Origin: Thermodesulfomicrobium sp. WS
GTDB taxonomy: Bacteria > Desulfobacterota > Desulfovibrionia > Desulfovibrionales > Desulfomicrobiaceae
Assembly: GCF_027925145.1 (NCBI RefSeq)
Contig: NZ_AP027130.1
Location: 1,798,001-1,862,000 of the forward strand
Direction: 5' to 3'
Length of the DNA: 64,000 nt
The position numbers and the translations under genes were made by a program. Shown here piece by piece: positions 1 through 64,000 of the stretch. Under the pieces are notes generated by a model, which was not told the DNA's origin, did not search any database, and saw nothing but the letters and a program-made list of their open reading frames with translations. Numbering within the stretch: the first letter of the stretch is position 1; each line of letters starts with the position of its first letter.

Positions 1-659
1 AAACGGTCCATATTCTTCCTTGTCCAATGTTGGGCCTTGTGTGGACCCGGGACATTACTTTTGAAACGAACAACTTTGGTTGCTTTGTTTGCCACCTTCG
101 GAGTTTCTCAATAGGTGTCCTGTGGCCTAAAGCGCGTTGGTGAATGTGGTGATTGTCCGCCCAGAGGTATCGCATGAGCGTCTCTTGCAGGTCGGCTGCC
201 GAAACAAAGCGCTCAGCGCGTAGAATCTCGGCAATGCGGCCGTTGAAGCGTTCTACCATCCCGTTGGTTTGCGGATGGCGGGGTTGGATGAGCCGATGCA
301 CAATGCGTTTCTCACCACAGAGCTGATTAAACGAATGGCGTCCCGTAGGTTGGCGTTCGCCAGTAGCGCAAAAGCGGTCGGTGAACTCCTTTGAGAACCG
401 TACGCGCTACAAATGGAGCGTTGGCAATGGCGTTTGCGAGAAAGCGTGTCGCGGCTTCAGCACTCTTATTCTCGTGGATTTCCAAATAGACCCAGCGCGT
501 TGCCCGATCGATCGCGACAAAGAGGTAGCGGCGCTGCGCCTCATCGGGCATTTGCGGCAGGTATTTGACGTTGACGCGGTGACTGACCGAAGCGAGCGCT
601 TGTTGGATCTCACGGCGAATCCGGGGTGTCGTTCGGGCATTGGCATGAATCCTGGGCAT
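1..659 (-). mobile_element. IS481-like insertion sequence remnant, running off the left edge
   Basis: The segment holds only the degraded transposase of an IS481-type element, read leftward. Its far end lies outside the window and I could not identify a terminal inverted repeat, so the element boundary is unknown. It sits directly upstream of flagellar genes, where a sulfate reducer would usually carry more of the flagellar cluster. The roughly 300 bases between it and fliJ (660-956) contain no gene I can support. Confidence 0.6.
1..659 (-). pseudogene. degraded IS481-family transposase (DDE integrase core)
   Basis: The frame opens with an N-terminus typical of a group of IS481 transposases (MPRIHANARTTPRIRREIQQ). 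After about 25 residues it jumps straight into the integrase core (VNVKYLPQMPDE, then VAIDRATR with the first catalytic Asp). The helix-turn-helix and linker expected between these parts are missing. Near position 390 the frame shifts. In the new frame the protein continues with KEFTDRF, then NGMVERFNGR carrying the catalytic Glu, and stays open to the window edge. The TDNG segment that should carry the second catalytic Asp is absent at the shift, which suggests a deletion of about a dozen bases. The gene therefore looks dead. The family comparison is from memory. Confidence 0.65.
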
Positions 660-956
660 GGCTCCGCTCCATCCTTCAATGCTTTCCGGCCTTGGAACAA
701 GCGCTCAAGGAGCCGGTATGCTTCGAAGCGTTTCGCACGGCTTCGGGGCATATGATGCGGGACCTGACAGCTATTTCCTTCGCGCCCGTTATGGGCATCT
801 CTTCCTTTACGAACGGCAACGCCCCACGGCGCCGCTTCCCGCGCTTTTTTCGCCGCCCAGCCGCTGATCCCAGCAGCCTTCAAGAAACCCACGCATACCG
901 CCGCAGCGTGCACGAATCTTGCTAAAGTCTTCGGCAACCACCTTCTGGAGCTGTCC

Positions 957-1394
957 ATGCCGCCCTTTCGCTTCCGTCTGCAGCAAGTCCTGAACTACCG
1001 CGAGCGCCTCGAAGACGAGGCCAAACTCGCCCTGGCCCAAGCGGAAAGCGCCCTGGCCATGGAACGCCTGCGCCTGAAGCGCCTCGAAGAGGACCTGGAA
1101 ACCGCACGCTTGGGCCTCTTGCAGGAGGCCCGGCGTGCGGCGGATTTCTGGCTCTGGCAGCCCTATATCCAACGCCTTACCGAACAACGCGCCGCCAGTC
1201 TGCGCCGCCTTGACGAGCTGGCTGCAGCCGTCGCATCCTGCCAAAAACAACTCCAGCAGCGCTCCATGGAGCGCCGCCTCGTGGACAAACTCCGCCACCG
1301 CCACCTGCAGCGACACACCTATGAAGAAAACCGCCGCGATCAATGTGCCCTCGACGAAACCGCGACCCTGGCATACTGCCGTCGGGATGACTAG
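957..1394 (+). CDS. fliJ: flagellar export protein FliJ
   Basis: FliJ is the cytoplasmic coiled-coil stalk of the flagellar type III export ATPase, where it sits with FliI and FliH. The 145-residue protein begins PFRFRLQQVLNYRERLEDEAK, a recognisable FliJ opening. It is almost entirely charged, heptad-like helix rich in Leu, Glu, Arg and Ala, as expected for this family of about 145-150 residues. GGAG lies a few bases before the ATG. The gene overlaps the next reading frame by 8 bases, so the two are probably translated together. fliI and fliH, its usual upstream neighbours, are not present; an IS remnant lies there instead. Confidence 0.85.
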   Translation: MPPFRFRLQQVLNYRERLEDEAKLALAQAESALAMERLRLKRLEEDLETARLGLLQEARRAADFWLWQPYIQRLTEQRAASLRRLDELAAAVASCQKQLQQRSMERRLVDKLRHRHLQRHTYEENRRDQCALDETATLAYCRRDD

Positions 1395-1947
1395 GCTTTT
1401 CGCCCTGCTGGCGCTCTTGGCCCTGGTGAAGCTTGGCGCCATTGCGACCCTCGCCTGGGCCCCGTCCCTGCCGGCACCCGCTCAAGCTGCGCAGGACAAT
1501 GCTTCGGCGCCGCCGGCCCCAGCCGCCCCCGCCGCCTCGCCCGCCAACGCATCCGATGACACGCCGCTCCCCGTGCGGCTCCAGGAACTGCGCGAGCGCG
1601 AACAGGCCTTGAACCAAAAAGAGGCCAGCCTGCGCGCCCTAGAAGAACAGCTGGACCGCAAACTCCAGGAGCTCAAGGCCCTCCAAGCCCAGGTGCAGGC
1701 GATGCTCGACAAGGCCGACGTGCTCAAGGACGAAAAGATCCGCCACCTGGTGGACGTCTACAGCAACATGAAGCCACAGCAGGCAGGCCAGACCCTGGAA
1801 TCTCTGGACGAAGCCATCGCCGTCAAAATCCTGGCAGGCATGACCGGACGCAAGGCCGGAGAAATCCTCTCCACCGTGCGGCCGGACAAGGCGGCCAAAC
1901 TCTCCGAGGCCCTCACCCGCCTGCAAACGCCCTTCGGGACCCAGTAG
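1387..1947 (+). CDS. MotE-like flagellar protein (MgtE_N-type domain)
   Basis: This 186-residue protein starts with a hydrophobic helix (about residues 4-28) that could be an uncleaved membrane anchor or a signal peptide. An Ala/Pro-rich linker follows, then a long coiled coil (about 60-115). The C-terminal segment (SNMKPQQAGQTLESLDEAIAVKILAGMTGRKAGEILSTV) has the MgtE intracellular-domain pattern found in MotE, a periplasmic chaperone of the flagellar stator protein MotB. I chose the ATG at 1387, which overlaps the fliJ stop, because it exposes the N-terminal helix; the open frame extends further upstream within fliJ. The position right after fliJ supports a motility role. The exact function is inferred from family resemblance only. 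Confidence 0.7.
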   Translation: MTRLFALLALLALVKLGAIATLAWAPSLPAPAQAAQDNASAPPAPAAPAASPANASDDTPLPVRLQELREREQALNQKEASLRALEEQLDRKLQELKALQAQVQAMLDKADVLKDEKIRHLVDVYSNMKPQQAGQTLESLDEAIAVKILAGMTGRKAGEILSTVRPDKAAKLSEALTRLQTPFGTQ

Positions 1948-2696
1948 TGCCGCGCATCCGCCTCATCCTGGCCTACACCGGAACCCACTACCATGGCTGG
2001 CAACTCCAGGCCCTCGGCCCCACGGTGCAAGGGACCGTGGAAGCCGCCCTCGAGCGCCTGGTGGGCGTCCCCACGCGCGTGCATGGGGCGGGCCGCACCG
2101 ACGCCGGGGTCCACGCCGTGGGGCAGGTGGCCCATTTCGACGTCGCCCACGAAAAACGCCACATCCCCTGGCAGCGGGCCCTCAACGCGGTGCTGCCCGG
2201 CGACATCTGCGTGCGCGAAGCCGGCGAAGTGGATGCGGACTTTCATGCCCGCTTCAGCGCCACCGCCAAAGAATACAGCTATACCTTGTGGACCGAGCCG
2301 GCCTTTGTGCTCCCCCAGCGCCGGCCCTTCACCTGGGCCACCGGCCCTCTGGACCTCGCGGCCATGGACGCGGCCGCCCGCCACCTCGTGGGCACCCACG
2401 ACTTTGCCAGCTTCCAAAACGCCGGCACCCCGGTGCAGGATACCTGCCGCACCCTGACGGCCATCACCCGCACCCCAGGCCCGACCCCCTGGGAATGGAC
2501 CCTGCGCTTTGAGGCCAATGGATTTCTCAAGCAGATGGTGCGCAACCTGGTGGGACTGCTCGTGGCCGTGGGCCGGGGCCGCATCCCTGAAACAGCCGTG
2601 CCGGACATCCTGGCAGCCCGTGACCGCAAGGCCGCGCCGAGCACCGCCCCTGCCCAGGGCCTGTGCCTCGAATGGGTGCGCTACGACCACGGGTAA
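1947..2696 (+). CDS. truA: tRNA pseudouridine(38-40) synthase TruA
   Basis: TruA converts uridines 38-40 in the anticodon arm of many tRNAs to pseudouridine. The 249-residue protein carries the family signature GAGRTDAGVHAVGQVAHF near residue 50, which includes the catalytic Asp of RTDAGVHA. It also has the C-terminal FLKQMVRNLVGLL motif. Length is normal for the family. The start is a GTG whose first base is the last base of the preceding stop codon, suggesting translational coupling to the MotE-like gene. Its last bases contain the -35 element of a sigma-28 promoter serving the next gene. Confidence 0.93.
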   Translation: MPRIRLILAYTGTHYHGWQLQALGPTVQGTVEAALERLVGVPTRVHGAGRTDAGVHAVGQVAHFDVAHEKRHIPWQRALNAVLPGDICVREAGEVDADFHARFSATAKEYSYTLWTEPAFVLPQRRPFTWATGPLDLAAMDAAARHLVGTHDFASFQNAGTPVQDTCRTLTAITRTPGPTPWEWTLRFEANGFLKQMVRNLVGLLVAVGRGRIPETAVPDILAARDRKAAPSTAPAQGLCLEWVRYDHG

Positions 2697-2720
2697 AGAT
2701 CTTCCGCGTCCTGCCGATAA
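2694..2720 (+). promoter_or_regulatory. sigma-28 (FliA) promoter for the flagellin-like gene
   Basis: TAAA at 2694-2697 is separated by exactly 15 bases from GCCGATAA at 2713-2720. This matches the enterobacterial FliA consensus (TAAA-N15-GCCGATAA) at every defined base. The -35 element overlaps the truA stop codon. The predicted transcript would start around 2727, some 25 bases before the ATG at 2753. The site implies late, FliA-dependent expression of the downstream gene independently of truA. Confidence 0.8.
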
Positions 2721-2752
2721 GGGACGTGCACCTGCATCCCCTGGAACGCCCT

Positions 2753-3580
2753 ATGGCCCTGACCAACTTCGAACGCCTGTTCATCGCCGACACCGCCAAC
2801 ACCCTCTGGCAGCAGGACTGGCTGCTCAATGTGTACTTTCAGGGCTCCACCGTGGGGGCCAACCTGCGGCGCATGGTCCTCGGGAAACCTCCGCTGATCC
2901 CCCTCACCAACCCCTCCGACGAGGCCATCACCGGTCGGCTGCGGGCGGACTCCCGCAGCATCGGCCAAAACGCCCGCAACGTGCGCGAGGCAGCCAGCAT
3001 GGTGGGCATGGCGGCCAGCAGTGTAGGGAGCATGAAGAACATCCTCCAGGAGATGAAAGACCTCGCCGATGCCGTGGACGCCGGCGATATCTCCGCCGCC
3101 GTGGCCCAGACGCAGTACGACACCCTCTTCGCCAAGCTCCAAAGCATCGTGGATACCACCCAGTATAACGGCATTCCCCTGCTCAACGGCAGCTCCTGGC
3201 CCACAGACCGCATCGACGCCCAAGGCCGGGTCTATATCCAGGGGCTGCCCCAAGACGGCTTTTCCATCGCCTTCCAGCGCCTCGACGATACCAGTGTCCT
3301 CGACTGGGCCACCATCAACGCCGATTTGAGCAACCCCACGGCCCGAGCAAATGCCATCACCGCCCTGTCTTCCGCCATCACCGGCACCGAGACCCTGGCG
3401 GACATCTACACGCGCCGTAAGGAAAACCTCACCGGCCACGCAAGCCAGCTCCAGGCCCAATCGGACCTCCTGGCCCAGGCCGCCGAGGCCCGGCGCGTCA
3501 CCCCCACCCTGTCCATCGAAGAAGTCTTCCTGCGCTTGCTGCTGCGCTCCACCGGCACCCTGGTGGATCTTGCCGGCTGA
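2753..3580 (+). CDS. flagellin-like protein with atypical termini
   Basis: The 275-residue protein has a recognisable flagellin D1-like core. Residues about 60-110 (SDEAITGRLRADSRSIGQNARNVREAASMVG) and about 120-160 (YDTLFAKLQSIVDTTQYNGIPLLNG) parallel the flagellin segments that end in 'TTEFNGTKLLDG'. The first 50 residues and the C-terminus (ending RSTGTLVDLAG) do not match the highly conserved ends of filament flagellins, so this may be a minor or accessory filament protein rather than the main flagellin. A perfect sigma-28 promoter lies just upstream. The ATG at 2753 was chosen because it follows that promoter; an upstream in-frame ATG lies inside truA and before the promoter. Confidence 0.7.
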   Translation: MALTNFERLFIADTANTLWQQDWLLNVYFQGSTVGANLRRMVLGKPPLIPLTNPSDEAITGRLRADSRSIGQNARNVREAASMVGMAASSVGSMKNILQEMKDLADAVDAGDISAAVAQTQYDTLFAKLQSIVDTTQYNGIPLLNGSSWPTDRIDAQGRVYIQGLPQDGFSIAFQRLDDTSVLDWATINADLSNPTARANAITALSSAITGTETLADIYTRRKENLTGHASQLQAQSDLLAQAAEARRVTPTLSIEEVFLRLLLRSTGTLVDLAG

Positions 3581-3731
3581 CAAACACTCCGTTTCCTCCC
3601 GCTTTCCTCCAGTTTTTGACAATACCCGGCAAAAAGGGGTACACACCTGTCAAAGTCGTCCCCAGGCTTGAGACGATTCCAGGACGCCATATCTTGGCCT
3701 CCCCAAGCCTTCCGCTGTTTTTTGAAAAACC

Positions 3732-3761
3732 TTGACAACTACTAAAAGTTCTCAATAAGAA
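3732..3761 (+). promoter_or_regulatory. promoter with a shared AT-rich element upstream of the MBL/rhodanese gene
   Basis: TTGACA (3732-3737) is followed after 17 bases by ATAAGA (3755-3760), a plausible sigma-70 promoter ending 34 bases before the start codon. The 15-base element AGTTCTCAATAAGAA (3747-3761) covers the -10 region and has inverted TTCT/AGAA arms. The identical 15-mer occurs at 23631-23645, at the same relative place in front of another gene. It may be an operator, but no regulator can be named from sequence alone. Confidence 0.55.
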
Positions 3762-3794
3762 TTTGACGTCACGAACCCTACCAAGGAGTATCCC

Positions 3795-5204
3795 ATGTAT
3801 TTTCAACAAATCCGCGTCCCTGGCCTCGGATGTTTTTCCTACGTGCTGGGCTGCCCTGCCGCAGGAGAAATGATCGTCGTGGACCCCAAGCGGGACGTCG
3901 ACGAGTATCTGCAGATCTCCCGCGACGAAGGAATGCGCATCACCTGCATCATCGATACCCACGTGCACGCCGACCACGTCTCCGGCGCCCATGAGCTGGC
4001 GGCCCGCACCGGTGCGCCCATCGCCATGCACCCGGACTCCCCGGTCTCTTTCCCGTTCACCCCCCTGCCGGAAGGCACGGTGCTCACAGCCGGATCGGCC
4101 CGGCTCGAGGTCATCCACACCCCAGGGCACACGCCCCACTCCCTCTCCATCCTGGTCTCGGACCTGGCCCGCTCTGCCGAACCTTGGCTCATCCTCACCG
4201 GGGATTTGCTCTTTGTGGGCGATATCGGGCGACCGGACCTCGTGGGCGAGGCCGTACTCGAAGAGCAGATCGCCAACCTCTACCACTCCCTGTTCGTGAA
4301 GCTCGGCGCCCTGCCCGATCACCTGGAGGTCTACCCGGCCCATGGCTCCGGTTCCCTGTGCGGCAAGGGCATGAGTCCCAAGACCAGCACCACCCTGGGC
4401 TATGAACGCCGCCACAATCCGCGCCTGCAGTTCGACTCTCTCGAGGCCTTTGCCGCGGCCATGCGCCAGGATTTTCCCGTGCGCCCCAAGAGCTTCACCC
4501 ACATCATCGCCACCAACGCCAAAGGGGCACCACTGCTCGAGCGCTGCCCGCGCGAGCTTGCCTTGAGCGTGGACGAGTTCACCCGCCACATGGAGGCCGG
4601 GGCCGTCATCATCGACGCTCGGGACGGCGTGGCCTTTGGCGGTGGGCACATCCCCGGGGCCCTCAACATCGGTCTGGAAAAGTCCCTGGCCAATTGGGTG
4701 GGCATGGTGGTGGACCCCAAGGCGCAGATCCTCCTCGTGGTCGCCGACGCCGCAGGCTTTGCCACCATGCGCACCGAGCTGATCCGCATCGGCTACGACA
4801 ACATTCTCGGATACCTGGCCGGCGGCATCCAGTCCTGGATCAACGCCGGCCGTCCGGTGCATCGCCTCACGCAAATCAACGCCCATGAACTGGCCGAACG
4901 CCTCAAAGGCGGCCAGCCGCCCCGGCTCGTGGACGTGCGCACGCCCCAGGAATGGGCCGCCGGACGCATCCCCGGGGCCGAACACCAACCCTTCACCGAA
5001 ATCCTCGCCGCCTGCTGCACCCTGCCCACCGATGAGGAGATCGTGGTCTACTGCGGCTCCGGCTACCGTTCCAACATGGCCGGTTCGTTTTTGCGGCAGC
5101 ACGGCTATGCCAATGTCAAATCCCTGGCCGGCGGCATCCTGGCCTGGACCCGCTCCGGCCGGTTGCTCACCCAGGAATCTTCCGCTCCATCCGCAACCAT
5201 CTAA
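3795..5204 (+). CDS. metallo-beta-lactamase-fold protein with two rhodanese domains (persulfide dioxygenase-like)
   Basis: The N-terminal MBL domain (about residues 1-250) has the metal motif THVHADH at residues 55-61 and later HTPGHTPHS, TGDLLFVGDIGRPD and YPAHGSGS, as in ETHE1-type persulfide dioxygenases. Two rhodanese domains follow. The first (about 260-360) lacks an active-site Cys loop. The second (about 365-460) has Cys420 in the loop CGSGYRS. A role in handling sulfane sulfur or persulfides is likely, but MBL-rhodanese fusions vary in chemistry. AAGGAG precedes the ATG. The gene is followed 15 bases later by a peroxiredoxin, pointing to a joint sulfur/oxidant defence role. Confidence 0.85.
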   Translation: MYFQQIRVPGLGCFSYVLGCPAAGEMIVVDPKRDVDEYLQISRDEGMRITCIIDTHVHADHVSGAHELAARTGAPIAMHPDSPVSFPFTPLPEGTVLTAGSARLEVIHTPGHTPHSLSILVSDLARSAEPWLILTGDLLFVGDIGRPDLVGEAVLEEQIANLYHSLFVKLGALPDHLEVYPAHGSGSLCGKGMSPKTSTTLGYERRHNPRLQFDSLEAFAAAMRQDFPVRPKSFTHIIATNAKGAPLLERCPRELALSVDEFTRHMEAGAVIIDARDGVAFGGGHIPGALNIGLEKSLANWVGMVVDPKAQILLVVADAAGFATMRTELIRIGYDNILGYLAGGIQSWINAGRPVHRLTQINAHELAERLKGGQPPRLVDVRTPQEWAAGRIPGAEHQPFTEILAACCTLPTDEEIVVYCGSGYRSNMAGSFLRQHGYANVKSLAGGILAWTRSGRLLTQESSAPSATI

Positions 5205-5219
5205 ACAAGGAGAAACGCG

Positions 5220-5858
5220 ATGTCTGGTATTCCTCTGCTCGGCGAAGCCTTTCCGGAAATGGAAGTGGTCACCACCCACGGCACCATGAAGTTGCCGGAG
5301 GCCATGGCAGGCAAATGGTTCGTCCTCTTCTCCCACCCAGCGGACTTCACCCCGGTATGCACCACGGAATTCGTGGCCTTTCAGAAGCGCTATCCGGAAT
5401 TCAAGGCCATGAACTGCGAGCTCATCGGCCTGTCCATCGATCAGGTGTTTTCGCACATCAAATGGGTGCAGTGGATTGGCGAACAGCTCAAAGAAGAGAT
5501 CCAGTTCCCCATCATCGCCGACGATATGGGCCGCGTTGCCGCCAAACTCGGCATGGTGCATCCAGGAAAAGGCACCAACACCGTGCGTGCGGTCTTCATC
5601 GTGGACGACAAGGGGATCTTGCGCATCATGCTCTACTACCCGCAGGAAGTGGGCCGCAACATGGATGAGATCCTGCGCTGCGTCAAAGCCCTGCAGACCT
5701 CCGATGCCCACGGCGTGGCCATCCCCGCCGGTTGGCCCAACAACGAGCTCATCGGCGACAAGGTCATCATCCCCCCGGCCAAGGACGTGAAAACCGCCAC
5801 CGAACGCACCGGCCAGGCCGACAGCTTCGACTGGTGGTTCTGCTACCGCAAACTCTGA
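5220..5858 (+). CDS. peroxiredoxin, Prx6-like
   Basis: Peroxiredoxins reduce hydrogen peroxide and organic or sulfur hydroperoxides with a peroxidatic Cys. Here that is Cys47 in the motif [12 protein letters not shown], followed by the family motifs [21 protein letters not shown] and FPIIAD. The 212-residue length and long C-terminal extension fit the Prx6/archaeal AhpC2 group rather than the shorter AhpC type. AAGGAG lies just upstream. The close spacing to the MBL/rhodanese gene suggests one operon under the promoter at 3732-3761. Confidence 0.9.
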
Positions 5859-5934
5859 TACGCTGGGGCCGGGCTTCCCCCGGCCCTGACGCAGCACATG
5901 CTTCCTATCATCACAACACCTCGAGGATACCTGG

Positions 5935-6429
5935 ATGCGCTCTCACCTTCGCGCGGAATATCTTGTCCTCTTCTTGCTCACCTGCGCCCTTTTCGTCCCT
6001 GGGCACTCGGCCACGGCCGAGGACTTGGCGTGGTCTTCTCCCCTGGATCTGCGCGCCCAGGCCGATCCCCTGGACTTCCAGAGCCAGCTGCGCATGCGCT
6101 TCGGCACGAATGATGCCCAACTGCGCATGGTCCTCGGCACCACGCACCGGCCATCGGACGCCTACCTCGTCTTGCGCCTCGCCGAGCTCACCCGCCGACC
6201 TTTGCCCATCATCCTCGATAGCTATCGCCAGCAGCGCCCGCTTGGCTGGGGGGCTCTCGCCCAAAGCCTCGGCATCAAGCCGGGATCGCAGGAGTTCCAC
6301 GCCCTCAAGGCCGGCGACGACCCCTGGCTGCGCAATTTTACCGGCAGCCCGCATCCCGCCCCAGGACACGGCAAAGGGAAAGGACACGCCCCTGGCCGAG
6401 GGCACAAGCCCGAGGGCCGGTTCCCTTGA
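5935..6429 (+). CDS. secreted hypothetical protein
   Basis: The 164-residue product starts with a clear signal peptide: a basic N-terminus, a hydrophobic run LVLFLLTCALFVP, and a probable cleavage after the SATA region. The mature part has no motif I recognise. The C-terminal 20 residues are Gly/His/Pro/Lys-rich (PAPGHGKGKGHAPGRGHKPEG) and fall in the first copy of an imperfect DNA repeat whose second copy lies after the stop. The tail may therefore be recent or altered. A GAGG-type ribosome site lies upstream. No function is proposed. Confidence 0.55.
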   Translation: MRSHLRAEYLVLFLLTCALFVPGHSATAEDLAWSSPLDLRAQADPLDFQSQLRMRFGTNDAQLRMVLGTTHRPSDAYLVLRLAELTRRPLPIILDSYRQQRPLGWGALAQSLGIKPGSQEFHALKAGDDPWLRNFTGSPHPAPGHGKGKGHAPGRGHKPEGRFP

Positions 6430-6499
6430 GCTCCTCCATGGTGCGGGCGCCGGCGACACGCCCCCGGCCGAGGGCACACGCCCGAAGACCGGTTCCTGA
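6384..6499. repeat. imperfect direct repeat pair of about 40 bases
   Basis: The segment around 6384-6426 (containing GGCCGAGGGCACAAGCCCGA) recurs around 6456-6497 (GGCCGAGGGCACACGCCCGA) with a few mismatches and a period of about 72 bases. The first copy encodes the C-terminus of the secreted hypothetical protein; the second is downstream of its stop. This looks like a local tandem duplication. Confidence 0.55.
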
Positions 6500-6517
6500 C
6501 CCATGCTCTCAAAATCG

Positions 6518-6541
6518 AAGGCGCCGTACGGCGCCTTCGGT
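6518..6541 (-). terminator. perfect 24-base palindrome, terminator between converging genes
   Basis: A 24-base perfect palindrome (arms CGAAGGCGCC and GGCGCCTTCG around a GTAC centre) lies between the rightward secreted-protein gene and the leftward purM gene. On the minus strand it is followed by ATTTTG, so it best fits purM termination. It could act in both directions. Confidence 0.7.
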
Positions 6542-6569
6542 GGTTTGTGTTCCAAGGAGAAGAAAAAGC

Positions 6570-7616
6570 CTATAGGGCGATATGCACCGCCGCCGCGCCC
6601 TCGGGCCGCTCCCGCACCTCGCCGATGATCCAGCCAGGACAGTGCAGGGCATGAAGACGATCCAATATCTCCTCGGCCAGGGTCTTTTTGACCATGAGCA
6701 CGTACCCCACCCCGCAGTTGAAGATCTGGAGCATCTCTTCCCAGGACAGCCTTCCATGCTCACGCAGCCAGCGGAAGACCGGCGGCACGGGCCAGGCGCC
6801 AAAAGCGATGTGGACCATGGTGCCCCGGGGCAGCACCCGGGCAATATTGTCGTAGAAGCCGCCGCCCGTGATGTGGGCCATGGCGTGGATCTCGAAGTCG
6901 CGCAGCAGGTGGAGCACCACATCCACGTAGATGCGCGTGGGGGTGAGCAGCGCCGCACCCAAGCTCTGGTCCGAGTCGGCGAGCGGGTCTTGCAGACGAG
7001 CACCGCTCTCCGCCACGATTTTGCGCACCAACGAGTAGCCATTGGAGTGGATCCCGCTGGAGGCCAAGCCAATGACGACATCGCCCACGCCCACACAAGA
7101 GCCGTCCACGATGCGGTCATTGTCCACGATCCCCACGCAAAACCCGGCGAGATCGTATTCGCCCGGGCGGTAAAAATCCGGCATCTCCGCGGTCTCGCCG
7201 CCGATGAGGGCGCAGCCTGCCTGACGGCAGCCCTCGGCGATGCCGGCGATGACCTGCTCGGCCACGTCCACGTCCAGCTTGCCGGTGGCAAAGTAATCCA
7301 AAAAGATGAGCGGCTTGGCCCCTTGCACCACGATGTCGTTGACGTTCATGGCCACAAGGTCGATGCCGATGGTGTCATGGCGGCCCAGGTCCCAGGCAAT
7401 GCGCAGCTTGGTCCCCACGCCGTCCGTGGCGGCAACAAACACCGGATCGCGGTAGTTGGCGAGCAGCGGCTTGAAGAGTCCGCCAAAGCCGCCCAAATCC
7501 CCAATCACTCCTTTAGTGCGGGTGGAGGCTACATACTTCTTGATGCGCTCCACCAAGGCATTGCCTGCCTGAATATCCACACCGGCGGCTTTGTAGGCTT
7601 GGTCTCGATGTTCCAT
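6570..7616 (-). CDS. purM: phosphoribosylformylglycinamidine cyclo-ligase (AIR synthetase)
   Basis: PurM makes aminoimidazole ribotide from FGAM and ATP in purine synthesis. Motifs seen in order are IGDLGGFGGLF, ATDGVGTKLRIA, GIDLVAMNVNDIVVQGA, FLDYFATGKLD, CALIGGETAEMP and GLASSGIHSNGYSLVRK, all typical of the AIR synthetase fold. The start at MEHRDQAYKAAGVDI gives 348 residues, normal for the family, and has GAGGGAGG just upstream. An upstream in-frame start would add 18 unconserved residues. A palindromic terminator follows the stop. Confidence 0.95.
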   Translation of the reverse strand: MEHRDQAYKAAGVDIQAGNALVERIKKYVASTRTKGVIGDLGGFGGLFKPLLANYRDPVFVAATDGVGTKLRIAWDLGRHDTIGIDLVAMNVNDIVVQGAKPLIFLDYFATGKLDVDVAEQVIAGIAEGCRQAGCALIGGETAEMPDFYRPGEYDLAGFCVGIVDNDRIVDGSCVGVGDVVIGLASSGIHSNGYSLVRKIVAESGARLQDPLADSDQSLGAALLTPTRIYVDVVLHLLRDFEIHAMAHITGGGFYDNIARVLPRGTMVHIAFGAWPVPPVFRWLREHGRLSWEEMLQIFNCGVGYVLMVKKTLAEEILDRLHALHCPGWIIGEVRERPEGAAAVHIAL

Positions 7617-7687
7617 AACTCCCTCCCTCTTGCTACCATGGGGCGGCATCGGATACGCTTGGTACGTCAACGCCCCAGGAGGCTTTC

Positions 7688-8002
7688 ATGAATACGCGTC
7701 CCACCCCTTCAAGTAAAGCAAAGGTCTGCCTTGCGGCTCTGCTCCTCGCCCTGACTGCCGCCCCTTGGGCCCTCGCCCAAGGCATCGTCATGGAAAGTAC
7801 TCCCCAAGCCGAAACCCAGGGCTTTTTCGACCAGAGGACCATTCTCTTTACCGACAACGCCACGGAAGAGTTCATTCGCGTCACCCCGCAGGCACCCCGC
7901 CAAGAGCGTTCCATCCTTCTGGCCCCCGAGCTTCACTTGGATCTGGAGGTGCAGCCGCCTGCGCCCAGGCCGCCCCGCGTGCTCCTGCCGGCCACGGAGT
8001 AG
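7688..8002 (+). CDS. small secreted hypothetical protein
   Basis: This 104-residue product begins with a clear signal peptide (KAKVCLAALLLALTAAPWALAQ, probable cleavage after ALA). The mature part of about 75 residues is Pro-rich and acidic, with no motif I recognise. AGGAGG lies at good spacing before the ATG. It ends 3 bases before amrS, so the two are almost certainly cotranscribed, and it is divergent from purM. Function unknown. Confidence 0.7.
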   Translation: MNTRPTPSSKAKVCLAALLLALTAAPWALAQGIVMESTPQAETQGFFDQRTILFTDNATEEFIRVTPQAPRQERSILLAPELHLDLEVQPPAPRPPRVLLPATE

Positions 8003-8005
8003 CCC

Positions 8006-9022
8006 ATGCGCCCGGCCCTGCTTGGAAAGCCCCTTGCCGCAGGCAACGTCCTCTGCCAGGCGTGCGGACATTTCTGCCGCCTGAGTCCAGGTGCGCGCGG
8101 CCGCTGCCAGGTGCGCGCCAACGAAGGAGGGCAATTGGTTTCCCTGGTGGGCTACCGGGTGGCCGCCCTCCACGTGGATCCCATCGAAAAAAAGCCGCTC
8201 TTCCATTTTCTGCCAGGCACCACGACCCTCTCCCTGGGCACCCAGGGCTGCAACTTCCATTGCCATTTCTGCCAAAACTGGAGCCTTTCCTGCGTGCGCG
8301 GCCCCATCCAGGGCGACGAAGTGGACCCGGCCGAGCTGGCCCAGGCCGCCCGACGCCTGGACTGCGCCTCGGTGGCCTTCACCTACTCCGAACCCACGGT
8401 GTTCCTCGAGCTTGTGGTGGCCACGGCGGACCAGTGCCGGCAGCGTCACCTCGCCACGGTGCTGGTGAGCAACGGCTTTCAAAGCCCCCAGGCCTTGAAG
8501 CTCCTTGGCGGACGCATCGACGCCGCCAACATCGACCTCAAGGCCGGAAGCGAGGGCTTCTACCGCAATATCTGCGGCGGCCGTCTGGTCACGGTACAGA
8601 AAAACCTCGTGGCCATGCGGCGCATGGGCTGGCACGTGGAGGTCACCACCCTGGTCATCCCCGGCCATAACGACAGTGACGCGGAGCTCACCAGCATCGC
8701 CCGCTTCCTTGCCCAGGAACTCGGGCCCCACACCCCCTGGCACGTCTCCCGTTTCCACCCCTGCCACCAAATGCCCCACGTGCCGCCCACACCCCGCGCC
8801 ACCTTGCTGCGGGCGCGCGACATCGGCCGGGCCGCGGGACTCCACTTTGTGTTCGTGGGAAACGTGCGGGAAGCAGGACTGGAAGACACCATCTGCCCAG
8901 GCTGTGGGCACACCGTCATCCGCCGCCTGGGATTTCACGTGGCGGAAATGGCCCTTCGCGACGGCGCCTGCCGCCACTGCGGCCAGGCCATCATCGCTCC
9001 CCCGTCGCGCCCGTTGCCGTAA
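8006..9022 (+). CDS. amrS: AmmeMemoRadiSam system radical SAM protein
   Basis: The 338-residue protein has the radical SAM cluster motif CNFHCHFC with cysteines at about residues 82, 86 and 89. It also has an N-terminal Cys pattern (CQACGHFCRL) and a C-terminal zinc-ribbon-like CPGCG...CRHCG. This arrangement matches the AmrS family, PflA-like radical SAM enzymes usually encoded with AMMECR1 and Memo domain genes. The substrate in bacteria is unknown to me. Neither partner domain is visible here. The upstream neighbour, 3 bases away, is a small secreted protein. Confidence 0.85.
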   Translation: MRPALLGKPLAAGNVLCQACGHFCRLSPGARGRCQVRANEGGQLVSLVGYRVAALHVDPIEKKPLFHFLPGTTTLSLGTQGCNFHCHFCQNWSLSCVRGPIQGDEVDPAELAQAARRLDCASVAFTYSEPTVFLELVVATADQCRQRHLATVLVSNGFQSPQALKLLGGRIDAANIDLKAGSEGFYRNICGGRLVTVQKNLVAMRRMGWHVEVTTLVIPGHNDSDAELTSIARFLAQELGPHTPWHVSRFHPCHQMPHVPPTPRATLLRARDIGRAAGLHFVFVGNVREAGLEDTICPGCGHTVIRRLGFHVAEMALRDGACRHCGQAIIAPPSRPLP

Positions 9023-9025
9023 CGA

Positions 9026-9541
9026 TCAGAACTCCACCCCGGCCTGCGCCGCAACACCCTCGGCGTAGGCGTGGCGCAGCGGGAGCATCTCGGTGACGAT
9101 ATGGGCCCGGGCCACCAGCCACGACGGCGCCCCGCGGCCCGAGAGCACCACATGGCAGGCAGCGGCACGAGCGGCGTCGAGCACGGCCTCCAGCTCCGAG
9201 CGCTCCAGCAGCCCGTAGCCCAAGGCATAGACGGCCTCGTCCAAAACGAGCACCTGGCAGCCGGAATCCACCTGGGCGTGCGCCCAGGCAAGGGTCGTTT
9301 GCGCTGCGGCGCGGTGGGCGGGAAAATCCTCGCTGCGGCGCAAAAACCCGATCCCACCGGCATAAAAACGCTCGCCCAAAAGCTCGGCCAAAAGGCGCTG
9401 CTCCCCGGCCTGATGGGGACGCTTCATGAACTGGGCGAAGGCGACGGTCATGCCGTGTCCTCGGGCCCGCACCGCCTGGCCCACGCAGGCCGAGGTCTTG
9501 CCCTTGCCCTCTCCGGTATAGACGATGATCACGGGGTGCAT
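9026..9541 (-). CDS. cobO: cob(I)yrinic acid a,c-diamide adenosyltransferase (CobO/BtuR type)
   Basis: This enzyme adds the 5'-deoxyadenosyl ligand to cobalt in corrinoids. The 171-residue protein opens with the P-loop YTGEGKGKTSACVG, characteristic of the CobA/CobO family. VLVLDEAVYALGYGLL near residue 105 is the Walker-B-like segment. The start at MHPVIIVYTGEGKGK lies inside the end of the upstream deaminase gene, a 13-base overlap that implies coupling. A corrinoid gene here fits with cbiC at 23 kb. It converges on amrS with 3 bases between the stops. Confidence 0.93.
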   Translation of the reverse strand: MHPVIIVYTGEGKGKTSACVGQAVRARGHGMTVAFAQFMKRPHQAGEQRLLAELLGERFYAGGIGFLRRSEDFPAHRAAAQTTLAWAHAQVDSGCQVLVLDEAVYALGYGLLERSELEAVLDAARAAACHVVLSGRGAPSWLVARAHIVTEMLPLRHAYAEGVAAQAGVEF

Positions 9542-10791
9542 TGGGCCTTCTCGCACAGGCGGGCGGCGCATCTTCGCGCCTCATGCAGGATCTCGTCTTC
9601 ACCGTCCACCACGCCGTCGCGCATGAGGATCCGCCCCGCGCAGATGGTATAGAGGACGCGGCCTCCGCTATACACCCAATTGGAAACCACGTTGTGGACC
9701 GGAGTCATGCGCGGGTCGTTCAGATTGACCAAAATACAATCCGCCGGCGCTCCCACGGCAAGACGGCCACATTCCTGGCCGTAGATCTCCGCACTGCCGC
9801 GGGTGGCGGTGTGCAGGGCCTCCGCCGCCGGCAAGGCGCACGGGTCCGCGCTCAAAAGCTTGGCGAGCAAGGACGAAATCTTCATCTCCTCGCGCATATC
9901 GAGGTTATTGTTGGACGCGCAGCCGTCGGTGCCCAGGCCCACCCGCACCCCGGCACGACGCAAGGCATTGTAATCCAAGGCACCGGACGCCAGTTTCATG
10001 TTGGAGATCTGGTTATGGATGATGCCTACCCCATGGCAGGCCAACAGTTCCCGCTCGGTGTCGTCCAGCCAGATGCCATGGGCCGCCACCACGTGCGGGC
10101 CGAGCACCCCAAGGCGGTCCAGGTACACCACCGGCCGCACCCCATGCTCCCGCACGCAGTCTTCCACCTCTTTGCGCGTCTCGGAAAGATGCAGGTGCAG
10201 GATGAGACCACGCTCCCGGGCAAAGTCCGACAGCCACACCAGCGACGGCGCCGACACCGAGTAGATGGCATGAGCGCCCACCACGAAAAATACGGACTCC
10301 GGATCCCCCAGGCTCTGCTCGTAGAGATCGGTCACCTGCCGGCGCATGGCCTCGGCCCGTGCCGGGTCGCCAAAGTCGAAAAAGGCCCCACACACCCCGG
10401 CGCGCAGTCCCATCTCCACGGCGGCGCGGACCGTGGCCCGCGGGTGCCAGTACATGTCCACGAAAAAGGTGGTGCCGGTCTTGATCATCTCCAGGCAGGC
10501 GAGCTTGGCCCCCCAATAGACGTCTTCGGCGCTCAAGTGGGCCTCAAAGGGCCAGATCTTGGTGGAGAGCCAGGAATGGAGCTCCATGTCGTCGGCGTAG
10601 CCACGCAGGAGCGTCATGGCCGCATGGGTATGACCATTGGAGAAGGACGGGAACAGGGCCAAGGAGCGGGCGTCCAGCACCTCGTCCGCCGGCTGGGAAA
10701 TCTCCGGGGCGATGGCGGCAAAGCGGCCATCTTCGATGAGCACGTCCCGCACCCCTTCGGGGAGCAGGGCGCCACGGATCAAAAGGGACAT
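9529..10791 (-). CDS. mtaD: 5-methylthioadenosine/S-adenosylhomocysteine deaminase (amidohydrolase)
   Basis: The 420-residue protein is a metal-dependent amidohydrolase. It shows the HTHAAMTLLRG metal site, the HLHLSET motif, a VAAHGIWLD histidine, and GLGTDGCASNNNLDM with the catalytic Asp. These match MtaD-type deaminases of SAH/MTA, which recycle the product of SAM-dependent methylation; other adenosine-type substrates are possible. GGAGGT precedes the ATG at 10791. A longer frame extends upstream but would run into pdxT. It overlaps cobO at its 3' end and follows pdxST on the same strand. Confidence 0.85.
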   Translation of the reverse strand: MSLLIRGALLPEGVRDVLIEDGRFAAIAPEISQPADEVLDARSLALFPSFSNGHTHAAMTLLRGYADDMELHSWLSTKIWPFEAHLSAEDVYWGAKLACLEMIKTGTTFFVDMYWHPRATVRAAVEMGLRAGVCGAFFDFGDPARAEAMRRQVTDLYEQSLGDPESVFFVVGAHAIYSVSAPSLVWLSDFARERGLILHLHLSETRKEVEDCVREHGVRPVVYLDRLGVLGPHVVAAHGIWLDDTERELLACHGVGIIHNQISNMKLASGALDYNALRRAGVRVGLGTDGCASNNNLDMREEMKISSLLAKLLSADPCALPAAEALHTATRGSAEIYGQECGRLAVGAPADCILVNLNDPRMTPVHNVVSNWVYSGGRVLYTICAGRILMRDGVVDGEDEILHEARRCAARLCEKAQCTP

Positions 10792-10847
10792 AGCGACCTC
10801 CGCACGCATTTCTTGGCAGGCAGAGGTGCGCGAGGAACGCCCCCCTG

Positions 10848-11402
10848 TCAACGGCACAGCTGCGCCCACAGGGCGTGCAGGCGCGTGTCGGCGGTGAGTT
10901 CCGGGTGAAAGGCCGTGGCCCAAATCATTCCCTGACGCACGCCGACCACCTCATCCCCACGCCAGGCCAAGGGGACCACGGCCTCCCCCCAGGCCACCAG
11001 ACGCGGGGCGCGGATGAACACCCCAGGGAAGGCTCCCAGGTCCGCCACCTGCACCTCGGCCTGAAAGCTCTCCCGCTGGCGGCCATAGGCGTTGCGCGCC
11101 ACCTGGATGTCCATCACCCCCAACGTGGTCTGATGGCGCCCCGGATCCCGGGCCAAGAACACCAGCCCCGCGCACACCCCCCATACCGGCCGCGTGGCGG
11201 CAAAGGAGCGCAGCGGCTCCACGAGCCCGCCGGCGACGGCAAGGATGCCCAGGGTCGTACTCTCCCCGCCGGGGATGATGAGGCCGGAGATTCCTTCCAG
11301 GTCCTTGGGGACACGCACCTGCCGGTGCGCGATGCCCAAACGCGCAAGGGCCGCGGCGTGCTCGGCAAAGCCCCCTTGCAGGGCCAGCACTCCGATGCGC
11401 AT
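10848..11402 (-). CDS. pdxT: pyridoxal 5'-phosphate synthase glutaminase subunit
   Basis: PdxT releases ammonia from glutamine for PdxS. The 184-residue protein has the class-I-amidotransferase features of the family: GVLALQGGFAEH at the N-terminus, LIIPGGESTT, GVCAGLVFLA with the nucleophilic Cys, and the C-terminal FHPEL His/Glu pair. The ATG overlaps the pdxS stop as TGATG. Together with pdxS it gives the DXP-independent route to vitamin B6. Confidence 0.95.
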   Translation of the reverse strand: MRIGVLALQGGFAEHAAALARLGIAHRQVRVPKDLEGISGLIIPGGESTTLGILAVAGGLVEPLRSFAATRPVWGVCAGLVFLARDPGRHQTTLGVMDIQVARNAYGRQRESFQAEVQVADLGAFPGVFIRAPRLVAWGEAVVPLAWRGDEVVGVRQGMIWATAFHPELTADTRLHALWAQLCR

Positions 11403-12280
11403 CACCAGCCCCTCTGCGCCAGGCGGGCCGCGTCCGCCAATTGCTGCACCGCCACGCCGCTCATGGCCTCGCCCAGGCCGGCACTGATCTCGGCGAGTTT
11501 CTCAAAGTCGGCAAAATGCGTGACCGCCTGGACAATGGCCCGGGCGCGGGCCTGCGGGTCCGCACTCTTGAAGATGCCGGAGCCCACGAACACCCCGTCC
11601 ATGCCCAGGTGCATCATGAGTGCCGCATCCGCCGGCGTGGCGATGCCGCCCGCGGCAAAATGCACCACCGGCAAGCGGCCGAGTTTTCGCGTCTGCCACA
11701 CCAGATCCAGCGGAGCGCGCAGTTCCTTGGCGTAGGCCGCCACTTCGTCCTCGGCCATGGAGCACAGACGCCGGATGGCCCCCTGTACCAAGCGGGCATG
11801 GCGCACCGCCTCGGACACATCCCCGGTGCCCGCCTCGCCCTTGGTGCGGATCATGGCCGCCCCCTCGGCAACGCGGCGCAGGGCCTCACCCAGGTCACGA
11901 CAGCCGCACACAAAGGGCACACGAAAGCTGCGCTTGTCGATATGGTGGGATTCGTCCGCCGGGGTCAGGACTTCGCTCTCATCGATGTAGTCCACGCCCA
12001 CGGCCTCCAGGATGCGGGCCTCCACGAAATGGCCGATGCGGCATTTGGCCATGACCGGGATGCTCACCGCAGCCATGATCTCCCGGATGAGCCCAGGGTC
12101 GGACATGCGCGCCACCCCGCCCTGGGCGCGGATATCCGCCGGTACCCGCTCCAAGGCCATGACCGCGCAGGCCCCGGCCTGCTCCGCCACCACCGCCTGC
12201 TCCGGGCTCACCACATCCATGATCACCCCACCCTTGAGCATGCGCGCCAGTCCCTCGCCCAATACGTCGCGTGTCTCCAT
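11402..12280 (-). CDS. pdxS: pyridoxal 5'-phosphate synthase, synthase subunit
   Basis: PdxS condenses ribose 5-phosphate, glyceraldehyde 3-phosphate and PdxT-derived ammonia into PLP. The 292-residue TIM-barrel protein carries [67 protein letters not shown] and [16 protein letters not shown], all diagnostic. The start at METRD has AAGGAGG upstream. It is the first gene of a leftward run pdxS-pdxT-mtaD-cobO. Confidence 0.96.
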
Positions 12281-12450
12281 CGTCGTCCTCCTTGTGATTG
12301 CTGGCAAAACGCCATGATGCCCACCAGCGGGCACAGCACAAGAAGGAATCCCTGAGGAGCAAAATCAGGAGGAATTTTCCTGGTTGAGCCCCTGGAGACA
12401 GCAGGTCACAGCATGGGGGGAGAAAATGGCCGTATCCCGGAGGAGGTCCC

Positions 12451-12669
12451 GTGTCCGCATCGCCGACCATCTGCTTTTGCTTCGGCTATACCGAGGCCGA
12501 CATCGTCGCCGACATCCAGGCCCATGGCCGAAGCACCATCATGGAACGTATCGTGCGCGAAAAGGCCCAGGGCGGCTGCAGCTGCGCCACCACCAATCCC
12601 AAAGGCCGCTGATGCCTGGCGGACGTCCGCCAGGTGGTGGACCGCACCCTGGGCCGCAGAACCCTGTGA
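12451..12669 (+). CDS. BFD-like [2Fe-2S] protein with probable selenocysteine at residue 54
   Basis: A GTG start with AGGAGG four bases upstream opens a frame beginning SASPTICFCFGYTEADIVADI and containing GGCSCATTNPKGR. An in-frame TGA at 12610-12612 follows. If the TGA is read through, the frame continues CLADVRQVVDRTLGRRTL to a TGA at 12667-12669, giving 72 residues. From memory, related BFD-like domains end NPSGRCCLKDF, so the TGA falls exactly where the first Cys of the CC pair is expected. A perfect hairpin lies immediately after the TGA. I infer selenocysteine insertion; otherwise the protein stops at 53 residues without its last Cys pair. Cys8, Cys10, Cys43 and Cys45 are candidate cluster ligands. 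The likely role is as an electron-transfer or iron-sulfur/metal chaperone. Confidence 0.65.
12610..12634 (+). promoter_or_regulatory. candidate bacterial SECIS element after the in-frame UGA
   Basis: Two bases after the UGA (12610-12612) comes CCTGGCGGACGTCCGCCAGG (12615-12634). This is a perfect 8-bp stem with an ACGT loop, or a 10-bp palindrome in DNA. Its place directly downstream of the UGA and inside the extended frame is what a bacterial SECIS requires. A caveat is that the loop G lies only about 13 bases after the UGA, closer than in the well-studied formate dehydrogenase SECIS. Confidence 0.5.
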
Positions 12670-12714
12670 CGACGCCGCAGTCAGACCACCCCGAGGGGTA
12701 CCCGCAGCGCCGAT

Positions 12715-13176
12715 CTACTGCACCGTCCCCCGGGCCTCCCGGGCCAGTTCCGCCACTTTGGCGCGCAGATACTGGGCCACGAGATCGCCCATGTCCGGAT
12801 CGGTTGCATGGGCGGCGGCGTATTCCCGCAAGTCGGCCTCCATCTGCGCCTCCATGCGGGCGGACTCCAGGAACATGAGAAACACCAGACACAAGGCCGC
12901 GTCGTTTTCTTCCCCACCACTCACGAGCACCTGCAGCTGGGCGTCCGGGATGGTCTCCAGCAGCCGGTCCACAAATGCGGAAATCCATTTCTCGTAGAGC
13001 TTGGGCATGAGCGCCGGCACCAGCTCCGCCAAGCGGGTGGCGGCGTCCGGGGTGATATTAGGAAGCGTGACGAGAAGGTACTCGCGAATGGCTTCGTGAC
13101 GTTGCGGCTCACTCCACTGGAATTTACCCAGTATGGTCAAAAAGATCTTGGCCCGGATCTCGCTGGAAGAAAGCAT
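12715..13176 (-). CDS. conserved-looking hypothetical protein
   Basis: The 153-residue product is predicted to be all-helical and soluble, with many acidic residues and no motif I recognise. It has no signal peptide or membrane segment. GGAGA lies before the ATG at 13176. It follows the exonuclease gene by 14 bases in the hypD-hypE-exonuclease run and converges on the small selenoprotein candidate. No function is proposed. Confidence 0.6.
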   Translation of the reverse strand: MLSSSEIRAKIFLTILGKFQWSEPQRHEAIREYLLVTLPNITPDAATRLAELVPALMPKLYEKWISAFVDRLLETIPDAQLQVLVSGGEENDAALCLVFLMFLESARMEAQMEADLREYAAAHATDPDMGDLVAQYLRAKVAELAREARGTVQ

Positions 13177-13190
13177 CGTATTCTCCAAAA

Positions 13191-13721
13191 TCAAGAATGA
13201 TCGAAATAAGGGGAAAGCAGCTCGGGCGCATCCTTCTGGATGGCCAAAACGATGCGCGCGCACGCCCATGCGTCGGAAGCGGCGTCGTGGTGCTTCAAAG
13301 GAATGCCCAAGTGCCTGCATACCACAGGCAGGGCTGCCGAAGGAAGATTCCAGGCCTTGCGGGAAAGGCGCACGGTACAGACGAAGGGCAATGCCGGGAT
13401 AGGGATGCCGTAGTGCCGGCAACAGGCGCTAAGCACTCCGCGATCGAAGGCCGCGTTGTGGGCGGCCAGAAACCGCGCCCCGGCCACAAGGGGGGCGATC
13501 TGCGGCCACAATTGCCCAAAATCCGGGGCATCGGCCACCATGGCCGGGGTGATGCCATGGATGCGGACACAAAACGGCGAAAAGGTCAGGTGCGGGGGCC
13601 GGATGAGACGCGCCAGCCGCGCCGTCACCCGCCCGGCCTCCACCCGCACCACGCCCACGGCGCAGGCGCTCTCGCGGCTGCCGTCCGCGGTCTCGAAATC
13701 CAGGGCGACAAAGACGGACAT
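13191..13721 (-). CDS. DEDDh 3'-5' exonuclease (DNA polymerase III epsilon-like)
   Basis: The 176-residue protein has all exonuclease motifs: VALDFETAD (Exo I with Asp and Glu), VRIHGITPAMV, FLAAHNAAFDRGVL (Exo II) and HHDAASDAWACA (Exo III with the catalytic His and Asp). It is a stand-alone exonuclease domain, shorter than full epsilon subunits, and may be a repair exonuclease rather than the replicative proofreader. Its ATG overlaps the hypE stop as TGATG, so it is coupled to hypE. Confidence 0.88.
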   Translation of the reverse strand: MSVFVALDFETADGSRESACAVGVVRVEAGRVTARLARLIRPPHLTFSPFCVRIHGITPAMVADAPDFGQLWPQIAPLVAGARFLAAHNAAFDRGVLSACCRHYGIPIPALPFVCTVRLSRKAWNLPSAALPVVCRHLGIPLKHHDAASDAWACARIVLAIQKDAPELLSPYFDHS

Positions 13722-14719
13722 CAGCAGATGCGCGGCAGCTGCTCGCCCTCCAGCATATCCGCCAGGCGCTGGCCGCCCAAGGGAGTGGTGATCACCACCC
13801 GGCTGGGGCCGGCCGCAGCCGTACCGATGCGCGCGGCGTGCCGGCCCAAGGGATGGGCGCGCAAGGCCGCCAGGGCGGCGTCGCCATGCGCCTCAGGCAC
13901 CAGGCACACGAGTTTGCCCTCGTTGGCGAGATAGAGCGGATCGAGCCCCAAGAAGGAACATCCGGAAGCCACCTCCGGCCGCACCGGCACGGCCGCTTCC
14001 TCCACCTGGATCTCCACGCCCGATTGGGCGGCGATTTCATTCAAGGTGGTGATGAGGCCGCCGCGGGTGGGGTCGCGCAGCACGTGCACCTCGGGCACCG
14101 CCGCGAGCACGGCCTCCACCAGGCCGTTCAAGCTCGCACAGTCGGAGACCACCGGCACGTCGAAGGAAAGGCCTTCGCGGCTCGCCATGATGGCCAGGCC
14201 ATGGTCCCCTAGAAAGCCGCTCACGAGCACCGCGTCCCCGGGCTTTGCGCGGTGGCCGCTGGGCGCGGGCTGCACCAGCACCTCACCGATGCCGGTGGTG
14301 GTGATGAACATGCCATCCGCCGCGCCTTTGGGCACCACTTTGGTATCTCCGGCCACCACGAGCACCCCGGCCTCCTTGGCGGCTTTGGCCATGGAGGTGA
14401 CGATGCGCTCAAGGTCCGCCATCAAGAAGCCCTCTTCGATGACGAAGGCCGCGGTAAGGAAGCGGGGGCGGGCGCCGAGCATGGCCACGTCGTTGACCGT
14501 GCCGTGCACCGCCAAGGCGCCGATGTCGCCGCCAGGGAAAAAGAGCGGGCTCACGGTGAACCCGTCGGTGCTCACCGCCACAGGCCCGGAGACGGGCAAG
14601 AGGGCGGCGTCGTCCATGCGGGTGAGATAGTCGTTGCCCAGCAATCGGAAAAAGAGGTCGTGGATCAGGCGGTGCGAGGCCTTGCCCCCGCTTCCGGCGT
14701 CCAAGAGAATGCGATCCAT
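13721..14719 (-). CDS. hypE: hydrogenase maturation protein HypE (carbamoyl dehydratase)
   Basis: HypE dehydrates a carbamoyl group on its C-terminal Cys to thiocyanate, giving the CN ligands of [NiFe] hydrogenase. The 332-residue protein has the N-terminal LDAGSGGKASHRLI motif and the PurM-like ATP sites (MDDAALLPV, STDGFTVSPLFFPGGDIG, VAGDTKVVPKG, DPTRGGLITTLNEIA). It ends PRIC with the required terminal Cys. It lies 21 bases downstream of hypD. The rest of the hyp set is not in the window. Confidence 0.95.
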   Translation of the reverse strand: MDRILLDAGSGGKASHRLIHDLFFRLLGNDYLTRMDDAALLPVSGPVAVSTDGFTVSPLFFPGGDIGALAVHGTVNDVAMLGARPRFLTAAFVIEEGFLMADLERIVTSMAKAAKEAGVLVVAGDTKVVPKGAADGMFITTTGIGEVLVQPAPSGHRAKPGDAVLVSGFLGDHGLAIMASREGLSFDVPVVSDCASLNGLVEAVLAAVPEVHVLRDPTRGGLITTLNEIAAQSGVEIQVEEAAVPVRPEVASGCSFLGLDPLYLANEGKLVCLVPEAHGDAALAALRAHPLGRHAARIGTAAAGPSRVVITTPLGGQRLADMLEGEQLPRIC

Positions 14720-14740
14720 CAGCGTGGTCCTTATCCGGGC

Positions 14741-15835
14741 CTAGCGCACCCGGTATTTGAAGTATGCGGCGCACGAGCCTTCGGTGGACACCATGCACGG
14801 TCCCACCGGGGCTGCCGGGGTGCAGACCCGGCCGAAGAGCGGGCACCCGTCCGGGGCGAGCTTGCCCTTGAGCACCTCGCCGCAGCGGCAGCCGGGAATG
14901 GGCGGCACGTCCTGCTCTTCCACGGCGAACACCACGCGGGCGTCCCAGGGGGCGTACTCGGGCCGCAGGGCGAGACCGCTGCGCGGGATGACGCCGATGC
15001 CGCGCCAGGGGGCGTCGGTGACGGCGAATACTTCGTCCAAGATGGCCATGGCCCGGGGGTTGCCTGCGTCCGCCACCACCCGACGATAACAGTTTTCCAC
15101 CCGCGCCGTGCCGCCTGCAGTCATCTCCGCCAGGGTCTTGATGGCGTCCAAGATGTCTACAGGTTCGAAGCCAGCGACCACCGCAGGGATGCCGTGCTCC
15201 GCGGCCAGGAATTGGTACGGCTCGGTGCCGATGATGGCCGAGACATGGCCAGGGAGGAGGAAGGCATCCAGAGAGATGTCCGGGTCCGCGGCCAAGGCCG
15301 CCAGGGCCGGGGGCACCAGCTTGTGCATGCTCAGCACGGAAAAGTTCATGATCTCCCGCGCCTTGGCCATCTGGAGGGTGGCTGCCACCGCCGGTGCCGT
15401 GGTCTCGAAGCCCACGCCCAAGAACACCACCTGTTCTTCGGGATGCGCGGCGGCCCACTCCAGGGCATCGGCCGGAGAGTAGACGATCTTCACCGTGGCG
15501 CCCTCGGCCTGCGCGGCCTTGAGGCTGCGCCCCCCGGGGCCGGGGACGCGCATGAGGTCGCCAAAGGTGGCCACGGTCACCTTGGGGCGGGAAGCCAGGT
15601 CCAAGAATGCCGCCACCTCGCGGTCGTGGGTGACGCACACCGGGCACCCTGGTCCGGAGAGGTGCTCCACCACGTCCGCGAGCACCGAGCGGATGCCGGA
15701 GCGGAAAATGGCCACCGTATGGGTGCCGCACACCTCCATGAAACGGAGGCGTCGGCCCGCCAACCGCTCGCGAATGGCCCCCACCAAAGAACGGCACAAC
15801 GCGGGGTCGTGAAAGCCGTCAATACGCTGATCCAT
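14741..15835 (-). CDS. hypD: hydrogenase formation protein HypD
   Basis: HypD is the [4Fe-4S] scaffold on which the Fe(CN)2CO group of [NiFe] hydrogenase is built with HypC. The 364-residue protein shows FMEVCGTHTVAIFRSG, LSGPGCPVCVT, GVGFETTAPAVA, PGHVSAIIGTEPY, AGFEPVDIL and the C-terminal cysteine-rich stretch GCRCGEVLKG...GPCMVSTEGSCAAYFKY. AGGAGGTCCC precedes the ATG. It starts the leftward run hypD-hypE-exonuclease-hypothetical. Confidence 0.95.
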   Translation of the reverse strand: MDQRIDGFHDPALCRSLVGAIRERLAGRRLRFMEVCGTHTVAIFRSGIRSVLADVVEHLSGPGCPVCVTHDREVAAFLDLASRPKVTVATFGDLMRVPGPGGRSLKAAQAEGATVKIVYSPADALEWAAAHPEEQVVFLGVGFETTAPAVAATLQMAKAREIMNFSVLSMHKLVPPALAALAADPDISLDAFLLPGHVSAIIGTEPYQFLAAEHGIPAVVAGFEPVDILDAIKTLAEMTAGGTARVENCYRRVVADAGNPRAMAILDEVFAVTDAPWRGIGVIPRSGLALRPEYAPWDARVVFAVEEQDVPPIPGCRCGEVLKGKLAPDGCPLFGRVCTPAAPVGPCMVSTEGSCAAYFKYRVR

Positions 15836-15948
15836 GGGACCTCCTGCCAGAAATAGAGGGCGCGCCAGGCGTTTGCTTTTGCCGGCGACCCTGCTAAAGG
15901 TCGGCCTTGGGGCGTGTCAACCACGCCCCGCCGAAAACGCCAGTTCCC

Positions 15949-16584
15949 ATGACCCACGGACCTGCCATGCTCCACCACATCCCTGCCGCGCCGTGCGGGC
16001 GCATCCCTTCGGACGAAACGTGTCAGGCATGGTGGCGTGCCTACGACATGCTGCCGCACATCGAGCGCCATAGCGCCCAGGTGGCGGCCATTGCCACGGA
16101 AATCGCCACCCTGGCGGTCGCCGCAGGCAAAACCATCGCCGCGGATCTCGGCGCCGACGACGCCGTGCGCCTGGTGCGGGCCGCGGCCCTGCTCCATGAC
16201 CTCGGCAAGACCTACTGCATCCGCCACGGCGGCAACCACAGCCAGCTGGGGGCGGCCTGGGCCATGGAGTGCACGGGAAATCCGCGCCTGGCGCAAGGGG
16301 TGCTCCACCACGTGTATTGGCCCGGGGCTCTGGACCCGGAGCTCCACTTCCTCCCCCTCGTAGTCTCGTACAGCGACAAACGGGTACGGCACGAAGAGAT
16401 CGTCTCCGTGGACGAACGCTTCACCGATCTCCTGGAGCGCTACGGCCGCACCCCTCAAAGCCGGGAGCATATCCACCGCACCTGGGCCCAGGCCCGGCAA
16501 CTGGAATCCACCTTGAGCACCTATTTGGGAGTGCCACTGCATGAACATCCTTTTGATTGCCGGAGGTTGGTCCCCGGAGCGTGA
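15949..16584 (+). CDS. HD-domain phosphohydrolase
   Basis: The protein has an HD signature: His in MLPHIERHSAQVAAIA, then ALLHDLGKTYCIRHGGNHSQLGA with the HD pair, plus downstream His residues. This is the metal-binding arrangement of small HD hydrolases (nucleotide or nucleic-acid phosphodiesterases). The substrate cannot be read from sequence. The start is uncertain: ATG at 15949 gives 211 residues and ATG at 15967 six fewer, and neither has a strong ribosome site. Its 3' end overlaps ddl by 44 bases, so it probably belongs to the ddl-waaA-kdsB-carA operon. Confidence 0.75.
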   Translation: MTHGPAMLHHIPAAPCGRIPSDETCQAWWRAYDMLPHIERHSAQVAAIATEIATLAVAAGKTIAADLGADDAVRLVRAAALLHDLGKTYCIRHGGNHSQLGAAWAMECTGNPRLAQGVLHHVYWPGALDPELHFLPLVVSYSDKRVRHEEIVSVDERFTDLLERYGRTPQSREHIHRTWAQARQLESTLSTYLGVPLHEHPFDCRRLVPGA

Positions 16585-17449
16585 CGTCTCCTTGCTCGGG
16601 GCCGAGCAGATCGAGGGCGCCCTGCGCCGTCTGGGCCACCAGGTGCGACGCTTCGACCCCGAAGGCGGACTGCACGGGATCTTCGACGCCGCACAAGGCC
16701 AGGATTTCGCCTTTCTCAATCTCCACGGCTCCCCCGGCGAAGACGGCCTGGTGCAGGCCCTTCTCGAGACCATCCCGCTTCCCTACCAGGGCGCTGGCCC
16801 TCGTGGTTCGCTGCTCGCCCTGGACAAGGCCGCGGCCAAGGCCGTCTTTGTCCGTGCCGGGCTCGCCACCCCGGCCTGGGAGTTCGTGTCCGCCAACCGG
16901 ATCGCCTCGTGGCACCCCCGGCTGCCCTATCCTTTGGTGCTCAAGCCCAATCGCGGCGGCTCCAGCGTCGGCGTCGCCTTTGTGAACAATGAGGCCGAGC
17001 GCATCACCCAGCTCGCCCGGCCCGAAGTGCTCGGCCAAGACCTCATCGCCGAGGTGTGCATCCACGGAGTGGAACTCACCTGCGGCGTCCTGGAGGGCAA
17101 GACGCTTCCGCCGATCCTCATCCGCCCCAAGGCCGGCAGCTTCTTCGACTACGCGAGCAAATACCTGCCCGGCGCCAGCGACGAAATCTGCCCTGCACCC
17201 GTGGACGCCGCCACCACCCGAAAACTCCAAGAGATGGCTCAAACCGCCCATGAGGCGTTAGGACTTGCCGACTACAGCCGCTCGGATTTCCTCATGGATG
17301 GCGCAGGGAAACTCTGGATCCTCGAAACCAACACCCTGCCGGGCATGACCGCCACGAGCCTTTTGCCCCAAGAGGCCGCGGCTGTGGGGCTTTCCTTCGA
17401 AGACCTGCTTGCCGAACTCATCCGTCTGGGGATGCGCAAGCATTCATGA
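16541..17449 (+). CDS. ddl: D-alanine--D-alanine ligase
   Basis: Ddl joins two D-alanines for the peptidoglycan peptide. The 302-residue ATP-grasp protein has [14 protein letters not shown] at the N-terminus, [45 protein letters not shown], and the C-terminal [26 protein letters not shown] that holds the metal ligands. These are diagnostic. The start lies inside the HD gene; the stop overlaps the waaA ATG as ATGA. Confidence 0.93.
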
Positions 17450-18669
17450 ACCGCCTCTACGCCCTGCTTGCCACCCTCGCCGCGCCCGCCCTGCTGCACC
17501 CACGCCTGCGCGCAGGCGCAGCCGAGCGACTCATGCGCACCACGGCGCCCCGTTGCCAACTCTGGATCCAAGCCGCCTCCGCCGGCGAATGCCGGCTGGT
17601 GGCCCCGCTTTTGGCAGCGCTCCCCACGCCCCTCAGTATCCTTGCCACCGCCACCACCACCCAAGGCCGGGACTTTCTCGCCTCCTGCGCCCCCCAGGCG
17701 GCAGTGCGAGAGATTACCCTGCACGTACGGCACCAGCCTTGGGACCACCCCGCACTGGTGGGGCGCCTGCTGGACCAGGCCGCGCCGAAGGCCGTGGTGC
17801 TCCTGGAGACCGAGCTTTGGCCCGGCATCCTTGCGGCCTGTGCCGCGCGCCGCATCCCGGTTACCGTGGCCAGCGCCCGCATGACACGGCGTTCCTTTGC
17901 CCGCTACCTGCGCCTTCGCCCCTGGTTTTCCTCCATGGGGCCCGCGCTGGTCGCCGCCGTGAGCCCCCAGGACGCGGCCCGCTTCGCCGCCCTGTTCCCG
18001 CAGGCGCAGGTGGAGGTGATCCCCAGCCTCAAATTCGCCCTGGCCCTGGACCCCGAGGAAACCCCTCCCGCAGACCTCGCCCAGATGGCGGCGGCCACCA
18101 GTCCGGTCCTGGTGCTGGGCTCCGTGCGCGCCGAAGAAGAGAACATGGTGCTCGCCCTCATCACCCATCTGCGCGCCCTGGCCCCCCAGGCGGGCATCCT
18201 CCTCTTCCCCCGCCACCTGCACCGGATCGCGACCTGGCAAAGACACCTGGAGCGCGCCGGGATCCCCTTTCGGCTGCGCTCGGGAAACCACCCCATCGCC
18301 CCCGGGGAGGTGCTGCTGGGAGACCGCTTCGGCGAACTGCGCGCCGCCTACGCCATGGCCCACCGCGCCTTCGTGGGCGGGACTTTCGTGGGCGGCGGTC
18401 ACAATTTTCTCGAACCCTTGGCCCAAGGCGTGCTCCCCTCCATCGGCCCGCACTGGGAACACTTCGCCTGGGTGGGAAAACCCGTGGTCGATCAATGGGT
18501 GACGGTCACCGCCACCCCTCAGGAAGCCGCCCGGTCGCTGCTGCTCCCGGCGCCGCCGCGACACGCCGTGCGCGCGGCCTTTGCCGCAGCCGTGGCCGCC
18601 CAGGCCGACGGCGCGCGCCATATCGTCCGTCTGCTCACCCCCTTCCTGGAGCCTCTGTCCCAACCATGA
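17446..18669 (+). CDS. waaA: 3-deoxy-D-manno-octulosonic acid transferase (KDO transferase)
   Basis: WaaA adds KDO from CMP-KDO to lipid IVA on the inner membrane. The 407-residue protein has an N-terminal hydrophobic segment, [17 protein letters not shown] with the catalytic Glu, [39 protein letters not shown] and a C-terminal [21 protein letters not shown] donor-binding motif. It overlaps both ddl and kdsB by ATGA junctions. Pairing with kdsB, which makes CMP-KDO, indicates a lipid A core module. Confidence 0.93.
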
Positions 18670-19397
18670 ACGTCCTTGCCATCATCCCCGCCCGCTACGC
18701 CAGTTCCCGCTTTCCCGGAAAGCCCCTGGCGCCCATCCTCGGCAAACCCATGTTCTGGCACGTGGCCACCAGGGCCGCGGCAAGCCCTGCGGTCGGGCGC
18801 GTGGTGCTCGCCACGGACGACGCACGCATCGAGGCCGCAGCCCGCGACCTCGGGGTGGCCGTGGTGCGCACCCGGCCCGATCACCCCAGCGGCTCTGACC
18901 GGGTGTTGGAAGCCGCCCGCATCCTCAAGGCCACGCCGGACACCGTCGTGCTCAACGTCCAAGGCGACGAACCCCTGCTCCACCCGGAGATGCTCGACGC
19001 CCTGGTGGCGCCCTTTGCCCGCCCCGAGGTGGGCATCACCACCTTGGCGCGGCCCATCAGCGCCCATGAGGCCACACGGCCGGACACCGTGAAAGTGGTA
19101 CGCGCCACCGACGGCCGGGCGCTGTATTTCTCCCGCGCCCCTATCCCGTACGGCCGCGATGCGCAGCCCCAATACCTCGGACACATCGGTCTCTACGGGT
19201 TCCGGCTGCCGCTTCTTGAAAAGTTTGCTAAACTGGGTCAAAGTCCCTTGGAACGCATGGAGTGCCTGGAGCAGTTGCGCCTTTTGGAGGCCGGCATTCC
19301 CATCCACGTGGCCATCACGCCCCACATGAGTTTTGGGGTGGACCGGCCGGAAGACATCGACACCGTAACCCGCATCCTCAACGAGCAGGCATCATGA
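18666..19397 (+). CDS. kdsB: 3-deoxy-manno-octulosonate cytidylyltransferase
   Basis: KdsB activates KDO with CTP. The 243-residue protein begins [29 protein letters not shown], the nucleotidyltransferase signature. [41 protein letters not shown] and [15 protein letters not shown] follow. The ATG overlaps the waaA stop, and the stop overlaps the carA ATG. A much longer upstream frame exists but is the shadow of waaA; the ATG at 18666 gives the normal family length. Confidence 0.96.
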
Positions 19398-20527
19398 AAG
19401 CTCTCCTTGCCCTGGAAGACGGCACCCTGTTCCCCGGCACCTCGTTCACCGGACCGGGGGAAACCGGTGGGGAAGTCATCTTCAACACCGGCATGACCGG
19501 ATATCAGGAAATCCTCACGGACCCATCCTATTTTGGCCAGATGGTGTGCATGACGTACCCGCACATCGGCAACTACGGCATCAATCCCGAAGACGTGGAG
19601 TCCGGCCGCATCCACTGCGCGGCGCTCATCGTGCGCGAGTGCTGCCCGGTGCCCTCCAATTGGCGGGCCACGGAAAGTCTGCCCCAATATCTCTCCCGCC
19701 ACGGGGTCATGGGGCTGGAGGGGATCGACACCCGGGCCCTTACCCGGCACCTGCGTATCCACGGCGCCATGCGCGGCATCATCTCCACGGCGGTGGACGA
19801 TCCCGCGGCCCTGGTGGCCAAGGCCCGCAGCCTTCCTTCCATGGAAGGGGCAGGGCTTGCGGACCATGTCGCCCCCAAGGCGCCGTACCACTGGACACCG
19901 CAGGGCCCCGTCCCGGCCCCGCAAAGCCAAGACGGCCTGCCCTGCTGGCCCGAGGGCGGACGCTTCCGGGTGGTGGTCTACGACTACGGCGTCAAGTGGA
20001 ACATCCTGCGCCTCATGGCGGCGCACGGTATCGCCATCATCGGCGTGCCGCCACGCTTCCCCGCCGAGGCCGTGCGACGGCTCTCTCCCCACGGCGTGTT
20101 CCTCTCCAACGGCCCCGGCGACCCCGCGGCCCTCACGCAGGAGATCGCCATCATCCGCCAACTCTGCGACGAATTCCCCGTGGCCGGCATCTGCCTAGGA
20201 CACCAGCTCTTGGGCCTGGCCTTGGGCGGCCGCAGCTTCAAGCTCAAGTTCGGCCACCACGGCGTGAACCACCCGGTACAAAACCTCGCCACCGGCAAGA
20301 TCGACATCTCCTCCCAGAATCACGGTTTTTGTGTGGACATCTCGGGCCTGGACGATCTGGAAAAGACGCATATCAACCTCAACGACAAGACCCTGGAAGG
20401 CTTCCGCCACCGGAAAAAACCCATCTTCTGCGTGCAGCATCATCCGGAAGCCGGCCCTGGCCCCCATGACTGCCAGGCCTTCTTCCCGCGCTTTGCCCGG
20501 ATGCTGGAAACCGGCGCCCCGGTCTAA
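19394..20527 (+). CDS. carA: carbamoyl-phosphate synthase small subunit
   Basis: CarA hydrolyses glutamine and passes ammonia to CarB for carbamoyl phosphate, used for pyrimidines and arginine. The 377-residue protein has [33 protein letters not shown], the glutaminase segment [17 protein letters not shown] with the nucleophilic Cys, NHGFCVD and [12 protein letters not shown]. It overlaps kdsB by an ATGA junction. carB is not in the window, so its product must act with a subunit encoded elsewhere. Confidence 0.95.
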
Positions 20528-20544
20528 ACGCCAAGGAGACACCC

Positions 20545-21351
20545 ATGTCCGCCGAAGTGCTCAAAGCCAAGAAACAGCTCAACGATGTCTACGGCCTGCT
20601 CAAACAGGGCAAGCTCTTGTCGGCGGTACGCAACCTCCTGGAGGCCACGCAGTTCGTGCTCCGGGCCCAGCTGCTCAAACACGAATTCAAGGCCTTCCAA
20701 GAATCGCTGGACAAGGCGGCCTATTTCCTCGCCAACGACCAGGGCCTCAAAAAGATCTATCCCCTGCAGATCCCCTACAAACCCGGCATGGAAAAGGAAC
20801 TGGCCCAGAGTCTCACCGAGCTCTACAGCTTCCTCCAGGAAAACTTCCAGGAGGAGCTTCAAGTGAGCATGCAGTCCCTGGAGGCCAAACGTCAGGAGCT
20901 CTGGGCCAAGCTGGAGGCGGCCGCCGCCGCGGGCAACAGCGCCGAGGCTGAACGCGCCGCGCGCAAAGTCATCGAAACCGCGCCCGAGGATACGGACCTC
21001 AAAGAGGCCATCGCGGACCTCTTTTTGGAGCATGGTCTGCTGGATCTGGCCATTGCCATGCTCAAGGAGGCCCACGCCCAAAACCCCGAGTCCGCCCATA
21101 TCTTCAACAAATTGGCCATGACGCTGCGCAAGGCCGGACACCTGGAAGAGGCGGAACAGTGCTATCTCCACGCCCTGGAGCGCGCGCCCAAGGACGAATA
21201 CCTCCACTTCAACCTCGGCCGGGTGTACCTGGACATGCGCCAATGGAAACGGGCCATGGAGTGTGCGGACAAGGCCATCGCCCTCAACGCGGATTTTGAC
21301 GAAGCCCGCAAGATGCGCCTTTATGCGCACAAGCAGATGCAGCGCGCCTAA
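20545..21351 (+). CDS. tetratricopeptide-repeat protein
   Basis: The 268-residue soluble protein has an N-terminal helical region of about 120 residues that I do not recognise. A central coiled stretch (about 118-145) and three or so TPR units follow (about 155-265), with patterns such as AIAMLKEAHAQNPESAHIFNKLAMTLRKAGHLEEAEQCYLHALERAP. TPRs mediate protein contacts; the partner is unknown. AAGGAG precedes the ATG. It follows carA by 17 bases and precedes the oxidoreductase pair. Confidence 0.8.
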   Translation: MSAEVLKAKKQLNDVYGLLKQGKLLSAVRNLLEATQFVLRAQLLKHEFKAFQESLDKAAYFLANDQGLKKIYPLQIPYKPGMEKELAQSLTELYSFLQENFQEELQVSMQSLEAKRQELWAKLEAAAAAGNSAEAERAARKVIETAPEDTDLKEAIADLFLEHGLLDLAIAMLKEAHAQNPESAHIFNKLAMTLRKAGHLEEAEQCYLHALERAPKDEYLHFNLGRVYLDMRQWKRAMECADKAIALNADFDEARKMRLYAHKQMQRA

Positions 21352-21379
21352 CTCCCGCAGACGTACGCACGAGGCCGAT

Positions 21380-22441
21380 ATGAACTTCAATTTCCTCTGC
21401 AAAGAACCCGCTCCGCCCAACGGCCGCAGCGTGGGCATCGTGGGCGCCGGGCCCTCGGGGCTCGCCGCGGCAGGCTATCTTTCCTGTCTGGGCTACCAGG
21501 TGACCGTCTACGACAAGCTCCCCAAACCCGGGGGGCTCATGCGCTTCGGCATCCCCGGACATCGCATCCCCAAAGAGCGCATCGAGGCGGGTATCCGCCA
21601 CATGGAACGCCAATTTGGCGTGATCTTCCAAAGCCATACCAAGATCTGCTGTTCCGCCCCCCTCTTCGAGGAAGAAGGCGACCACTTCTGCCGGGAGGTG
21701 CTCGGCCTTGGAGACATCGTCAAACGCCACGACGCCAGCATCATCTGCACCGGCGCCTGGAAATCGCGCAAACTCGGCATCCCTGGCGAAGACCTGCCGG
21801 GAGTCTACTCCGGCCTGGAATTCCTCTTTCCCATCCGTGCCGCCCACTACTGCGCCCCCCATGCCAAGCCCGTGGAAGTCGCCGGCAAGGTGGTGGCGGT
21901 CATCGGCGCCGGACATTCGGCGGTGGACGTGGCCCATAGCGCCCTGCGGCTGGGGGCGGCCACGGTGTATCATCTCTACCGCCGCACCGCCCAAGAGGCC
22001 CCGTGCGGCTCCTTCGAGATCGAGCGCCTCCAGTCTCTGGGAGTCGTCTGGCACGAGCGGGTCACCCCGGTGCGCATCCTCGGCGAAGCCCACGTGGAAG
22101 GCATCGAACTCAGCCATCCGGAGCACGGCACCATCACCCTGGCTGCAGATATCGTGGTCACCGCCATCGGCGAAATCGCCACCCCGCCCTTTGCCCGGGA
22201 ACTGGGCCTGGAAAACGTCCGCAAGGGCGAGGTGCGGTGGCTGCATATGACGGATATCGAAAATGTCTTCGTGGCCGGAGACGCCCTCACCGGCCCCAGC
22301 AAGATCGGCAAAGCGATCTACAGCGGCCTCAAGGCGGCCCGGTCCCTGGCCAATTGGCTGGACCTCAAGGCCCAGGACCGTCTTGACGCGTACGCCTACG
22401 ACGACCTCATGACCAAAGACGAACGCACGAGGCGCGCATGA
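21380..22441 (+). CDS. FAD-dependent NAD(P) oxidoreductase, glutamate synthase small-subunit-like
   Basis: The 353-residue protein has an FAD-binding GIVGAGPSGLAAAGYLSCLGYQVTVYDKLPKPGGLMRFGIP near the N-terminus. A second Rossmann motif VAVIGAGHSAVDVAHSALRLGAATV suits NAD(P)H. VFVAGDALTGPSKIGKAIYSG near the end completes the flavin site. It resembles the beta subunit of glutamate synthase without its N-terminal Fe-S domain. The Fe-S domain appears as the next gene, whose ATG overlaps this stop, so the two probably form a two-subunit NAD(P)H/ferredoxin-type oxidoreductase. The electron partner is unknown. GAGG lies upstream of the ATG at 21380. Confidence 0.85.
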   Translation: MNFNFLCKEPAPPNGRSVGIVGAGPSGLAAAGYLSCLGYQVTVYDKLPKPGGLMRFGIPGHRIPKERIEAGIRHMERQFGVIFQSHTKICCSAPLFEEEGDHFCREVLGLGDIVKRHDASIICTGAWKSRKLGIPGEDLPGVYSGLEFLFPIRAAHYCAPHAKPVEVAGKVVAVIGAGHSAVDVAHSALRLGAATVYHLYRRTAQEAPCGSFEIERLQSLGVVWHERVTPVRILGEAHVEGIELSHPEHGTITLAADIVVTAIGEIATPPFARELGLENVRKGEVRWLHMTDIENVFVAGDALTGPSKIGKAIYSGLKAARSLANWLDLKAQDRLDAYAYDDLMTKDERTRRA

Positions 22442-22941
22442 GCTCTGGACGCAAAGTCCTCTACGTGGACTACAGTAAATGCATCGGCTGCGAAACGTGT
22501 GAATATGTATGCAAATTCGTGCATGACGTGCCGCGCATCCAGATGACCCGCACCGTCGACGGGGTGATGGTCCCCCTGTATTGCCACCACTGCGAAGAAC
22601 CCAAATGCATGCGGGCATGCAAACGAGGGGCCATTGTCCAGGATCACGATGGGGCCGTCATCCACCAATACCTACTGTGCCGCGGGTGTGAAAGCCGCAG
22701 TTGCATCCTCGCGTGCCCGTATGGCGCCATGCTGGAGACGGACAAAGGGGTGATGATCGCCAAGTGCGACCTGTGCGCCAGCCGGCGACAGCTGGGCATG
22801 AATCCGGCCTGCGCCGAGATGTGCCCCTGCGGCGCCATCCAATACGTGGATGAGGCAGATCTCGCCGCCCTCAAGACCGAAGAGGCGGAGCTGGCCGAGG
22901 CCCGGGTGCTCCGCCACATCCGCAAACCCCACAAAGACTGA
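22438..22941 (+). CDS. 4Fe-4S ferredoxin-type electron-transfer subunit (HycB/CooF-like)
   Basis: The 167-residue protein has four cysteine groups. The first is CIGCETCEYVCK, the second CHHCEEPKCMRAC, the third CRGCESRSCILACPYGA, and the fourth CDLCASRR with CAEMCPCGA. This is the pattern of multi-cluster ferredoxins that serve as small subunits of hydrogenases, CO dehydrogenases and formate dehydrogenases. Here it overlaps the FAD oxidoreductase gene and is probably its electron-transfer partner. There is no Tat or Sec signal, so it is cytoplasmic. Confidence 0.88.
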   Translation: MSSGRKVLYVDYSKCIGCETCEYVCKFVHDVPRIQMTRTVDGVMVPLYCHHCEEPKCMRACKRGAIVQDHDGAVIHQYLLCRGCESRSCILACPYGAMLETDKGVMIAKCDLCASRRQLGMNPACAEMCPCGAIQYVDEADLAALKTEEAELAEARVLRHIRKPHKD

Positions 22942-22944
22942 ACC

Positions 22945-23607
22945 TCAGGCCAGCGCCAATGTCGCAAGGGCATTGACGGCGCTGGCCGCCAAGGGGGAGC
23001 CGCCTTTGCGCCCCCGCAGCACGATGCTCGGCACCGTGGGGCAGCACGCCAAGAAAAACTCTTTGGACTCCGAGGCGTTGACAAAGCCCACCGGCATGGC
23101 CACCACCAGCCTGGGCGGCCGCGCCCCGGCCAGCAGGTGCTCGGTAAGGCGCACCAAGGCCGTAGGGGCGTTGCCGATGACGATGATGTCCGCGCCCCCG
23201 TCTTCCATCAGGAGGTCCATGGCTGCGGCGGTCTGCGTCAGACCCTCGCGCCGCGCCCGTTGAGCGACACGTGCGTCCCCCAAGAGGCACTCCACCGTGG
23301 CCCCCAGGGGCTGCAAACGACGCATGGGAATGCCCATGCGGGCCATATGGGTGTCCGTGACAATACGCGCTCCAGCACGCAGGGCCGCCACCCCCTCGGC
23401 CACGGCGCGGGGATGAAACGCCAACGCGTTCACGATATCCAGGTCCGCACAGGCATGCACCACCCGTCGGGCCACCACCCACTCCGGGCCCGCAAAAGGC
23501 TTGGGATCCCCCACTTCGGCGTCGATGCGCGCCATGGAAAGGGGTTCGATGTCTTCCGGGGTCACGGCGGTCAGGAGCTCCCGGAGGGTTCTGCAGTCTT
23601 GTAACAT
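22945..23607 (-). CDS. cbiC: precorrin-8X / cobalt-precorrin-8 methylmutase
   Basis: CbiC/CobH moves the methyl group from C-11 to C-12 in corrin synthesis. The 220-residue protein has RRVVHACADLDIVNALAFHP with the catalytic His, GARIVTDTHMARMGIP, DIIVIGNAPTALVRL and VAMPVGFVNASESKEFF, all family hallmarks. Sulfate reducers normally use the anaerobic (Cbi) pathway, hence the symbol. It diverges from the nitrilase-like gene and ends 3 bases from the ferredoxin gene stop. Confidence 0.93.
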   Translation of the reverse strand: MLQDCRTLRELLTAVTPEDIEPLSMARIDAEVGDPKPFAGPEWVVARRVVHACADLDIVNALAFHPRAVAEGVAALRAGARIVTDTHMARMGIPMRRLQPLGATVECLLGDARVAQRARREGLTQTAAAMDLLMEDGGADIIVIGNAPTALVRLTEHLLAGARPPRLVVAMPVGFVNASESKEFFLACCPTVPSIVLRGRKGGSPLAASAVNALATLALA

Positions 23608-23615
23608 GATTTTCT

Positions 23616-23645
23616 CTTGAATTGTGCGATAGTTCTCAATAAGAA
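23616..23645 (+). promoter_or_regulatory. promoter with the shared AT-rich element upstream of the nitrilase-like gene
   Basis: TTGAAT (23618-23623) is followed after 16 bases by ATAAGA. The last 15 bases, AGTTCTCAATAAGAA (23631-23645), are identical to 3747-3761. The element ends 38 bases before the chosen GTG. In both places CTTGA lies 10-11 bases upstream of the 15-mer, so the promoter layout as well as the motif is conserved. This lies in the divergent gap next to cbiC. Confidence 0.5.
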
Positions 23646-23683
23646 GCCTCCCGTTGTCCCGGATCTCCAGCCCAAGGATACTC

Positions 23684-24388
23684 GTGCATATCGGTCTGGC
23701 ATCACTTCCCTTGGATCACGGCAGCAGCGACATTCTCGATACGGTACACGCCGTGGTGCGGCAAGCGAGCAACCTCGGGGTCGGCGTGCTCTGCTTCTCT
23801 TCCCGCTCCATCACCACCCCGCAAGACCCGACCCCGCTCCTCCACGATGCCGCGCGCCTGGCCCACGACTGCAGCCTCGCGCTGCTGCTGCCGGTCCTCG
23901 ATACCGCCTCCGGCCAAGAGTCCGTGGCCGTGATCGACGCCTCCGGCACCATCCTGGCGGTATACCAGCCTGGGGTTTCCCACTGCTACCCGGCCTTCGA
24001 ACTCGCCGGACGCTGTTTTGGTCTGGTGGTGGGGGACACCCTCTGGACCCGCGGCGACTGCCTGCGGCCTCTGGTGCGCCACGGGGCCCAGCTCATCTTC
24101 CACGCCCATGCCACGGTGCTCGACGGAGACGGCATCCCGCCGCGCACCTGGTGCGACCCGGATGCCTCGTTCCACGAAAAGGCCCTCATCTGCCGCAGCG
24201 CCGAAGCCAAGATCCCCATCGCCAGTGTCGGACCTGCCCACCCCTGCCAGGCGGCAGCCACCTGCGTGGTAGCACCGGACGGCAGTTGCCTCTGCCATCA
24301 GCCGTACAGCCAGCCCGGGCTGCTCACCCATCACTGGGAAAGCCCGGCGAGCGATTTTGCCTGCCTGTCCTCGTCCTCGATGCCGTAG
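23684..24388 (+). CDS. nitrilase-superfamily-like protein lacking catalytic residues
   Basis: The 234-residue protein follows the nitrilase fold pattern (an [11 protein letters not shown]...[17 protein letters not shown], then [33 protein letters not shown]). The Glu, Lys and Cys of the family's catalytic triad are not at their expected places: the 'PE' strand reads CFSSRS, the Lys segment reads YQPGVSH, and the Cys position reads VGDTLW. It may bind rather than hydrolyse a ligand. The GTG at 23684 has AAGGA five bases upstream; a TTG further up lacks a ribosome site. The 3' end overlaps the converging response regulator by 58 bases. Confidence 0.6.
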
Positions 24389-25725
24389 CGCCGCATCTTG
24401 GCCCGCAGCGTCACCCGGGTGATCCCCAGGATGCGCGCCGCCTGGCTCTTGTTGCCCCCGGTCTCGCGGAGCACCTCGAGGATGCGCTCCCGCTCGGCAT
24501 CTTCCAGACTTCCAGGACTGCCCGCCCCCTCCTGGGGAGCCCGCTCCACGGCGGAGCGCACGGAAGCAGGCAAGTCCTCCAGATCGATGGTCTCTGCCGG
24601 GCACAGAATCACCGCCCGCTCCACGGCGTTTTGCAGCTCCCGCACATTGCCCGGCCAGTCGTGACGCAGGAGCGCATCCATGGCGCGGGGAGAAAAGGCG
24701 CGGACCGCGCGGTGGTTGCGCTCGGCATAGCGCTGCAAAAAGTGGTGCGCCAACAAGACGATATCCTCACGCCGCGCCCGAAGCGGCGGCACTGCTACGG
24801 TGATGACACTCAGGCGGTAGTACAGGTCCTCCCGAAACCTCCCGGCAGCCACTTCCGCAGCCAGATCCCGGTTGGTGGCCGCGAGGATGCGCACGTCCAC
24901 CCGTGTTATCCGGTCGGAGCCCAAACGCTGCACTTCGCCTTCCTGCACCGCACGCAAGAGTTTGGCCTGCACGGCCAAAGGGAGCTCGCCCATTTCATCG
25001 AGAAAGAGTGTCCCGCCGTGGGCCTTGAGAAAGCGGCCGTCCCGGGGGCGATCTGCGCCGGTAAAGGCCCCTTTTTCGTGGCCAAAGAGCTCGGATTCCA
25101 AAAGCTGCTCCGGAAGGGCCGCGCAATTGACCGTCACCAGCGGCCCTGAAGCCCGCAGGCTCGCCCGGTGGATGGCCCGGGCCACCAATTCCTTCCCCGT
25201 GCCCGACTCCCCGGTGATGAGCACCGTGGCCTCGGTGGGGGCAACGGCATCGATGGTGCGGAAAAGCTCGCGCATGGCCGGCGACGAGCCCACCAGCTCC
25301 GGCTCGCCCGAGGCGCGTTCCACCACCTCGCGCAGGCGCACGTTTTCCAACTTCAAGCGGCCATGATCCACAGCACGGGCGAGAGCAAGGCGCAGATGTT
25401 CAAAATCCAACGGCTTTTGCAGATAATCATACGCCCCCTCGCGCACCGCCTGAATGGCGCTCTCCACCGAGGAGTAGGCAGTCATGATGAGTACCGGCAG
25501 GGCGGGATTGATGGCACGGATGTGGTGCAGGGCAGTGATCCCATCCATCCGGGCCATGCGGATGTCGGTGAGCACCGCATCGAAAGGCTGCGCGCGCACT
25601 TGCTCCACCGCGGCTTCGCCGTCTTCCACGCGCACCACGTCATACCCCCATCCCGAGAGCATCACCTCCAGCATCACCCCATGGGCGTGGTCGTCTTCGA
25701 CGATGAGTATGCGTGCCTTATCCAT
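24331..25725 (-). CDS. sigma-54-dependent response regulator, ZraR-like
   Basis: The 464-residue NtrC-family regulator has an N-terminal receiver (ILIVEDD, phospho-acceptor Asp in [12 protein letters not shown], Lys in YDYLQKPL). The central AAA+ domain has GESGTGKE, the sigma-54 contact loop GAFTGA and [14 protein letters not shown]-terminal Fis-type helix-turn-helix ([25 protein letters not shown]) completes it. It overlaps the upstream kinase gene by 8 bases, forming a two-component pair. Nearby sigma-54 promoters (27112-27128 and 27589-27605) are its likely targets. Confidence 0.93.
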
Positions 25726-27076
25726 CCTGAGCGTCCTCCATGTCTGCCGATCCCGCCGGGATTACCAAACGCACGGTAGTGCCGACCCCAAGCCGCGACT
25801 GCACCTCGATGCGGCCGCCATGGGCCTCCACGATACGGCGGGTGATGGCCAGCCCCAAGCCGGTGCCGGTTCCGCGGGTGGTGAAATAGGGATCGAAGAT
25901 ACGCTCCAGATGCTCTGGAGCAATGCCGTGCCCCGTGTCCTCCACGAGGATCTCCACACCCTCGCGTCCCCCCCGGGCCGAAAGCGTGAGACTTCCGCCA
26001 TCGGGCATGGCATGGATGGCGTTGAGGAGCAGATTGAGCAGCGCCTGCCGAATGCGGTCGGCATCCCAAAAGACAATGATCCCCGAAGGGACGCGCACCT
26101 CCACCGCAATCCCCTGGGAGGCACATTCCGGAGCCACCAGGCGAGCGGCATCGTGGCAGAGTGTCGCAACCTCCTGCTTGGCGCGGACAAGGCGAAACGG
26201 CCGTGCCAGGTCCAAGAGCTCCGAGATACTGCGGTCCATGCGCCCCACTTCGTGCACCACCAAGCGCGCCATGGCGGCCTCGCGGGAGTCTTCGGCAAAG
26301 AGGCCGGCAAAGTAGGTGGCAAAGCCCTTGATGGAGCTCAAGGGGTTGCGGATCTCGTGCGCCACGCCGGCAGCGAGGCTTCCCACCAGGGCGAGCTGCG
26401 CCTGCCGGGCCATGGCTTCCTGCAGGCCACGCACCCGGCGACGCCAAAACACGGAAACCGCGCCCAACACCACCAAAGCACCGCCCGTGAGCACGGCCAC
26501 GGCCCGGGCATGGCGGTCATGACGCCCTGCCTCCAGGTAATCTCGGGCATCCAAGACCACCACGGCCACCCACTGGCCACACCCAGGATCCGTGCATCCC
26601 GACCGTTCTGGAAGCTGGGTCAACGCCCGAGGCAGCGGACGAAAACGCCGATGCACCACAAAGAGTACCGGATCGGTATCCGTGAGGATACGGAACTTGG
26701 GGAATGGCTCCGGGACCAACGAGGCAAAATCGAGCCCTTCGATCACCCGACGACTGCGGGCGCTCACCGCCATGGGACGCAGATTGTGATCGAGCACCGC
26801 CACGGCCTCCACGTCCCGTCGGCCCACCAATTCATCCATAACCCGGCCCAAACCAAAAAGCCCGCCACCGCCATGCCCCATGCGCGCCCCAGCCTCCAGG
26901 ACCCGGATCAAGGTATCTCCTTGACTCATGAGTACCTGGGCGGCGGTTTCCTGCATGCGGCCACTATGCATGACGGCCAGGGCCGAGACCACCACGGCCA
27001 AAACCATGGCCACCACCCAGGCCACCCCAGCCACCTGCTCGGCCATGCGGTGCATCCGGTCCGAAAATATCTCCAC
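25718..27076 (-). CDS. membrane sensor histidine kinase, ZraS-like
   Basis: The 452-residue protein has a first membrane helix (about residues 12-36), a periplasmic sensor of about 150 residues containing a CTDPGC pair, and a second membrane helix (about 200-220). A HisKA domain follows with [23 protein letters not shown] (phospho-His in HEIRN), then a HATPase domain ([27 protein letters not shown]). I chose the GTG at 27076 because AAGGAG lies seven bases upstream and a sigma-54 promoter just before that; a longer frame would overlap mazG. Its product presumably phosphorylates the adjacent regulator in response to a periplasmic metal or envelope signal. Confidence 0.85.
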
Positions 27077-27111
27077 GGAAGATCTCCTTCGTGCGCAGCG
27101 TTGCCGGATCC

Positions 27112-27128
27112 TAGCAAAAAGGCTACCA
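27112..27128 (-). promoter_or_regulatory. sigma-54 promoter for the kinase/regulator operon
   Basis: Read on the minus strand, TGGTAGCCTTTTTGCTA has the invariant GG and GC dinucleotides ten bases apart and matches the -24/-12 consensus (TGGCACG-N4-TTGCW) well. Transcription would begin near 27102, about 26 bases before the GTG at 27076 and just ahead of its ribosome site. This would allow positive autoregulation by the encoded NtrC-type regulator. Confidence 0.65.
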
Positions 27129-27135
27129 CTTGGCC

Positions 27136-27486
27136 ATGGAAAGCACACATGACCGCAGCCTGCACGCATGGCAAGAGGCCGTTGACACCTGGGTGCGCAC
27201 CATCGGCGTACGCTACTTCTCCGAACTCACCAACCTCGGCATCCTCATGGAAGAAGTAGGTGAGCTGGCGCGCATCATGGTGCGCCGCTTCGGCGACCAA
27301 AGCTTCAAGCCCCACGAAAAGGACGACCTGGCCGACGAGCTGGCGGACGTGCTCTTCGTGCTCCTGTGCCTGGCCAACCAAACCGGCGTGGACCTGGACG
27401 CCGCCCTTGCCCAGAACCTCGAAAAAAAGACCCGCCGTGACCGGGACCGCCACCGCTCCAATCCCAAACTCACCACGCCATCCTAA
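27136..27486 (+). CDS. MazG-like nucleotide pyrophosphohydrolase
   Basis: The 116-residue protein is a single MazG-type domain with LMEEVGELARIM and DDLADELADVLFVLLCLANQTGVDL, the EExxE and ExxD metal-binding helices of all-alpha NTP pyrophosphatases. It is half the size of the tandem MazG of enterobacteria, so it belongs to the small house-cleaning type. The substrate is unknown. ATG at 27136 is preferred; an in-frame TTG lies two codons upstream. It is wedged between the divergent kinase operon and the ZraP-like gene. Confidence 0.82.
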   Translation: MESTHDRSLHAWQEAVDTWVRTIGVRYFSELTNLGILMEEVGELARIMVRRFGDQSFKPHEKDDLADELADVLFVLLCLANQTGVDLDAALAQNLEKKTRRDRDRHRSNPKLTTPS

Positions 27487-27488
27487 CG

Positions 27489-27539
27489 ATGGATACTTTC
27501 CAACCATCCTGACCAGGCAACTGGAAAGTTTTTATCCAT
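27489..27539. promoter_or_regulatory. inverted repeat, candidate enhancer for the ZraP-like promoter
   Basis: ATGGATACTTTCCA (27489-27502) is mirrored by TGGAAAGTTTTTATCCAT (27522-27539), which has four extra T. It starts just after the mazG stop and lies about 50-100 bases upstream of the sigma-54 promoter at 27589, the usual distance for an NtrC-type activator site. No T-run follows it, which argues against a terminator. The link to the ZraR-like regulator is inference. Confidence 0.4.
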
Positions 27540-27588
27540 CACAGCCTGCGAAACCACCGTGTCGCCCCGATTTTCCGTCGTTTGAGCG

Positions 27589-27605
27589 TTGGCACGTCCG
27601 TTGAA
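27589..27605 (+). promoter_or_regulatory. sigma-54 promoter for the ZraP-like gene
   Basis: TTGGCACGTCCGTTGAA has TGGCACG exactly as in the -24 consensus, a 4-base spacer, and TTGAA at -12 (consensus TTGCA/T). GG and the -12 dinucleotide are ten bases apart, as required. Transcription would start near 27616, about 42 bases before the ATG at 27658. Confidence 0.7.
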
Positions 27606-27657
27606 TACAAGAAGGCATCCTCTTCCTCCCAACCATATACCCCAAGGAGTTTTCAGT

Positions 27658-28191
27658 ATGAAACGGACGACCAAGACCCTCGCCACCATCGCTCTGTGTG
27701 CCCTCTTCGCTGCCCCGGTGCTTGCCGCCAATACCACGGCCCCGGGACAAGGCTCGGGCTACGGCATGGGACCCGGCATGGGCCATGGCATGGGCCATGG
27801 CATGGGGCATGGGGGTGGCATGATGGGCATGATGCCGCAAGCCACCCCGATCCCGCCGGAAAAGCAGACTGCCTTGAACGCATTGTGGGAGGCCCACCAT
27901 GCGGAAATGGCCCCCTTGCAGGATGCCCTGTGGGCCAAGCACGAAGAGCTGCGCGCCCTGGCCGCCAACCCCAACACCAAGCCCGAAACCATCCAGTCCC
28001 TCATCAAGGAGCTCACGGATCTGCGCGCCCAGGTGCGCACCAAGCAGGACGCCTTCCGCGCCAAGGTCAAGAGCGATCTCGGCATCACCCTGCCCTATGG
28101 CATGGGTGGTTGCGGCATGGGACGAAAGATGGGGCACGGCTGCGGCATGATGGGCAATTGCGGCATGATGGGTGACGGCCCCGCCAACTAA
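27658..28191 (+). CDS. ZraP-like periplasmic metal-binding protein
   Basis: The 177-residue protein has a signal peptide (TKTLATIALCALFAAPVLAA). A Gly/Met/His-rich repeat (GMGHGMGHGMGHGGGMMGMM, about residues 40-62) follows, then a helical core with the LWEAHHAEMAPLQDALWAKHEELRAL pattern of ZraP/Spy/CpxP-type proteins. The Gly/Met/Cys/His-rich tail contains GCGMG, GCGMMG and NCGMMG. ZraP binds zinc and acts as a periplasmic chaperone and repressor of ZraSR; the Met and Cys content here could also suit copper. AAGGAG precedes the ATG and a sigma-54 promoter lies upstream, as for zraP in enterobacteria. Confidence 0.78.
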   Translation: MKRTTKTLATIALCALFAAPVLAANTTAPGQGSGYGMGPGMGHGMGHGMGHGGGMMGMMPQATPIPPEKQTALNALWEAHHAEMAPLQDALWAKHEELRALAANPNTKPETIQSLIKELTDLRAQVRTKQDAFRAKVKSDLGITLPYGMGGCGMGRKMGHGCGMMGNCGMMGDGPAN

Positions 28192-28219
28192 CCCTTCCTC
28201 CTTCCCTCTCCTCCCTCAG

Positions 28220-28245
28220 GCGGCCCGGGACTCCCCCCGGGCCGC
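28220..28245 (+). terminator. terminator after the ZraP-like gene
   Basis: A 10-bp perfect stem, GCGGCCCGGG (28220-28229) and CCCGGGCCGC (28236-28245), encloses a 6-base loop and is followed by TGTCTTGT. It lies 28 bases after the stop codon. The following T-tract is weak. Confidence 0.65.
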
Positions 28246-28299
28246 TGTCTTGTGCCTGTCCGCGTCCGCTCCTCGTGCAGGCAACACGATCCTCCCGAA

Positions 28300-29019
28300 T
28301 CAAGCCGAGCCATTGGCTTTGAAACACTCTTTTTCTAAGACATCCTCAAGGCACATGGGTACAGGCTCCCCTCGGATAGCGCTCCACGCCTGATGCACGG
28401 ACTCCACGGAATCGAGCAAGGCTGCCACCACTCGCGGATCATACCAGGTTCCGGAAAGACTTCGAATTTCCCGCAAAGCCGCATCAAAATCCATGGGTTC
28501 TTTGTAGGGCCGTCCTTGAAGCATTGCCGAAAGGCTGTCCGCTACTGCCAGTATGCGTGCCCCTAAAGGAATGGTCCGGCCACGGAGCCCCTGAGGATAG
28601 CCTGAGCCGTCATAGCGCTCGTGATGGAAACGGACCATGTCCGCTACTCCTCCTGGCAAACGGAAAATCTCCACAGGCTCCAAAATGCTGGCCCCAACCT
28701 CCGCATGGGTACGCATGACAGCCATTTCAGTCGGAGTCAGGGGACCAGGCTTCCGGAGGATATGGTCTGGAATGCGAATCTTGCCGATATCATGAAGATG
28801 CCCAGCGATGTGCACCATCTCGGCCCAACGGGGAGAAAGGCCCATGCGCAACGCCAAGATGTGTCCTATGGCAGCGACTTCTTCGGAATGGGTATAGGTG
28901 CCCGGGTCCCTAGCGTCCACAGCCCGCCCCAATGCCTCGGCAATTTGATGTATGGTGAGGGTGGAGCAAGCTACGGGGTCTGGTTTACTCCCCTCCGATA
29001 TCAAATCCATGAACAACAT
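28300..29019 (-). CDS. HD-GYP domain protein, probable cyclic-di-GMP phosphodiesterase
   Basis: The protein consists mostly of one HD-GYP domain: EEVAAIGHILALRMGL, then HIAGHLHDIGKIRIPDHILRKPGPLT, MRTHAEVGASIL, and the signature HHERYDGSGYPQGLRGRTIPLGARILAVADSLSAM. All metal and GYP residues are present, so it is predicted to be active against c-di-GMP. The start is uncertain: ATG at 29019 (239 residues) directly follows AAGGAGG, and another ATG three codons later has more usual spacing. It overlaps the end of the GGDEF gene, so the two opposing activities are coupled. Confidence 0.85.
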   Translation of the reverse strand: MLFMDLISEGSKPDPVACSTLTIHQIAEALGRAVDARDPGTYTHSEEVAAIGHILALRMGLSPRWAEMVHIAGHLHDIGKIRIPDHILRKPGPLTPTEMAVMRTHAEVGASILEPVEIFRLPGGVADMVRFHHERYDGSGYPQGLRGRTIPLGARILAVADSLSAMLQGRPYKEPMDFDAALREIRSLSGTWYDPRVVAALLDSVESVHQAWSAIRGEPVPMCLEDVLEKECFKANGSA

Positions 29020-29857
29020 TTCCTCCTTGCGTTTTTGCTTGATACAATGCGCGATCACACTGCGACAGAATTTCAAGTAAACAACTCGCTAACCCAAGAC
29101 GTGTAGATATTACCCCTACAGAAACAGTGCACTTATACACATTTTCTGAAGCAAAACGATCTGCAATACGGCGGCATGCATCGCAAGCATCCACAAGACT
29201 CGTGTTACGAAAAATCACACCGAACTCATCTCCTCCCAAACGAAATGGATAGTCCACCTCTGAGCGCACCCCTTCATAAAGAATACGTCCAAAGGTCTTC
29301 AACACGGCGTCTCCTTCCAGATGCCCATAGGTGTCGTTGACCGCCTTGAAACGATCAAAATCCATGAGGGCAAGAGCAATGGAGTCTCCCCGACACATGG
29401 CCTCGTGGAAGACAGCCTCGAGGCCACGACGATTCCCCAATCCCGTGAGCGCATCGCGAAAACTCATGGAGTGCATCTCTTGGGCACGCCGAGAAAGGGT
29501 GCAGATATCGACACGAATGCGGCGCGCCAACCAATTCATATTCCGCAAAAGTCGAACCATCTCGTCTTCGTCGGAACGCTCCTCGCCTACGGGGAAGACG
29601 ACGTCATAATCCCCGAGCCGCATGCGAGCCAAGGCCTGGTTGATTCGCCGGATATCGGCCAGAAAGACCCAATGGGCATAGACTCGTGACACAGGTACCA
29701 AAAAGGCCAAATATACGGCCACCAAGCCTGCCCCCATCCCAGAAACATTGGACACGAGGCCCATCTCCGCTGCCAACAGAAGCCCCACCCAAGGAAGTAA
29801 AAAAAAGAACACCACAAAGACAGCTGAGCGGCCAATAACCCCAACATGTCCCCTCAT
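28985..29857 (-). CDS. membrane diguanylate cyclase (GGDEF)
   Basis: The 290-residue protein has two N-terminal membrane helices (about residues 9-30 and 40-62). A HAMP-like linker (INQALARMRLGDYDVVFP) follows, then a GGDEF domain (DALTGLGNRRGLEAVF, MDFDRFKAVNDTYGHLEGDAVL, PFRLGGDEFGVIF). The active-site GGDEF is intact. The product-inhibition RxxD site is not present at its usual place, where SEVD is found. It is predicted to make c-di-GMP at the membrane and overlaps the HD-GYP gene that would degrade it. Confidence 0.88.
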   Translation of the reverse strand: MRGHVGVIGRSAVFVVFFFLLPWVGLLLAAEMGLVSNVSGMGAGLVAVYLAFLVPVSRVYAHWVFLADIRRINQALARMRLGDYDVVFPVGEERSDEDEMVRLLRNMNWLARRIRVDICTLSRRAQEMHSMSFRDALTGLGNRRGLEAVFHEAMCRGDSIALALMDFDRFKAVNDTYGHLEGDAVLKTFGRILYEGVRSEVDYPFRLGGDEFGVIFRNTSLVDACDACRRIADRFASENVYKCTVSVGVISTRLGLASCLLEILSQCDRALYQAKTQGGNVVHGFDIGGE

Positions 29858-30020
29858 GCTTGTGTGCAGACCTCCTCAGCCTCAATCTTTTTCTGGTGCT
29901 GAGACTGGGGGACGCATTCCTCACGCCCCTTCCGACCTTCCACCCAGCGGCGACTTCCGAGCACCCCTGCCCCCCGCTGCGATGCCTTGCGCATCCACTG
30001 ATCCAAACGTGTTTCCCAAC

Positions 30021-30367
30021 TCAGCATAAATCTACCTCTGTGAGAATTTTCTTGATACTGGAAATGCTGACATTAGGCACAAAACGGATAGGAACGCCGT
30101 GTTTCCGGCAAAACTTCTTGGCTGCCAGACAAGCCCCATGGGAATTGCAACGCAGGCAGCACAAGACGCAGCGCGAACGCCGCACCGCCTCTTCCAAACG
30201 CCGGCAGCCCGATGTCATATGCCCCGGATGGTAGAAACACGAAAAACCGCGCTCCTCCAGACATTGGCGCAGCGTCCCTGCCATTCCTTCAACCCGCCTA
30301 ACACCATAATTCTAGGGACGCCGGCAGGCTTACACTCATTATTATTAATTTTATTGTTTTTTTTCAT
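30021..30367 (-). pseudogene. DUF2325 protein gene with an apparent frameshift
   Basis: The C-terminal part (87 residues from an ATG at 30284) has the DUF2325 pattern: CLEERGFSCFYHPGHMTSGCRRLEEAVRRS, then CNSHGACLAAKKFCRKHGVPI. The missing N-terminal strand of the domain, PRIMVLGGLK, is present just upstream in another frame. It is preceded by an ATG at 30367 with GAGGTG at ideal spacing. Joining the two needs a one-base backward shift near 30286, and I see no classical slippery heptamer there. A frameshift mutation, a sequencing error or, less likely, programmed shifting would explain this. The function of the family is not known to me. Confidence 0.6.
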
Positions 30368-30397
30368 GAAACACCTCATTTTTTGAAAAAAATAAAA

Positions 30398-30411
30398 TTA
30401 GCCTCACCTAA
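30398..30411 (-). promoter_or_regulatory. DtxR-like operator sequence upstream of the DUF2325 gene
   Basis: Read leftward, TTAGGTGAGGCTAA matches 13 of the first 14 bases of the DtxR/IdeR operator as I remember it (TTAGGTTAGGCTAA followed by CCTAA). The final five bases of that operator are not conserved here. It sits 31 bases before the ATG at 30367, in an AT-rich promoter-like region. A role in iron- or manganese-dependent control is speculative. Confidence 0.3.
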
Positions 30412-30525
30412 CAATTTTTTTCTAATCAAACGAAAAAACAACTGTCAATACCCTGGCAATGGTTTCACAATATCAAATTTTTCCCCAGTCCTGGTAGGGG
30501 TCCCCTTCGGACCGAGGAGCCTCCC

Positions 30526-30771
30526 TCAAGAAGAACTCTCGTAAATCTCGTGCTGGATCAAAGCCATGTCCGGATCGATCAAAAAGTCTGCTCCGAAACT
30601 GGGCGTTAATCTTCTGTTACCGGGCAATACCAATGACATCCCATGAAGACTCAGGATGGCGTATTCATTTAAAGGAGAAGGACGCGCGGCGAGTTTTTGT
30701 GGTCGAGCAGGCAGCGGTCGAAATATTCGCGGTTCGGAAGGCGGGCGAGGCGCATGGAGATCCCCCGACAT
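30526..30771 (-). CDS. possible small hypothetical protein
   Basis: An 81-residue open frame starts at an ATG with GGAG seven bases upstream and reads through MSGDLHAPRPPSEPRIF to LIDPDMALIQHEIYESSS. The first 35 residues are Pro/Arg-rich. No motif, signal or membrane segment is recognised. The region is lower in GC than its surroundings and lacks other candidates, so this may be a genuine small gene, a gene fragment or chance. Confidence 0.3.
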   Translation of the reverse strand: MSGDLHAPRPPSEPRIFRPLPARPQKLAARPSPLNEYAILSLHGMSLVLPGNRRLTPSFGADFLIDPDMALIQHEIYESSS

Positions 30772-30939
30772 CTGCGTGCTCCAGCATCCCCATCGGCTCC
30801 AAACGGACGGAGACCGTTTCCGGTCATTCCAAAAAATATACTTGATTCCAAATAGTTAAATTTCGATGTCCCCATAAAGACACCCAAAAGACATTTCCCC
30901 TTGACAAATATCTGCGCCATGGCCACTCAAAAGCCGTGC

Positions 30940-31178
30940 GCACAGTGTTGGAAGGGACGCCTTCCTCGGTGTGTCGACCACCACTCAAAACCCGAAGCCA
31001 ACAGGCGACGAGAGGCGTGTTGAGAGGGAAACGTGCAACGAGGACATCAACCCTAAGGAGGCACGTTGATCACCACAAAGCAAACCATCTCTCTGGTGTT
31101 TTGAGGCCCAGACCGTCTTCAAACCCTTGTCTCCTTCCTGAACTTCCCGGGGCGGCATCTTCCGCCCCGCTTCTTTTT
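30940..31178 (+). ncRNA. candidate non-coding RNA or leader ending in a terminator
   Basis: A strong rightward terminator (31149-31178) lies here although no rightward gene precedes it for more than 2.7 kb. Upstream are TTGACA at 30901 with a weak -10, a hairpin GGAAGG/CCTTCC (30950-30965), and an inverted repeat AACGTGC/GCACGTT (31030-31036 and 31061-31067). AAGGAGG lies just before the second arm. A 12-codon frame from TTG (31066) follows that ribosome-site-like element. The segment could be a small RNA or an attenuator for nnr. No known RNA family was recognised. Confidence 0.3.
31149..31178 (+). terminator. intrinsic terminator upstream of nnr
   Basis: GGGGCGG (31149-31155) and CCGCCCC (31162-31168) form a 7-bp stem with a 6-base loop, followed by GCTTCTTTTT. 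The orientation is rightward. It lies 72 bases before the nnr start codon. Confidence 0.75.
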
Positions 31179-31250
31179 GGGCTTTTGGGAGCACGCCTTG
31201 CCAGAGGTCATGTCTTTCACTAGATCCCTTTCGAAGTTCAAGGAGGTCGC

Positions 31251-32771
31251 ATGCCCCATCCCCTGCCCACGCCCGAGGAAATGCGCCGCTGGGATCAGCT
31301 CACCATAGAGGAATTCGGACTCTCCGGGGCCGTCCTCATGGAGAACGCCAGCCGTGCGGCCTTAGCTGCTCTGGAGGCCCACGCCGGTCCCGTGCGGGGA
31401 AAAAGGGTGGTGGTCTTTGCCGGGGCCGGCAACAACGCGGGCGACGGCTTTGCCTTGGCACGGCATCTCATCAATCTCGGGGCGCAAGTGCTCGTGCTCC
31501 ATGCCAAGCCCCTGGAAAGCTATACCGCAGACGCGGGCTACCATCTCCAACTGCTGCGGCGCATGGACGCCGCCCTGGAATATCTCCCGGAATACGAAGC
31601 CGATTTTCTCCACGGTGCCCACATCGTGGTGGACGCCCTGCTTGGCACCGGATTTCAAGGCCCACTGCGCCCTGAGTACAGCCGCTGGATCGCGACCATC
31701 AACCGCTTGGGGCAGCGGGCCCTGGTCCTGGCCTTGGACATCCCCTCGGGCCTGTGCGGCCATACCGGCGAGCCCCAGCCTGTGGCGGTCCAGGCAACCG
31801 TCACCATAACCTTCGAAGAACCCAAGCTGGGACTCGTACTGCCGCCAGCCCAGCCCTTTGTCGGCACCTTGGAGGTGGGCAAGATCGGTATCCCCCGGCA
31901 CATCAAGGAAGCGCACCCCACGACGCACATCGCCCTCGGACCCGAGGTATGGGAGCACGTCCCAACCCCCACCGCCGCCATGCACAAAGGCATCGCCGGG
32001 CACGTGCTCGTGGTGGGAGGAAGCCCCGGCCTTACCGGCGCCCCGCTGCTGGCCGCCCGTGCCGCCTACCGCGCCGGCGCAGGGCTGGTCACCTGGGCGG
32101 CGCCGGAAGGGCTCCTTTCCCAAGGCGCTCCGTTTCCCGAGACCATGACCATGAGCCTCGGGCCCGCGTGGGGACGCGAGGCGGCCACGCGGCTCCACGA
32201 CAACGCCCACCGCTTTGACAGCGTCATTCTGGGACCGGGGCTTGGCCGCAGTGCCGAGGCTGCGGCCCTGGTGGCCGCGTACCTCAAGGCACCGCATCCG
32301 CGTCTGGTGCTCGATGCCGACGCCCTCTTCCACCTGGCGCAAGACCGAAGCCTCCTGGAGTGCATCCCCCAAGACGCCGTCCTGACCCCGCACCCCGGCG
32401 AAATGGCACGCCTTCTCGCCACCAGCGCCGAGGCCATCAATGCCAAGCGCCTGGAACATGCCCGCGCCTGGGTGACCGCACATCCGAGCCACCTGGTGCT
32501 CAAGGGCGCAGGCACCATCGTGGCAAGCCCCAACGCCCCCATGGCCGTCTCCCCCTGGTGCGCGCCCAACCTCGCCGTTGCCGGATCCGGCGACGTGCTG
32601 GCCGGAGTGCTCGGTGCCCTGCTCGCCTGGGGTGTTCCTCCGCATCAGGCCGCCTGCGCTGCAGTCTATTGGCACGGGAAAGCCGGCGATGCCCTGCGTC
32701 ACCATTTTCCCTTCCGGGGCAATACCCCGCTGGATATTGCCGAAACCCTTCCCCATGTGCGCAAGGAGTAA
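31251..32771 (+). CDS. nnr: bifunctional NAD(P)H-hydrate epimerase / ADP- or ATP-dependent dehydratase
   Basis: This metabolite-repair enzyme epimerises and dehydrates damaged, hydrated NAD(P)H. The 506-residue protein has an N-terminal YjeF_N epimerase domain (about 1-215; VVVFAGAGNNAGDGFALARHL, VDALLGTGFQGP, LALDIPSGLCGHTG). A C-terminal ribokinase-like dehydratase domain follows (about 225-505; GHVLVVGGSPGLTGAPLLAARAAYRAGAGLVT, ILGPGLG, LTPHPGEMARLL, NLAVAGSGDVLAGVLGALLAWG). AAGGAGGTCGC precedes the ATG. It heads an operon with a CBS protein, tsaE and rarA; nnr and tsaE are neighbours in many bacteria. Confidence 0.95.
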   Translation: MPHPLPTPEEMRRWDQLTIEEFGLSGAVLMENASRAALAALEAHAGPVRGKRVVVFAGAGNNAGDGFALARHLINLGAQVLVLHAKPLESYTADAGYHLQLLRRMDAALEYLPEYEADFLHGAHIVVDALLGTGFQGPLRPEYSRWIATINRLGQRALVLALDIPSGLCGHTGEPQPVAVQATVTITFEEPKLGLVLPPAQPFVGTLEVGKIGIPRHIKEAHPTTHIALGPEVWEHVPTPTAAMHKGIAGHVLVVGGSPGLTGAPLLAARAAYRAGAGLVTWAAPEGLLSQGAPFPETMTMSLGPAWGREAATRLHDNAHRFDSVILGPGLGRSAEAAALVAAYLKAPHPRLVLDADALFHLAQDRSLLECIPQDAVLTPHPGEMARLLATSAEAINAKRLEHARAWVTAHPSHLVLKGAGTIVASPNAPMAVSPWCAPNLAVAGSGDVLAGVLGALLAWGVPPHQAACAAVYWHGKAGDALRHHFPFRGNTPLDIAETLPHVRKE

Positions 32772-32774
32772 CCC

Positions 32775-33227
32775 ATGTCCACTGCCCGCGACATCATGAC
32801 CACCCGCGTGGTCACCCTCTCCCCAGACACCGACATCACCGCCGCCGCCCGGCTGCTCCTCGATCACGACATCAACGGCGCGCCCGTAGTGGACCAAGAC
32901 GGCGCCATCGTCGGCATCCTCACCCAAAGCGACCTCGTGCGCCTCCAAAAGAAACTGCCGGTGCCATCGCTCTTCACGGTCCTCGACGGTTTCCTCCCCC
33001 TGGGCTCCCTTGCCCAGTACGAGCAGGAAGTGCGGCGCATCGCCGCGGCCACGGTGGCAGACGCCATGACCACGCACGTGACCACCATCACCCCGGACAC
33101 CCCACTGGAAAAGGTGGCCAGTCTCATGGTGGACAAGAAGTTCCATACCTTGCCGGTAGTGGAAAACGGCCGCCTCGTGGGCATTGTAGGGAAAAAGGAC
33201 ATCATCCAAACCCTGCTTCGGCCATGA
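32775..33227 (+). CDS. CBS-domain pair protein
   Basis: The 150-residue protein is two CBS domains in tandem: ARDIMTTRVVTLSPDTDI...GAPVVDQDGAIVGILTQSDLVRL, then VADAMTTHVTTITPDTPLEKVASLMVDKKFHTLPVVENGRLVGIVGKKDI. CBS pairs bind adenosine nucleotides and usually regulate a partner; no effector domain is attached. It starts 3 bases after nnr and its stop overlaps the tsaE ATG. Confidence 0.85.
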   Translation: MSTARDIMTTRVVTLSPDTDITAAARLLLDHDINGAPVVDQDGAIVGILTQSDLVRLQKKLPVPSLFTVLDGFLPLGSLAQYEQEVRRIAAATVADAMTTHVTTITPDTPLEKVASLMVDKKFHTLPVVENGRLVGIVGKKDIIQTLLRP

Positions 33228-33703
33228 CCTTCCACCTTCCGGATCTTCAGGCCACCTGCCGCCTGGGGCACGCCCTGGCCCAAGCCATCTGTACCCACGG
33301 CCCGGTGGCGCTGCTTCTCGACGGGCCGCTGGGCGCCGGCAAGACCACCCTCACCCGGGCCTTGGTGGAAGCGCTCCCCGGCGGCCACGAAGCCGAGGTG
33401 GCAAGCCCCAGCTTCAACCTCATGAACCGCTACCCCACCCGGCCCGAGACCGTGCACATCGATCTCTACCGGGAGTCGGGCGGCATGCTGGGTGAAGAGT
33501 TGGAAGACATCCTGGACGATCCCACGATCCTCGCGGTGGTGGAATGGGCAAAACGCCTGCCGCACCCCGTGGAACCCGCGGTGCACGTAACCTGGCAGGA
33601 ATCCTCCCCCAAGGGGCGTGTGGTCACCCTTGACGGCCAAGGCGAACGCGGCCGTCGCATTGTGGAGGCCGTGCACACCTTTCTTGCGGAGGCCCCCGCA
33701 TGA
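33224..33703 (+). CDS. tsaE: tRNA threonylcarbamoyladenosine biosynthesis ATPase TsaE
   Basis: TsaE is the ATPase that supports the TsaBD complex making t6A37 in ANN-decoding tRNAs. The 159-residue protein has the Walker A motif LDGPLGAGKTTLTRALVEAL. VASPSFNLMNRYP (switch-like TxxxxxYP position) and VHIDLYRESGG with the conserved Asp-Leu-Tyr-Arg follow, then VVEWAKRLPHPV. Both ends overlap neighbours by ATGA junctions (CBS gene before, rarA after). Confidence 0.93.
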   Translation: MTFHLPDLQATCRLGHALAQAICTHGPVALLLDGPLGAGKTTLTRALVEALPGGHEAEVASPSFNLMNRYPTRPETVHIDLYRESGGMLGEELEDILDDPTILAVVEWAKRLPHPVEPAVHVTWQESSPKGRVVTLDGQGERGRRIVEAVHTFLAEAPA

Positions 33704-34944
33704 CCCAGCGCCCACTTGCCGAAGCCATGCGGCCCCAAACCCTGGAAGACTTCATCGGCCAAGGCCACTTCCGGGACCGGCTCCAGGCGCTGCTCACCGC
33801 CCCGAAGCTCCCCAGCCTGCTCCTTTTTGGCCCCCCGGGGTGCGGCAAATCCACCGTGGCCCTGCTCCTTGCCCAAGGTACGGGCCGCCCCTTCGTGCGC
33901 CTCTCCGCCCCGGAGGTGGGGCTCACGTCCCTGCGCAAGCACCTCACCGGCAAGGAGATCCTCATCCTTGACGAGCTCCACCGCTATTCCAAGGCGCAGC
34001 AGGACTTCTTTCTGCCCCTCATCGAAAGCGGCGAGCTCACCCTCATTGCCACCACCACGGAAAACCCGTCCTTCAGCGTCACCAAGCAGCTCCTCTCCCG
34101 CCTGCACGTGCTGCGGCTGCGGCCCTTGTCCTCGGCCGAGCTCACCGCCGTGGCCCAGCGCGCCCTCGCCCGCCTCGGAGAATCCTTGAGCCAGCCCAGT
34201 ATCGAGCTTTTGGTGTCCGCCAGTCACGGAGATGCCCGCACCCTCCTCAACCTGCTGGAGTTCACCCTCTCCCTGCCGGCGGCGGACCGCGAGGTGGAGC
34301 GCCTCAAAACCCGCCTGCCCGAAGTCATCCTGCGCGGGGACCGCGACGGCGATTCCCACTACGAACTCGCCTCGGCGCTCATCAAATCCATCCGCGGCTC
34401 AGACCCGGACGCAGCGCTCTACTACCTGGCGTGTCTCTTGGAGTCCGGCGAAGACCCCCGCTTCGTCACCCGCCGCCTCATCCTCTCCGCCTCGGAGGAC
34501 GTGGGGCTGGGCGACCCCATGGCCCTGCCTCTGGCCGTGGCCTGCGACCACGCCGTGGAACAGGTGGGCATGCCCGAAGGATTCATCCCCATGGCGGAAA
34601 CCGTGGTCTATCTCGCCCTGGCGCCCAAAAACAACGCCACCTACGCCGCCTACCGCGCCGCCCAAAAGGAAGTGCGCGCCAATGGCCCGCGGCCGGTGCC
34701 GCTGCATTTGCGCAACGCCGCCACCGCCTTGCAGCGCGAATGGGGATACGGCCACGGCTACAAATACCCCCACGACTATCCAGACGGCTGGATCGAGCAG
34801 GAGTACCTGCCTGCGGATCTCTCAGGCCGCAACTTCTACCGTCCCAAGGGCATCGGCCACGAAGAGCGGCTGATCTCCTGGCTGCGCAAAGTCCGCCAAC
34901 GCCGCGTGCGCCCAGCACCAGGCAGCGGCAAAAACACCCCCTAG
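33700..34944 (+). CDS. rarA: replication-associated recombination protein A (AAA+ ATPase)
   Basis: RarA/MgsA is a clamp-loader-like ATPase acting at stalled replication forks. The 414-residue protein has RPQTLEDFIGQGHF, Walker A GPPGCGKST, Walker B ILILDELHRYSKAQQD, ATTTENPSFSVTKQLLSR, SHGDARTLLNLLEF, and the C-terminal tetramerisation region (DSHYELASALIKSIRGSDPDAALYYLACLLESGEDPRFVTRRL, then YKYPHDYPDGW). These are diagnostic. It is the last gene of the nnr operon. Confidence 0.95.
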   Translation: MTQRPLAEAMRPQTLEDFIGQGHFRDRLQALLTAPKLPSLLLFGPPGCGKSTVALLLAQGTGRPFVRLSAPEVGLTSLRKHLTGKEILILDELHRYSKAQQDFFLPLIESGELTLIATTTENPSFSVTKQLLSRLHVLRLRPLSSAELTAVAQRALARLGESLSQPSIELLVSASHGDARTLLNLLEFTLSLPAADREVERLKTRLPEVILRGDRDGDSHYELASALIKSIRGSDPDAALYYLACLLESGEDPRFVTRRLILSASEDVGLGDPMALPLAVACDHAVEQVGMPEGFIPMAETVVYLALAPKNNATYAAYRAAQKEVRANGPRPVPLHLRNAATALQREWGYGHGYKYPHDYPDGWIEQEYLPADLSGRNFYRPKGIGHEERLISWLRKVRQRRVRPAPGSGKNTP

Positions 34945-35030
34945 GGCCGCACCGGTCGCGGCAGCCCCGCTGCGGCGCACCACGCCAAGGCCCGAATGCT
35001 CCATCGCCTGCGCGGGCCGGCAATTTCCAT

Positions 35031-35057
35031 AAAAAAAGGCGGGCGAAGACGCCCGCC
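35031..35057 (-). terminator. terminator of the tRNA-Arg gene
   Basis: On the minus strand an 8-bp stem GGCGGGCG/CGCCCGCC with a TCTT loop is followed by seven T (plus-strand A at 35031-35037). It lies just beyond the 3' end of the tRNA and also faces the end of rarA. Confidence 0.85.
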
Positions 35058-35082
35058 GTACCGTTTTTCCATGCTAAAGACA

Positions 35083-35159
35083 TGGCGCGCCCGGGAGGAT
35101 TCGAACCCCCGACCAAGAGCTTAGAAGGCTCCTGCTCTGTCCACCTGAGCTACGGGCGC
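35083..35159 (-). tRNA. tRNA-Arg (anticodon TCT)
   Basis: The reverse strand folds as a full cloverleaf. The acceptor arm GCGCCCG pairs with CGGGCGC, the D arm is GCTC...GAGC, and the anticodon arm is GGAGC-CTTCTAA-GCTCT with TCT at positions 34-36. The T arm is GGGGG-TTCGAAT-CCTCC (one mismatch-type pair). A discriminator G and an encoded CCA (35083-35085) follow. It reads AGA codons. Confidence 0.95.
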
Positions 35160-35172
35160 GCAAGGGAGCTTC

Positions 35173-35201
35173 GTTTATGCAGCCCCGCCCTTGGCCGTCA
35201 A
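35173..35201 (-). promoter_or_regulatory. promoter of the tRNA-Arg gene
   Basis: On the minus strand TTGACG (35201-35196) is separated by 17 bases from ATAAAC (35178-35173), placing the start of transcription a few bases before the tRNA 5' end at 35159. Confidence 0.5.
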
Positions 35202-35347
35202 GGCTCTGGACGGCGAGCATCATAGCAGAGGAAGCCCAACGCGGTCTTCTTGAGGAAATCGAGAAACTTCGGACCTCCCCTGCCCCTTGGCGGCCCTCCC
35301 CTTGGCAGGGGGCCTGCCTGCCGCTAGAGTGCGGCGCGGAGGTCATC

Positions 35348-35983
35348 ATGGCGCCGCTGCGACAATTTCTCAAAACCAACATCCTGGCAGGCTTTTTCAC
35401 TCTCCTGCCGGCAGTCATCACCATCTGGTTCATCCGCCTGGTGCTCGACTGGATCGACAAGGTCTTCCTGCTCCTTCCCCGCCCCTGGCGGCCGGAACAT
35501 TGGCTGCCCTTTCCCGTGCCAGGCCTTGGCCTGGTCATCCTCCTTCCCGCGCTCATCCTCACGGGCTTTCTCGTGCGCCACTACGTAGGGCGGCAAGTGG
35601 TGCGGCTGTGGGACGAATTCATCACCCGTGTCCCCCTGGCCAACAAGGTGTACTTTGCCGTCAAGCAGCTCGTGGACACCTTGGTGCACGGCCCGGCCAA
35701 AGACTTCCAACGGGTGGTCCTCGTGGAGTACCCAAGGCGGGGCGTCTACGCCGTGGCCTTCGTCACCGGCGTGGCCAGCGGCGAAGTCCAGGACAAGACC
35801 CAGGAGCAGGTGCTCAACGTCTTCCTGCCCACCACCCCCAACCCCACCTCAGGGTTTCTGCTGCTCATCCCCGAGACCGACATCATCCCCCTATCCATGA
35901 GCGTGGAAGACGCCTTCAAGCTCATCATGAGCGGCGGTATCGTCACCCCGCCGCACCGCAATGGACCGCCGTCTTCCCCTTGA
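35348..35983 (+). CDS. DUF502 family membrane protein
   Basis: The 211-residue protein has two membrane helices. The first is about residues 10-32 (ILAGFFTLLPAVITIWFIRLV) and the second about 58-78 (GLVILLPALILTGFLV). A soluble C-terminal domain follows with IPLANKVYFAVKQLVDTL-like and TPNPTSGFLLLIPETDIIPLSMSVEDAFKLIMSGG segments typical of DUF502. The function of the family is not established. The start with GGAGG just upstream fits the family length; a longer upstream frame overlaps the tRNA promoter. It precedes icd by 70 bases. Confidence 0.85.
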   Translation: MAPLRQFLKTNILAGFFTLLPAVITIWFIRLVLDWIDKVFLLLPRPWRPEHWLPFPVPGLGLVILLPALILTGFLVRHYVGRQVVRLWDEFITRVPLANKVYFAVKQLVDTLVHGPAKDFQRVVLVEYPRRGVYAVAFVTGVASGEVQDKTQEQVLNVFLPTTPNPTSGFLLLIPETDIIPLSMSVEDAFKLIMSGGIVTPPHRNGPPSSP

Positions 35984-36053
35984 CGAACCGGCGCACCCTG
36001 AAGGACCACGGCGGCGCACGCACCGTGCCCCCATTTCACTTCAAGGAGCGTCC

Positions 36054-37208
<1,155 letters not shown>

Positions 37209-37221
37209 CCGACCATCGGCG

Positions 37222-37241
37222 CGGGGGCATTTTCCCCCGCA
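37222..37241 (+). terminator. weak hairpin after icd
   Basis: GCGGGGG (37222-37228) and CCCCCGC (37235-37241) form a 7-bp stem around CATTTT. No T-tract follows, so termination may be inefficient or factor-dependent. Confidence 0.4.
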
Positions 37242-37332
37242 CCGTGTCACCGCCCCACGAGAGCACGAATCCCTCGCCCGGCCCCAACGCCCGGAAAGGC
37301 ATCTTTGCCGAAAGATGGCCTGGAAGATAGCC

Positions 37333-37361
37333 TTGTCAAGCCGCTGGGGCCGGGCTATAGG
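37333..37361 (+). promoter_or_regulatory. sigma-70 promoter for infA
   Basis: TTGTCA (37333-37338) and TATAGG (37356-37361) are separated by exactly 17 bases, about 37 bases before the infA ATG. Just upstream is a hairpin CATCTTT/AAAGATG near 37299-37316 that may separate this unit from icd. Confidence 0.65.
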
Positions 37362-37398
37362 GCCTCGTCTTTTCCACATCCACACAGCAAGGAAGGTT

Positions 37399-37617
37399 AT
37401 GGCCAAGGAAGAAAGCATCGAATTGGAAGGCGTGGTGGAAGAAGCCATGCCCAACGCCATGTTTCGGGTCCGCCTCGACAATGGACACCGGGTACTCGGG
37501 CATATTTCGGGAAAAATGCGCAAATTCTACATCCGCATCCTGCCTGGGGACCGGGTGAAAGTGGAACTCTCGCCGTATGACCTCACCCGCGGACGGATCA
37601 CCTACCGCTTCAAGTAA
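37399..37617 (+). CDS. infA: translation initiation factor IF-1
   Basis: IF-1 binds the A site of the 30S subunit during initiation. The 72-residue protein reads [20 protein letters not shown], then [32 protein letters not shown] and [12 protein letters not shown], essentially the canonical OB-fold factor at the canonical length. GGAAGG lies just before the ATG. It has its own promoter. Confidence 0.98.
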
Positions 37618-37671
37618 GCCACGCGCCCTGTGCGTCTGCGGCCCGGCCTAAGCTGCAGCACGGAATGCGCC

Positions 37672-38532
37672 ATGGCGGAAATCGACCTTCACACCCACTC
37701 CACGGCCTCTGACGGGACGTTGTCCCCCTCGGCGCTCGTGCAGCACGCCGAGGCCATCGGTCTCAAGGCCATGGCCCTGACCGACCACGACACCGTGGCC
37801 GGCCTCGACGAAGCCGCTCAAGCGGCCACACGCCTGGAATTCATTCGCGGCTGCGAACTGAGCGTGCATTTTCCCCAGGGGAGCATGCACATCCTCGGGT
37901 TGTGGCTGCCGCGGCGCATGCAGCAACTGCCTGCCTTGCTCCATGACCTGGCCCGTAAACGCGCCCAGCGCAACGAGCGTATCCTGGAAAACCTTCGGCG
38001 CCATGGAGTCGCCATTGACGACGCGGAGCTCCAGGCATGTGCCGCCGGCGGGGTGGTGGGCCGCCCCCATGTGGCGCGACTTCTGGTGGAAAAAGGCCAT
38101 GCCGCAAGCATCCACGAGGCCTTTCACCTGTGGCTGCGGCCTGGAACCCCAGGATATGCGCCCAAGGCCAAGCTCCTTCCCCACCAGGCCATCTCCGCCC
38201 TCAAGGCCGAAGGGGCCACGGTCATCCTGGCGCATCCCTCCACCCTGAACCTCGATCCCGAACCCCTGGAGACGCTCCTGGGCGAGCTCAAGGCCGCAGG
38301 TCTCGACGGCGTCGAAGTCTACTATCCCCTGCACACCCCGGCGCAAACCCGACTCTTTGCCGAGCTCTGCCGCCGGTTGGACCTCCTTGAGAGCGCCGGC
38401 TCCGACTTTCATGGAGACAACAAACCCTCCATTGCGCTCGGCAGGGGCAAAGACGGGCTCCACGGCCCCTACGCCTTGGTGGAGCGCATGAAGGCCGTGC
38501 GGGCCCGCATGGGGCTCCCCGTGGAGGCGTGA
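37672..38532 (+). CDS. PHP-domain phosphoesterase (RNase AM / YciV-like)
   Basis: The 286-residue protein has the PHP metal motifs IDLHTHSTASDGTLSPS, ALTDHDTVAGL, FIRGCELSV, VVGRPHVARLLVEKG, VILAHPSTLN and SAGSDFHGDNKP. These match the group that includes 5'-3' exoribonuclease AM (formerly YciV/TrpH), which trims rRNA 5' ends and cleaves 3',5'-bisphosphonucleotides. Start at 37672 chosen; an upstream GTG at 37630 would add 14 residues. Its stop overlaps the next gene start as TGATG. Confidence 0.87.
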   Translation: MAEIDLHTHSTASDGTLSPSALVQHAEAIGLKAMALTDHDTVAGLDEAAQAATRLEFIRGCELSVHFPQGSMHILGLWLPRRMQQLPALLHDLARKRAQRNERILENLRRHGVAIDDAELQACAAGGVVGRPHVARLLVEKGHAASIHEAFHLWLRPGTPGYAPKAKLLPHQAISALKAEGATVILAHPSTLNLDPEPLETLLGELKAAGLDGVEVYYPLHTPAQTRLFAELCRRLDLLESAGSDFHGDNKPSIALGRGKDGLHGPYALVERMKAVRARMGLPVEA

Positions 38533-39740
38533 TGGAACTTTTGGTCCCGGCAGGCAGCCCTCCCAAGGCCGAAGCTGCCCTGCGCTTCGGCGCCCACGCC
38601 CTGTACCTGGGTGGCCCGGATTTGAACTTACGCCAAAGCGCCCACGGTTTTTCCCTCCCGGAGCTGCGTGCCGTGGTGACCCTGGCCCACCGCCATGGGG
38701 CGCGGGTGTACTACGCCCTCAACATCCTGGCCCAGGAACACCACCTTCCGGCCATAATCCAGCGCCTCGAAGACCTGGCCGATACCGGCATCGACGCCCT
38801 CATCGTCGCTGATCCCGGGGTCCTCGCCCAAGCACGGCGCCTGCTTCCCCACATCCCGGTGCACGTCTCCACCCAGGCCAATACCAGCAATTCCTGGAGT
38901 GTGCGCTTCTGGCAAGACCACGGGGCCCGGCGCGTCAATCTGGCCCGGGAGCTCTCGGCCGCGCGCCTGCGGGCCGTGCGCCGCGCCTGCCCGGACATGG
39001 AGCTCGAAGTCTTCGTGCACGGGGCCATGTGCATGGCCATCTCCGGCCAATGCCTGCTGTCCGCTTACCTCCTGGAACGCTCCGGCAACCTTGGCGCCTG
39101 CGCCCATCCCTGCCGCTACGACTATCAAGCCCATCCACTGGCAGCCATTGCCCTCGAAGAGCGCTTCCGCCCTGAAGAGCGACTGTGGGAGCTCCACGAA
39201 CACGGCGAATTTTCCCAGATTCTCGCCAGCGAGGACCTTTGCCTCCTCCACGCCCTGCCGTGGTTTGCCCGCCACGGCATCCACGCCCTCAAGATCGAAG
39301 GCCGCACCAAGAGTCTGGGTTACGTGACTACGGTGACCGACATCTATGCCACCGCCCTGCGCGACCTCGCTGCCGGCTCCTTCCGTCCCAAACGCTACTG
39401 GCCGGAGCTGGCGCGCATTGCCGGCCGTCCCATGGCCACAGGCTTTTTCGCCCCGCGCCGCCGCTGCCTGCCGCTGCCGCCTGCGCCGCTGGCCGCAGCC
39501 GCCTTGCGGGTGGAAGAAGTCCTTGGTCCAGGCTGTTTTCGCGTGGCGGTGCTCCTCCGCCTTGAAGCCGGCACCCCGCTGGAGCTCGTCCTGCCAGGGC
39601 TCCGGCGCCCGCGCATCACCGACTATGGCCTGGAAAACGAAGCCGGCGACCGCCTGACCACCGTGCACGGAGGCACCACGGTCCTGTTGCGCTGCGCACA
39701 TCCGGAAATCACCCGCGGGGCCATCCTGCGGCCTGCATAA
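38532..39740 (+). CDS. U32 family peptidase-like protein (TrhP/YegQ type)
   Basis: The 402-residue protein opens ELLVPAGSPPKAEAALRFGAHALYLGG. It contains the U32 signature ELEVFVHGAMCMAISGQCLLSAYLLERSGNLGACAHPCRYDY with its conserved Cys set, and HALKIEGRTKSLGYVTTVTDIY. Members such as TrhP are tRNA U34 hydroxylation factors rather than proteases; RlhA acts on 23S rRNA. Which applies here cannot be decided from sequence. It is translationally coupled to the PHP gene. Confidence 0.87.
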   Translation: MELLVPAGSPPKAEAALRFGAHALYLGGPDLNLRQSAHGFSLPELRAVVTLAHRHGARVYYALNILAQEHHLPAIIQRLEDLADTGIDALIVADPGVLAQARRLLPHIPVHVSTQANTSNSWSVRFWQDHGARRVNLARELSAARLRAVRRACPDMELEVFVHGAMCMAISGQCLLSAYLLERSGNLGACAHPCRYDYQAHPLAAIALEERFRPEERLWELHEHGEFSQILASEDLCLLHALPWFARHGIHALKIEGRTKSLGYVTTVTDIYATALRDLAAGSFRPKRYWPELARIAGRPMATGFFAPRRRCLPLPPAPLAAAALRVEEVLGPGCFRVAVLLRLEAGTPLELVLPGLRRPRITDYGLENEAGDRLTTVHGGTTVLLRCAHPEITRGAILRPA

Positions 39741-39745
39741 CCACC

Positions 39746-40540
39746 ATGCGTATCGCCATCGTCCAAACCCAACCGGCTCCTGGCGGCTACCCCGACAACC
39801 TGGCGGCCATGGCGCGCGCCGGGGCCCACGCTGCAGAGATGGGGGCAGCGCTCGTCCTGTTCCCCGAGCTCGCCGACTTCGGCTACGACCTTGCCGCGGC
39901 CGCCAGCTGCGCCCGCGACCTCTGGCCGCGCACCGCAGAGGCCCTTGGCCGCCTGGCGTACACCCACCGCCTCATCGTCGTCTGCGGCGTGGCCCTGCCC
40001 ACCGCCCACGGCCTCACCAATGCCCTTGCCGTATGGGACAAGGGCGGCGCACTGCGGGGCTCCTTTGCCAAGATGCATCTCTTCCGCACCCCCAAGGTGG
40101 ACGAAACCGCGGTGTTCCTCCCAGGATCGACTCCTGTGGCCATCCAAGCAGGGGACATCCGCCTGGGTCTGGCCGTCTGCTTCGACCTCCGCTTCCCGGA
40201 ACTTTTTCGCATCTACCGCGATGCAGGCTGCCACGGCGCCCTCGTGGCCGCAGCCTGGCCGCGCAAACGCCGCCACATCTGGCAGGCCCTGCTCCTTGCC
40301 CGGGCCGCAGAAAACGGCATGGCCATTCTCGGGGCCAACCATACCGGAGACGCCCCCTTTCCCCTGGCCGGCTTCTCGGCCGCCGTGTCGGTAAACGCCG
40401 AACTCGAAGCACTCGGAGAGGCTCCGGACATCCTGGTAGCGCAGGTCTCCCCCGCAACGGCCCACCTCGACCCCACGCCCTGCCGCCGCAAAGACCTCTA
40501 CGGGGCGCCGCCGTCCCTGTGTCATGTACTCGAGCTTTGA
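39746..40540 (+). CDS. carbon-nitrogen hydrolase (nitrilase superfamily, omega-amidase-like)
   Basis: The 264-residue protein has the full Glu-Lys-Cys triad: LVLFPELADFGYD (Glu near residue 41), GSFAKMHLF (Lys) and LAVCFDLRFPELFRIYRDAG (Cys). It is thus an intact member, unlike the nitrilase-like gene at 23.7 kb. The closest functional guess is an omega-amidase or related amide hydrolase. It starts 5 bases after the U32 gene, so it is probably in the same operon. Confidence 0.88.
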   Translation: MRIAIVQTQPAPGGYPDNLAAMARAGAHAAEMGAALVLFPELADFGYDLAAAASCARDLWPRTAEALGRLAYTHRLIVVCGVALPTAHGLTNALAVWDKGGALRGSFAKMHLFRTPKVDETAVFLPGSTPVAIQAGDIRLGLAVCFDLRFPELFRIYRDAGCHGALVAAAWPRKRRHIWQALLLARAAENGMAILGANHTGDAPFPLAGFSAAVSVNAELEALGEAPDILVAQVSPATAHLDPTPCRRKDLYGAPPSLCHVLEL

Positions 40541-40611
40541 CGAAGGCCGCCAACAGCGCTACCCATCCGCACAAATCTCAACGCCCAACCTTTGCAACCC
40601 AGGAGAATCGC

Positions 40612-41283
40612 ATGATCGTCAAGAACTGGATGACCAAGAACCCCATCACCGTAGACCCGGAAACCTCCATGATGCGTGCCTCCAAAATCATGAAGGAGCA
40701 CAGCATCCGCCGCCTGCCCGTGGTGGATGGCGGCAAACTCGTGGGGATCGTCAGTGACCGGGACATCAAGGAGGCCTCCCCCTCCAAGGCCACCACCCTC
40801 GACGTGCACGAGCTCTATTATCTGCTCTCGGAAGTGAAGATCCGGGATATCATGACCAAAAACCCCATCACCGTGAACGAAAACGAGACCATCCTCAAAT
40901 GCGCCGCCATCATGCAGGAAAAGAAGATCTCCGGGCTGCCGGTGCTCGACGATGCCGGCGCCCTGGTGGGTATCGTCTCGGAGACCGAGGTGTACAAGGT
41001 GCTGCTCAGCATCACCGGCGTGCACCACGGCGGCATCCAATTTGGCGTGCTGCTTCGGGACGAACGGGGCACCCTCAAAGAGGTGCTCGACGTCCTCCGG
41101 TCCCACAAAGCCCGCGTCATCTCCATCCTGACGTCCTACGACAACGTGGAGGCCGGATACCGCAACGTCTACATCCGCATCCATGACATGGAAAAGGCCG
41201 TGCTCAACGAGCTCAAGGCGGAACTGGAAAAACAGTACACCCTGAGCTTCTGGGTGCGCGACAACATCAAACCGCTTGTCTAA
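40612..41283 (+). CDS. CBS-pair protein with C-terminal ACT domain (AcuB-like)
   Basis: The 223-residue protein has two CBS domains: MIVKNWMTKNPITVDPETSM...RRLPVVDGGKLVGIVSDRD, then IRDIMTKNPITVNENETILKCAAIMQEKKISGLPVLDDAGALVGIVSETEV. An ACT-like domain follows (about 145-215; GVLLRDERGTLKEVLDVLRSHKARVISILTSY). AcuB-type proteins are thought to sense adenine nucleotides; the partner is unknown. The preferred ATG at 40612 follows AGGAGAATCGC. A 46-residue membrane protein gene follows closely. Confidence 0.87.
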   Translation: MIVKNWMTKNPITVDPETSMMRASKIMKEHSIRRLPVVDGGKLVGIVSDRDIKEASPSKATTLDVHELYYLLSEVKIRDIMTKNPITVNENETILKCAAIMQEKKISGLPVLDDAGALVGIVSETEVYKVLLSITGVHHGGIQFGVLLRDERGTLKEVLDVLRSHKARVISILTSYDNVEAGYRNVYIRIHDMEKAVLNELKAELEKQYTLSFWVRDNIKPLV

Positions 41284-41293
41284 CGAAAGCGCC

Positions 41294-41434
41294 ATGCAGG
41301 ACAGCTATCCCATCAAGGACACCTTCGAGCATATCGTCACCACATTCCACAACGCGCTGAACACAGACTATGTGGTGGGGATGCTCGTGGCCACAGCCAT
41401 CATCGCCTTTATTCTTGGCCGGATGAGCAAATAG
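41294..41434 (+). CDS. small single-pass membrane protein
   Basis: A 46-codon frame begins 10 bases after the CBS-ACT gene: MQDSYPIKDTFEHIVTTFHN, then a hydrophobic helix VVGMLVATAIIAFILG, ending RMSK. The layout (short amphipathic start, one membrane helix, basic end) is protein-like. The ribosome site is weak. It overlaps the converging methyltransferase by 26 bases. It may belong to the CBS-ACT transcript. Confidence 0.45.
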   Translation: MQDSYPIKDTFEHIVTTFHNALNTDYVVGMLVATAIIAFILGRMSK

Positions 41435-42161
41435 GCCCGTCTTCCGGCCCGTCCTCCAACCACGGACAAAACTGTCGGGCCGACGCCGAAAACCGCTGCG
41501 GCGTCGGCCCGCAGCAAGACGCGGAGTGCAACGCGAGCGGCGCGTGCACGGTAAGGCCAGGGCCGCCGTTTTTGACGGCGCGAAGCAGCACCAAACGGGC
41601 AGGGGTTCCGGGACGGGAGACGACGGGCACAAGCTCCTTGGGTCGCAGCCGCTCGCGCAGGCAGCCCGCGAGGAGCTCATCGAGACGTTCGGCCAGGAAC
41701 ACGAACCAGCACCCACCCCGGTTACGCACACTCCACGAGGCAGCGCGGAGAAAATCCGCCAGCGTGGCCCCGGATTCAAACCGGGCCGCGCGCCGCATGG
41801 GGTGGGGACTCACCTTCCCCGTACCTGGGCAGCGGTACGGAGGGTTCCCGAGCACGAAGTCCACGCTTTCGGGGGCAAGGGGCAGACGGCGCACATCCGC
41901 CCGCAGGACGTGCAGCCGCTGCGCCGCACCCAAGCGGGCGGCATTGGCCGCGGCGCAGGCGCACAGTTCCGCATCCTGCTCCACGGCCAGCATGCGCACG
42001 TGCGGGGCGCGCACCAGCACCCCCAGTCCCACCACGCCGCAGCCAGCGCCCAAATCCAAGCCGACCCGGCCCCTGGGCCGCGCAAAGGCGGCCAAGAGCA
42101 GGGCGTCGAGAGAAAACCGGTACCCCGCCGCAGGCTGCAGCAGGCCACGGGGAAAGGTCAT
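41409..42161 (-). CDS. class I SAM methyltransferase, tRNA1(Val) (adenine37-N6)-methyltransferase-like
   Basis: The 250-residue protein has the SAM site GLDLGAGCGVVGLGVLVRAP and the N6-adenine-type catalytic motif VDFVLGNPPYRCPGTG (NPPY), as in TrmN6/YfiC. The N-terminal MTFPRGLLQPAAGYRFSLDALLLAAFARP also fits that family. Start at ATG 42161 was chosen because it lies just after the dapL stop; an upstream frame overlaps dapL. The C-terminal 40 residues are Cys/Pro/Ser-rich and unmatched. Confidence 0.8.
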   Translation of the reverse strand: MTFPRGLLQPAAGYRFSLDALLLAAFARPRGRVGLDLGAGCGVVGLGVLVRAPHVRMLAVEQDAELCACAAANAARLGAAQRLHVLRADVRRLPLAPESVDFVLGNPPYRCPGTGKVSPHPMRRAARFESGATLADFLRAASWSVRNRGGCWFVFLAERLDELLAGCLRERLRPKELVPVVSRPGTPARLVLLRAVKNGGPGLTVHAPLALHSASCCGPTPQRFSASARQFCPWLEDGPEDGPICSSGQE

Positions 42162-42162
42162 A

Positions 42163-43395
42163 TCACGAGCGGGCAGGAACGATCCGCCGCAGCCGCTCCA
42201 GGGCCTCGTCCACGGTCTCGGGGCTGCCAAAGGCGGAGAACCGGGCATAGCCCTCGCCACACGCGCCAAAGCCCACGCCCGGCGTGCACACGACCCCTGC
42301 CTGGGTCAGCAGCATGTCGAAGAACGCCCAGGAATCCATGCCGCATTCCACCCACACGTACGGGGAGTTGTCCCCGCCCACGCAAAAATACCCGAGTTCT
42401 TCAAAACACGCGCGGATGCGGGCGGCATTGGCCAAATAGCCGTCGATGAGGGCCTGGCATTGGGCGCGGCCCTCGGGGGTGAACACCGCGGCAGCAGCCT
42501 TTTGGACAGGATACGAGACCCCGTTGAACTTGGTGGTGTGGCGGCGATGCCATAGGGCATGCAGGCTCTGAGAGGTACCGTCGGCGCTATAGCCCACGCA
42601 CTCCTTGGGGATCACCGTGTAAGCCAGACGCGTACCGGTAAACCCGGCAGTCTTGGAGAGGGAGCGGAACTCGATGGCCACCTTGCGGGCGCCGGGGATC
42701 TCAAAGATGGAATGGGGGATCTCCGGATCGCGGATAAAGGCCTCGTAGGCCGCATCATAGAGGATGAGGGCCTGGTGCTCCTGGGCCCAGTCCACCCAGC
42801 GCGAAAGGGCCTCGCGGGTGATGATGGCGCCGGTAGGGTTGTTGGGATAGCACAGATATACCAAGTCCACCGGGACACTCGGCAAATCCGGCACAAAACC
42901 ATTGGCCTTGGTGCCCTCCAAATACACGAGGCCCGCATAGCGGCCCGCAGCAAAGGCGCCGGTGCGGCCTGCCATGACGTTGGTGTCCACGTACACCGGA
43001 TACACCGGATCCGGCACCGCCACGCGGATATCTTGGGCAAAGAGCTCCTGGATGTTGCCGGTATCGCACTTGGCCCCGTCGCTCACGAAGATCTCGTCGG
43101 CCTCCACCTGGGCGCCGCGGGACTGAAAATCTTCCCGGGCAATGGCCTCGCGCAAAAAGGCGTAGCCCTGCTCCGGGCCATAGCCGCGGAAGGTCTCGGC
43201 CCGGGCCATCTCCTCCACCCCTTCGTGGAAGGCGGTGATAATCGCCGGCGGCAAGGGCTGGGTGACGTCGCCGATCCCCAGGCGCAGGATGCGGGTGTGG
43301 GGATTGGCCTCAGCGTAGGCCGCCACCCGGCGGGCGATATCGGCAAACAGATAGGATGCCGTCAGCTTGCGGTAGTGTTCGTTGATACGGATCAT
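42163..43395 (-). CDS. dapL: LL-diaminopimelate aminotransferase
   Basis: DapL converts tetrahydrodipicolinate to LL-DAP in one PLP-dependent step. The 410-residue protein has RILRLGIGDVTQPLPPAII, FRGYGPEQGYAFLREAIA, VSDGAKCDTGNIQELF, PVYPVYVDTNVMAGRTG, LCYPNNPTGAII, YDAAYEAFI and EFRSLSKTAGFTGTRLAY with the PLP Lys. This DapL pattern is known from Desulfovibrio, chlamydiae and plants. GAGGAAAGC precedes the ATG. It lies 40 bases downstream of murJ and ends at the methyltransferase gene. Confidence 0.94.
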   Translation of the reverse strand: MIRINEHYRKLTASYLFADIARRVAAYAEANPHTRILRLGIGDVTQPLPPAIITAFHEGVEEMARAETFRGYGPEQGYAFLREAIAREDFQSRGAQVEADEIFVSDGAKCDTGNIQELFAQDIRVAVPDPVYPVYVDTNVMAGRTGAFAAGRYAGLVYLEGTKANGFVPDLPSVPVDLVYLCYPNNPTGAIITREALSRWVDWAQEHQALILYDAAYEAFIRDPEIPHSIFEIPGARKVAIEFRSLSKTAGFTGTRLAYTVIPKECVGYSADGTSQSLHALWHRRHTTKFNGVSYPVQKAAAAVFTPEGRAQCQALIDGYLANAARIRACFEELGYFCVGGDNSPYVWVECGMDSWAFFDMLLTQAGVVCTPGVGFGACGEGYARFSAFGSPETVDEALERLRRIVPARS

Positions 43396-43435
43396 GCTTT
43401 CCTCGCGGGTTGACAGTATACGGAGAGCGCCTTCG

Positions 43436-44989
43436 TTAGCGGGAAGCGCCGCGGCCTTCAAGAAGCAAGGCCAGCCGGGGGAAACGCCGCGCCAAGGCGC
43501 TGGCCACGAGCATGGCCTCCGGGGCGCCCAAGCGCAGGGCAAAGAGTCCGTAAGCCGCCACCCACACCGGGATGGTGGCCAGAGACCACGCCCCCCAGGA
43601 CCACAAGGCCCGGCACCCCAGGGCGATCCCCAGACTCAAGGCGGCGTAGCCAATCCACAGGCGCCCTCCCTCCATCCAAGGGCCCAAGTGCCGGCGCAGA
43701 CCCAAGCCCAACTGGAACACGTTGGCCCAGGCGGACACCGACGAGGCCAGCGCCAGGCCCACGGCCCCCCACACCTGCATGGCCGCAAACCCCGTGGCCA
43801 CATACACCCCAAGACAGATGACCGCCACGCGCACCGGGGTGCGGGTGTCCTCCAGGGCGTAGTAGGCGGCCACCAAGGAACGCACACACGAAAAGGCCGG
43901 CAACCCCACCGCGTAGGCCACGAGAGCGAGGCTCGTGGTATGGATGCCTGCTGCCGTGAAACGGCCATGGCCGAAGAGGGTCTCCACCAAAGGCAGGGCC
44001 AGGCCCGCCAAGCCCGCAGCAGCAGGCAGGTTCACAAACATGGTCAGTCCCAGGGCCTGACGCAGTACCGCCACAAAACGCGGCCGGTCTTCCCTCCGGG
44101 CAAGACCGGAAAGGGACGGCAAGGCCACCACCCCCACGGCCACGCCCACGACACCCAAGGGAAATTGGAAGAGGCGGTCCGCATAGTACAGGCTGGAAAC
44201 CGAGCCTTCCGGCAGAAACGAGGCCATACCTGTGCCGATGAGGATATTGAGCTGGTACACGGCCGAGCCGAGCACGGTAGGCAGCATCAAGCGTCCGATG
44301 CGCCGCACCCCGGGCCCCAGCGGGTCCACCGGACCTCTCCAGGAAAACCCCAGCCGCCACAAGACCGGCTGCTGCGCCAGCCACTGGCATACCCCGGCAG
44401 CGAGCACCCCCCAGGCCAAAAACCAGGCCACATCGCCATGCACGGCCAAGGCCAAGAGGCTCGCCGCGATCAAACAGATATTGAGCAGGCACGGCGCCAG
44501 GGCAGGCACGAGAAAATGCCCGCAGGCATTGAGGATCCCCATGCAGAGGGCCACGCTGGAGATGCAGAGGATATACGGAAAACACACGGCCACGAGCTCG
44601 GCCGTGCGCTCAAAAAGCTCGGGCCGGGTGGCGGCGAACCCCGAGGCCACGAGCATGGTGGCGGTCTGCGGGGCAAGCAGGACTCCCAGCGTGATGAGAC
44701 CAAGGATCCCCAAAAGCCACAGTTGCACGGAGCGGGCCACCGTAAAGGCCGCCTGCACCCCGGACTCGCTGCGCACTTTGACGAAGGTGGGTACGAAGGC
44801 CATGGCCAAAGAGCCCTCGGCAAAAAGGCTGCGCAGCAGGTTGGGGAGCCGGAAGGCGACGAAAAAGGCATCGGCCATGCCCGAAACCCCCAAGGCGTAG
44901 GCCATGATGACATCGCGCAGAAATCCGAGCCCTCGGCTCACCAAAGTGGCCCCAGCCACCACCGAGGCGTTTTTCGCCAAGCGCTGCAT
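43436..44989 (-). CDS. murJ: lipid II flippase MurJ (MVF family)
   Basis: The 517-residue integral membrane protein begins KNASVVAGATLVSRGLGFLRDVIMAYALGVSGMADAFFVAFRLPNLLRSLFAEGSLAMAFVP, the MurJ signature with the functional Arg residues. About 14 hydrophobic segments follow. DRLFQFPLGVVGVAVGVVALPSLS is also characteristic. Its role is moving lipid II across the inner membrane for peptidoglycan. GGAGGACTGC precedes the ATG. Confidence 0.94.
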   Translation of the reverse strand: MQRLAKNASVVAGATLVSRGLGFLRDVIMAYALGVSGMADAFFVAFRLPNLLRSLFAEGSLAMAFVPTFVKVRSESGVQAAFTVARSVQLWLLGILGLITLGVLLAPQTATMLVASGFAATRPELFERTAELVAVCFPYILCISSVALCMGILNACGHFLVPALAPCLLNICLIAASLLALAVHGDVAWFLAWGVLAAGVCQWLAQQPVLWRLGFSWRGPVDPLGPGVRRIGRLMLPTVLGSAVYQLNILIGTGMASFLPEGSVSSLYYADRLFQFPLGVVGVAVGVVALPSLSGLARREDRPRFVAVLRQALGLTMFVNLPAAAGLAGLALPLVETLFGHGRFTAAGIHTTSLALVAYAVGLPAFSCVRSLVAAYYALEDTRTPVRVAVICLGVYVATGFAAMQVWGAVGLALASSVSAWANVFQLGLGLRRHLGPWMEGGRLWIGYAALSLGIALGCRALWSWGAWSLATIPVWVAAYGLFALRLGAPEAMLVASALARRFPRLALLLEGRGASR

Positions 44990-45084
44990 GCAGTCCTCCT
45001 CCTCAAGAAATCCAGGCGTTGACGCCTACGCTCCTTGGCTGGCATTGCCAATGGAGAAATCTGCCCCTCCGAAGGAGTCTTGCC

Positions 45085-45951
45085 ATGGACAAACACGTGC
45101 TCCTCACCGTCAGCGACGACACCAGCTGTCTGTGCAGCCTGCGCTTTGCCTGCGGGTATTTCCAAAACACCCATGCATTGCATATCACGCTGCTCTATGT
45201 GGCCCCCAACCCCCGCGCCGGTCTCACTCAAGCCGACATCATGGCAGATTACCACCTGCTCTCCCGTCGGGAGGCATCCATCCGCCAGCAAGCCGAAGAG
45301 GCGGTTGCGCGCGCGGCGGATTTTCTCGTGGGCAAAGGATTCCCCGAAGCAAATATCCATAAAAAAATCAGCTATAAGCAGTTCGGCACCGCCACGGATA
45401 TCATCCAAGAAGGCATGGCCGGCATCTACGACGCCATCGGCCTGGGTCGGCGCGGCATCTCCCGTCTGGAAGAGCTCCTCTCGGAGAGTGTGAGCAAACA
45501 GGTCTTCGTCACCCCTCTGGACATCCCTCTATGGATAAGCCGCAGCACGGAAAAACCCCTGCCCCACGCCCTGCTCTGCACGGACGGTTCCCCGGCGAGC
45601 CTGCGCTGCGCAGACCACATGGCCTACATGCTGCGCGACGAACCCCAGCACCAGATTTCCGTGGCCTACATCGACCGGGGGGCGAACCTCGATCAGGTGC
45701 GCCACGTCTTCGCCCAAGCGCGGGACATCCTCACCCAAGGGGGGATCGCGGCGGAGCGCATCCACGACGTGATCCTCGATGGCGACGATCCCGCAGAGAC
45801 CATCCTGCGCCACACCCAAGAGGTCCCCTACGGGGTGGTGGGCATCGGGCGCACCGGCAAGGGCGAAACCCATAGTCTCCACCTGCTCGGCTCGGTCAGC
45901 ATGCGGCTTTTCCGAAAGCTCGACTGGGCAACCCTCTGGATCTGCCACTAG
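45085..45951 (+). CDS. tandem universal stress protein
   Basis: The 288-residue protein consists of two Usp-like halves. The first (about 1-145) starts KHVLLTVSDDTSCLCSLRFACGYFQ. The second (about 150-288) starts PHALLCTDGSPASLRCADHMAYML and has YGVVGIGRTGKGETHSLHLLGSVSMRLFRKLD, resembling the nucleotide-binding GxxGxGxxxxxxxGSVS motif with variations. The first half lacks a clear copy of that motif. Its role is presumed stress-related. AAGGAG precedes the ATG; a longer upstream frame reaches into the murJ promoter region. Confidence 0.78.
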   Translation: MDKHVLLTVSDDTSCLCSLRFACGYFQNTHALHITLLYVAPNPRAGLTQADIMADYHLLSRREASIRQQAEEAVARAADFLVGKGFPEANIHKKISYKQFGTATDIIQEGMAGIYDAIGLGRRGISRLEELLSESVSKQVFVTPLDIPLWISRSTEKPLPHALLCTDGSPASLRCADHMAYMLRDEPQHQISVAYIDRGANLDQVRHVFAQARDILTQGGIAAERIHDVILDGDDPAETILRHTQEVPYGVVGIGRTGKGETHSLHLLGSVSMRLFRKLDWATLWICH

Positions 45952-46077
45952 GAGAAGATCGCGCCGCCCTGGGCGGCATCGCTATTCCGGAACACCCAGA
46001 AACATCTTCCCTCAACCCCCTTTTTCCGTTACGGCCCCGCGCGGTTTGTAACGTTGTCGCAACAATCAGGGGGGAGC

Positions 46078-47751
46078 ATGTATCTTTCCGTCATCGTCAA
46101 TACCCTGGGGGGACTCGCGATTTTCGTCCTGGGGATGAAATTCATGACCGAAGGGCTGCAGATGTCCGCCGGCAACCGTATCCGCAATATCCTGCGTGCG
46201 GTGTCTTCCAACCGCATTTTGGGCTGCCTCACCGGGACGGTGGTCACGGCGATCATCCAGTCGTCGTCAGCCACCACGGTGATGGTCATCGGCTTTGTCA
46301 CCGCAGGGCTCATGACCTTGGAACAGGCCGTAGGCGTCATCATCGGCGCCAATATCGGCACCACCATGACCGCCCAGCTCATTGCCTTCAAGTTTGAGGC
46401 ACTGGCGCTGCCGGCCATCGCCATCGGCGTGCCCATGAAATTTTTCGCCACCCGCAAAAAATATCGATATGCTGGCGAAATTATCGCGGGATTTGGTCTG
46501 CTCTTCTTCGGCCTCTCACTCATGGGCGATGGGCTCAAGCCCCTGCGTACCGACCCCGCAGTGGTGGAGTTCTTCACCAAGTTCGACCCAGCCCATACCG
46601 GCGGCCTTATACTCTGCGTCCTCACCGGCGCGGTGGTGACCATGATCGTGCAGTCCTCCTCCGCCACCGTAGGTCTCACCATGACCCTCGCCACCCAGGG
46701 GCTCATCAGTTTGCCCGCAGCCATCGCCCTGGTGCTTGGCGAGAACATCGGCACCACGATCACGGCCCAGCTTGCCACCATCGGCTCCGGCAACGTGAAC
46801 AGCTACCGCGCCGCCAACGCCCACACCTTGTTCAACGTCCTGGGCGTCATCCTGGTCACCGCCATCTTTCCCTGGTTTTTGCAGGCAGTGGATTGGGTGA
46901 CGATCACCCTCATGCATGCCCCTGCCAACACCATGGTGGACGGGGCCTATCCGCATGCAGGCCGCTTCGTGGCCAATGCCCATACCCTGTTCAATGTCCT
47001 CAACGCAGTGATCTTTCTGACCTTCTTCCCGATTCTCATCAAGGTGACCCTCGCCCTCTCACCCAAAGACAAAGAGGCTGGAGATCCGCTCTTCCGCATG
47101 CCCCAATTCGACCAACGCACCCTAGACAACCCCGTTGCCGCCATGGCGCAGGTACGCGGCGAGATTTCCCACATGGCGGAAGTGGTCCGAGCGGCCTACT
47201 GCAATGCCATCGAAAGCATCATGCAGCACGACCACAAAAACATCCGCAAGTGGCAGCGCTTTGAGCGCCATATCGACGAAATGCACAAGACCCTCATGCT
47301 CGTGCTCACCCAGATCATGCAAAGTGAGATCAACGAGGAGGCATCGCAAGAGATCTCGGAGCAGATCCGCATCATCAACAACCTGGAGCGTATCGGGGAT
47401 GCGGTGGAGATCATCGCCATGCTGGGCGAAGACATCATGGACAAAGACATCCCCATGTCCCCCCAATCCTGGGAGGACCTCCAGACCATGCGCGAAAAGG
47501 TGGGCCAATTCCTGGACCTCATCCGCCAGGGGCTGCGCACCCCGCCGGCCAATTTCCTGGAGGAGGCGGAAATCCTGGAGGCATCCATTGACGCCCTGCG
47601 GGAGAATATCCGCTGTGCCTACATCGAGCGTCTCAAAAACGCCCAATGCTCCGTGGAGGGCGGCACCATCTTCATGAACATGATCACCCGCATGGAGAAA
47701 ATCGGCGACTGCTGCTTTACCATCGCCCGGGCTGTCACCCGGCAGGTCTAG
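46078..47751 (+). CDS. Na+/phosphate cotransporter with C-terminal PhoU-like domain
   Basis: The 557-residue protein has the two inverted Na/Pi-cotransporter repeats marked by IIQSSSATTVMVIGFV and MIVQSSSATVGLTMTLA. GANIGTTMTAQLIA and GENIGTTITAQLAT complete the repeats across about eight membrane helices. A helical PhoU-like C-terminal domain follows (about 370-557). It belongs to the NptA/YjbB (PNaS) family and moves phosphate using sodium. The ATG at 46078 directly follows GGGGGGAGC; an in-frame TTG upstream has no ribosome site. A strong bidirectional hairpin follows the stop. Confidence 0.9.
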   Translation: MYLSVIVNTLGGLAIFVLGMKFMTEGLQMSAGNRIRNILRAVSSNRILGCLTGTVVTAIIQSSSATTVMVIGFVTAGLMTLEQAVGVIIGANIGTTMTAQLIAFKFEALALPAIAIGVPMKFFATRKKYRYAGEIIAGFGLLFFGLSLMGDGLKPLRTDPAVVEFFTKFDPAHTGGLILCVLTGAVVTMIVQSSSATVGLTMTLATQGLISLPAAIALVLGENIGTTITAQLATIGSGNVNSYRAANAHTLFNVLGVILVTAIFPWFLQAVDWVTITLMHAPANTMVDGAYPHAGRFVANAHTLFNVLNAVIFLTFFPILIKVTLALSPKDKEAGDPLFRMPQFDQRTLDNPVAAMAQVRGEISHMAEVVRAAYCNAIESIMQHDHKNIRKWQRFERHIDEMHKTLMLVLTQIMQSEINEEASQEISEQIRIINNLERIGDAVEIIAMLGEDIMDKDIPMSPQSWEDLQTMREKVGQFLDLIRQGLRTPPANFLEEAEILEASIDALRENIRCAYIERLKNAQCSVEGGTIFMNMITRMEKIGDCCFTIARAVTRQV

Positions 47752-47766
47752 CGCCCTGGACGAACA

Positions 47767-47805
47767 ATACCCAAAAGGCGGGAGCCAGTCCCGCCTTTTG
47801 GGTAT
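47767..47805. terminator. bidirectional terminator between converging genes
   Basis: A 17-bp perfect stem (ATACCCAAAAGGCGGGA and its complement) with a GCCAG loop lies between the rightward Na/Pi gene and the leftward substrate-binding protein gene. Its AAAA/TTTT segments inside the stem supply T-tracts in both directions. Confidence 0.85.
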
Positions 47806-47825
47806 GCTTCCTGCAAAATCGGCGA

Positions 47826-48788
47826 TTACTGATAGAGCTTGTCGGCGCGTCGGCGCACTGCCTCTGGAATCTCAAGCCCCATGGCCTTGGCGGCCTTGAG
47901 ATTCACATGCAAAATGAGCGCGTCCTGCCGCTCCACCGGAATTTCTCCCGGCGCCACGCCATCGACGAGGATACGACGCAGCATGCGGGCGGTCTGCTTG
48001 CCGTGGAGGTAGTAGTCGAAGGCCACCGCCGCCGCCGTGCCCCGGGCAACGGAGTCCACATCCGCGGAAAACACCGGGATCTTGGCCTCGGTCCCTACCT
48101 TGATGACCGACTCCAGGGTCGAGACCACCGTATTGTCCGTGGGGATATACATGGCGTCCACCTGCCCCACCAAGGACTTGGCCGCCTGATAGACATCGGC
48201 GGACTTGGTCACCCCGGCTTCCACCACTCTCCATCCCAGACGCTCGGCCTCGGCGCGCACGGCGTCCACCGTGGCGCGGGAGTTGGCCTCTCCGGTGCTG
48301 TAGATCACGCCCAAGCGGGTAAGCTTCGGCAGGCATTCCCGCACCAGGGCCAAATGCTTGTCCACCGGCAGCTTGTCGGAAACGCCGGTGATGTTCTTCC
48401 CAGGCCGCGCCAAGTCCTCCACCAACCCCGCCGCCACCGGATCGGTGATGGCCGTGAACACCAGCGGCACCCGGGCGAGCACCGGGGACTTCTTCACCGC
48501 CTGCGCGCAGGCCTGGGCCGACGGCGTGGCAATAGCCAGGACCAGATCAGGTTCTTCGCCGGCGATCTGGCCGGCGATCTGCACCGCGGTGGCCATGTTG
48601 CCCTGGGCGTTGTGCACCGCAAACTTGGCCACCACGCCCTGCTCCTGCAATCCATCCTGGACCCCGCGCAGCACGGCATCCAGCGAGGGATGCTCCACAA
48701 ACTGATTGACGGAAATGCGGTAGGTCTGCGCCGAGGCCGACGAGACCAGCATCAGGGCCCACAGAATACTCCACCAAAAGTATCGCAT
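47826..48788 (-). CDS. ABC transporter substrate-binding protein, TrpX-like, without transporter genes
   Basis: The 320-residue protein has a signal peptide (YFWWSILWALMLVSSASA, cleavage before QTYRI). The periplasmic binding fold of the ABC_sub_bind/TrpX group follows: VNQFVEHPSLDAVLRGVQDGL, IATPSAQACAQAVKK, PLVFTAITDPVAAGLV, ITGVSDKLPVDKHL, GVIYSTGEANS and DYYLHGKQTARMLRRIL. The ligand may be an aromatic amino acid or another small compound. No permease or ATPase gene is adjacent. It ends a four-gene run with a chemoreceptor, so it may present a ligand for sensing rather than uptake. Confidence 0.85.
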   Translation of the reverse strand: MRYFWWSILWALMLVSSASAQTYRISVNQFVEHPSLDAVLRGVQDGLQEQGVVAKFAVHNAQGNMATAVQIAGQIAGEEPDLVLAIATPSAQACAQAVKKSPVLARVPLVFTAITDPVAAGLVEDLARPGKNITGVSDKLPVDKHLALVRECLPKLTRLGVIYSTGEANSRATVDAVRAEAERLGWRVVEAGVTKSADVYQAAKSLVGQVDAMYIPTDNTVVSTLESVIKVGTEAKIPVFSADVDSVARGTAAAVAFDYYLHGKQTARMLRRILVDGVAPGEIPVERQDALILHVNLKAAKAMGLEIPEAVRRRADKLYQ

Positions 48789-48809
48789 CACTCCTCCATC
48801 TGGTTGTCG

Positions 48810-50417
48810 TTATGGACAAAGGCGCATCCACCCCCGGGCGGCAAACGGCGTTGCCACGCCGGGAGACAGCATGCTGGAAAGCCCAAGCTCCTGCCCCAAC
48901 GGGACCGGGTCCACGAGCCAAAAAGCCTGCAAGGCCCCGGAAAATTGCGGAACGATCCAATAGCGGCCAGCCGGGAGCGTGGCATTTTGGGGCCAGGCAA
49001 AGCGAACCCAACCGGGCTGCGTGGGGATATCCCGGGCCGCCACCGGGCGGGAAGCCAAAACCCGCTCTCCGGGACTGCCTGGGGCAGCGGTGCCGTTTGC
49101 GGTATCGGTAAAGATCTCCATCCACATCTGCCCGCGCCCACTGTGCCGCCACATGGCCAGCTCCACGAAGCCCAAGGATGCATTGGCATCCAGAGAAACC
49201 GGTTGCGCCAAAGCATGCAAGCGGTCTGTCAGCACCTGACGGGGGCGGAGAAAAATCTGCGGAGTCGCCTCCATGGCCTCCGGATGCAGCGCACGCCCCG
49301 GCCCATAGCGTGCCGGCACGGCGAGCGGAAACGCTTGCGGACATTGCGCTCGGGCAGGATGGGCATATTCCTTTCGGGGGCGCCAAGGTCGTTTTTTCGC
49401 CACAGGGGCAGGGAGCAGCAGCTGTGGCCCAGGGGACTCGGCACGCAGCGTAAGCCGTGTCTTGGGGACTTGCCCTGTAAGCTCCGCCTGCCAGGAAAAG
49501 CGCGGCGTCACCTGAACCCCGGCCACGTGCCGCCACCGCACCGCGGCCTGGGCCAGGGCCGAGGGGACGTCCACATCCACCACCAAAGGCACCCGCCCTG
49601 GAGGAAGCCAGCCTACCAGCCCGCGCACGTCCACCGGAAGCCAGCCCGTGTCCGGAAGCCACACTTCCACCCAGGCGGAAAGGCCCGAAAACCCAGGGAT
49701 GCGCCACGCCGTGCCGCCGCCTTCCACCACCATGTCCTGGCCGGCGTCCACGCCCAGCACCGCCCGGGCAGGCAAGCCGGCAGCGCGCAGCGCCGCCAGC
49801 CACGCGTGCACCAGGCCCGATATGTCACCGCTTCCCTGGCGCAGTACGGTGGTACTGTCCTCCACCACCTGGGCAGGACGAAACCCCCATTGCCCGCGCA
49901 CCCAGGCGGCCACGTCCACCACGGCCTGCACCGCGCTTGCCGCGCCGGCCACCACGGGCTGCACCTGGGCGCGCATGGCGGCAGGGTCCACCCACGGGGT
50001 TGCCGCCACAAACGGCGCAGCCTCAGCGGCGATGGTCTCCAAGGGATAGGCGGCAGAGGCCTCAAGCGGCGTGGTCTGGGTGGTCATGCGCACCGGGATG
50101 CGCACTTCCACCTGCACCTGTGGGCGCTGGTGGTGCCACTGCATGGCCACGCTCCCGGCCTCCTGCTTGTGCCATGCAGGATTGGGGGTTGCGGAAATGG
50201 ACGGTGCTCCCACAGTGAGCTGCCATCCCCACCCCTGCCGGGGGACAAGAAGCGGCAGGCGGAGGTCCAGGCGGGTCACCCGCTCCAGATCCTCCGCGCG
50301 CCACGTCATCACCCAGGTCCCGGTCCACGTCCCAGCGCCCCCGTCCACGGCCATGACCCCAGCATAGGCGCTGGGAGCTATGGCACAAAACAGCGCAAGG
50401 ACGAAAACCGGTACCAT
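48810..50417 (-). CDS. secreted transglutaminase-fold protein lacking the catalytic Cys and His
   Basis: The 535-residue protein has a signal peptide (VPVFVLALFCAIAPSAYA). The central transglutaminase-like core reads GDISGLVHAWLAALRAAGLPARAVLGVD, then GLSAWVEVWLPDTGWLPVDVRG. Aligned by eye to the family, the catalytic Cys position holds Ile, the catalytic His position holds Ser, and only the Asp remains. It is therefore probably a binding or structural protein. A C-terminal region of about 200 residues is unrecognised. The ATG at 50417 has GAGG five bases upstream; GTG at 50423 would overlap the chemoreceptor stop. Confidence 0.7.
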   Translation of the reverse strand: MVPVFVLALFCAIAPSAYAGVMAVDGGAGTWTGTWVMTWRAEDLERVTRLDLRLPLLVPRQGWGWQLTVGAPSISATPNPAWHKQEAGSVAMQWHHQRPQVQVEVRIPVRMTTQTTPLEASAAYPLETIAAEAAPFVAATPWVDPAAMRAQVQPVVAGAASAVQAVVDVAAWVRGQWGFRPAQVVEDSTTVLRQGSGDISGLVHAWLAALRAAGLPARAVLGVDAGQDMVVEGGGTAWRIPGFSGLSAWVEVWLPDTGWLPVDVRGLVGWLPPGRVPLVVDVDVPSALAQAAVRWRHVAGVQVTPRFSWQAELTGQVPKTRLTLRAESPGPQLLLPAPVAKKRPWRPRKEYAHPARAQCPQAFPLAVPARYGPGRALHPEAMEATPQIFLRPRQVLTDRLHALAQPVSLDANASLGFVELAMWRHSGRGQMWMEIFTDTANGTAAPGSPGERVLASRPVAARDIPTQPGWVRFAWPQNATLPAGRYWIVPQFSGALQAFWLVDPVPLGQELGLSSMLSPGVATPFAARGWMRLCP

Positions 50418-50419
50418 GA

Positions 50420-52084
50420 TCACCTCGTCTTGAAGGTGCGCACCAAGGCCTCCAGCTCTTTGGCGAGCGCAAGCAAACTCTGCGCGCTGGCCTTGGTCTG
50501 ATGTCCCTGCTCGGTCATGAGCGCCGCCGACTGGCGAACACTGCCCATCTCGCCGGCCACTTGGGCCACGCCATCGGTGGTGCGCGCCACATTGGCGCTC
50601 ACTTCCTGCAAGCCCACCGAGGCCTGGCTGATATTGTCCACGATGTCACGGGTGGTCACACTCTGCTCTTCCACCGCAGCGGCGATGGTGGCCACGATGG
50701 CGTCGATGTCACCGATGACCCCGCGGATCTGCTCGATGCGGCCCACCGTGGTATCCGTGGCCGACTGGATGCCTGCGATCTTCTCCCGGATCTCCTCCGT
50801 GGCGCGGGCGGTCTGGTTGGCCAGTTCTTTGATCTCATTGGCCACCACCGCGAAACCGCGGCCCGCCTCACCGGCCCGGGCCGCCTCGATGGTGGCGTTG
50901 AGGGCGAGGAGATTGGTCTGGGAGGAAATGGCGGTAATGGCCTCGGTGACGGAATGGATCTGGGCCGCCACCTGGCCCAAGCGGTCCACGTCCGCACCTG
51001 CCGCCGTGGCCGTTTCCACGGCGCCGGCAGTAATGCCTTTGGCGCGACTGGCATTGCGGGCGATTTCCTCGATGGTGGCGCTCATCTCCTCCGAGGCCGC
51101 CGCCACGGTGGAGATGTTCACCGTGGCCTCTTCCGTGGCCGCAGCCACAGAGCGCATATCCCCGGCAATGCCGTCTGCAGCCTGGGCCACACGGGCTGAA
51201 CGCGTCTCGTTGTCCGCCGCCACCTCGGCCACCGCTTGGGCCACACCATCAAGCTGCTGCGAGGTGCCAGCCAAGGTCTCCACACCGGAGCGTATCTCAC
51301 CTAAAAGGTCCCGCAAACGGGCGGCCATGGTGTTCACACTGCAGGCCAGCTGCCCCACTTCATCCTGACTAGTGACCGGCACTTCCACGGTGAGGTCTCC
51401 CGCGCTTACCTGGGCTGTAGCCTCCGCCACCCGAGCAAGCGGGCGCACCACCGAGACACGCAAAAATATGGAGAGCACCAGCAACAGAACCACCATGCCC
51501 GCGACAAAAAGGCCAGCCATCATGCCCTGCGAAGTACGCAACGCCCCCATCTGCGCCGAAATATCCTGACGCATCACCATGGCCCCAAGAATGGGCTGCG
51601 AACTCCCATGGCAATGGTGACACTCCGGGGCATTGGGCACGGAACGGACCTCGAGGAAATACGGGGAGCCGTCCAGCTCCACCATTCCTCCGTGCATGCC
51701 CACGGTGCGCAGCCGTTCCTGGACCATGGTCTGGACTGCGGGGTACGGCAATGGCTTCGACAGGGGCTGGCGCAGGGTATCCCCCTTGGTGGCGTAGGTG
51801 ATCTCGCCTTTGGAATTGGTGAGGTACACTTCCACATCGCGATATTTGGCGGCAATCTCGGCAAATTTTTCCGTCGTGCCTTCGTTGTCACCAATGCTCA
51901 TGGGTTTGGCGATGGCCATGTGGATGAGTTCCCCCATGCGCTCTGCGCCATGTTCGATTTCTGCAAGACTCGCCCGGCGCTGATTCCACGAGGCCACCAT
52001 GAGGAGCAGGCCAAAGACCACCACCAACACCCCAGAGGTAATGGCCATAAGCTTGGCGCCCAAAGAACGCTTGAAGATATCCAT
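50420..52084 (-). CDS. methyl-accepting chemotaxis protein with a c-type haem motif in its periplasmic domain (DcrA-like)
   Basis: The 554-residue receptor has a first membrane helix (about 10-32), a periplasmic domain, a second helix (about 180-205), a HAMP domain ([27 protein letters not shown]) and a methyl-accepting signalling domain. The signalling tip reads [41 protein letters not shown]. The periplasmic domain contains CHHCH at residues 155-159, a CxxCH haem c attachment site. The Desulfovibrio receptor DcrA is known to carry such a haem and to sense oxygen or redox state. It lies 10 bases after a tetrahaem cytochrome gene. Confidence 0.9.
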
Positions 52085-52094
52085 GGCCAGCTTC

Positions 52095-52550
52095 CTAGTG
52101 CCCGCCGCTATAGAGGGTGGGTTTGAAACCAAAAGCCCGCACCCGCTCCGGGGTGTGGCACCCCATGCAGTCCTCCACGCGAATGGCCCCGCGGCCTTTG
52201 ATAAGAGAAACATCGCCGCCGGATTCCACATGCGCCCCGCCCGGACCATGACACACTTCACAGCCCGCGTCGGCCAAATCTGGAGTCTTTTCAAAACTCA
52301 CGAAGCCGCCCGGCTGGCCATAGCCTGTGGTATGGCACGCAAAGCAGCTCTTGAGTTCCTCTGCCGTGAGGTCTGAGGCCATCTGCTGCACTGTCCGACT
52401 GGAGTGGGCCTTTTTGCTGTTCTGCCTGTAGCTGGCGTATTGCGCCTCATGGCAATCGACACAGGCCTGACTTCCCACATAGCGGTTCTCCTGGGCAAAC
52501 GCTGGAAAGGCCAGGCCGAGAACCAAACCTGCCAACAAAATCCAACGCAT
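52095..52550 (-). CDS. periplasmic tetrahaem cytochrome c (c554-like)
   Basis: The 151-residue protein has a signal peptide ([19 protein letters not shown]). Four CxxCH haem sites follow: CVDCH (about residue 30), CFACH, CEVCH and CMGCH. The [11 protein letters not shown]...SKKAHSSR opening and the TTGYG...[12 protein letters not shown] pattern resemble the cytochrome c554 family. It is probably an electron carrier in the periplasm. I chose the second ATG (52550), which has GGAG at good spacing. It is first in the run leading to the haem chemoreceptor and may deliver electrons to it. Confidence 0.87.
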
Positions 52551-52609
52551 ACACATCTCTCCTGCAAATGTGAATTTCGGACTCCAGTGATCTCAAATGG
52601 CCTCCGGTG

Positions 52610-54019
52610 TCAATATGACACACCAAGGGCTTCGCCCTGGGCCTCCAACCACATCTCCAAGGCCGCCATCTGCTGGGCCACGGCTGCCGGTCCAGTACCC
52701 CCGGGGGTATTGCGCCGGGAAACAGCAGCCTCGAAACGCAGGGCGTCGAACACCTCCGGCCCGGCCTTGGGGGCGTAGCGCTGGATCTCCTCCAGAGACA
52801 AGTCCTCCAGCCCCACCCCCTTGCCTTCCGCGTAGGCCACCACGGCGCCGGTCTGGTGGTGGGCGTCGCGAAACGGCACGCCGCGAGTCACCAAGTAGTC
52901 CGCCAGCTCCGTAGCATTGATATATCCCCGCTGCAGCGCACGGGTCATGGCTTCGGGCACAAACTCCATGGACGCCATCATGCCGGCAAGCAGCCGCACC
53001 GAGGCATGCACCGTGGCGTGGGCGTCCAAGAGCGGTGCCTTGTCTTCCTGCAAATCGCGGTTGTACGTAAGCGGCAGTCCCTTCATCATGGTCAAGAGGG
53101 CGACCAAATCGCCATACACCCGTCCGGTCTTGCCCCGCATGAGCTCCGCCACATCGGGATTTTTTTTCTGCGGCATAATGGAAGAACCGGTGCTGTAGGC
53201 ATCCGGAAGGCGCACAAAGCCCAATTGGGGATTGGCCCAGATGATGATTTCCTCGCACAGCCGACTGGCATGCATCATGATGATGCTGGCGCAGCACACC
53301 GCCTCCACCAGAAAGTCCCGATCCGCCACGGCGTCCATGCTATTGGCGAAGACGGCCCCAAACCCCACTTCCGCGGCAACGGCCGCCGGGTCCAGGGGAT
53401 AGGTGGTTCCCGCCAGCGCCGCCGCCCCCAAAGGCGAAACCTCCACCCGGGGGAGCAAGCCGTCGATGCGCTCCACGTCCCGCCGGAACATCTGGGCATA
53501 GGCAAGGAGGTGATGGGCAAGGCTCACCGGTTGGGCAGGCTGGAAATGGGTGCAACCTGGAAGCAGCGTCTCGCAGTGCTCCTTGGCCCGCGCCAGCAGC
53601 ACGCCGATGAGCTCCACCAGCGCCTGCCGCCACTGGCGCACGAATTTCGCCGTGGCCAGGCGGGTATCGAGCAGGGTCTGGTCGTTGCGGGAGCGGCCGG
53701 TATGGAGTTTTCGGCCCGGCTCGCCAATGAGCTCCACAAGCCGGGTCTCGATGTTCATGTGCACGTCTTCCAGGGACTCCCGCCACGGGAAAGTGCCGGC
53801 GCGGATTTCATCGGCAACGCGGTCGAGTCCCTCCACGATGGCCTGGGCCTCGGCCTCGGAGAGAATGCCCTGACGGGCGAGCATACGGGCGTGCGCCTTG
53901 GAGCCGGCGATATCCTCCATGGCCAGGTGCCGGTCCACATCCAAGGAGCAGGTGTAGCGCTCCACTTCCGGGGCCGTGGCCTCGGCAAAGCGCCCTCCCC
54001 AGGGTTTGGCCTGGCTCAC
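52610..54019 (-). CDS. argH: argininosuccinate lyase
   Basis: ArgH splits argininosuccinate into arginine and fumarate. The 469-residue protein has [83 protein letters not shown] and the fumarase-superfamily loop [21 protein letters not shown]. The start is a GTG overlapping the argG stop as GTGA. Order on the transcript is argF-argG-argH. Confidence 0.96.
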
Positions 54020-55221
54020 GACCGGCCTCCAAGCCCCGCCTGGGCCATGAGGCGCAAGCCATGCAGGCGGATAAAGCCCGCAGCGTCCGCTTGGTTGTAG
54101 ACCTCATCGCGCTCGAAGGTGGCAAGGTCGGGGTTGTAGAGCGAGCACGGGGAAGTCCGGCCCACCGGATATACCCCGCCCTTGTAGAGGCGCAGACGCA
54201 CTTCACCGGTGACCCGCTCGCTGGCCTTGTCCATGAAGGCTTGCAGGGCCTCGCGCTCCGGGGAGAACCAAAAGCCGTTGTACACCATCTCGGCGTAGCG
54301 GGGAACGAGGCTGTCGCGCAGGTGGAGCAGTTCCCGGTCCATGGTGATGCCTTCCAGGTCGCGCCGGGCGCGGTAGATGATGGTGCCTCCGGGGGTCTCG
54401 TACACCCCGCGGGACTTGATGCCCACGAAGCGGTTTTCCACCATGTCCAAGCGGCCGATGCCGTGCTTGCCGCCCAAGGCGTTGAGACGCTCGAAGATGC
54501 CTGCTGGCGAGAGGCGCTCGCCGTTCACCGCCACGGGATCTCCGGCCTCGAAGACGATGGTGACTTCCTCCGGGGTGTCCGGGGCCTTTTCGGGCGGCAC
54601 GCACAAAAGATACGTCCCCGGTCCGGGTTCTCTGGCCGGGTCTTCCAGTTCCCCGCCCTCGAAGCTCAAATGCAGGAGATTGCGGTCACAGGAATAGGGC
54701 TTGGCCTCGGTTACGGGCACGGGGATGCCGTGCTCGCGGCAAAAGGCGAGGATGTCCGTGCGCGAGCGCAGCGACCACTCCCGCCACGGGGCGATGGTGC
54801 GGATCTGCGGGGCCAGGGCCATGACCGAAAGCTCGAAGCGCACCTGGTCGTTGCCTTTGCCTGTGGCGCCGTGGGCCACGGCCTGGGCGCCCTCGGCCAG
54901 GGCGATCTCCACCAGTTTCTTGGCGATGAGCGGCCGGGCGATGGAGGTGCCCAGCAGATAGCCGCCCTCGTACACCGCAGCGGCGCGCATCATGGGAAAG
55001 ACGTAGTCCCGGGCGAACTCCTCCCGCAAATCCACCACGTAGGCCTTGGTGGCCCCGGTGGCCCGGGCCTTGTCCTCGATGCCGGAGAGCTCCTCTCCCT
55101 GACCCAAATCCGCAGTCATGGTGATGACTTCGCACTCGTAGGTCACGGCCAGCCATTTGAGGATGGCGGACGTATCCAAGCCGCCCGAATAGGCGAGCAC
55201 AATCTTTTTGATATCACTCAT
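54016..55221 (-). CDS. argG: argininosuccinate synthase
   Basis: ArgG joins citrulline and aspartate at the expense of ATP. The 401-residue protein has the N-type ATP motif [96 protein letters not shown] and [14 protein letters not shown]. Start at 55221 chosen; it overlaps the argF stop by 8 bases. A longer upstream frame is a shadow of argF. Confidence 0.96.
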
Positions 55222-56131
55222 AGGTCGTATTCTCCTGCGCAAAGATCCATTCCAAGATGGCCTTTTGAATGTGGAGACGGTTTTCCGCCTGATCGAACAC
55301 AATGGACTGCGGGCCTTCGAAGACCTCCTCGCTCACCTCTTCGCCGCGGTGCGCGGGCAGGCAATGGAGAAACTTGGCCTGCGGATGGGCAAGGGCCATG
55401 AGCGCGGCATCCACCTGAAAGCCGGAAAACGCGGCAAGCCGTGCTCCGGCCTCGGCTTCCTGCCCCATGGAGGCCCACACATCGGTGTTCACGTAATGGG
55501 CCCCACGCACCGCGGCCTTGGGGTCGTGTCCCAGTTCCAGCCGGGCGCCGGCGGCGCGGGCCGCGGCCACCACCTGGGCGTCGGGCTCGAATCCCGCCGG
55601 GGTGGCCAGACGCAAGGTAAAGCCAAAGAGCGCGGCGGCCTCGATCCAGGAATGGGCCATGTTGTTGCCGTCCCCCACCCAGGCCACGATGAGCGACCCA
55701 AGGTCAGGCGTGCGCTCGTACATGGTGAGCACGTCGCAGAGTACCTGGCAGGGATGAAGCAGATCGCTGAGGGCATTGATCACCGGGATGGAGCCGAAGC
55801 GGGCGAGCTCTTCCAGATTGGCCTGGGCAAAGGTACGCACCACCAGCCCGTCCACATAACGCGAAAGCACCCGGGCGGTGTCGCGCAGGGGCTCACTTCG
55901 GCCCAGTTGCGAGTCCGCCGGAGTAAGAAAGATGGTGGACCCGCCCAAATGGCGCACCGCCACCTCAAAAGACACCCGTGTCCGGGTGGAGGCCTTTTCA
56001 AAAATCAGGGCAATGGTCTTGCCCGAAAGCTGCTCCGAGCGGAAATTCTCCGCCTTCATGACCGCGCCGCGGCGCACCAGGGCCATGGCGGTCTGTGCCG
56101 ACAGGTCTGCAAAGGAAAGAAAATGCTTCAT
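55214..56131 (-). CDS. argF: ornithine carbamoyltransferase
   Basis: ArgF makes citrulline from ornithine and carbamoyl phosphate. The 305-residue protein has the carbamoyl-phosphate loop [93 protein letters not shown] and the ornithine-site [11 protein letters not shown]. It is first in argFGH and lies 67 bases downstream of the lipoprotein gene. Confidence 0.96.
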
Positions 56132-56178
56132 AGCGTCTGCCTGGAATTAAAGGTTACGGAAAAAATTTCGCTACAAAG

Positions 56179-56193
56179 CAAGGCCTGGCCTTG
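56179..56193 (-). terminator. hairpin between the lipoprotein gene and argF
   Basis: On the minus strand CAAGGCC and GGCCTTG form a 7-bp stem with a one-base centre, just after the lipoprotein stop. CTTTGTAGCGAAATTTTTT follows. The T-run is about 12 bases away, so it could be a weak terminator or an attenuator for argF. Confidence 0.4.
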
Positions 56194-56198
56194 TAAAG

Positions 56199-56828
56199 TC
56201 AGGGCAGTTCCTCGCCATGGGCAAGATAGGCCTGACCCAGGCTCTCGGCGATGGCGGCCATGACCGCTACCTCCGGATGCCGGGGCAAACGCTCGGCGCG
56301 CCGCACCACCACGTAGTCCCGCACCGGAGCGCCTTCGAGTACGCCGGCCTGAGTGGCGCTCCAATAGGTCTGTCCTGTGGGCACCCACACCGCCTCCACC
56401 TGCACGCCGATCTCCGTGCGCCCGAGCCCACCGCCCACGAGCACCGGATGCAAGCGGCCCGTAACCAGCACCGTGGCCCCCTTGGTCCGGGCCCAGGCCA
56501 GGGCCTCCTCCCGACTGGACACCCGGGTGTCGGCATCGAACTCCAGGGCAGCAAAGACCCGCAAGCGCCGCCACACGTCGCACAGCGTGCCGGTGAGCCC
56601 CACGCTGATGGCGCGGCGGTGCTGGGCCTCGCCTTCGAGGACGAAAGGCAAGACCAACGCCCGCTCCGGCACGCTTGCCACATTGGCAGGGACCACCGAT
56701 TCCTCCAGTGCCCCCAACACCACCCCGCTGTCGGCGTACCAGCTCACCCCGTGCAGATGCAGCGTGGCATCTCCCTGCGGGGCGCAGGCTGCAAGCAGCA
56801 CAAGCAGCATCCCCAAAAAGTAGCGCAC
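56199..56828 (-). CDS. outer- or inner-membrane lipoprotein, unknown function
   Basis: The 209-residue protein starts at a GTG preceded by GGAGGAGAT. It has a type II signal peptide with a lipobox (LLVLLAACAPQ; lipidated Cys at about residue 15). The mature part is a mixed alpha/beta domain containing ARTKGATVLVTGRLHPVLVGGGLGRTEIGVQVEAVWVPTGQTYWSATQAG. This resembles lipoproteins that assemble curli- or pilus-like structures (a GNA1162/CsgG-like flavour), but the match is too weak to name. It lies 9 bases after ybeY. Confidence 0.65.
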   Translation of the reverse strand: MRYFLGMLLVLLAACAPQGDATLHLHGVSWYADSGVVLGALEESVVPANVASVPERALVLPFVLEGEAQHRRAISVGLTGTLCDVWRRLRVFAALEFDADTRVSSREEALAWARTKGATVLVTGRLHPVLVGGGLGRTEIGVQVEAVWVPTGQTYWSATQAGVLEGAPVRDYVVVRRAERLPRHPEVAVMAAIAESLGQAYLAHGEELP

Positions 56829-56837
56829 ATCTCCTCC

Positions 56838-57269
56838 TTACGGCTCCCCCCAGGCAAACCCCGAAACATCGGCGGCACACTCGGCCACCGCCAGGTCCGT
56901 CAGCGCGTCCATTTCCGGTCCATGGGGCAGACCCGCCAAATGGAGGAGTCCATGGGCCACGAGCCGGGCCGCGTACGCCCGGAAGGGCTGCAGGTAGAGT
57001 TCCGCTTCCCGGGCCACGGTATCGGCAGAAAGCACCAGGTCCCCCAGACGGCCGGGATCGTCGGTGGGAAAACTGAGCACGTTGGTAGGTCCCAGCCCAC
57101 CGGCGAAACGCGCATGGAGCTCGGCCATTTCCTGGTCATGGGTGATGCGGACCACCAAGCCGTGCAGGGAAATCTGCAAGGTGCGCGCCAAACACCGCAC
57201 AAGATCCGCCAGCTCCGAAGGAGAAAAAGGCAGGCGCGGATCGGCAAAGGTATCAACGACGATGTCCAT
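56838..57269 (-). CDS. ybeY: endoribonuclease YbeY (rRNA maturation factor)
   Basis: YbeY is a metal-dependent single-strand RNase needed for 16S rRNA 3' processing and ribosome quality control. The 143-residue protein has [28 protein letters not shown] and the zinc motif [18 protein letters not shown] (His-x3-His-x5-His). The usual Asp before the third His is Pro here. The start inside phoH (17-base overlap) gives the normal length, and phoH-ybeY adjacency is very common. Confidence 0.9.
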
Positions 57270-58281
57270 GGGAGTTGCTCCGGGAAGGATTGGAGGCCAC
57301 GCTGCGGGCATGGCGCTCGTAGGCCTGCACGATGCGGCCCACCAAGGGATGGCGGATGACATCGGCCTGATCGAAGTGCACCATGGCCACACCCGGGACA
57401 TCCCGCAGCACGGTGATGGCCTGCACCAGGCCGGAGTCCACGTGCCCCGGCAGGTCGATCTGGGTCACATCCCCGGTGACCACCGCCCGGGAGCCATAGC
57501 CCAAGCGGGTGAGAAACATCTTCATCTGCTCCGGCGTCGTGTTTTGGGCCTCATCCAGGATGACGTAGGCGTCGTTGAGGGTGCGGCCACGCATGAAGGC
57601 CAGCGGTGCGATTTCGATGCTGCCTGAGGTCATCATCTCCTGCACGCGCACCGGGTCGAGCATGTCGTGCAGGGCGTCGTAGAGGGGGCGCAGGTACGGA
57701 TTGACCTTTTCCACCAAATCCCCGGGCAGGAATCCGAGCTTTTCCCCGGCCTCCACGGCCGGACGGGTGAGCACCAGGCGCTTGACCCGCTTTTGCAAGA
57801 AGAACCACACCCCCACGGCCACGGCCAGGTAGGTCTTGCCCGTGCCTGCTGGGCCAATGCCCAGCGTGAGATCGCTCTCCCGCAAGGCGTGGATGTATTC
57901 CCGCTGCCGTCCGGTCTTGGGCATCACCGACTTGCGCGAGGACACCACAAACACCGACTCCCGGTAGTATTGGGCGAGCCGGGCGTGAGGATCGCGCAGC
58001 ATCAGGCGCAACCCCTGCTCCACATCCCGGTCGAACAGGCGGTAGCCCGCACGCACCAAGTCCGCCACCTGGGCAAAGAACTCCGCCACCACGTCCACCA
58101 TGATGGTGTCGTCGCCGGCAAGACGCACCGCAGACCCTACGCTCACCACGGAAAGCCCGGTCATGCCGGCCACGGTCTCCAAAAACGCCCCGCCCGGGCC
58201 GCAGACCTCCCGGGCCACGTCGGCATCCCCGAAACGAATCTCGCGCTCCACCGTCGGCTCCATCCGTTGCCAAACCCCCAT
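57253..58281 (-). CDS. PhoH family ATPase (PhoL)
   Basis: The 342-residue protein has an N-terminal KH-like region and a PhoH NTPase domain: [37 protein letters not shown] (Walker A), [70 protein letters not shown] (Walker B and sensor) and DVIRHPLV. Its role is probably in RNA metabolism with YbeY. The first ATG (58281) is given; the ATG six codons later is equally possible because neither has a strong ribosome site. Confidence 0.92.
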
Positions 58282-58326
58282 CCCTGACCTAAAAGGCTAC
58301 CCTGTATTGCAACGCACCGAGGACCT

Positions 58327-58746
58327 ATGCCCCAGAAACCACCCACACTTCCCGCCATCCGGCCAGAAACCCACGCCGCAGTGCGCGAAGCACGCCACAT
58401 GGTCTCCCAGGCGCTCAAAAGCGCCATCCGCACCAACCTTGCGGCCCTGGCCTGTGCCGGGCTCTATGCCTATGCCAGCTCACAGCGCTTTTGGGAGCGC
58501 AAAGGCCGCAGTTGGTGGGCCAAAGCCCGTGCCTTTGCCAAGACCGCCTACCTTGCCTTGCAGGAAGACGCCTTTGGCGCGGATCTGCATATCGAGACCC
58601 ACAACCTCGACTCCATGCTCGAAGGCAGCGCCCCGCTGCTTGCCATCCCGCCCTCGCCCCAAGAGGTGGACCGCATGGTCACCCGCCACAAATCTCAAGG
58701 CAAGTGGCGCCCATCCCCTTCCCCAAAGCGCCCCAACCGCCCCTAG
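58327..58746 (+). CDS. hypothetical protein
   Basis: The 139-residue product is basic. It has an Ala-rich moderately hydrophobic stretch (about residues 33-50, IRTNLAALACAGLYAYASS) too weak to call a membrane segment, and a Pro/Ser/Arg-rich tail. No motif is recognised. It is divergent from phoH and overlaps the converging moaA by 4 bases. A real gene is likely because the frame fills the gap exactly, but its function is unknown. Confidence 0.5.
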   Translation: MPQKPPTLPAIRPETHAAVREARHMVSQALKSAIRTNLAALACAGLYAYASSQRFWERKGRSWWAKARAFAKTAYLALQEDAFGADLHIETHNLDSMLEGSAPLLAIPPSPQEVDRMVTRHKSQGKWRPSPSPKRPNRP

Positions 58747-59735
58747 CCGCCAATGGTGGTCATCACCCGCTGGCATACGTTGGTCCGCTTGCGGGCCGCC
58801 AAGAGCTCATAGCCCAAGGGTTTGGCGGCGTTGGCGCGCTGAAAGAGCTCCAAGAGCTGCGTGCGCTGGTAGTCCGGACGGCGCAGCACGCCAGCCACGT
58901 CGTATTCTTCGTCGGAAAACAGGCAGGTGCGCAAACGGCCTTCGCAGGTCACCCGCAGTCGGTTGCAACTGGCGCAAAAGTGATGGCTCACCGCAGAGAT
59001 GACACCCAAACGGCCTTGCGAGCCGATGATACGATACATACGGGCCGGGCCGCTGTGGGGCTCGGTATTGGTCTCCGGACGCAGGATCTCCATAGCATGG
59101 AAGGCCGCCACGATCTCCTCGGCGGGCCAAAAGTTTTCCTCGGTCCAGCGGCATTGGTAGCCGATGGGCATGAACTCGATGAAGCGCACATCGACCCCGT
59201 AGGTGCGGGCAAAATCCACAAAGGCCGGGAGTTCCGTGTCATTGATGCCGCGCAGGGCAACCGCATTGATCTTCACCCGGATGCCGGAAGCCAGAGCCTC
59301 CTCGATGGCGGCCAGTACCACGCGGTGGGCATCCACCCCGGTGATTTGGGCAAACGTGTGCGGCGACAGCGTATCCAAAGAAATATTCACGGTGCGCACC
59401 CCGGCGTCCCGAAGCTCGGGCATGCGACCGGCAAGCATGGTGGCGTTGGTGGTGATGCGAAGATCGAGCTTGGGGAAGCGCGCGTGCAGCCGCGCCACAA
59501 AGGGCACGAAGTCTTTACGGGCAAAAGGCTCTCCGCCGGTCAGGCGCACCTTGTGCACCCCGAGCTCCTGGGCAGCGGCGACGATCTCGATCATCTCCTC
59601 GTAGGAAAGGACGCGCTCATGAGGGATGAAGGAAATGGCCTCCGCAGGTCGGCAATAGAGACAGCGTAGATTGCACCGATCCGTGACACTCAGCCGCAAG
59701 TAGCTCACCGTACGGCCGTGACGATCCATGAGCAT
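58743..59735 (-). CDS. moaA: GTP 3',8-cyclase MoaA (molybdenum cofactor synthesis)
   Basis: MoaA converts GTP to the precursor of cyclic pyranopterin. The 330-residue radical SAM enzyme has YLRLSVTDRCNLRCLYCRPAE (N-terminal 4Fe-4S), VRLTGGEPFARKDF, TTNATML, VNISLDTLSPHTFAQITG, VKINAVALRGIND and FIEFMPIG. The C-terminal cluster Cys set is HHFCASCNRLRVTCEGRLRTCLF, and the chain ends in Gly-Gly. Start at 59735 chosen because GGAGGT lies four bases upstream; longer frames lack this. It fits an organism rich in molybdopterin enzymes. Confidence 0.95.
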   Translation of the reverse strand: MLMDRHGRTVSYLRLSVTDRCNLRCLYCRPAEAISFIPHERVLSYEEMIEIVAAAQELGVHKVRLTGGEPFARKDFVPFVARLHARFPKLDLRITTNATMLAGRMPELRDAGVRTVNISLDTLSPHTFAQITGVDAHRVVLAAIEEALASGIRVKINAVALRGINDTELPAFVDFARTYGVDVRFIEFMPIGYQCRWTEENFWPAEEIVAAFHAMEILRPETNTEPHSGPARMYRIIGSQGRLGVISAVSHHFCASCNRLRVTCEGRLRTCLFSDEEYDVAGVLRRPDYQRTQLLELFQRANAAKPLGYELLAARKRTNVCQRVMTTIGG

Positions 59736-59946
59736 GGGCACCTCCAATGTGCTCGTGGGCATAGAAGCACCCGGCAGGAGTGTCAAACCACAGGGTGGCC
59801 AACGCTCCGGCCAGAATGCGCTCCAAGGAGATGGCAGCGCAGATACCGGGCCGGGGGCACTCTCGGAAAATTGGGGACCTCCACTGGGGGCGTCCGAGGG
59901 ACCGCTCTCCCCTGCCGAAGCACCGCAAGAAGGCGGAAGTCCACCT

Positions 59947-60050
59947 GCTCCAAAAGCGACGATGCGTCCCTCCAGGAGGCCCCGCCCTGCACCTCACCTG
60001 GGGTCCGGAGGCTTCGCGCGCTCCAAAAGCGACGATGCGTCCCCCCAGGA
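59947..60050. repeat. pair of direct repeats of about 31 bases
   Basis: The segment beginning GCTCCAAAAGCGACGATGCG at 59947 is repeated at 60020 and followed in both copies by TCC then CCCAGGA-like sequence, with only one mismatch over about 31 bases. The two copies start 73 bases apart. Two copies are too few for a CRISPR array; a local duplication is more likely. Confidence 0.65.
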
Positions 60051-60072
60051 CGCCCTATGCGCCAAAACCAAA

Positions 60073-60090
60073 GGCCGCCATGCGGCGGCC
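60073..60090 (-). terminator. terminator of the qrc operon
   Basis: GGCCGCC (60073-60079) and GGCGGCC (60084-60090) form a 7-bp stem with an ATGC loop. On the minus strand TTTGGTTTTGG follows. It lies 28 bases after the qrcD stop. Confidence 0.65.
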
Positions 60091-60118
60091 CTTGGAACTC
60101 TACTCAAGAAACCCAGCA

Positions 60119-61354
60119 TTACCGGTTGAGCGCCCGCTCCTGGGGGAAGATGGGCAGATAGCGGTAGGAGAGGCTCATGACCAGAAATCCGTATGCGATG
60201 ATCATAAGCGAGGTGGACCACTCCGCCCAGTTGGGGGCGTAGGAGAACCACTGATCAAAAGGCATGACCGGAATGGCCAGGGCCTGCACGGTGAAGACGA
60301 AGCGGTTGATGACGATGCCCACGCAATCGAGGATGGCCGCCGTGTACAACAAGGCAGGACGATTGCGCACCGCCGGGGTCACCAGCATGATGGCAGGAAT
60401 GACGCCGCACCAGAAGAGCTCCACCCACAACCACGTTTTTCCATAGCCAGCGGCGCTATTGTACATCTGGTCGAAGGTCAGGCCCATGCCCGGCAAGATC
60501 CCCTTGGCCCAGGCATAGGTGTCGAGGATCTTGAAGAACATGTAGAAGCACAGAAGCAGACCAGCGATCTTGCCCATGAGCTTCTTGGTCTCGTAGCTTA
60601 CCAGCTTGCGGCCGGTAATGGTCTCCATGAAGGTGGCGCACAGCATGGTGAAGGCCGGACCCGAAGCAATCGCCGAGGCCACGAACAGGAAGAAGGTCCA
60701 CGGCCAGATGAAGAAGCCTTCGCGGAACACAAAGGGCCGACCAAAGAGCACACCGTACATGCCGCCCAGGGAACCCTGATGGAACGTGGAGAGGAAGGTG
60801 CCAATGCCCGCGAAAAGCGGCATGTACACGTGGAAGTTATGGGCCAGATGATGGCAGAAGCGGTTCTTGGCGATCTGGCGGTTCTCCAGGATCAGGGGCA
60901 CGTACTCAATGATGAGCACGGTGCAGTAGCAGGTGATACAGAAGATCACTTCCGTCAGCATGGAGTGCACATTGGGATGCCAGTAACCGAACCACGCCCG
61001 CAGCGGCTGGCCGATATCCAGCACCAGGATGAGCATGGCGCCGGAGTAGCAGAGAAAGCCGACGATCACCGCCAGGTTGATGATGTTTTTGAGCTCATCG
61101 ATGCGCATGATGTAGCGCAAGAACCCGGAGAAAAAGGCGCCCGCGCCCAAGGCGATGACCGCCAGGTCGAAGGTGATCCACAAGCCGAAACCGAAATAGT
61201 TGTCCAGGGCGGTGACACCGATACCCGTGCCCAGGACCTTGTAGGCGCCGTACGCACCCCACACGAGGAAGATCGAGATGAAGCCGAGCCAGGCCAAAAA
61301 TTTGCCCAGATCGCAGCGCTCCACCCCCTCAGGCCAGAATTCTCTCTCAGACAT
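60119..61354 (-). CDS. qrcD: menaquinone reductase, integral membrane subunit QrcD (NrfD-like)
   Basis: QrcD is the membrane quinone-reducing subunit of the Qrc complex, which passes periplasmic electrons from cytochrome c3 to menaquinone in sulfate reducers. The 411-residue protein has about ten hydrophobic helices and NrfD/PsrC-type features: an ITFDLAVIALGAGAFFSGFLRYI segment, IDELKNIINLAVIVGFLCYSGAMLILVLDIGQPLRAWFGYWHPNVHSMLTE, and FLSTFHQGSLGGMYGVLFGRPF. GGGAGGCGAGC precedes the ATG. It overlaps qrcC by 8 bases. Confidence 0.9.
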   Translation of the reverse strand: MSEREFWPEGVERCDLGKFLAWLGFISIFLVWGAYGAYKVLGTGIGVTALDNYFGFGLWITFDLAVIALGAGAFFSGFLRYIMRIDELKNIINLAVIVGFLCYSGAMLILVLDIGQPLRAWFGYWHPNVHSMLTEVIFCITCYCTVLIIEYVPLILENRQIAKNRFCHHLAHNFHVYMPLFAGIGTFLSTFHQGSLGGMYGVLFGRPFVFREGFFIWPWTFFLFVASAIASGPAFTMLCATFMETITGRKLVSYETKKLMGKIAGLLLCFYMFFKILDTYAWAKGILPGMGLTFDQMYNSAAGYGKTWLWVELFWCGVIPAIMLVTPAVRNRPALLYTAAILDCVGIVINRFVFTVQALAIPVMPFDQWFSYAPNWAEWSTSLMIIAYGFLVMSLSYRYLPIFPQERALNR

Positions 61355-62120
61355 GCTCGCCTCCCTTGAGTTCCTTCTGCAGGTAGTTGTCTCCCAGCTG
61401 CCGCACCCAATCCCGCTTGGAGTAGTAGTACACCTGCGGGTCCGTGCCGAGCCGCGCCAAGAGGCGGAAGGCATACTTGGAGGCAGCGAGCTTGGCCACG
61501 CGGTGCTCGGGATTCTTGAGATTGCCGAAAACGATGGCCCCCGTGGGGCAGACTTCGGCACAGGCCGGAATATACGCATCTTCCGGCAGATCCAACGGAT
61601 CAGCGCCGCTCATGCGGGCCTGCTCCTTGGCGGCGTTGAAACGGTGATGGCAGAAGGTACACTTTTCCACCACGCCGCGGGGCCGAGCCGACACATAAGG
61701 CGTGAGGGTCTTTTCCATGCCTTCCGGCCAAATGGGATCGAACCAGTTGAAGTAGCGGGCATGATAGGGACACGCGGCCATGCAGTACCGGCATCCGATG
61801 CAGCGCGGATACACCTGGCTCACAATACCGCCCTCTTCGTCCTTGGTGGTTGCCACCACAGGACAGACCGTGGAGCACGAGGGCTTGCCGCACTGCATGC
61901 ACGGACGCGGCAGGTAAGCAATCTCCAGATCGGGAAATTTCTTCCCATTGGAGAGTTCGTAGATATTCATCCAATCCGTCGTACGCAATTTATTGGATGC
62001 ATCTTGCATGGGTGGAATGTTGTTTTCCGCCCGACACGCAATGGAACAGGCACCGCATCCCGTACATTTGTCGAGATCGATGACCATGCCCCACTTCACT
62101 TTGAATTCCATATGTTGCAT
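61347..62120 (-). CDS. qrcC: menaquinone reductase, iron-sulfur subunit QrcC
   Basis: The 257-residue periplasm-facing ferredoxin subunit has four Cys groups for [4Fe-4S] or [3Fe-4S] clusters: CTGCGACSIACRAENN, CMQCGKPSCSTVCP, CIGCRYCMAACPYHARYFNW, and CTFCHH with CAEVCPTGA. This is the arrangement of HybA/PsrB/ActB-type proteins. It wires QrcB to QrcD. There is no own signal peptide, so export must be with a partner. AGAGGA lies eight bases before the ATG. It follows qrcB by 45 bases. Confidence 0.9.
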   Translation of the reverse strand: MQHMEFKVKWGMVIDLDKCTGCGACSIACRAENNIPPMQDASNKLRTTDWMNIYELSNGKKFPDLEIAYLPRPCMQCGKPSCSTVCPVVATTKDEEGGIVSQVYPRCIGCRYCMAACPYHARYFNWFDPIWPEGMEKTLTPYVSARPRGVVEKCTFCHHRFNAAKEQARMSGADPLDLPEDAYIPACAEVCPTGAIVFGNLKNPEHRVAKLAASKYAFRLLARLGTDPQVYYYSKRDWVRQLGDNYLQKELKGGEHV

Positions 62121-62165
62121 TGCTGCTATCCTCTTCTCTTTTCCAGGGTGCAGAAAAGTGACGCC

Positions 62166-64000
62166 TTAGGCCTTGCGCACGCCCACCGGTGCAGTGGCAA
62201 ACCGGGTAAAGCCCGCCACGTCCGCTTGCGTGCCCAGGATCTGAAACACATTGGCGCCTTTGCCTCTGGAAAAAGCATCCCATGCGGTATGGCCGAGGCC
62301 CAGCGGCGCCATCACCGCGCCGTCCACAACGCCTTCAAAGATGCGCACCCGCGCGCGACACTCACCGCCCGCCCCGGAAAGGGTGACGGCGTCGCCGGCA
62401 CGCACCCCAAGCTTGGAGGCCGTAGCGGCGTTCATGGCCACCACCATGTCTTTGCCCTGGAGTTCCCGCGGGCTGATGGCATTGGTGCCAAAGGGCGGAG
62501 TGGCGACCTTGGGACTGCCGATCTTCAAATTGGCTACCGGCACCAGGGTCAGGTCCGCGGCAGTGGCCGCAGAGGCCGGCGCCTGGACTTTGGCCAGATC
62601 CAGCTGCTGTACGGCGAATTCCGTCCCCAACCAGACCGAGCCCGTGGCCGCGGCTTCGAAATCCAGCCCCAGGGCCTCGGCCTTGGCCTTGAGCACATCC
62701 TCAAAGGAGGCAAAGCCCAGATCGGCGCCCAGCTTGGATGCCACCCCCAGGGCCACGTCCGCGGCGGCCTTGGTGGCGAAGAGCGGCTGTTTCAGGATGG
62801 GCGCGGCCATGGTGTAATTGGCCTGTCCCGAACCATAGGGAGTGTAGGCGTCGTCGTAGCGCTCATAGGTGAGGCTATCGGGCAAGATCAGATCCGCCTG
62901 CGCCGCAGTCTCGTCCATGAAGGAGCTGAAGGACACCACAAACCCGGCTTTATCCAAGGCGGTCTGTGCGGTCTTCAGATCCGGCAGCGCGTAGGCGGGG
63001 TTGGCGGCATGCACCAAAAGCACTTTGGGCGCCGGCGCGTTCCCCGCAGCCACGGCGGCCAGATAGCCCACCACGTCGCGGCCCATCATGGCCTTCTTGT
63101 CCGGGGCGGCGGCCACGACCTTGGGACCCCACGGCAGCACCATGACACCACCCGGCATGTTGATGCGGTCGAGCAGCACATTGACCGCCAAAGCGGCCGC
63201 GGCGTCGGACACCGCCAGCCCTTGGGCCGCGGTCGTGCCCGGCACCACCAGGGGCTTGCCTGCGGCAAGCAGTTCCTTGGCCAGGCCCAGCAGTGTTTCC
63301 GCCGCCACGCCGCTGCGCGTGGCCACCGCGTCCGGGGTAAAGCCCGCAGCCTGTTTGCGGAACTCCGCCAGCCCCGCCACTTTGGACGGCGAACGGCGCT
63401 CCAGGATCATATTGGCCAGGCCCATGGCCACAACGCCCTCAGTGCCCGGCGTACACGGAATCCAGGCATCGGCCACCGCAGCGGTCGCGGTCATGGCCGG
63501 ACCCACGTACACCACGCGCACGGCCCGCTCCCGGCCATCGGCAAAGGCCTTGGCGTTGCGCAGGGTCGTCCCCCACGCGCCCAGGGCGTCGGCACCCAAA
63601 AGGAGCACATAGTCCGCTCCTTCCAAGTCATAGCCCACCAGACCGTCGCCGCCCAAAAGCTTCAAGGCCGCGGCAGCGGCAGCGCCCTCGCTGGGCATGA
63701 AATAGGCCTGCTGCGAACCCAAGGCCGCCACAAGGCCAGCCAGGACTTCGGCCGCCGTGCCGGTGTCATCCCCGCTCACCAAGGCCACGTCCTTGCCTGC
63801 GGACTTGAGCTGCTCGGCCAAAAGTGCCTCGGCTTCTTCCCACGAGATGTCCTCGAAGGAATTACCCACGCGCTTTTTGGGGCTGCGCACCCGAGACGGG
63901 CTATAGAGGAGCTGCACGCTGGCCGCGCCCAAGGGGCAGATCCCGCCGCGGCTCAGCGGATGCTCGGGGTTGCCGTACGCCGCCACCGGATGGCCGGCCA
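62166..64000 (-). CDS. qrcB: menaquinone reductase, molybdopterin-oxidoreductase-like subunit QrcB (partial)
   Basis: The C-terminal 600 or so residues of a molybdopterin-oxidoreductase-family protein are present; the N-terminus lies beyond the right edge and the frame is open to the last base. Seen are HPLSRGGICPLGAASVQLLYSPSRV, DISWEEAEALLAEQLK, LVSGDDTGTAAEVLAGLVAALG, SFMDETAAQADLILPDSLTYERYDD and the C-terminal molydopterin-binding-like barrel (MNAATASKLGVRAGDAVTLSGAGGECRARVRIFEGVVDG). The Qrc assignment rests on its order with qrcC and qrcD. From the literature as I remember it, QrcB carries no molybdenum despite its family. qrcA would lie further upstream. Confidence 0.85.
   Translation of the reverse strand, partial: AGHPVAAYGNPEHPLSRGGICPLGAASVQLLYSPSRVRSPKKRVGNSFEDISWEEAEALLAEQLKSAGKDVALVSGDDTGTAAEVLAGLVAALGSQQAYFMPSEGAAAAAALKLLGGDGLVGYDLEGADYVLLLGADALGAWGTTLRNAKAFADGRERAVRVVYVGPAMTATAAVADAWIPCTPGTEGVVAMGLANMILERRSPSKVAGLAEFRKQAAGFTPDAVATRSGVAAETLLGLAKELLAAGKPLVVPGTTAAQGLAVSDAAAALAVNVLLDRINMPGGVMVLPWGPKVVAAAPDKKAMMGRDVVGYLAAVAAGNAPAPKVLLVHAANPAYALPDLKTAQTALDKAGFVVSFSSFMDETAAQADLILPDSLTYERYDDAYTPYGSGQANYTMAAPILKQPLFATKAAADVALGVASKLGADLGFASFEDVLKAKAEALGLDFEAAATGSVWLGTEFAVQQLDLAKVQAPASAATAADLTLVPVANLKIGSPKVATPPFGTNAISPRELQGKDMVVAMNAATASKLGVRAGDAVTLSGAGGECRARVRIFEGVVDGAVMAPLGLGHTAWDAFSRGKGANVFQILGTQADVAGFTRFATAPVGVRKA

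What the first reader, a model, noticed from the sequence alone, without database searches (positions are those of the whole stretch)
12451..12669. Small BFD-like iron-sulfur protein with a probable selenocysteine at an in-frame UGA
The sequence shows a GTG frame with AGGAGG, a [2Fe-2S]-type Cys pattern, an in-frame TGA followed at once by TGC, and 18 further codons to a second stop. A perfect hairpin begins two bases after the TGA. As I remember related domains, the segment reads NPxGRCC; here it reads NPKGR-UGA-C, so the UGA sits where a Cys belongs. Genes this small are easily truncated in annotation. Selenocysteine next to a cluster-ligand Cys would be unusual chemistry for this fold. The inference is not proven: the hairpin loop is nearer the UGA than in the classic SECIS.
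Basis: partly seen in the sequence, partly recalled or inferred. Interest (0 to 1): 0.8.

Follow-up and report, generated by a model that had tools for sequence, protein, structure and literature searches.

The report
Small CopZ-type iron-sulfur selenoprotein
A 72-residue iron-sulfur protein in a sulfate-reducer-type bacterium is read through an internal UGA codon as the selenium amino acid selenocysteine; the protein belongs to an already catalogued but uncharacterised selenoprotein family, whose relatives often sit in arsenic-resistance operons.

Summary
The gene at 12451-12669 is real, and its UGA (12610-12612) is almost certainly decoded as selenocysteine. The UGA is conserved in 62 distinct relatives from Desulfobacterota. 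Residues after it stay conserved for ten codons while third codon positions vary. Cys homologues carry TGC/TGT there. The host has selA, selB, selC and selD. A same-genus genome with TGC at the same pdxS-linked locus has lost the hairpin, and no selA was found there (85% complete).

The SECIS is an overlapping hairpin at 12625-12642 (GUCCGCC-AGGU-GGUGGAC). Its loop lies 19 nt after the UGA, it meets all published bSECIS rules, and it covaries across the family.

The protein is a stand-alone half of CopZ's N-terminal domain (C8, C10, C43, C45, Sec54, Cys55). It matches a catalogued family: '(2Fe-2S)-binding protein, CopZ family, form 1', motif GxUC. So it is a new member of a known kind.

Not found described in the papers held: the covarying SECIS, the same-locus Sec/Cys switch, and a link to arsenic operons (arsP directly upstream in 11 of 87 loci; no hit in 20 control regions). 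Biochemical function is inferred.

The parts
12441..12446 (+). Shine-Dalgarno sequence AGGAGG
   Evidence: read directly; AAGGAGG at the same place before ATG in the sister genome
12451..12669 (+). Selenoprotein gene, GTG start to second TGA: 72 residues including Sec54
   Evidence: homologues
12472..12480 (+). C8-x-C10, first probable cluster-ligand pair
   Evidence: invariant in alignments A2/A3; aligned to Cys75/Cys77 of A. fulgidus CopZ 2hu9
12577..12585 (+). C43-x-C45; C45 aligned to Cys109 of 2hu9
   Evidence: invariant
12610..12612 (+). UGA codon read as selenocysteine (Sec54); Cys in homologues
12613..12615 (+). Cys55, adjacent to Sec, invariant; probable fourth cluster ligand (inferred)
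12625..12642 (+). bSECIS hairpin: 7-bp stem, AGGU loop at 12632-12635, loop 19 nt after the UGA
12614..12635 (+).

Best explanation
The gene encodes a 72-residue [2Fe-2S]-type selenoprotein. Shown by sequence: UGA 12610-12612 is a sense codon under selection, the SECIS at 12625-12642 covaries across the family, and the Sec machinery is present. The expected mechanism follows the established bacterial pathway: SelB with Sec-tRNA binds the AGGU loop of the SECIS and inserts Sec at the UGA. Inferred: a ribosome paused on the UGA would hold the 5' arm of the competing hairpin (12614-12622) in its mRNA channel, which frees 12625-12631 to pair as the SECIS. The protein is the [2Fe-2S] half of a CopZ-type N-terminal domain alone, without the further N-terminal half and without the HMA copper domain. 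C8, C10, C45 and probably C55 hold the cluster, leaving Sec54 (with C43) as a free, low-pKa selenol beside it. The most likely role (inferred, about 45%) is redox handling or carrying of a soft metal or metalloid, arsenic(III) in particular, because relatives are encoded directly behind the permease ArsP in ArsR-ArsC-ArsP-Trx-Acr3 operons.
For: (1) Of the family matches in 395 phylum genomes, 58 of 60 contain an in-frame TGA. Where read, it sits at the same codon, 62 distinct sequences in all. (2) After the UGA, amino acids are conserved for ten codons while third positions vary: Cys 62/62, Leu/Ile/Val 62/62, Asp 56/62, Val 60/62. (3) Cys homologues with NPKGRCCLGD lie in other phyla. (4) SECIS: 93% of cells paired in 33 sequences, 13 cells changed on both sides, covariation 0.291 versus 0.199 in shuffles, 0/500 as high. 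In 29 further sequences 90% are paired, including a wholly re-paired stem CUCCAGC-GGGC-GCUGGAG in L150. In Cys homologues the stem is broken. (5) The window hairpin meets each published bSECIS rule: loop 3-9 nt, stem 4-16 bp, G in the first two loop positions, spacing 16-37 nt, energy at most -7.5 kcal/mol (rules in PMC13188914; values 4 nt, 7 bp, AGGU, 19 nt, -11.0). (6) selA, selC, selB, selD (itself with an in-frame UGA), a UGA-containing formate dehydrogenase. (7) All 60 family-bearing genomes have selA, against 295 of the other 335 (p = 0.0009). (8) G002, same genus, same pdxS-linked locus: TGC, no SECIS, no selA hit. (9) Fold: pLDDT 91; best structural matches are Bfd (Z 5.7) and CopZ N-terminal domain 2hu9. 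(10) ArsP lies directly upstream on the same strand in 11 of 87 loci, with an ArsR in 12 and an ArsC in 10 of the neighbourhoods; no hit in 20 control regions.
Against: No protein-level evidence exists here. In the window the isolated sequence folds preferentially into the non-SECIS hairpin. G002 is only 85% complete, so absence of selA is not proven. Most relatives, and the window gene itself, are not in an ars operon; the own-genome ArsP lies elsewhere. Cluster ligation is by alignment only.
Confidence: 0.92

Rival explanations
1. The UGA is an ordinary stop and the protein is 53 residues long; what follows is non-coding or a decayed tail.
For: Standard reading of the frame; the first 53 residues still hold the C8/C10 and C43/C45 pairs.
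Against: Codon-like conservation for ten codons after the UGA, Cys homologues that read through, invariant Cys55, a covarying SECIS, co-occurrence with selA.
Confidence: 0.03
2. UGA is read through, but by another amino acid or by programmed read-through, not by Sec.
For: Conservation after the UGA alone does not name the amino acid.
Against: A consensus bSECIS, Cys in homologues, complete sel genes, and a Cys codon in the sister lacking a selA hit.
Confidence: 0.03
3. The SECIS is the first reader's hairpin 12614-12635, a non-canonical element with a short UGA-loop distance.
For: It is the minimum-energy fold of the isolated window sequence (-17.8 versus -11.0 kcal/mol).
Against: 77% paired across 33 homologues, zero compensatory cells, no better than shuffles; 74% in 29 further ones; its loop is about 10 nt from the UGA, outside the 16-37 nt range.
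Confidence: 0.03
4. Function: a dedicated electron-transfer ferredoxin (Bfd-like), with Sec only tuning or protecting the cluster, unrelated to arsenic.
For: Best fold match is Bfd (Z 5.7); most loci, including the window's, have no ars neighbour; some Cys homologues lie by mercury-type genes.
Against: Repeated exact placement behind ArsP in several families of the phylum and none in control regions.
Confidence: 0.4

Closest known systems
(2Fe-2S)-binding protein (copper chaperone CopZ family) form 1, cd10141, motif GxUC, WP_245779778.1 (tables in PMC13188914 and PMC9312934)
   Same: Same domain assignment and the same motif G-x-U-C (here GRUC).
   Different: The tables give only name, motif and one accession; the accession's sequence could not be compared here, and in the papers held I found no SECIS, distribution or operon described for it.
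Csac_0668 family 2Fe-2S (seleno)protein, NF045877 CopZ_Nterm_CU (form 2)
   Same: Homologous domain (E 1.3e-7).
   Different: Sec is the second of the pair (CU), the model is 161 positions long with an N-terminal half; 31.7 bits against a cut-off of 190.
CopZ N-terminal domain of Archaeoglobus fulgidus (PDB 2hu9)
   Same: CYC...C...NPSGRCC aligns (E 4.5e-5); fold match.
   Different: That chain has a further N-terminal half of about 70 residues, and Cys118-Cys119 in place of Sec-Cys.
Bacterioferritin-associated ferredoxin Bfd (PDB 6e6r, 4e6k)
   Same: Similar small helical fold, Z 5.7.
   Different: Second ligand pair is CxxC in Bfd (recalled, not tested); here CxC, and then UC nine residues on.
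NF047645 CopZ_Nterm_CC putative iron-sulfur metallochaperone
   Same: C-terminal half matches at E 1.4e-14.
   Different: Only residues 85-137 of the 138-position model are covered; below its cut-off (54.5 versus 100 bits); Cys-Cys instead of Sec-Cys.

Membership tests
Bacterial selenoprotein gene | In-frame UGA aligned with Cys of homologues and conserved in other genomes | tested here: met
Bacterial selenoprotein gene | bSECIS: loop 3-9 nt, stem 4-16 bp, G in first two loop positions, 16-37 nt from UGA, energy at most -7.5 | tested here: met
   rules; values; covariation
Bacterial selenoprotein gene | selA, selB, selC, selD in the genome | tested here: met
Bacterial selenoprotein gene | Selenium in the protein | not testable with these tools
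   needs 75Se labelling or mass spectrometry
(2Fe-2S)-binding protein, CopZ family form 1 | Sec motif GxUC | tested here: met
   GRUC; table in PMC13188914
(2Fe-2S)-binding protein, CopZ family form 1 | cd10141 CopZ-like_Fer2_BFD-like domain | tested here: inconclusive
   cd10141 model not on hand; NF047645 E 1.4e-14 over its C-terminal half, 2hu9 E 4.5e-5
(2Fe-2S)-binding protein, CopZ family form 1 | Similarity to the reference WP_245779778.1 | not tested
   record not in the collections held
Pfam Fer2_BFD | Score above the gathering cut-off | tested here: not met
   20 bits versus 26, E 0.00086
NF045877 Csac_0668 family (form 2) | Score above cut-off and CU motif | tested here: not met
   31.7 versus 190 bits; UC not CU
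Copper chaperone CopZ proper | HMA copper-binding domain and full N-terminal domain | tested here: not met
   72 residues; single Pfam match, Fer2_BFD 6-62
[2Fe-2S] protein | Bound [2Fe-2S] cluster | not testable with these tools
   inferred from conserved Cys and fold

The most novel reading that the evidence does not exclude
Sec54 is itself a ligand of, or directly redox-coupled to, the [2Fe-2S] cluster, and the protein is a selenol-based arsenic(III)/organoarsenical carrier or reductase that hands its cargo to ArsP or Acr3: a new step in metalloid resistance and a natural selenium-ligated or selenium-gated iron-sulfur site.
Probability: 0.15. Interest if true: 0.8.

Novelty: new member of a known kind. 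Interest (0 to 1): 0.42.

Why it matters
The selenoprotein call itself is secure but catalogued. What is useful is a family-wide, covarying SECIS; a same-locus Sec/Cys pair within one genus in which the Cys form goes with loss of the hairpin and no selA hit; and a repeated placement behind arsP that turns 'function unknown' into a testable hypothesis about selenium in arsenic handling. It also shows that the lowest-energy hairpin after a UGA can be the wrong one. Genes of this kind are likely to be cut at the UGA by gene callers.

Tried and rejected
Rfam gave nothing at the locus above chance. A phage or plasmid origin: no relatives in the viral contigs or phage records and only distant CopZ-type relatives on plasmids. 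TAL-effector hits in the structure-sequence search have per-stretch E-values of hundreds or worse and are spurious. The first scan of the formate dehydrogenase locus was made on the wrong strand and was redone. The SECIS of the host's own selD was not resolved. No held paper found links a selenoprotein to arsP (one search gave one general review, not read) or describes Sec as a [2Fe-2S] ligand; the 2023 and 2025 Haft papers on new selenoproteins are not held, so priority for the operon link cannot be judged.

Full report
OBSERVATION. The window holds a frame from GTG 12451 to a second TGA at 12667-12669, with AGGAGG at 12441-12446 and an in-frame TGA at 12610-12612 directly followed by TGC. 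Read through, it is MSASPTICFCFGYTEADIVADIQAHGRSTIMERIVREKAQGGCSCATTNPKGR-U-CLADVRQVVDRTLGRRTL. A sister genome has ATG at the same start behind AAGGAGG.

IS THE UGA CODING? A search of 120 relatives gave 20 genomes with a match, nearly all with one TGA inside. A scan of GTDB genomes gave 27 loci; their reading shows UGA at the same codon in Desulfobacterota and Cys (NPKGRCCLGD) in Bacteroidetes, Planctomycetes and an archaeon. In a draw of 395 genomes of the phylum, 60 have the family and 58 of those have an in-frame TGA. Two of those 58 copies look decayed (G441, G458). Over 62 distinct UGA sequences, residues are conserved for ten codons beyond the UGA while third positions vary, which is protein-level selection.

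SEC MACHINERY. selA, selC, selB and selD, itself with an in-frame TGA, are in the genome, as is a UGA-containing formate dehydrogenase whose hairpin also obeys the consensus. All 60 family-bearing genomes carry selA, against 295 of the other 335 (p = 0.0009). G002, of the same genus, has the gene at the same place beside pdxS but with TGC; there the hairpin is broken and no selA was found, at 85% completeness.

THE SECIS. The element that is kept overlaps it: 12625-12642, GUCCGCC-AGGU-GGUGGAC. It is 93% paired in 33 sequences with 13 compensatory cells, and its covariation score exceeds all 500 shuffles and all slid versions. In 29 later sequences it is 90% paired, loops GGGU, AGGU or GUGU for the most part, with one stem entirely re-paired (L150). 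It meets the published bSECIS rules (values). In Cys homologues the stem is broken. That a ribosome on the UGA opens the upstream hairpin and frees the SECIS is inference. The conserved R-Q/R-V-V after the UGA is probably in part a consequence of the RNA hairpin, since Cys homologues differ there.

THE PROTEIN. Pfam gives Fer2_BFD below its cut-off. NCBIfam gives the C-terminal half of a CopZ-type metallochaperone at E 1.4e-14. The profile finds the A. fulgidus CopZ N-terminal domain 2hu9, aligning C8/C10 with Cys75/Cys77, C45 with Cys109, and Sec54-Cys55 with Cys118-Cys119 (residue numbers counted from that alignment). The model (pLDDT 91) matches Bfd and 2hu9 best. Since 2hu9 offers only one Cys of the CxC pair, one of Cys118/119 presumably completes the cluster. 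Because Cys55 begins the last helix, as the fourth ligand does in Bfd (recalled), I take Cys55 as the ligand and Sec54 as its neighbour; this is inference, not shown.

CONTEXT. In the window and its sister the gene stands alone beside pdxS. In 11 of 87 UGA loci it lies directly behind an ArsP permease on the same strand, in operons with ArsR, an LMWP-type ArsC, a small thioredoxin, TauE and an Acr3-like transporter. The 87 loci include near relatives and six copies from one genome, so they are not independent. The same probes found nothing in 20 control regions of the same genomes. Some Cys relatives sit near MerA-type genes. This points to handling of soft metals and metalloids.

KNOWN OR NEW. 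Two reviews list a '(2Fe-2S)-binding protein (copper chaperone CopZ family) form 1', cd10141; the later one gives the motif GxUC and credits Zhang and Gladyshev 2008. GRUC fits. I therefore file this as a new member of a known kind; its reference sequence could not be compared. The covarying SECIS, the Sec/Cys switch and the ars link were not found described in the papers held, but key papers are not held.

Noticed in passing
L006, L022-L026 (G015, contig ends): A same-family genome carries at least six near-identical copies of this selenoprotein gene. They are identical from about 128 bp upstream (boundary TARCAGCGTGTTGAAAAA, like an insertion-sequence end) and have different flanks further out, so the gene seems to ride on a repeated mobile element whose other end is not assembled.
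   Followed up: partly
L218 (G000:C1:151464-152387): The host's selD is itself a selenoprotein gene with one in-frame TGA.
   Followed up: no
G000:C1:927671-934865: Two neighbouring formate dehydrogenase alpha genes, one with an in-frame TGA and one without: a likely Sec/Cys paralogue pair.
   Followed up: no
L209 (G441) and L212 (G458): Two relatives keep UGA-Cys and a SECIS-like stretch but have lost the first CxC pair or the N-terminal half, which suggests decaying copies.
   Followed up: no
L115: In one relative (G043) a selB-like gene lies about 3.3 kb downstream on the same strand.
   Followed up: no
window 13721-15835 (-): By eye, hydrogenase maturation genes hypE and hypD lie downstream on the opposite strand; hypE gives a weak hit to the selD model.
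   Followed up: no
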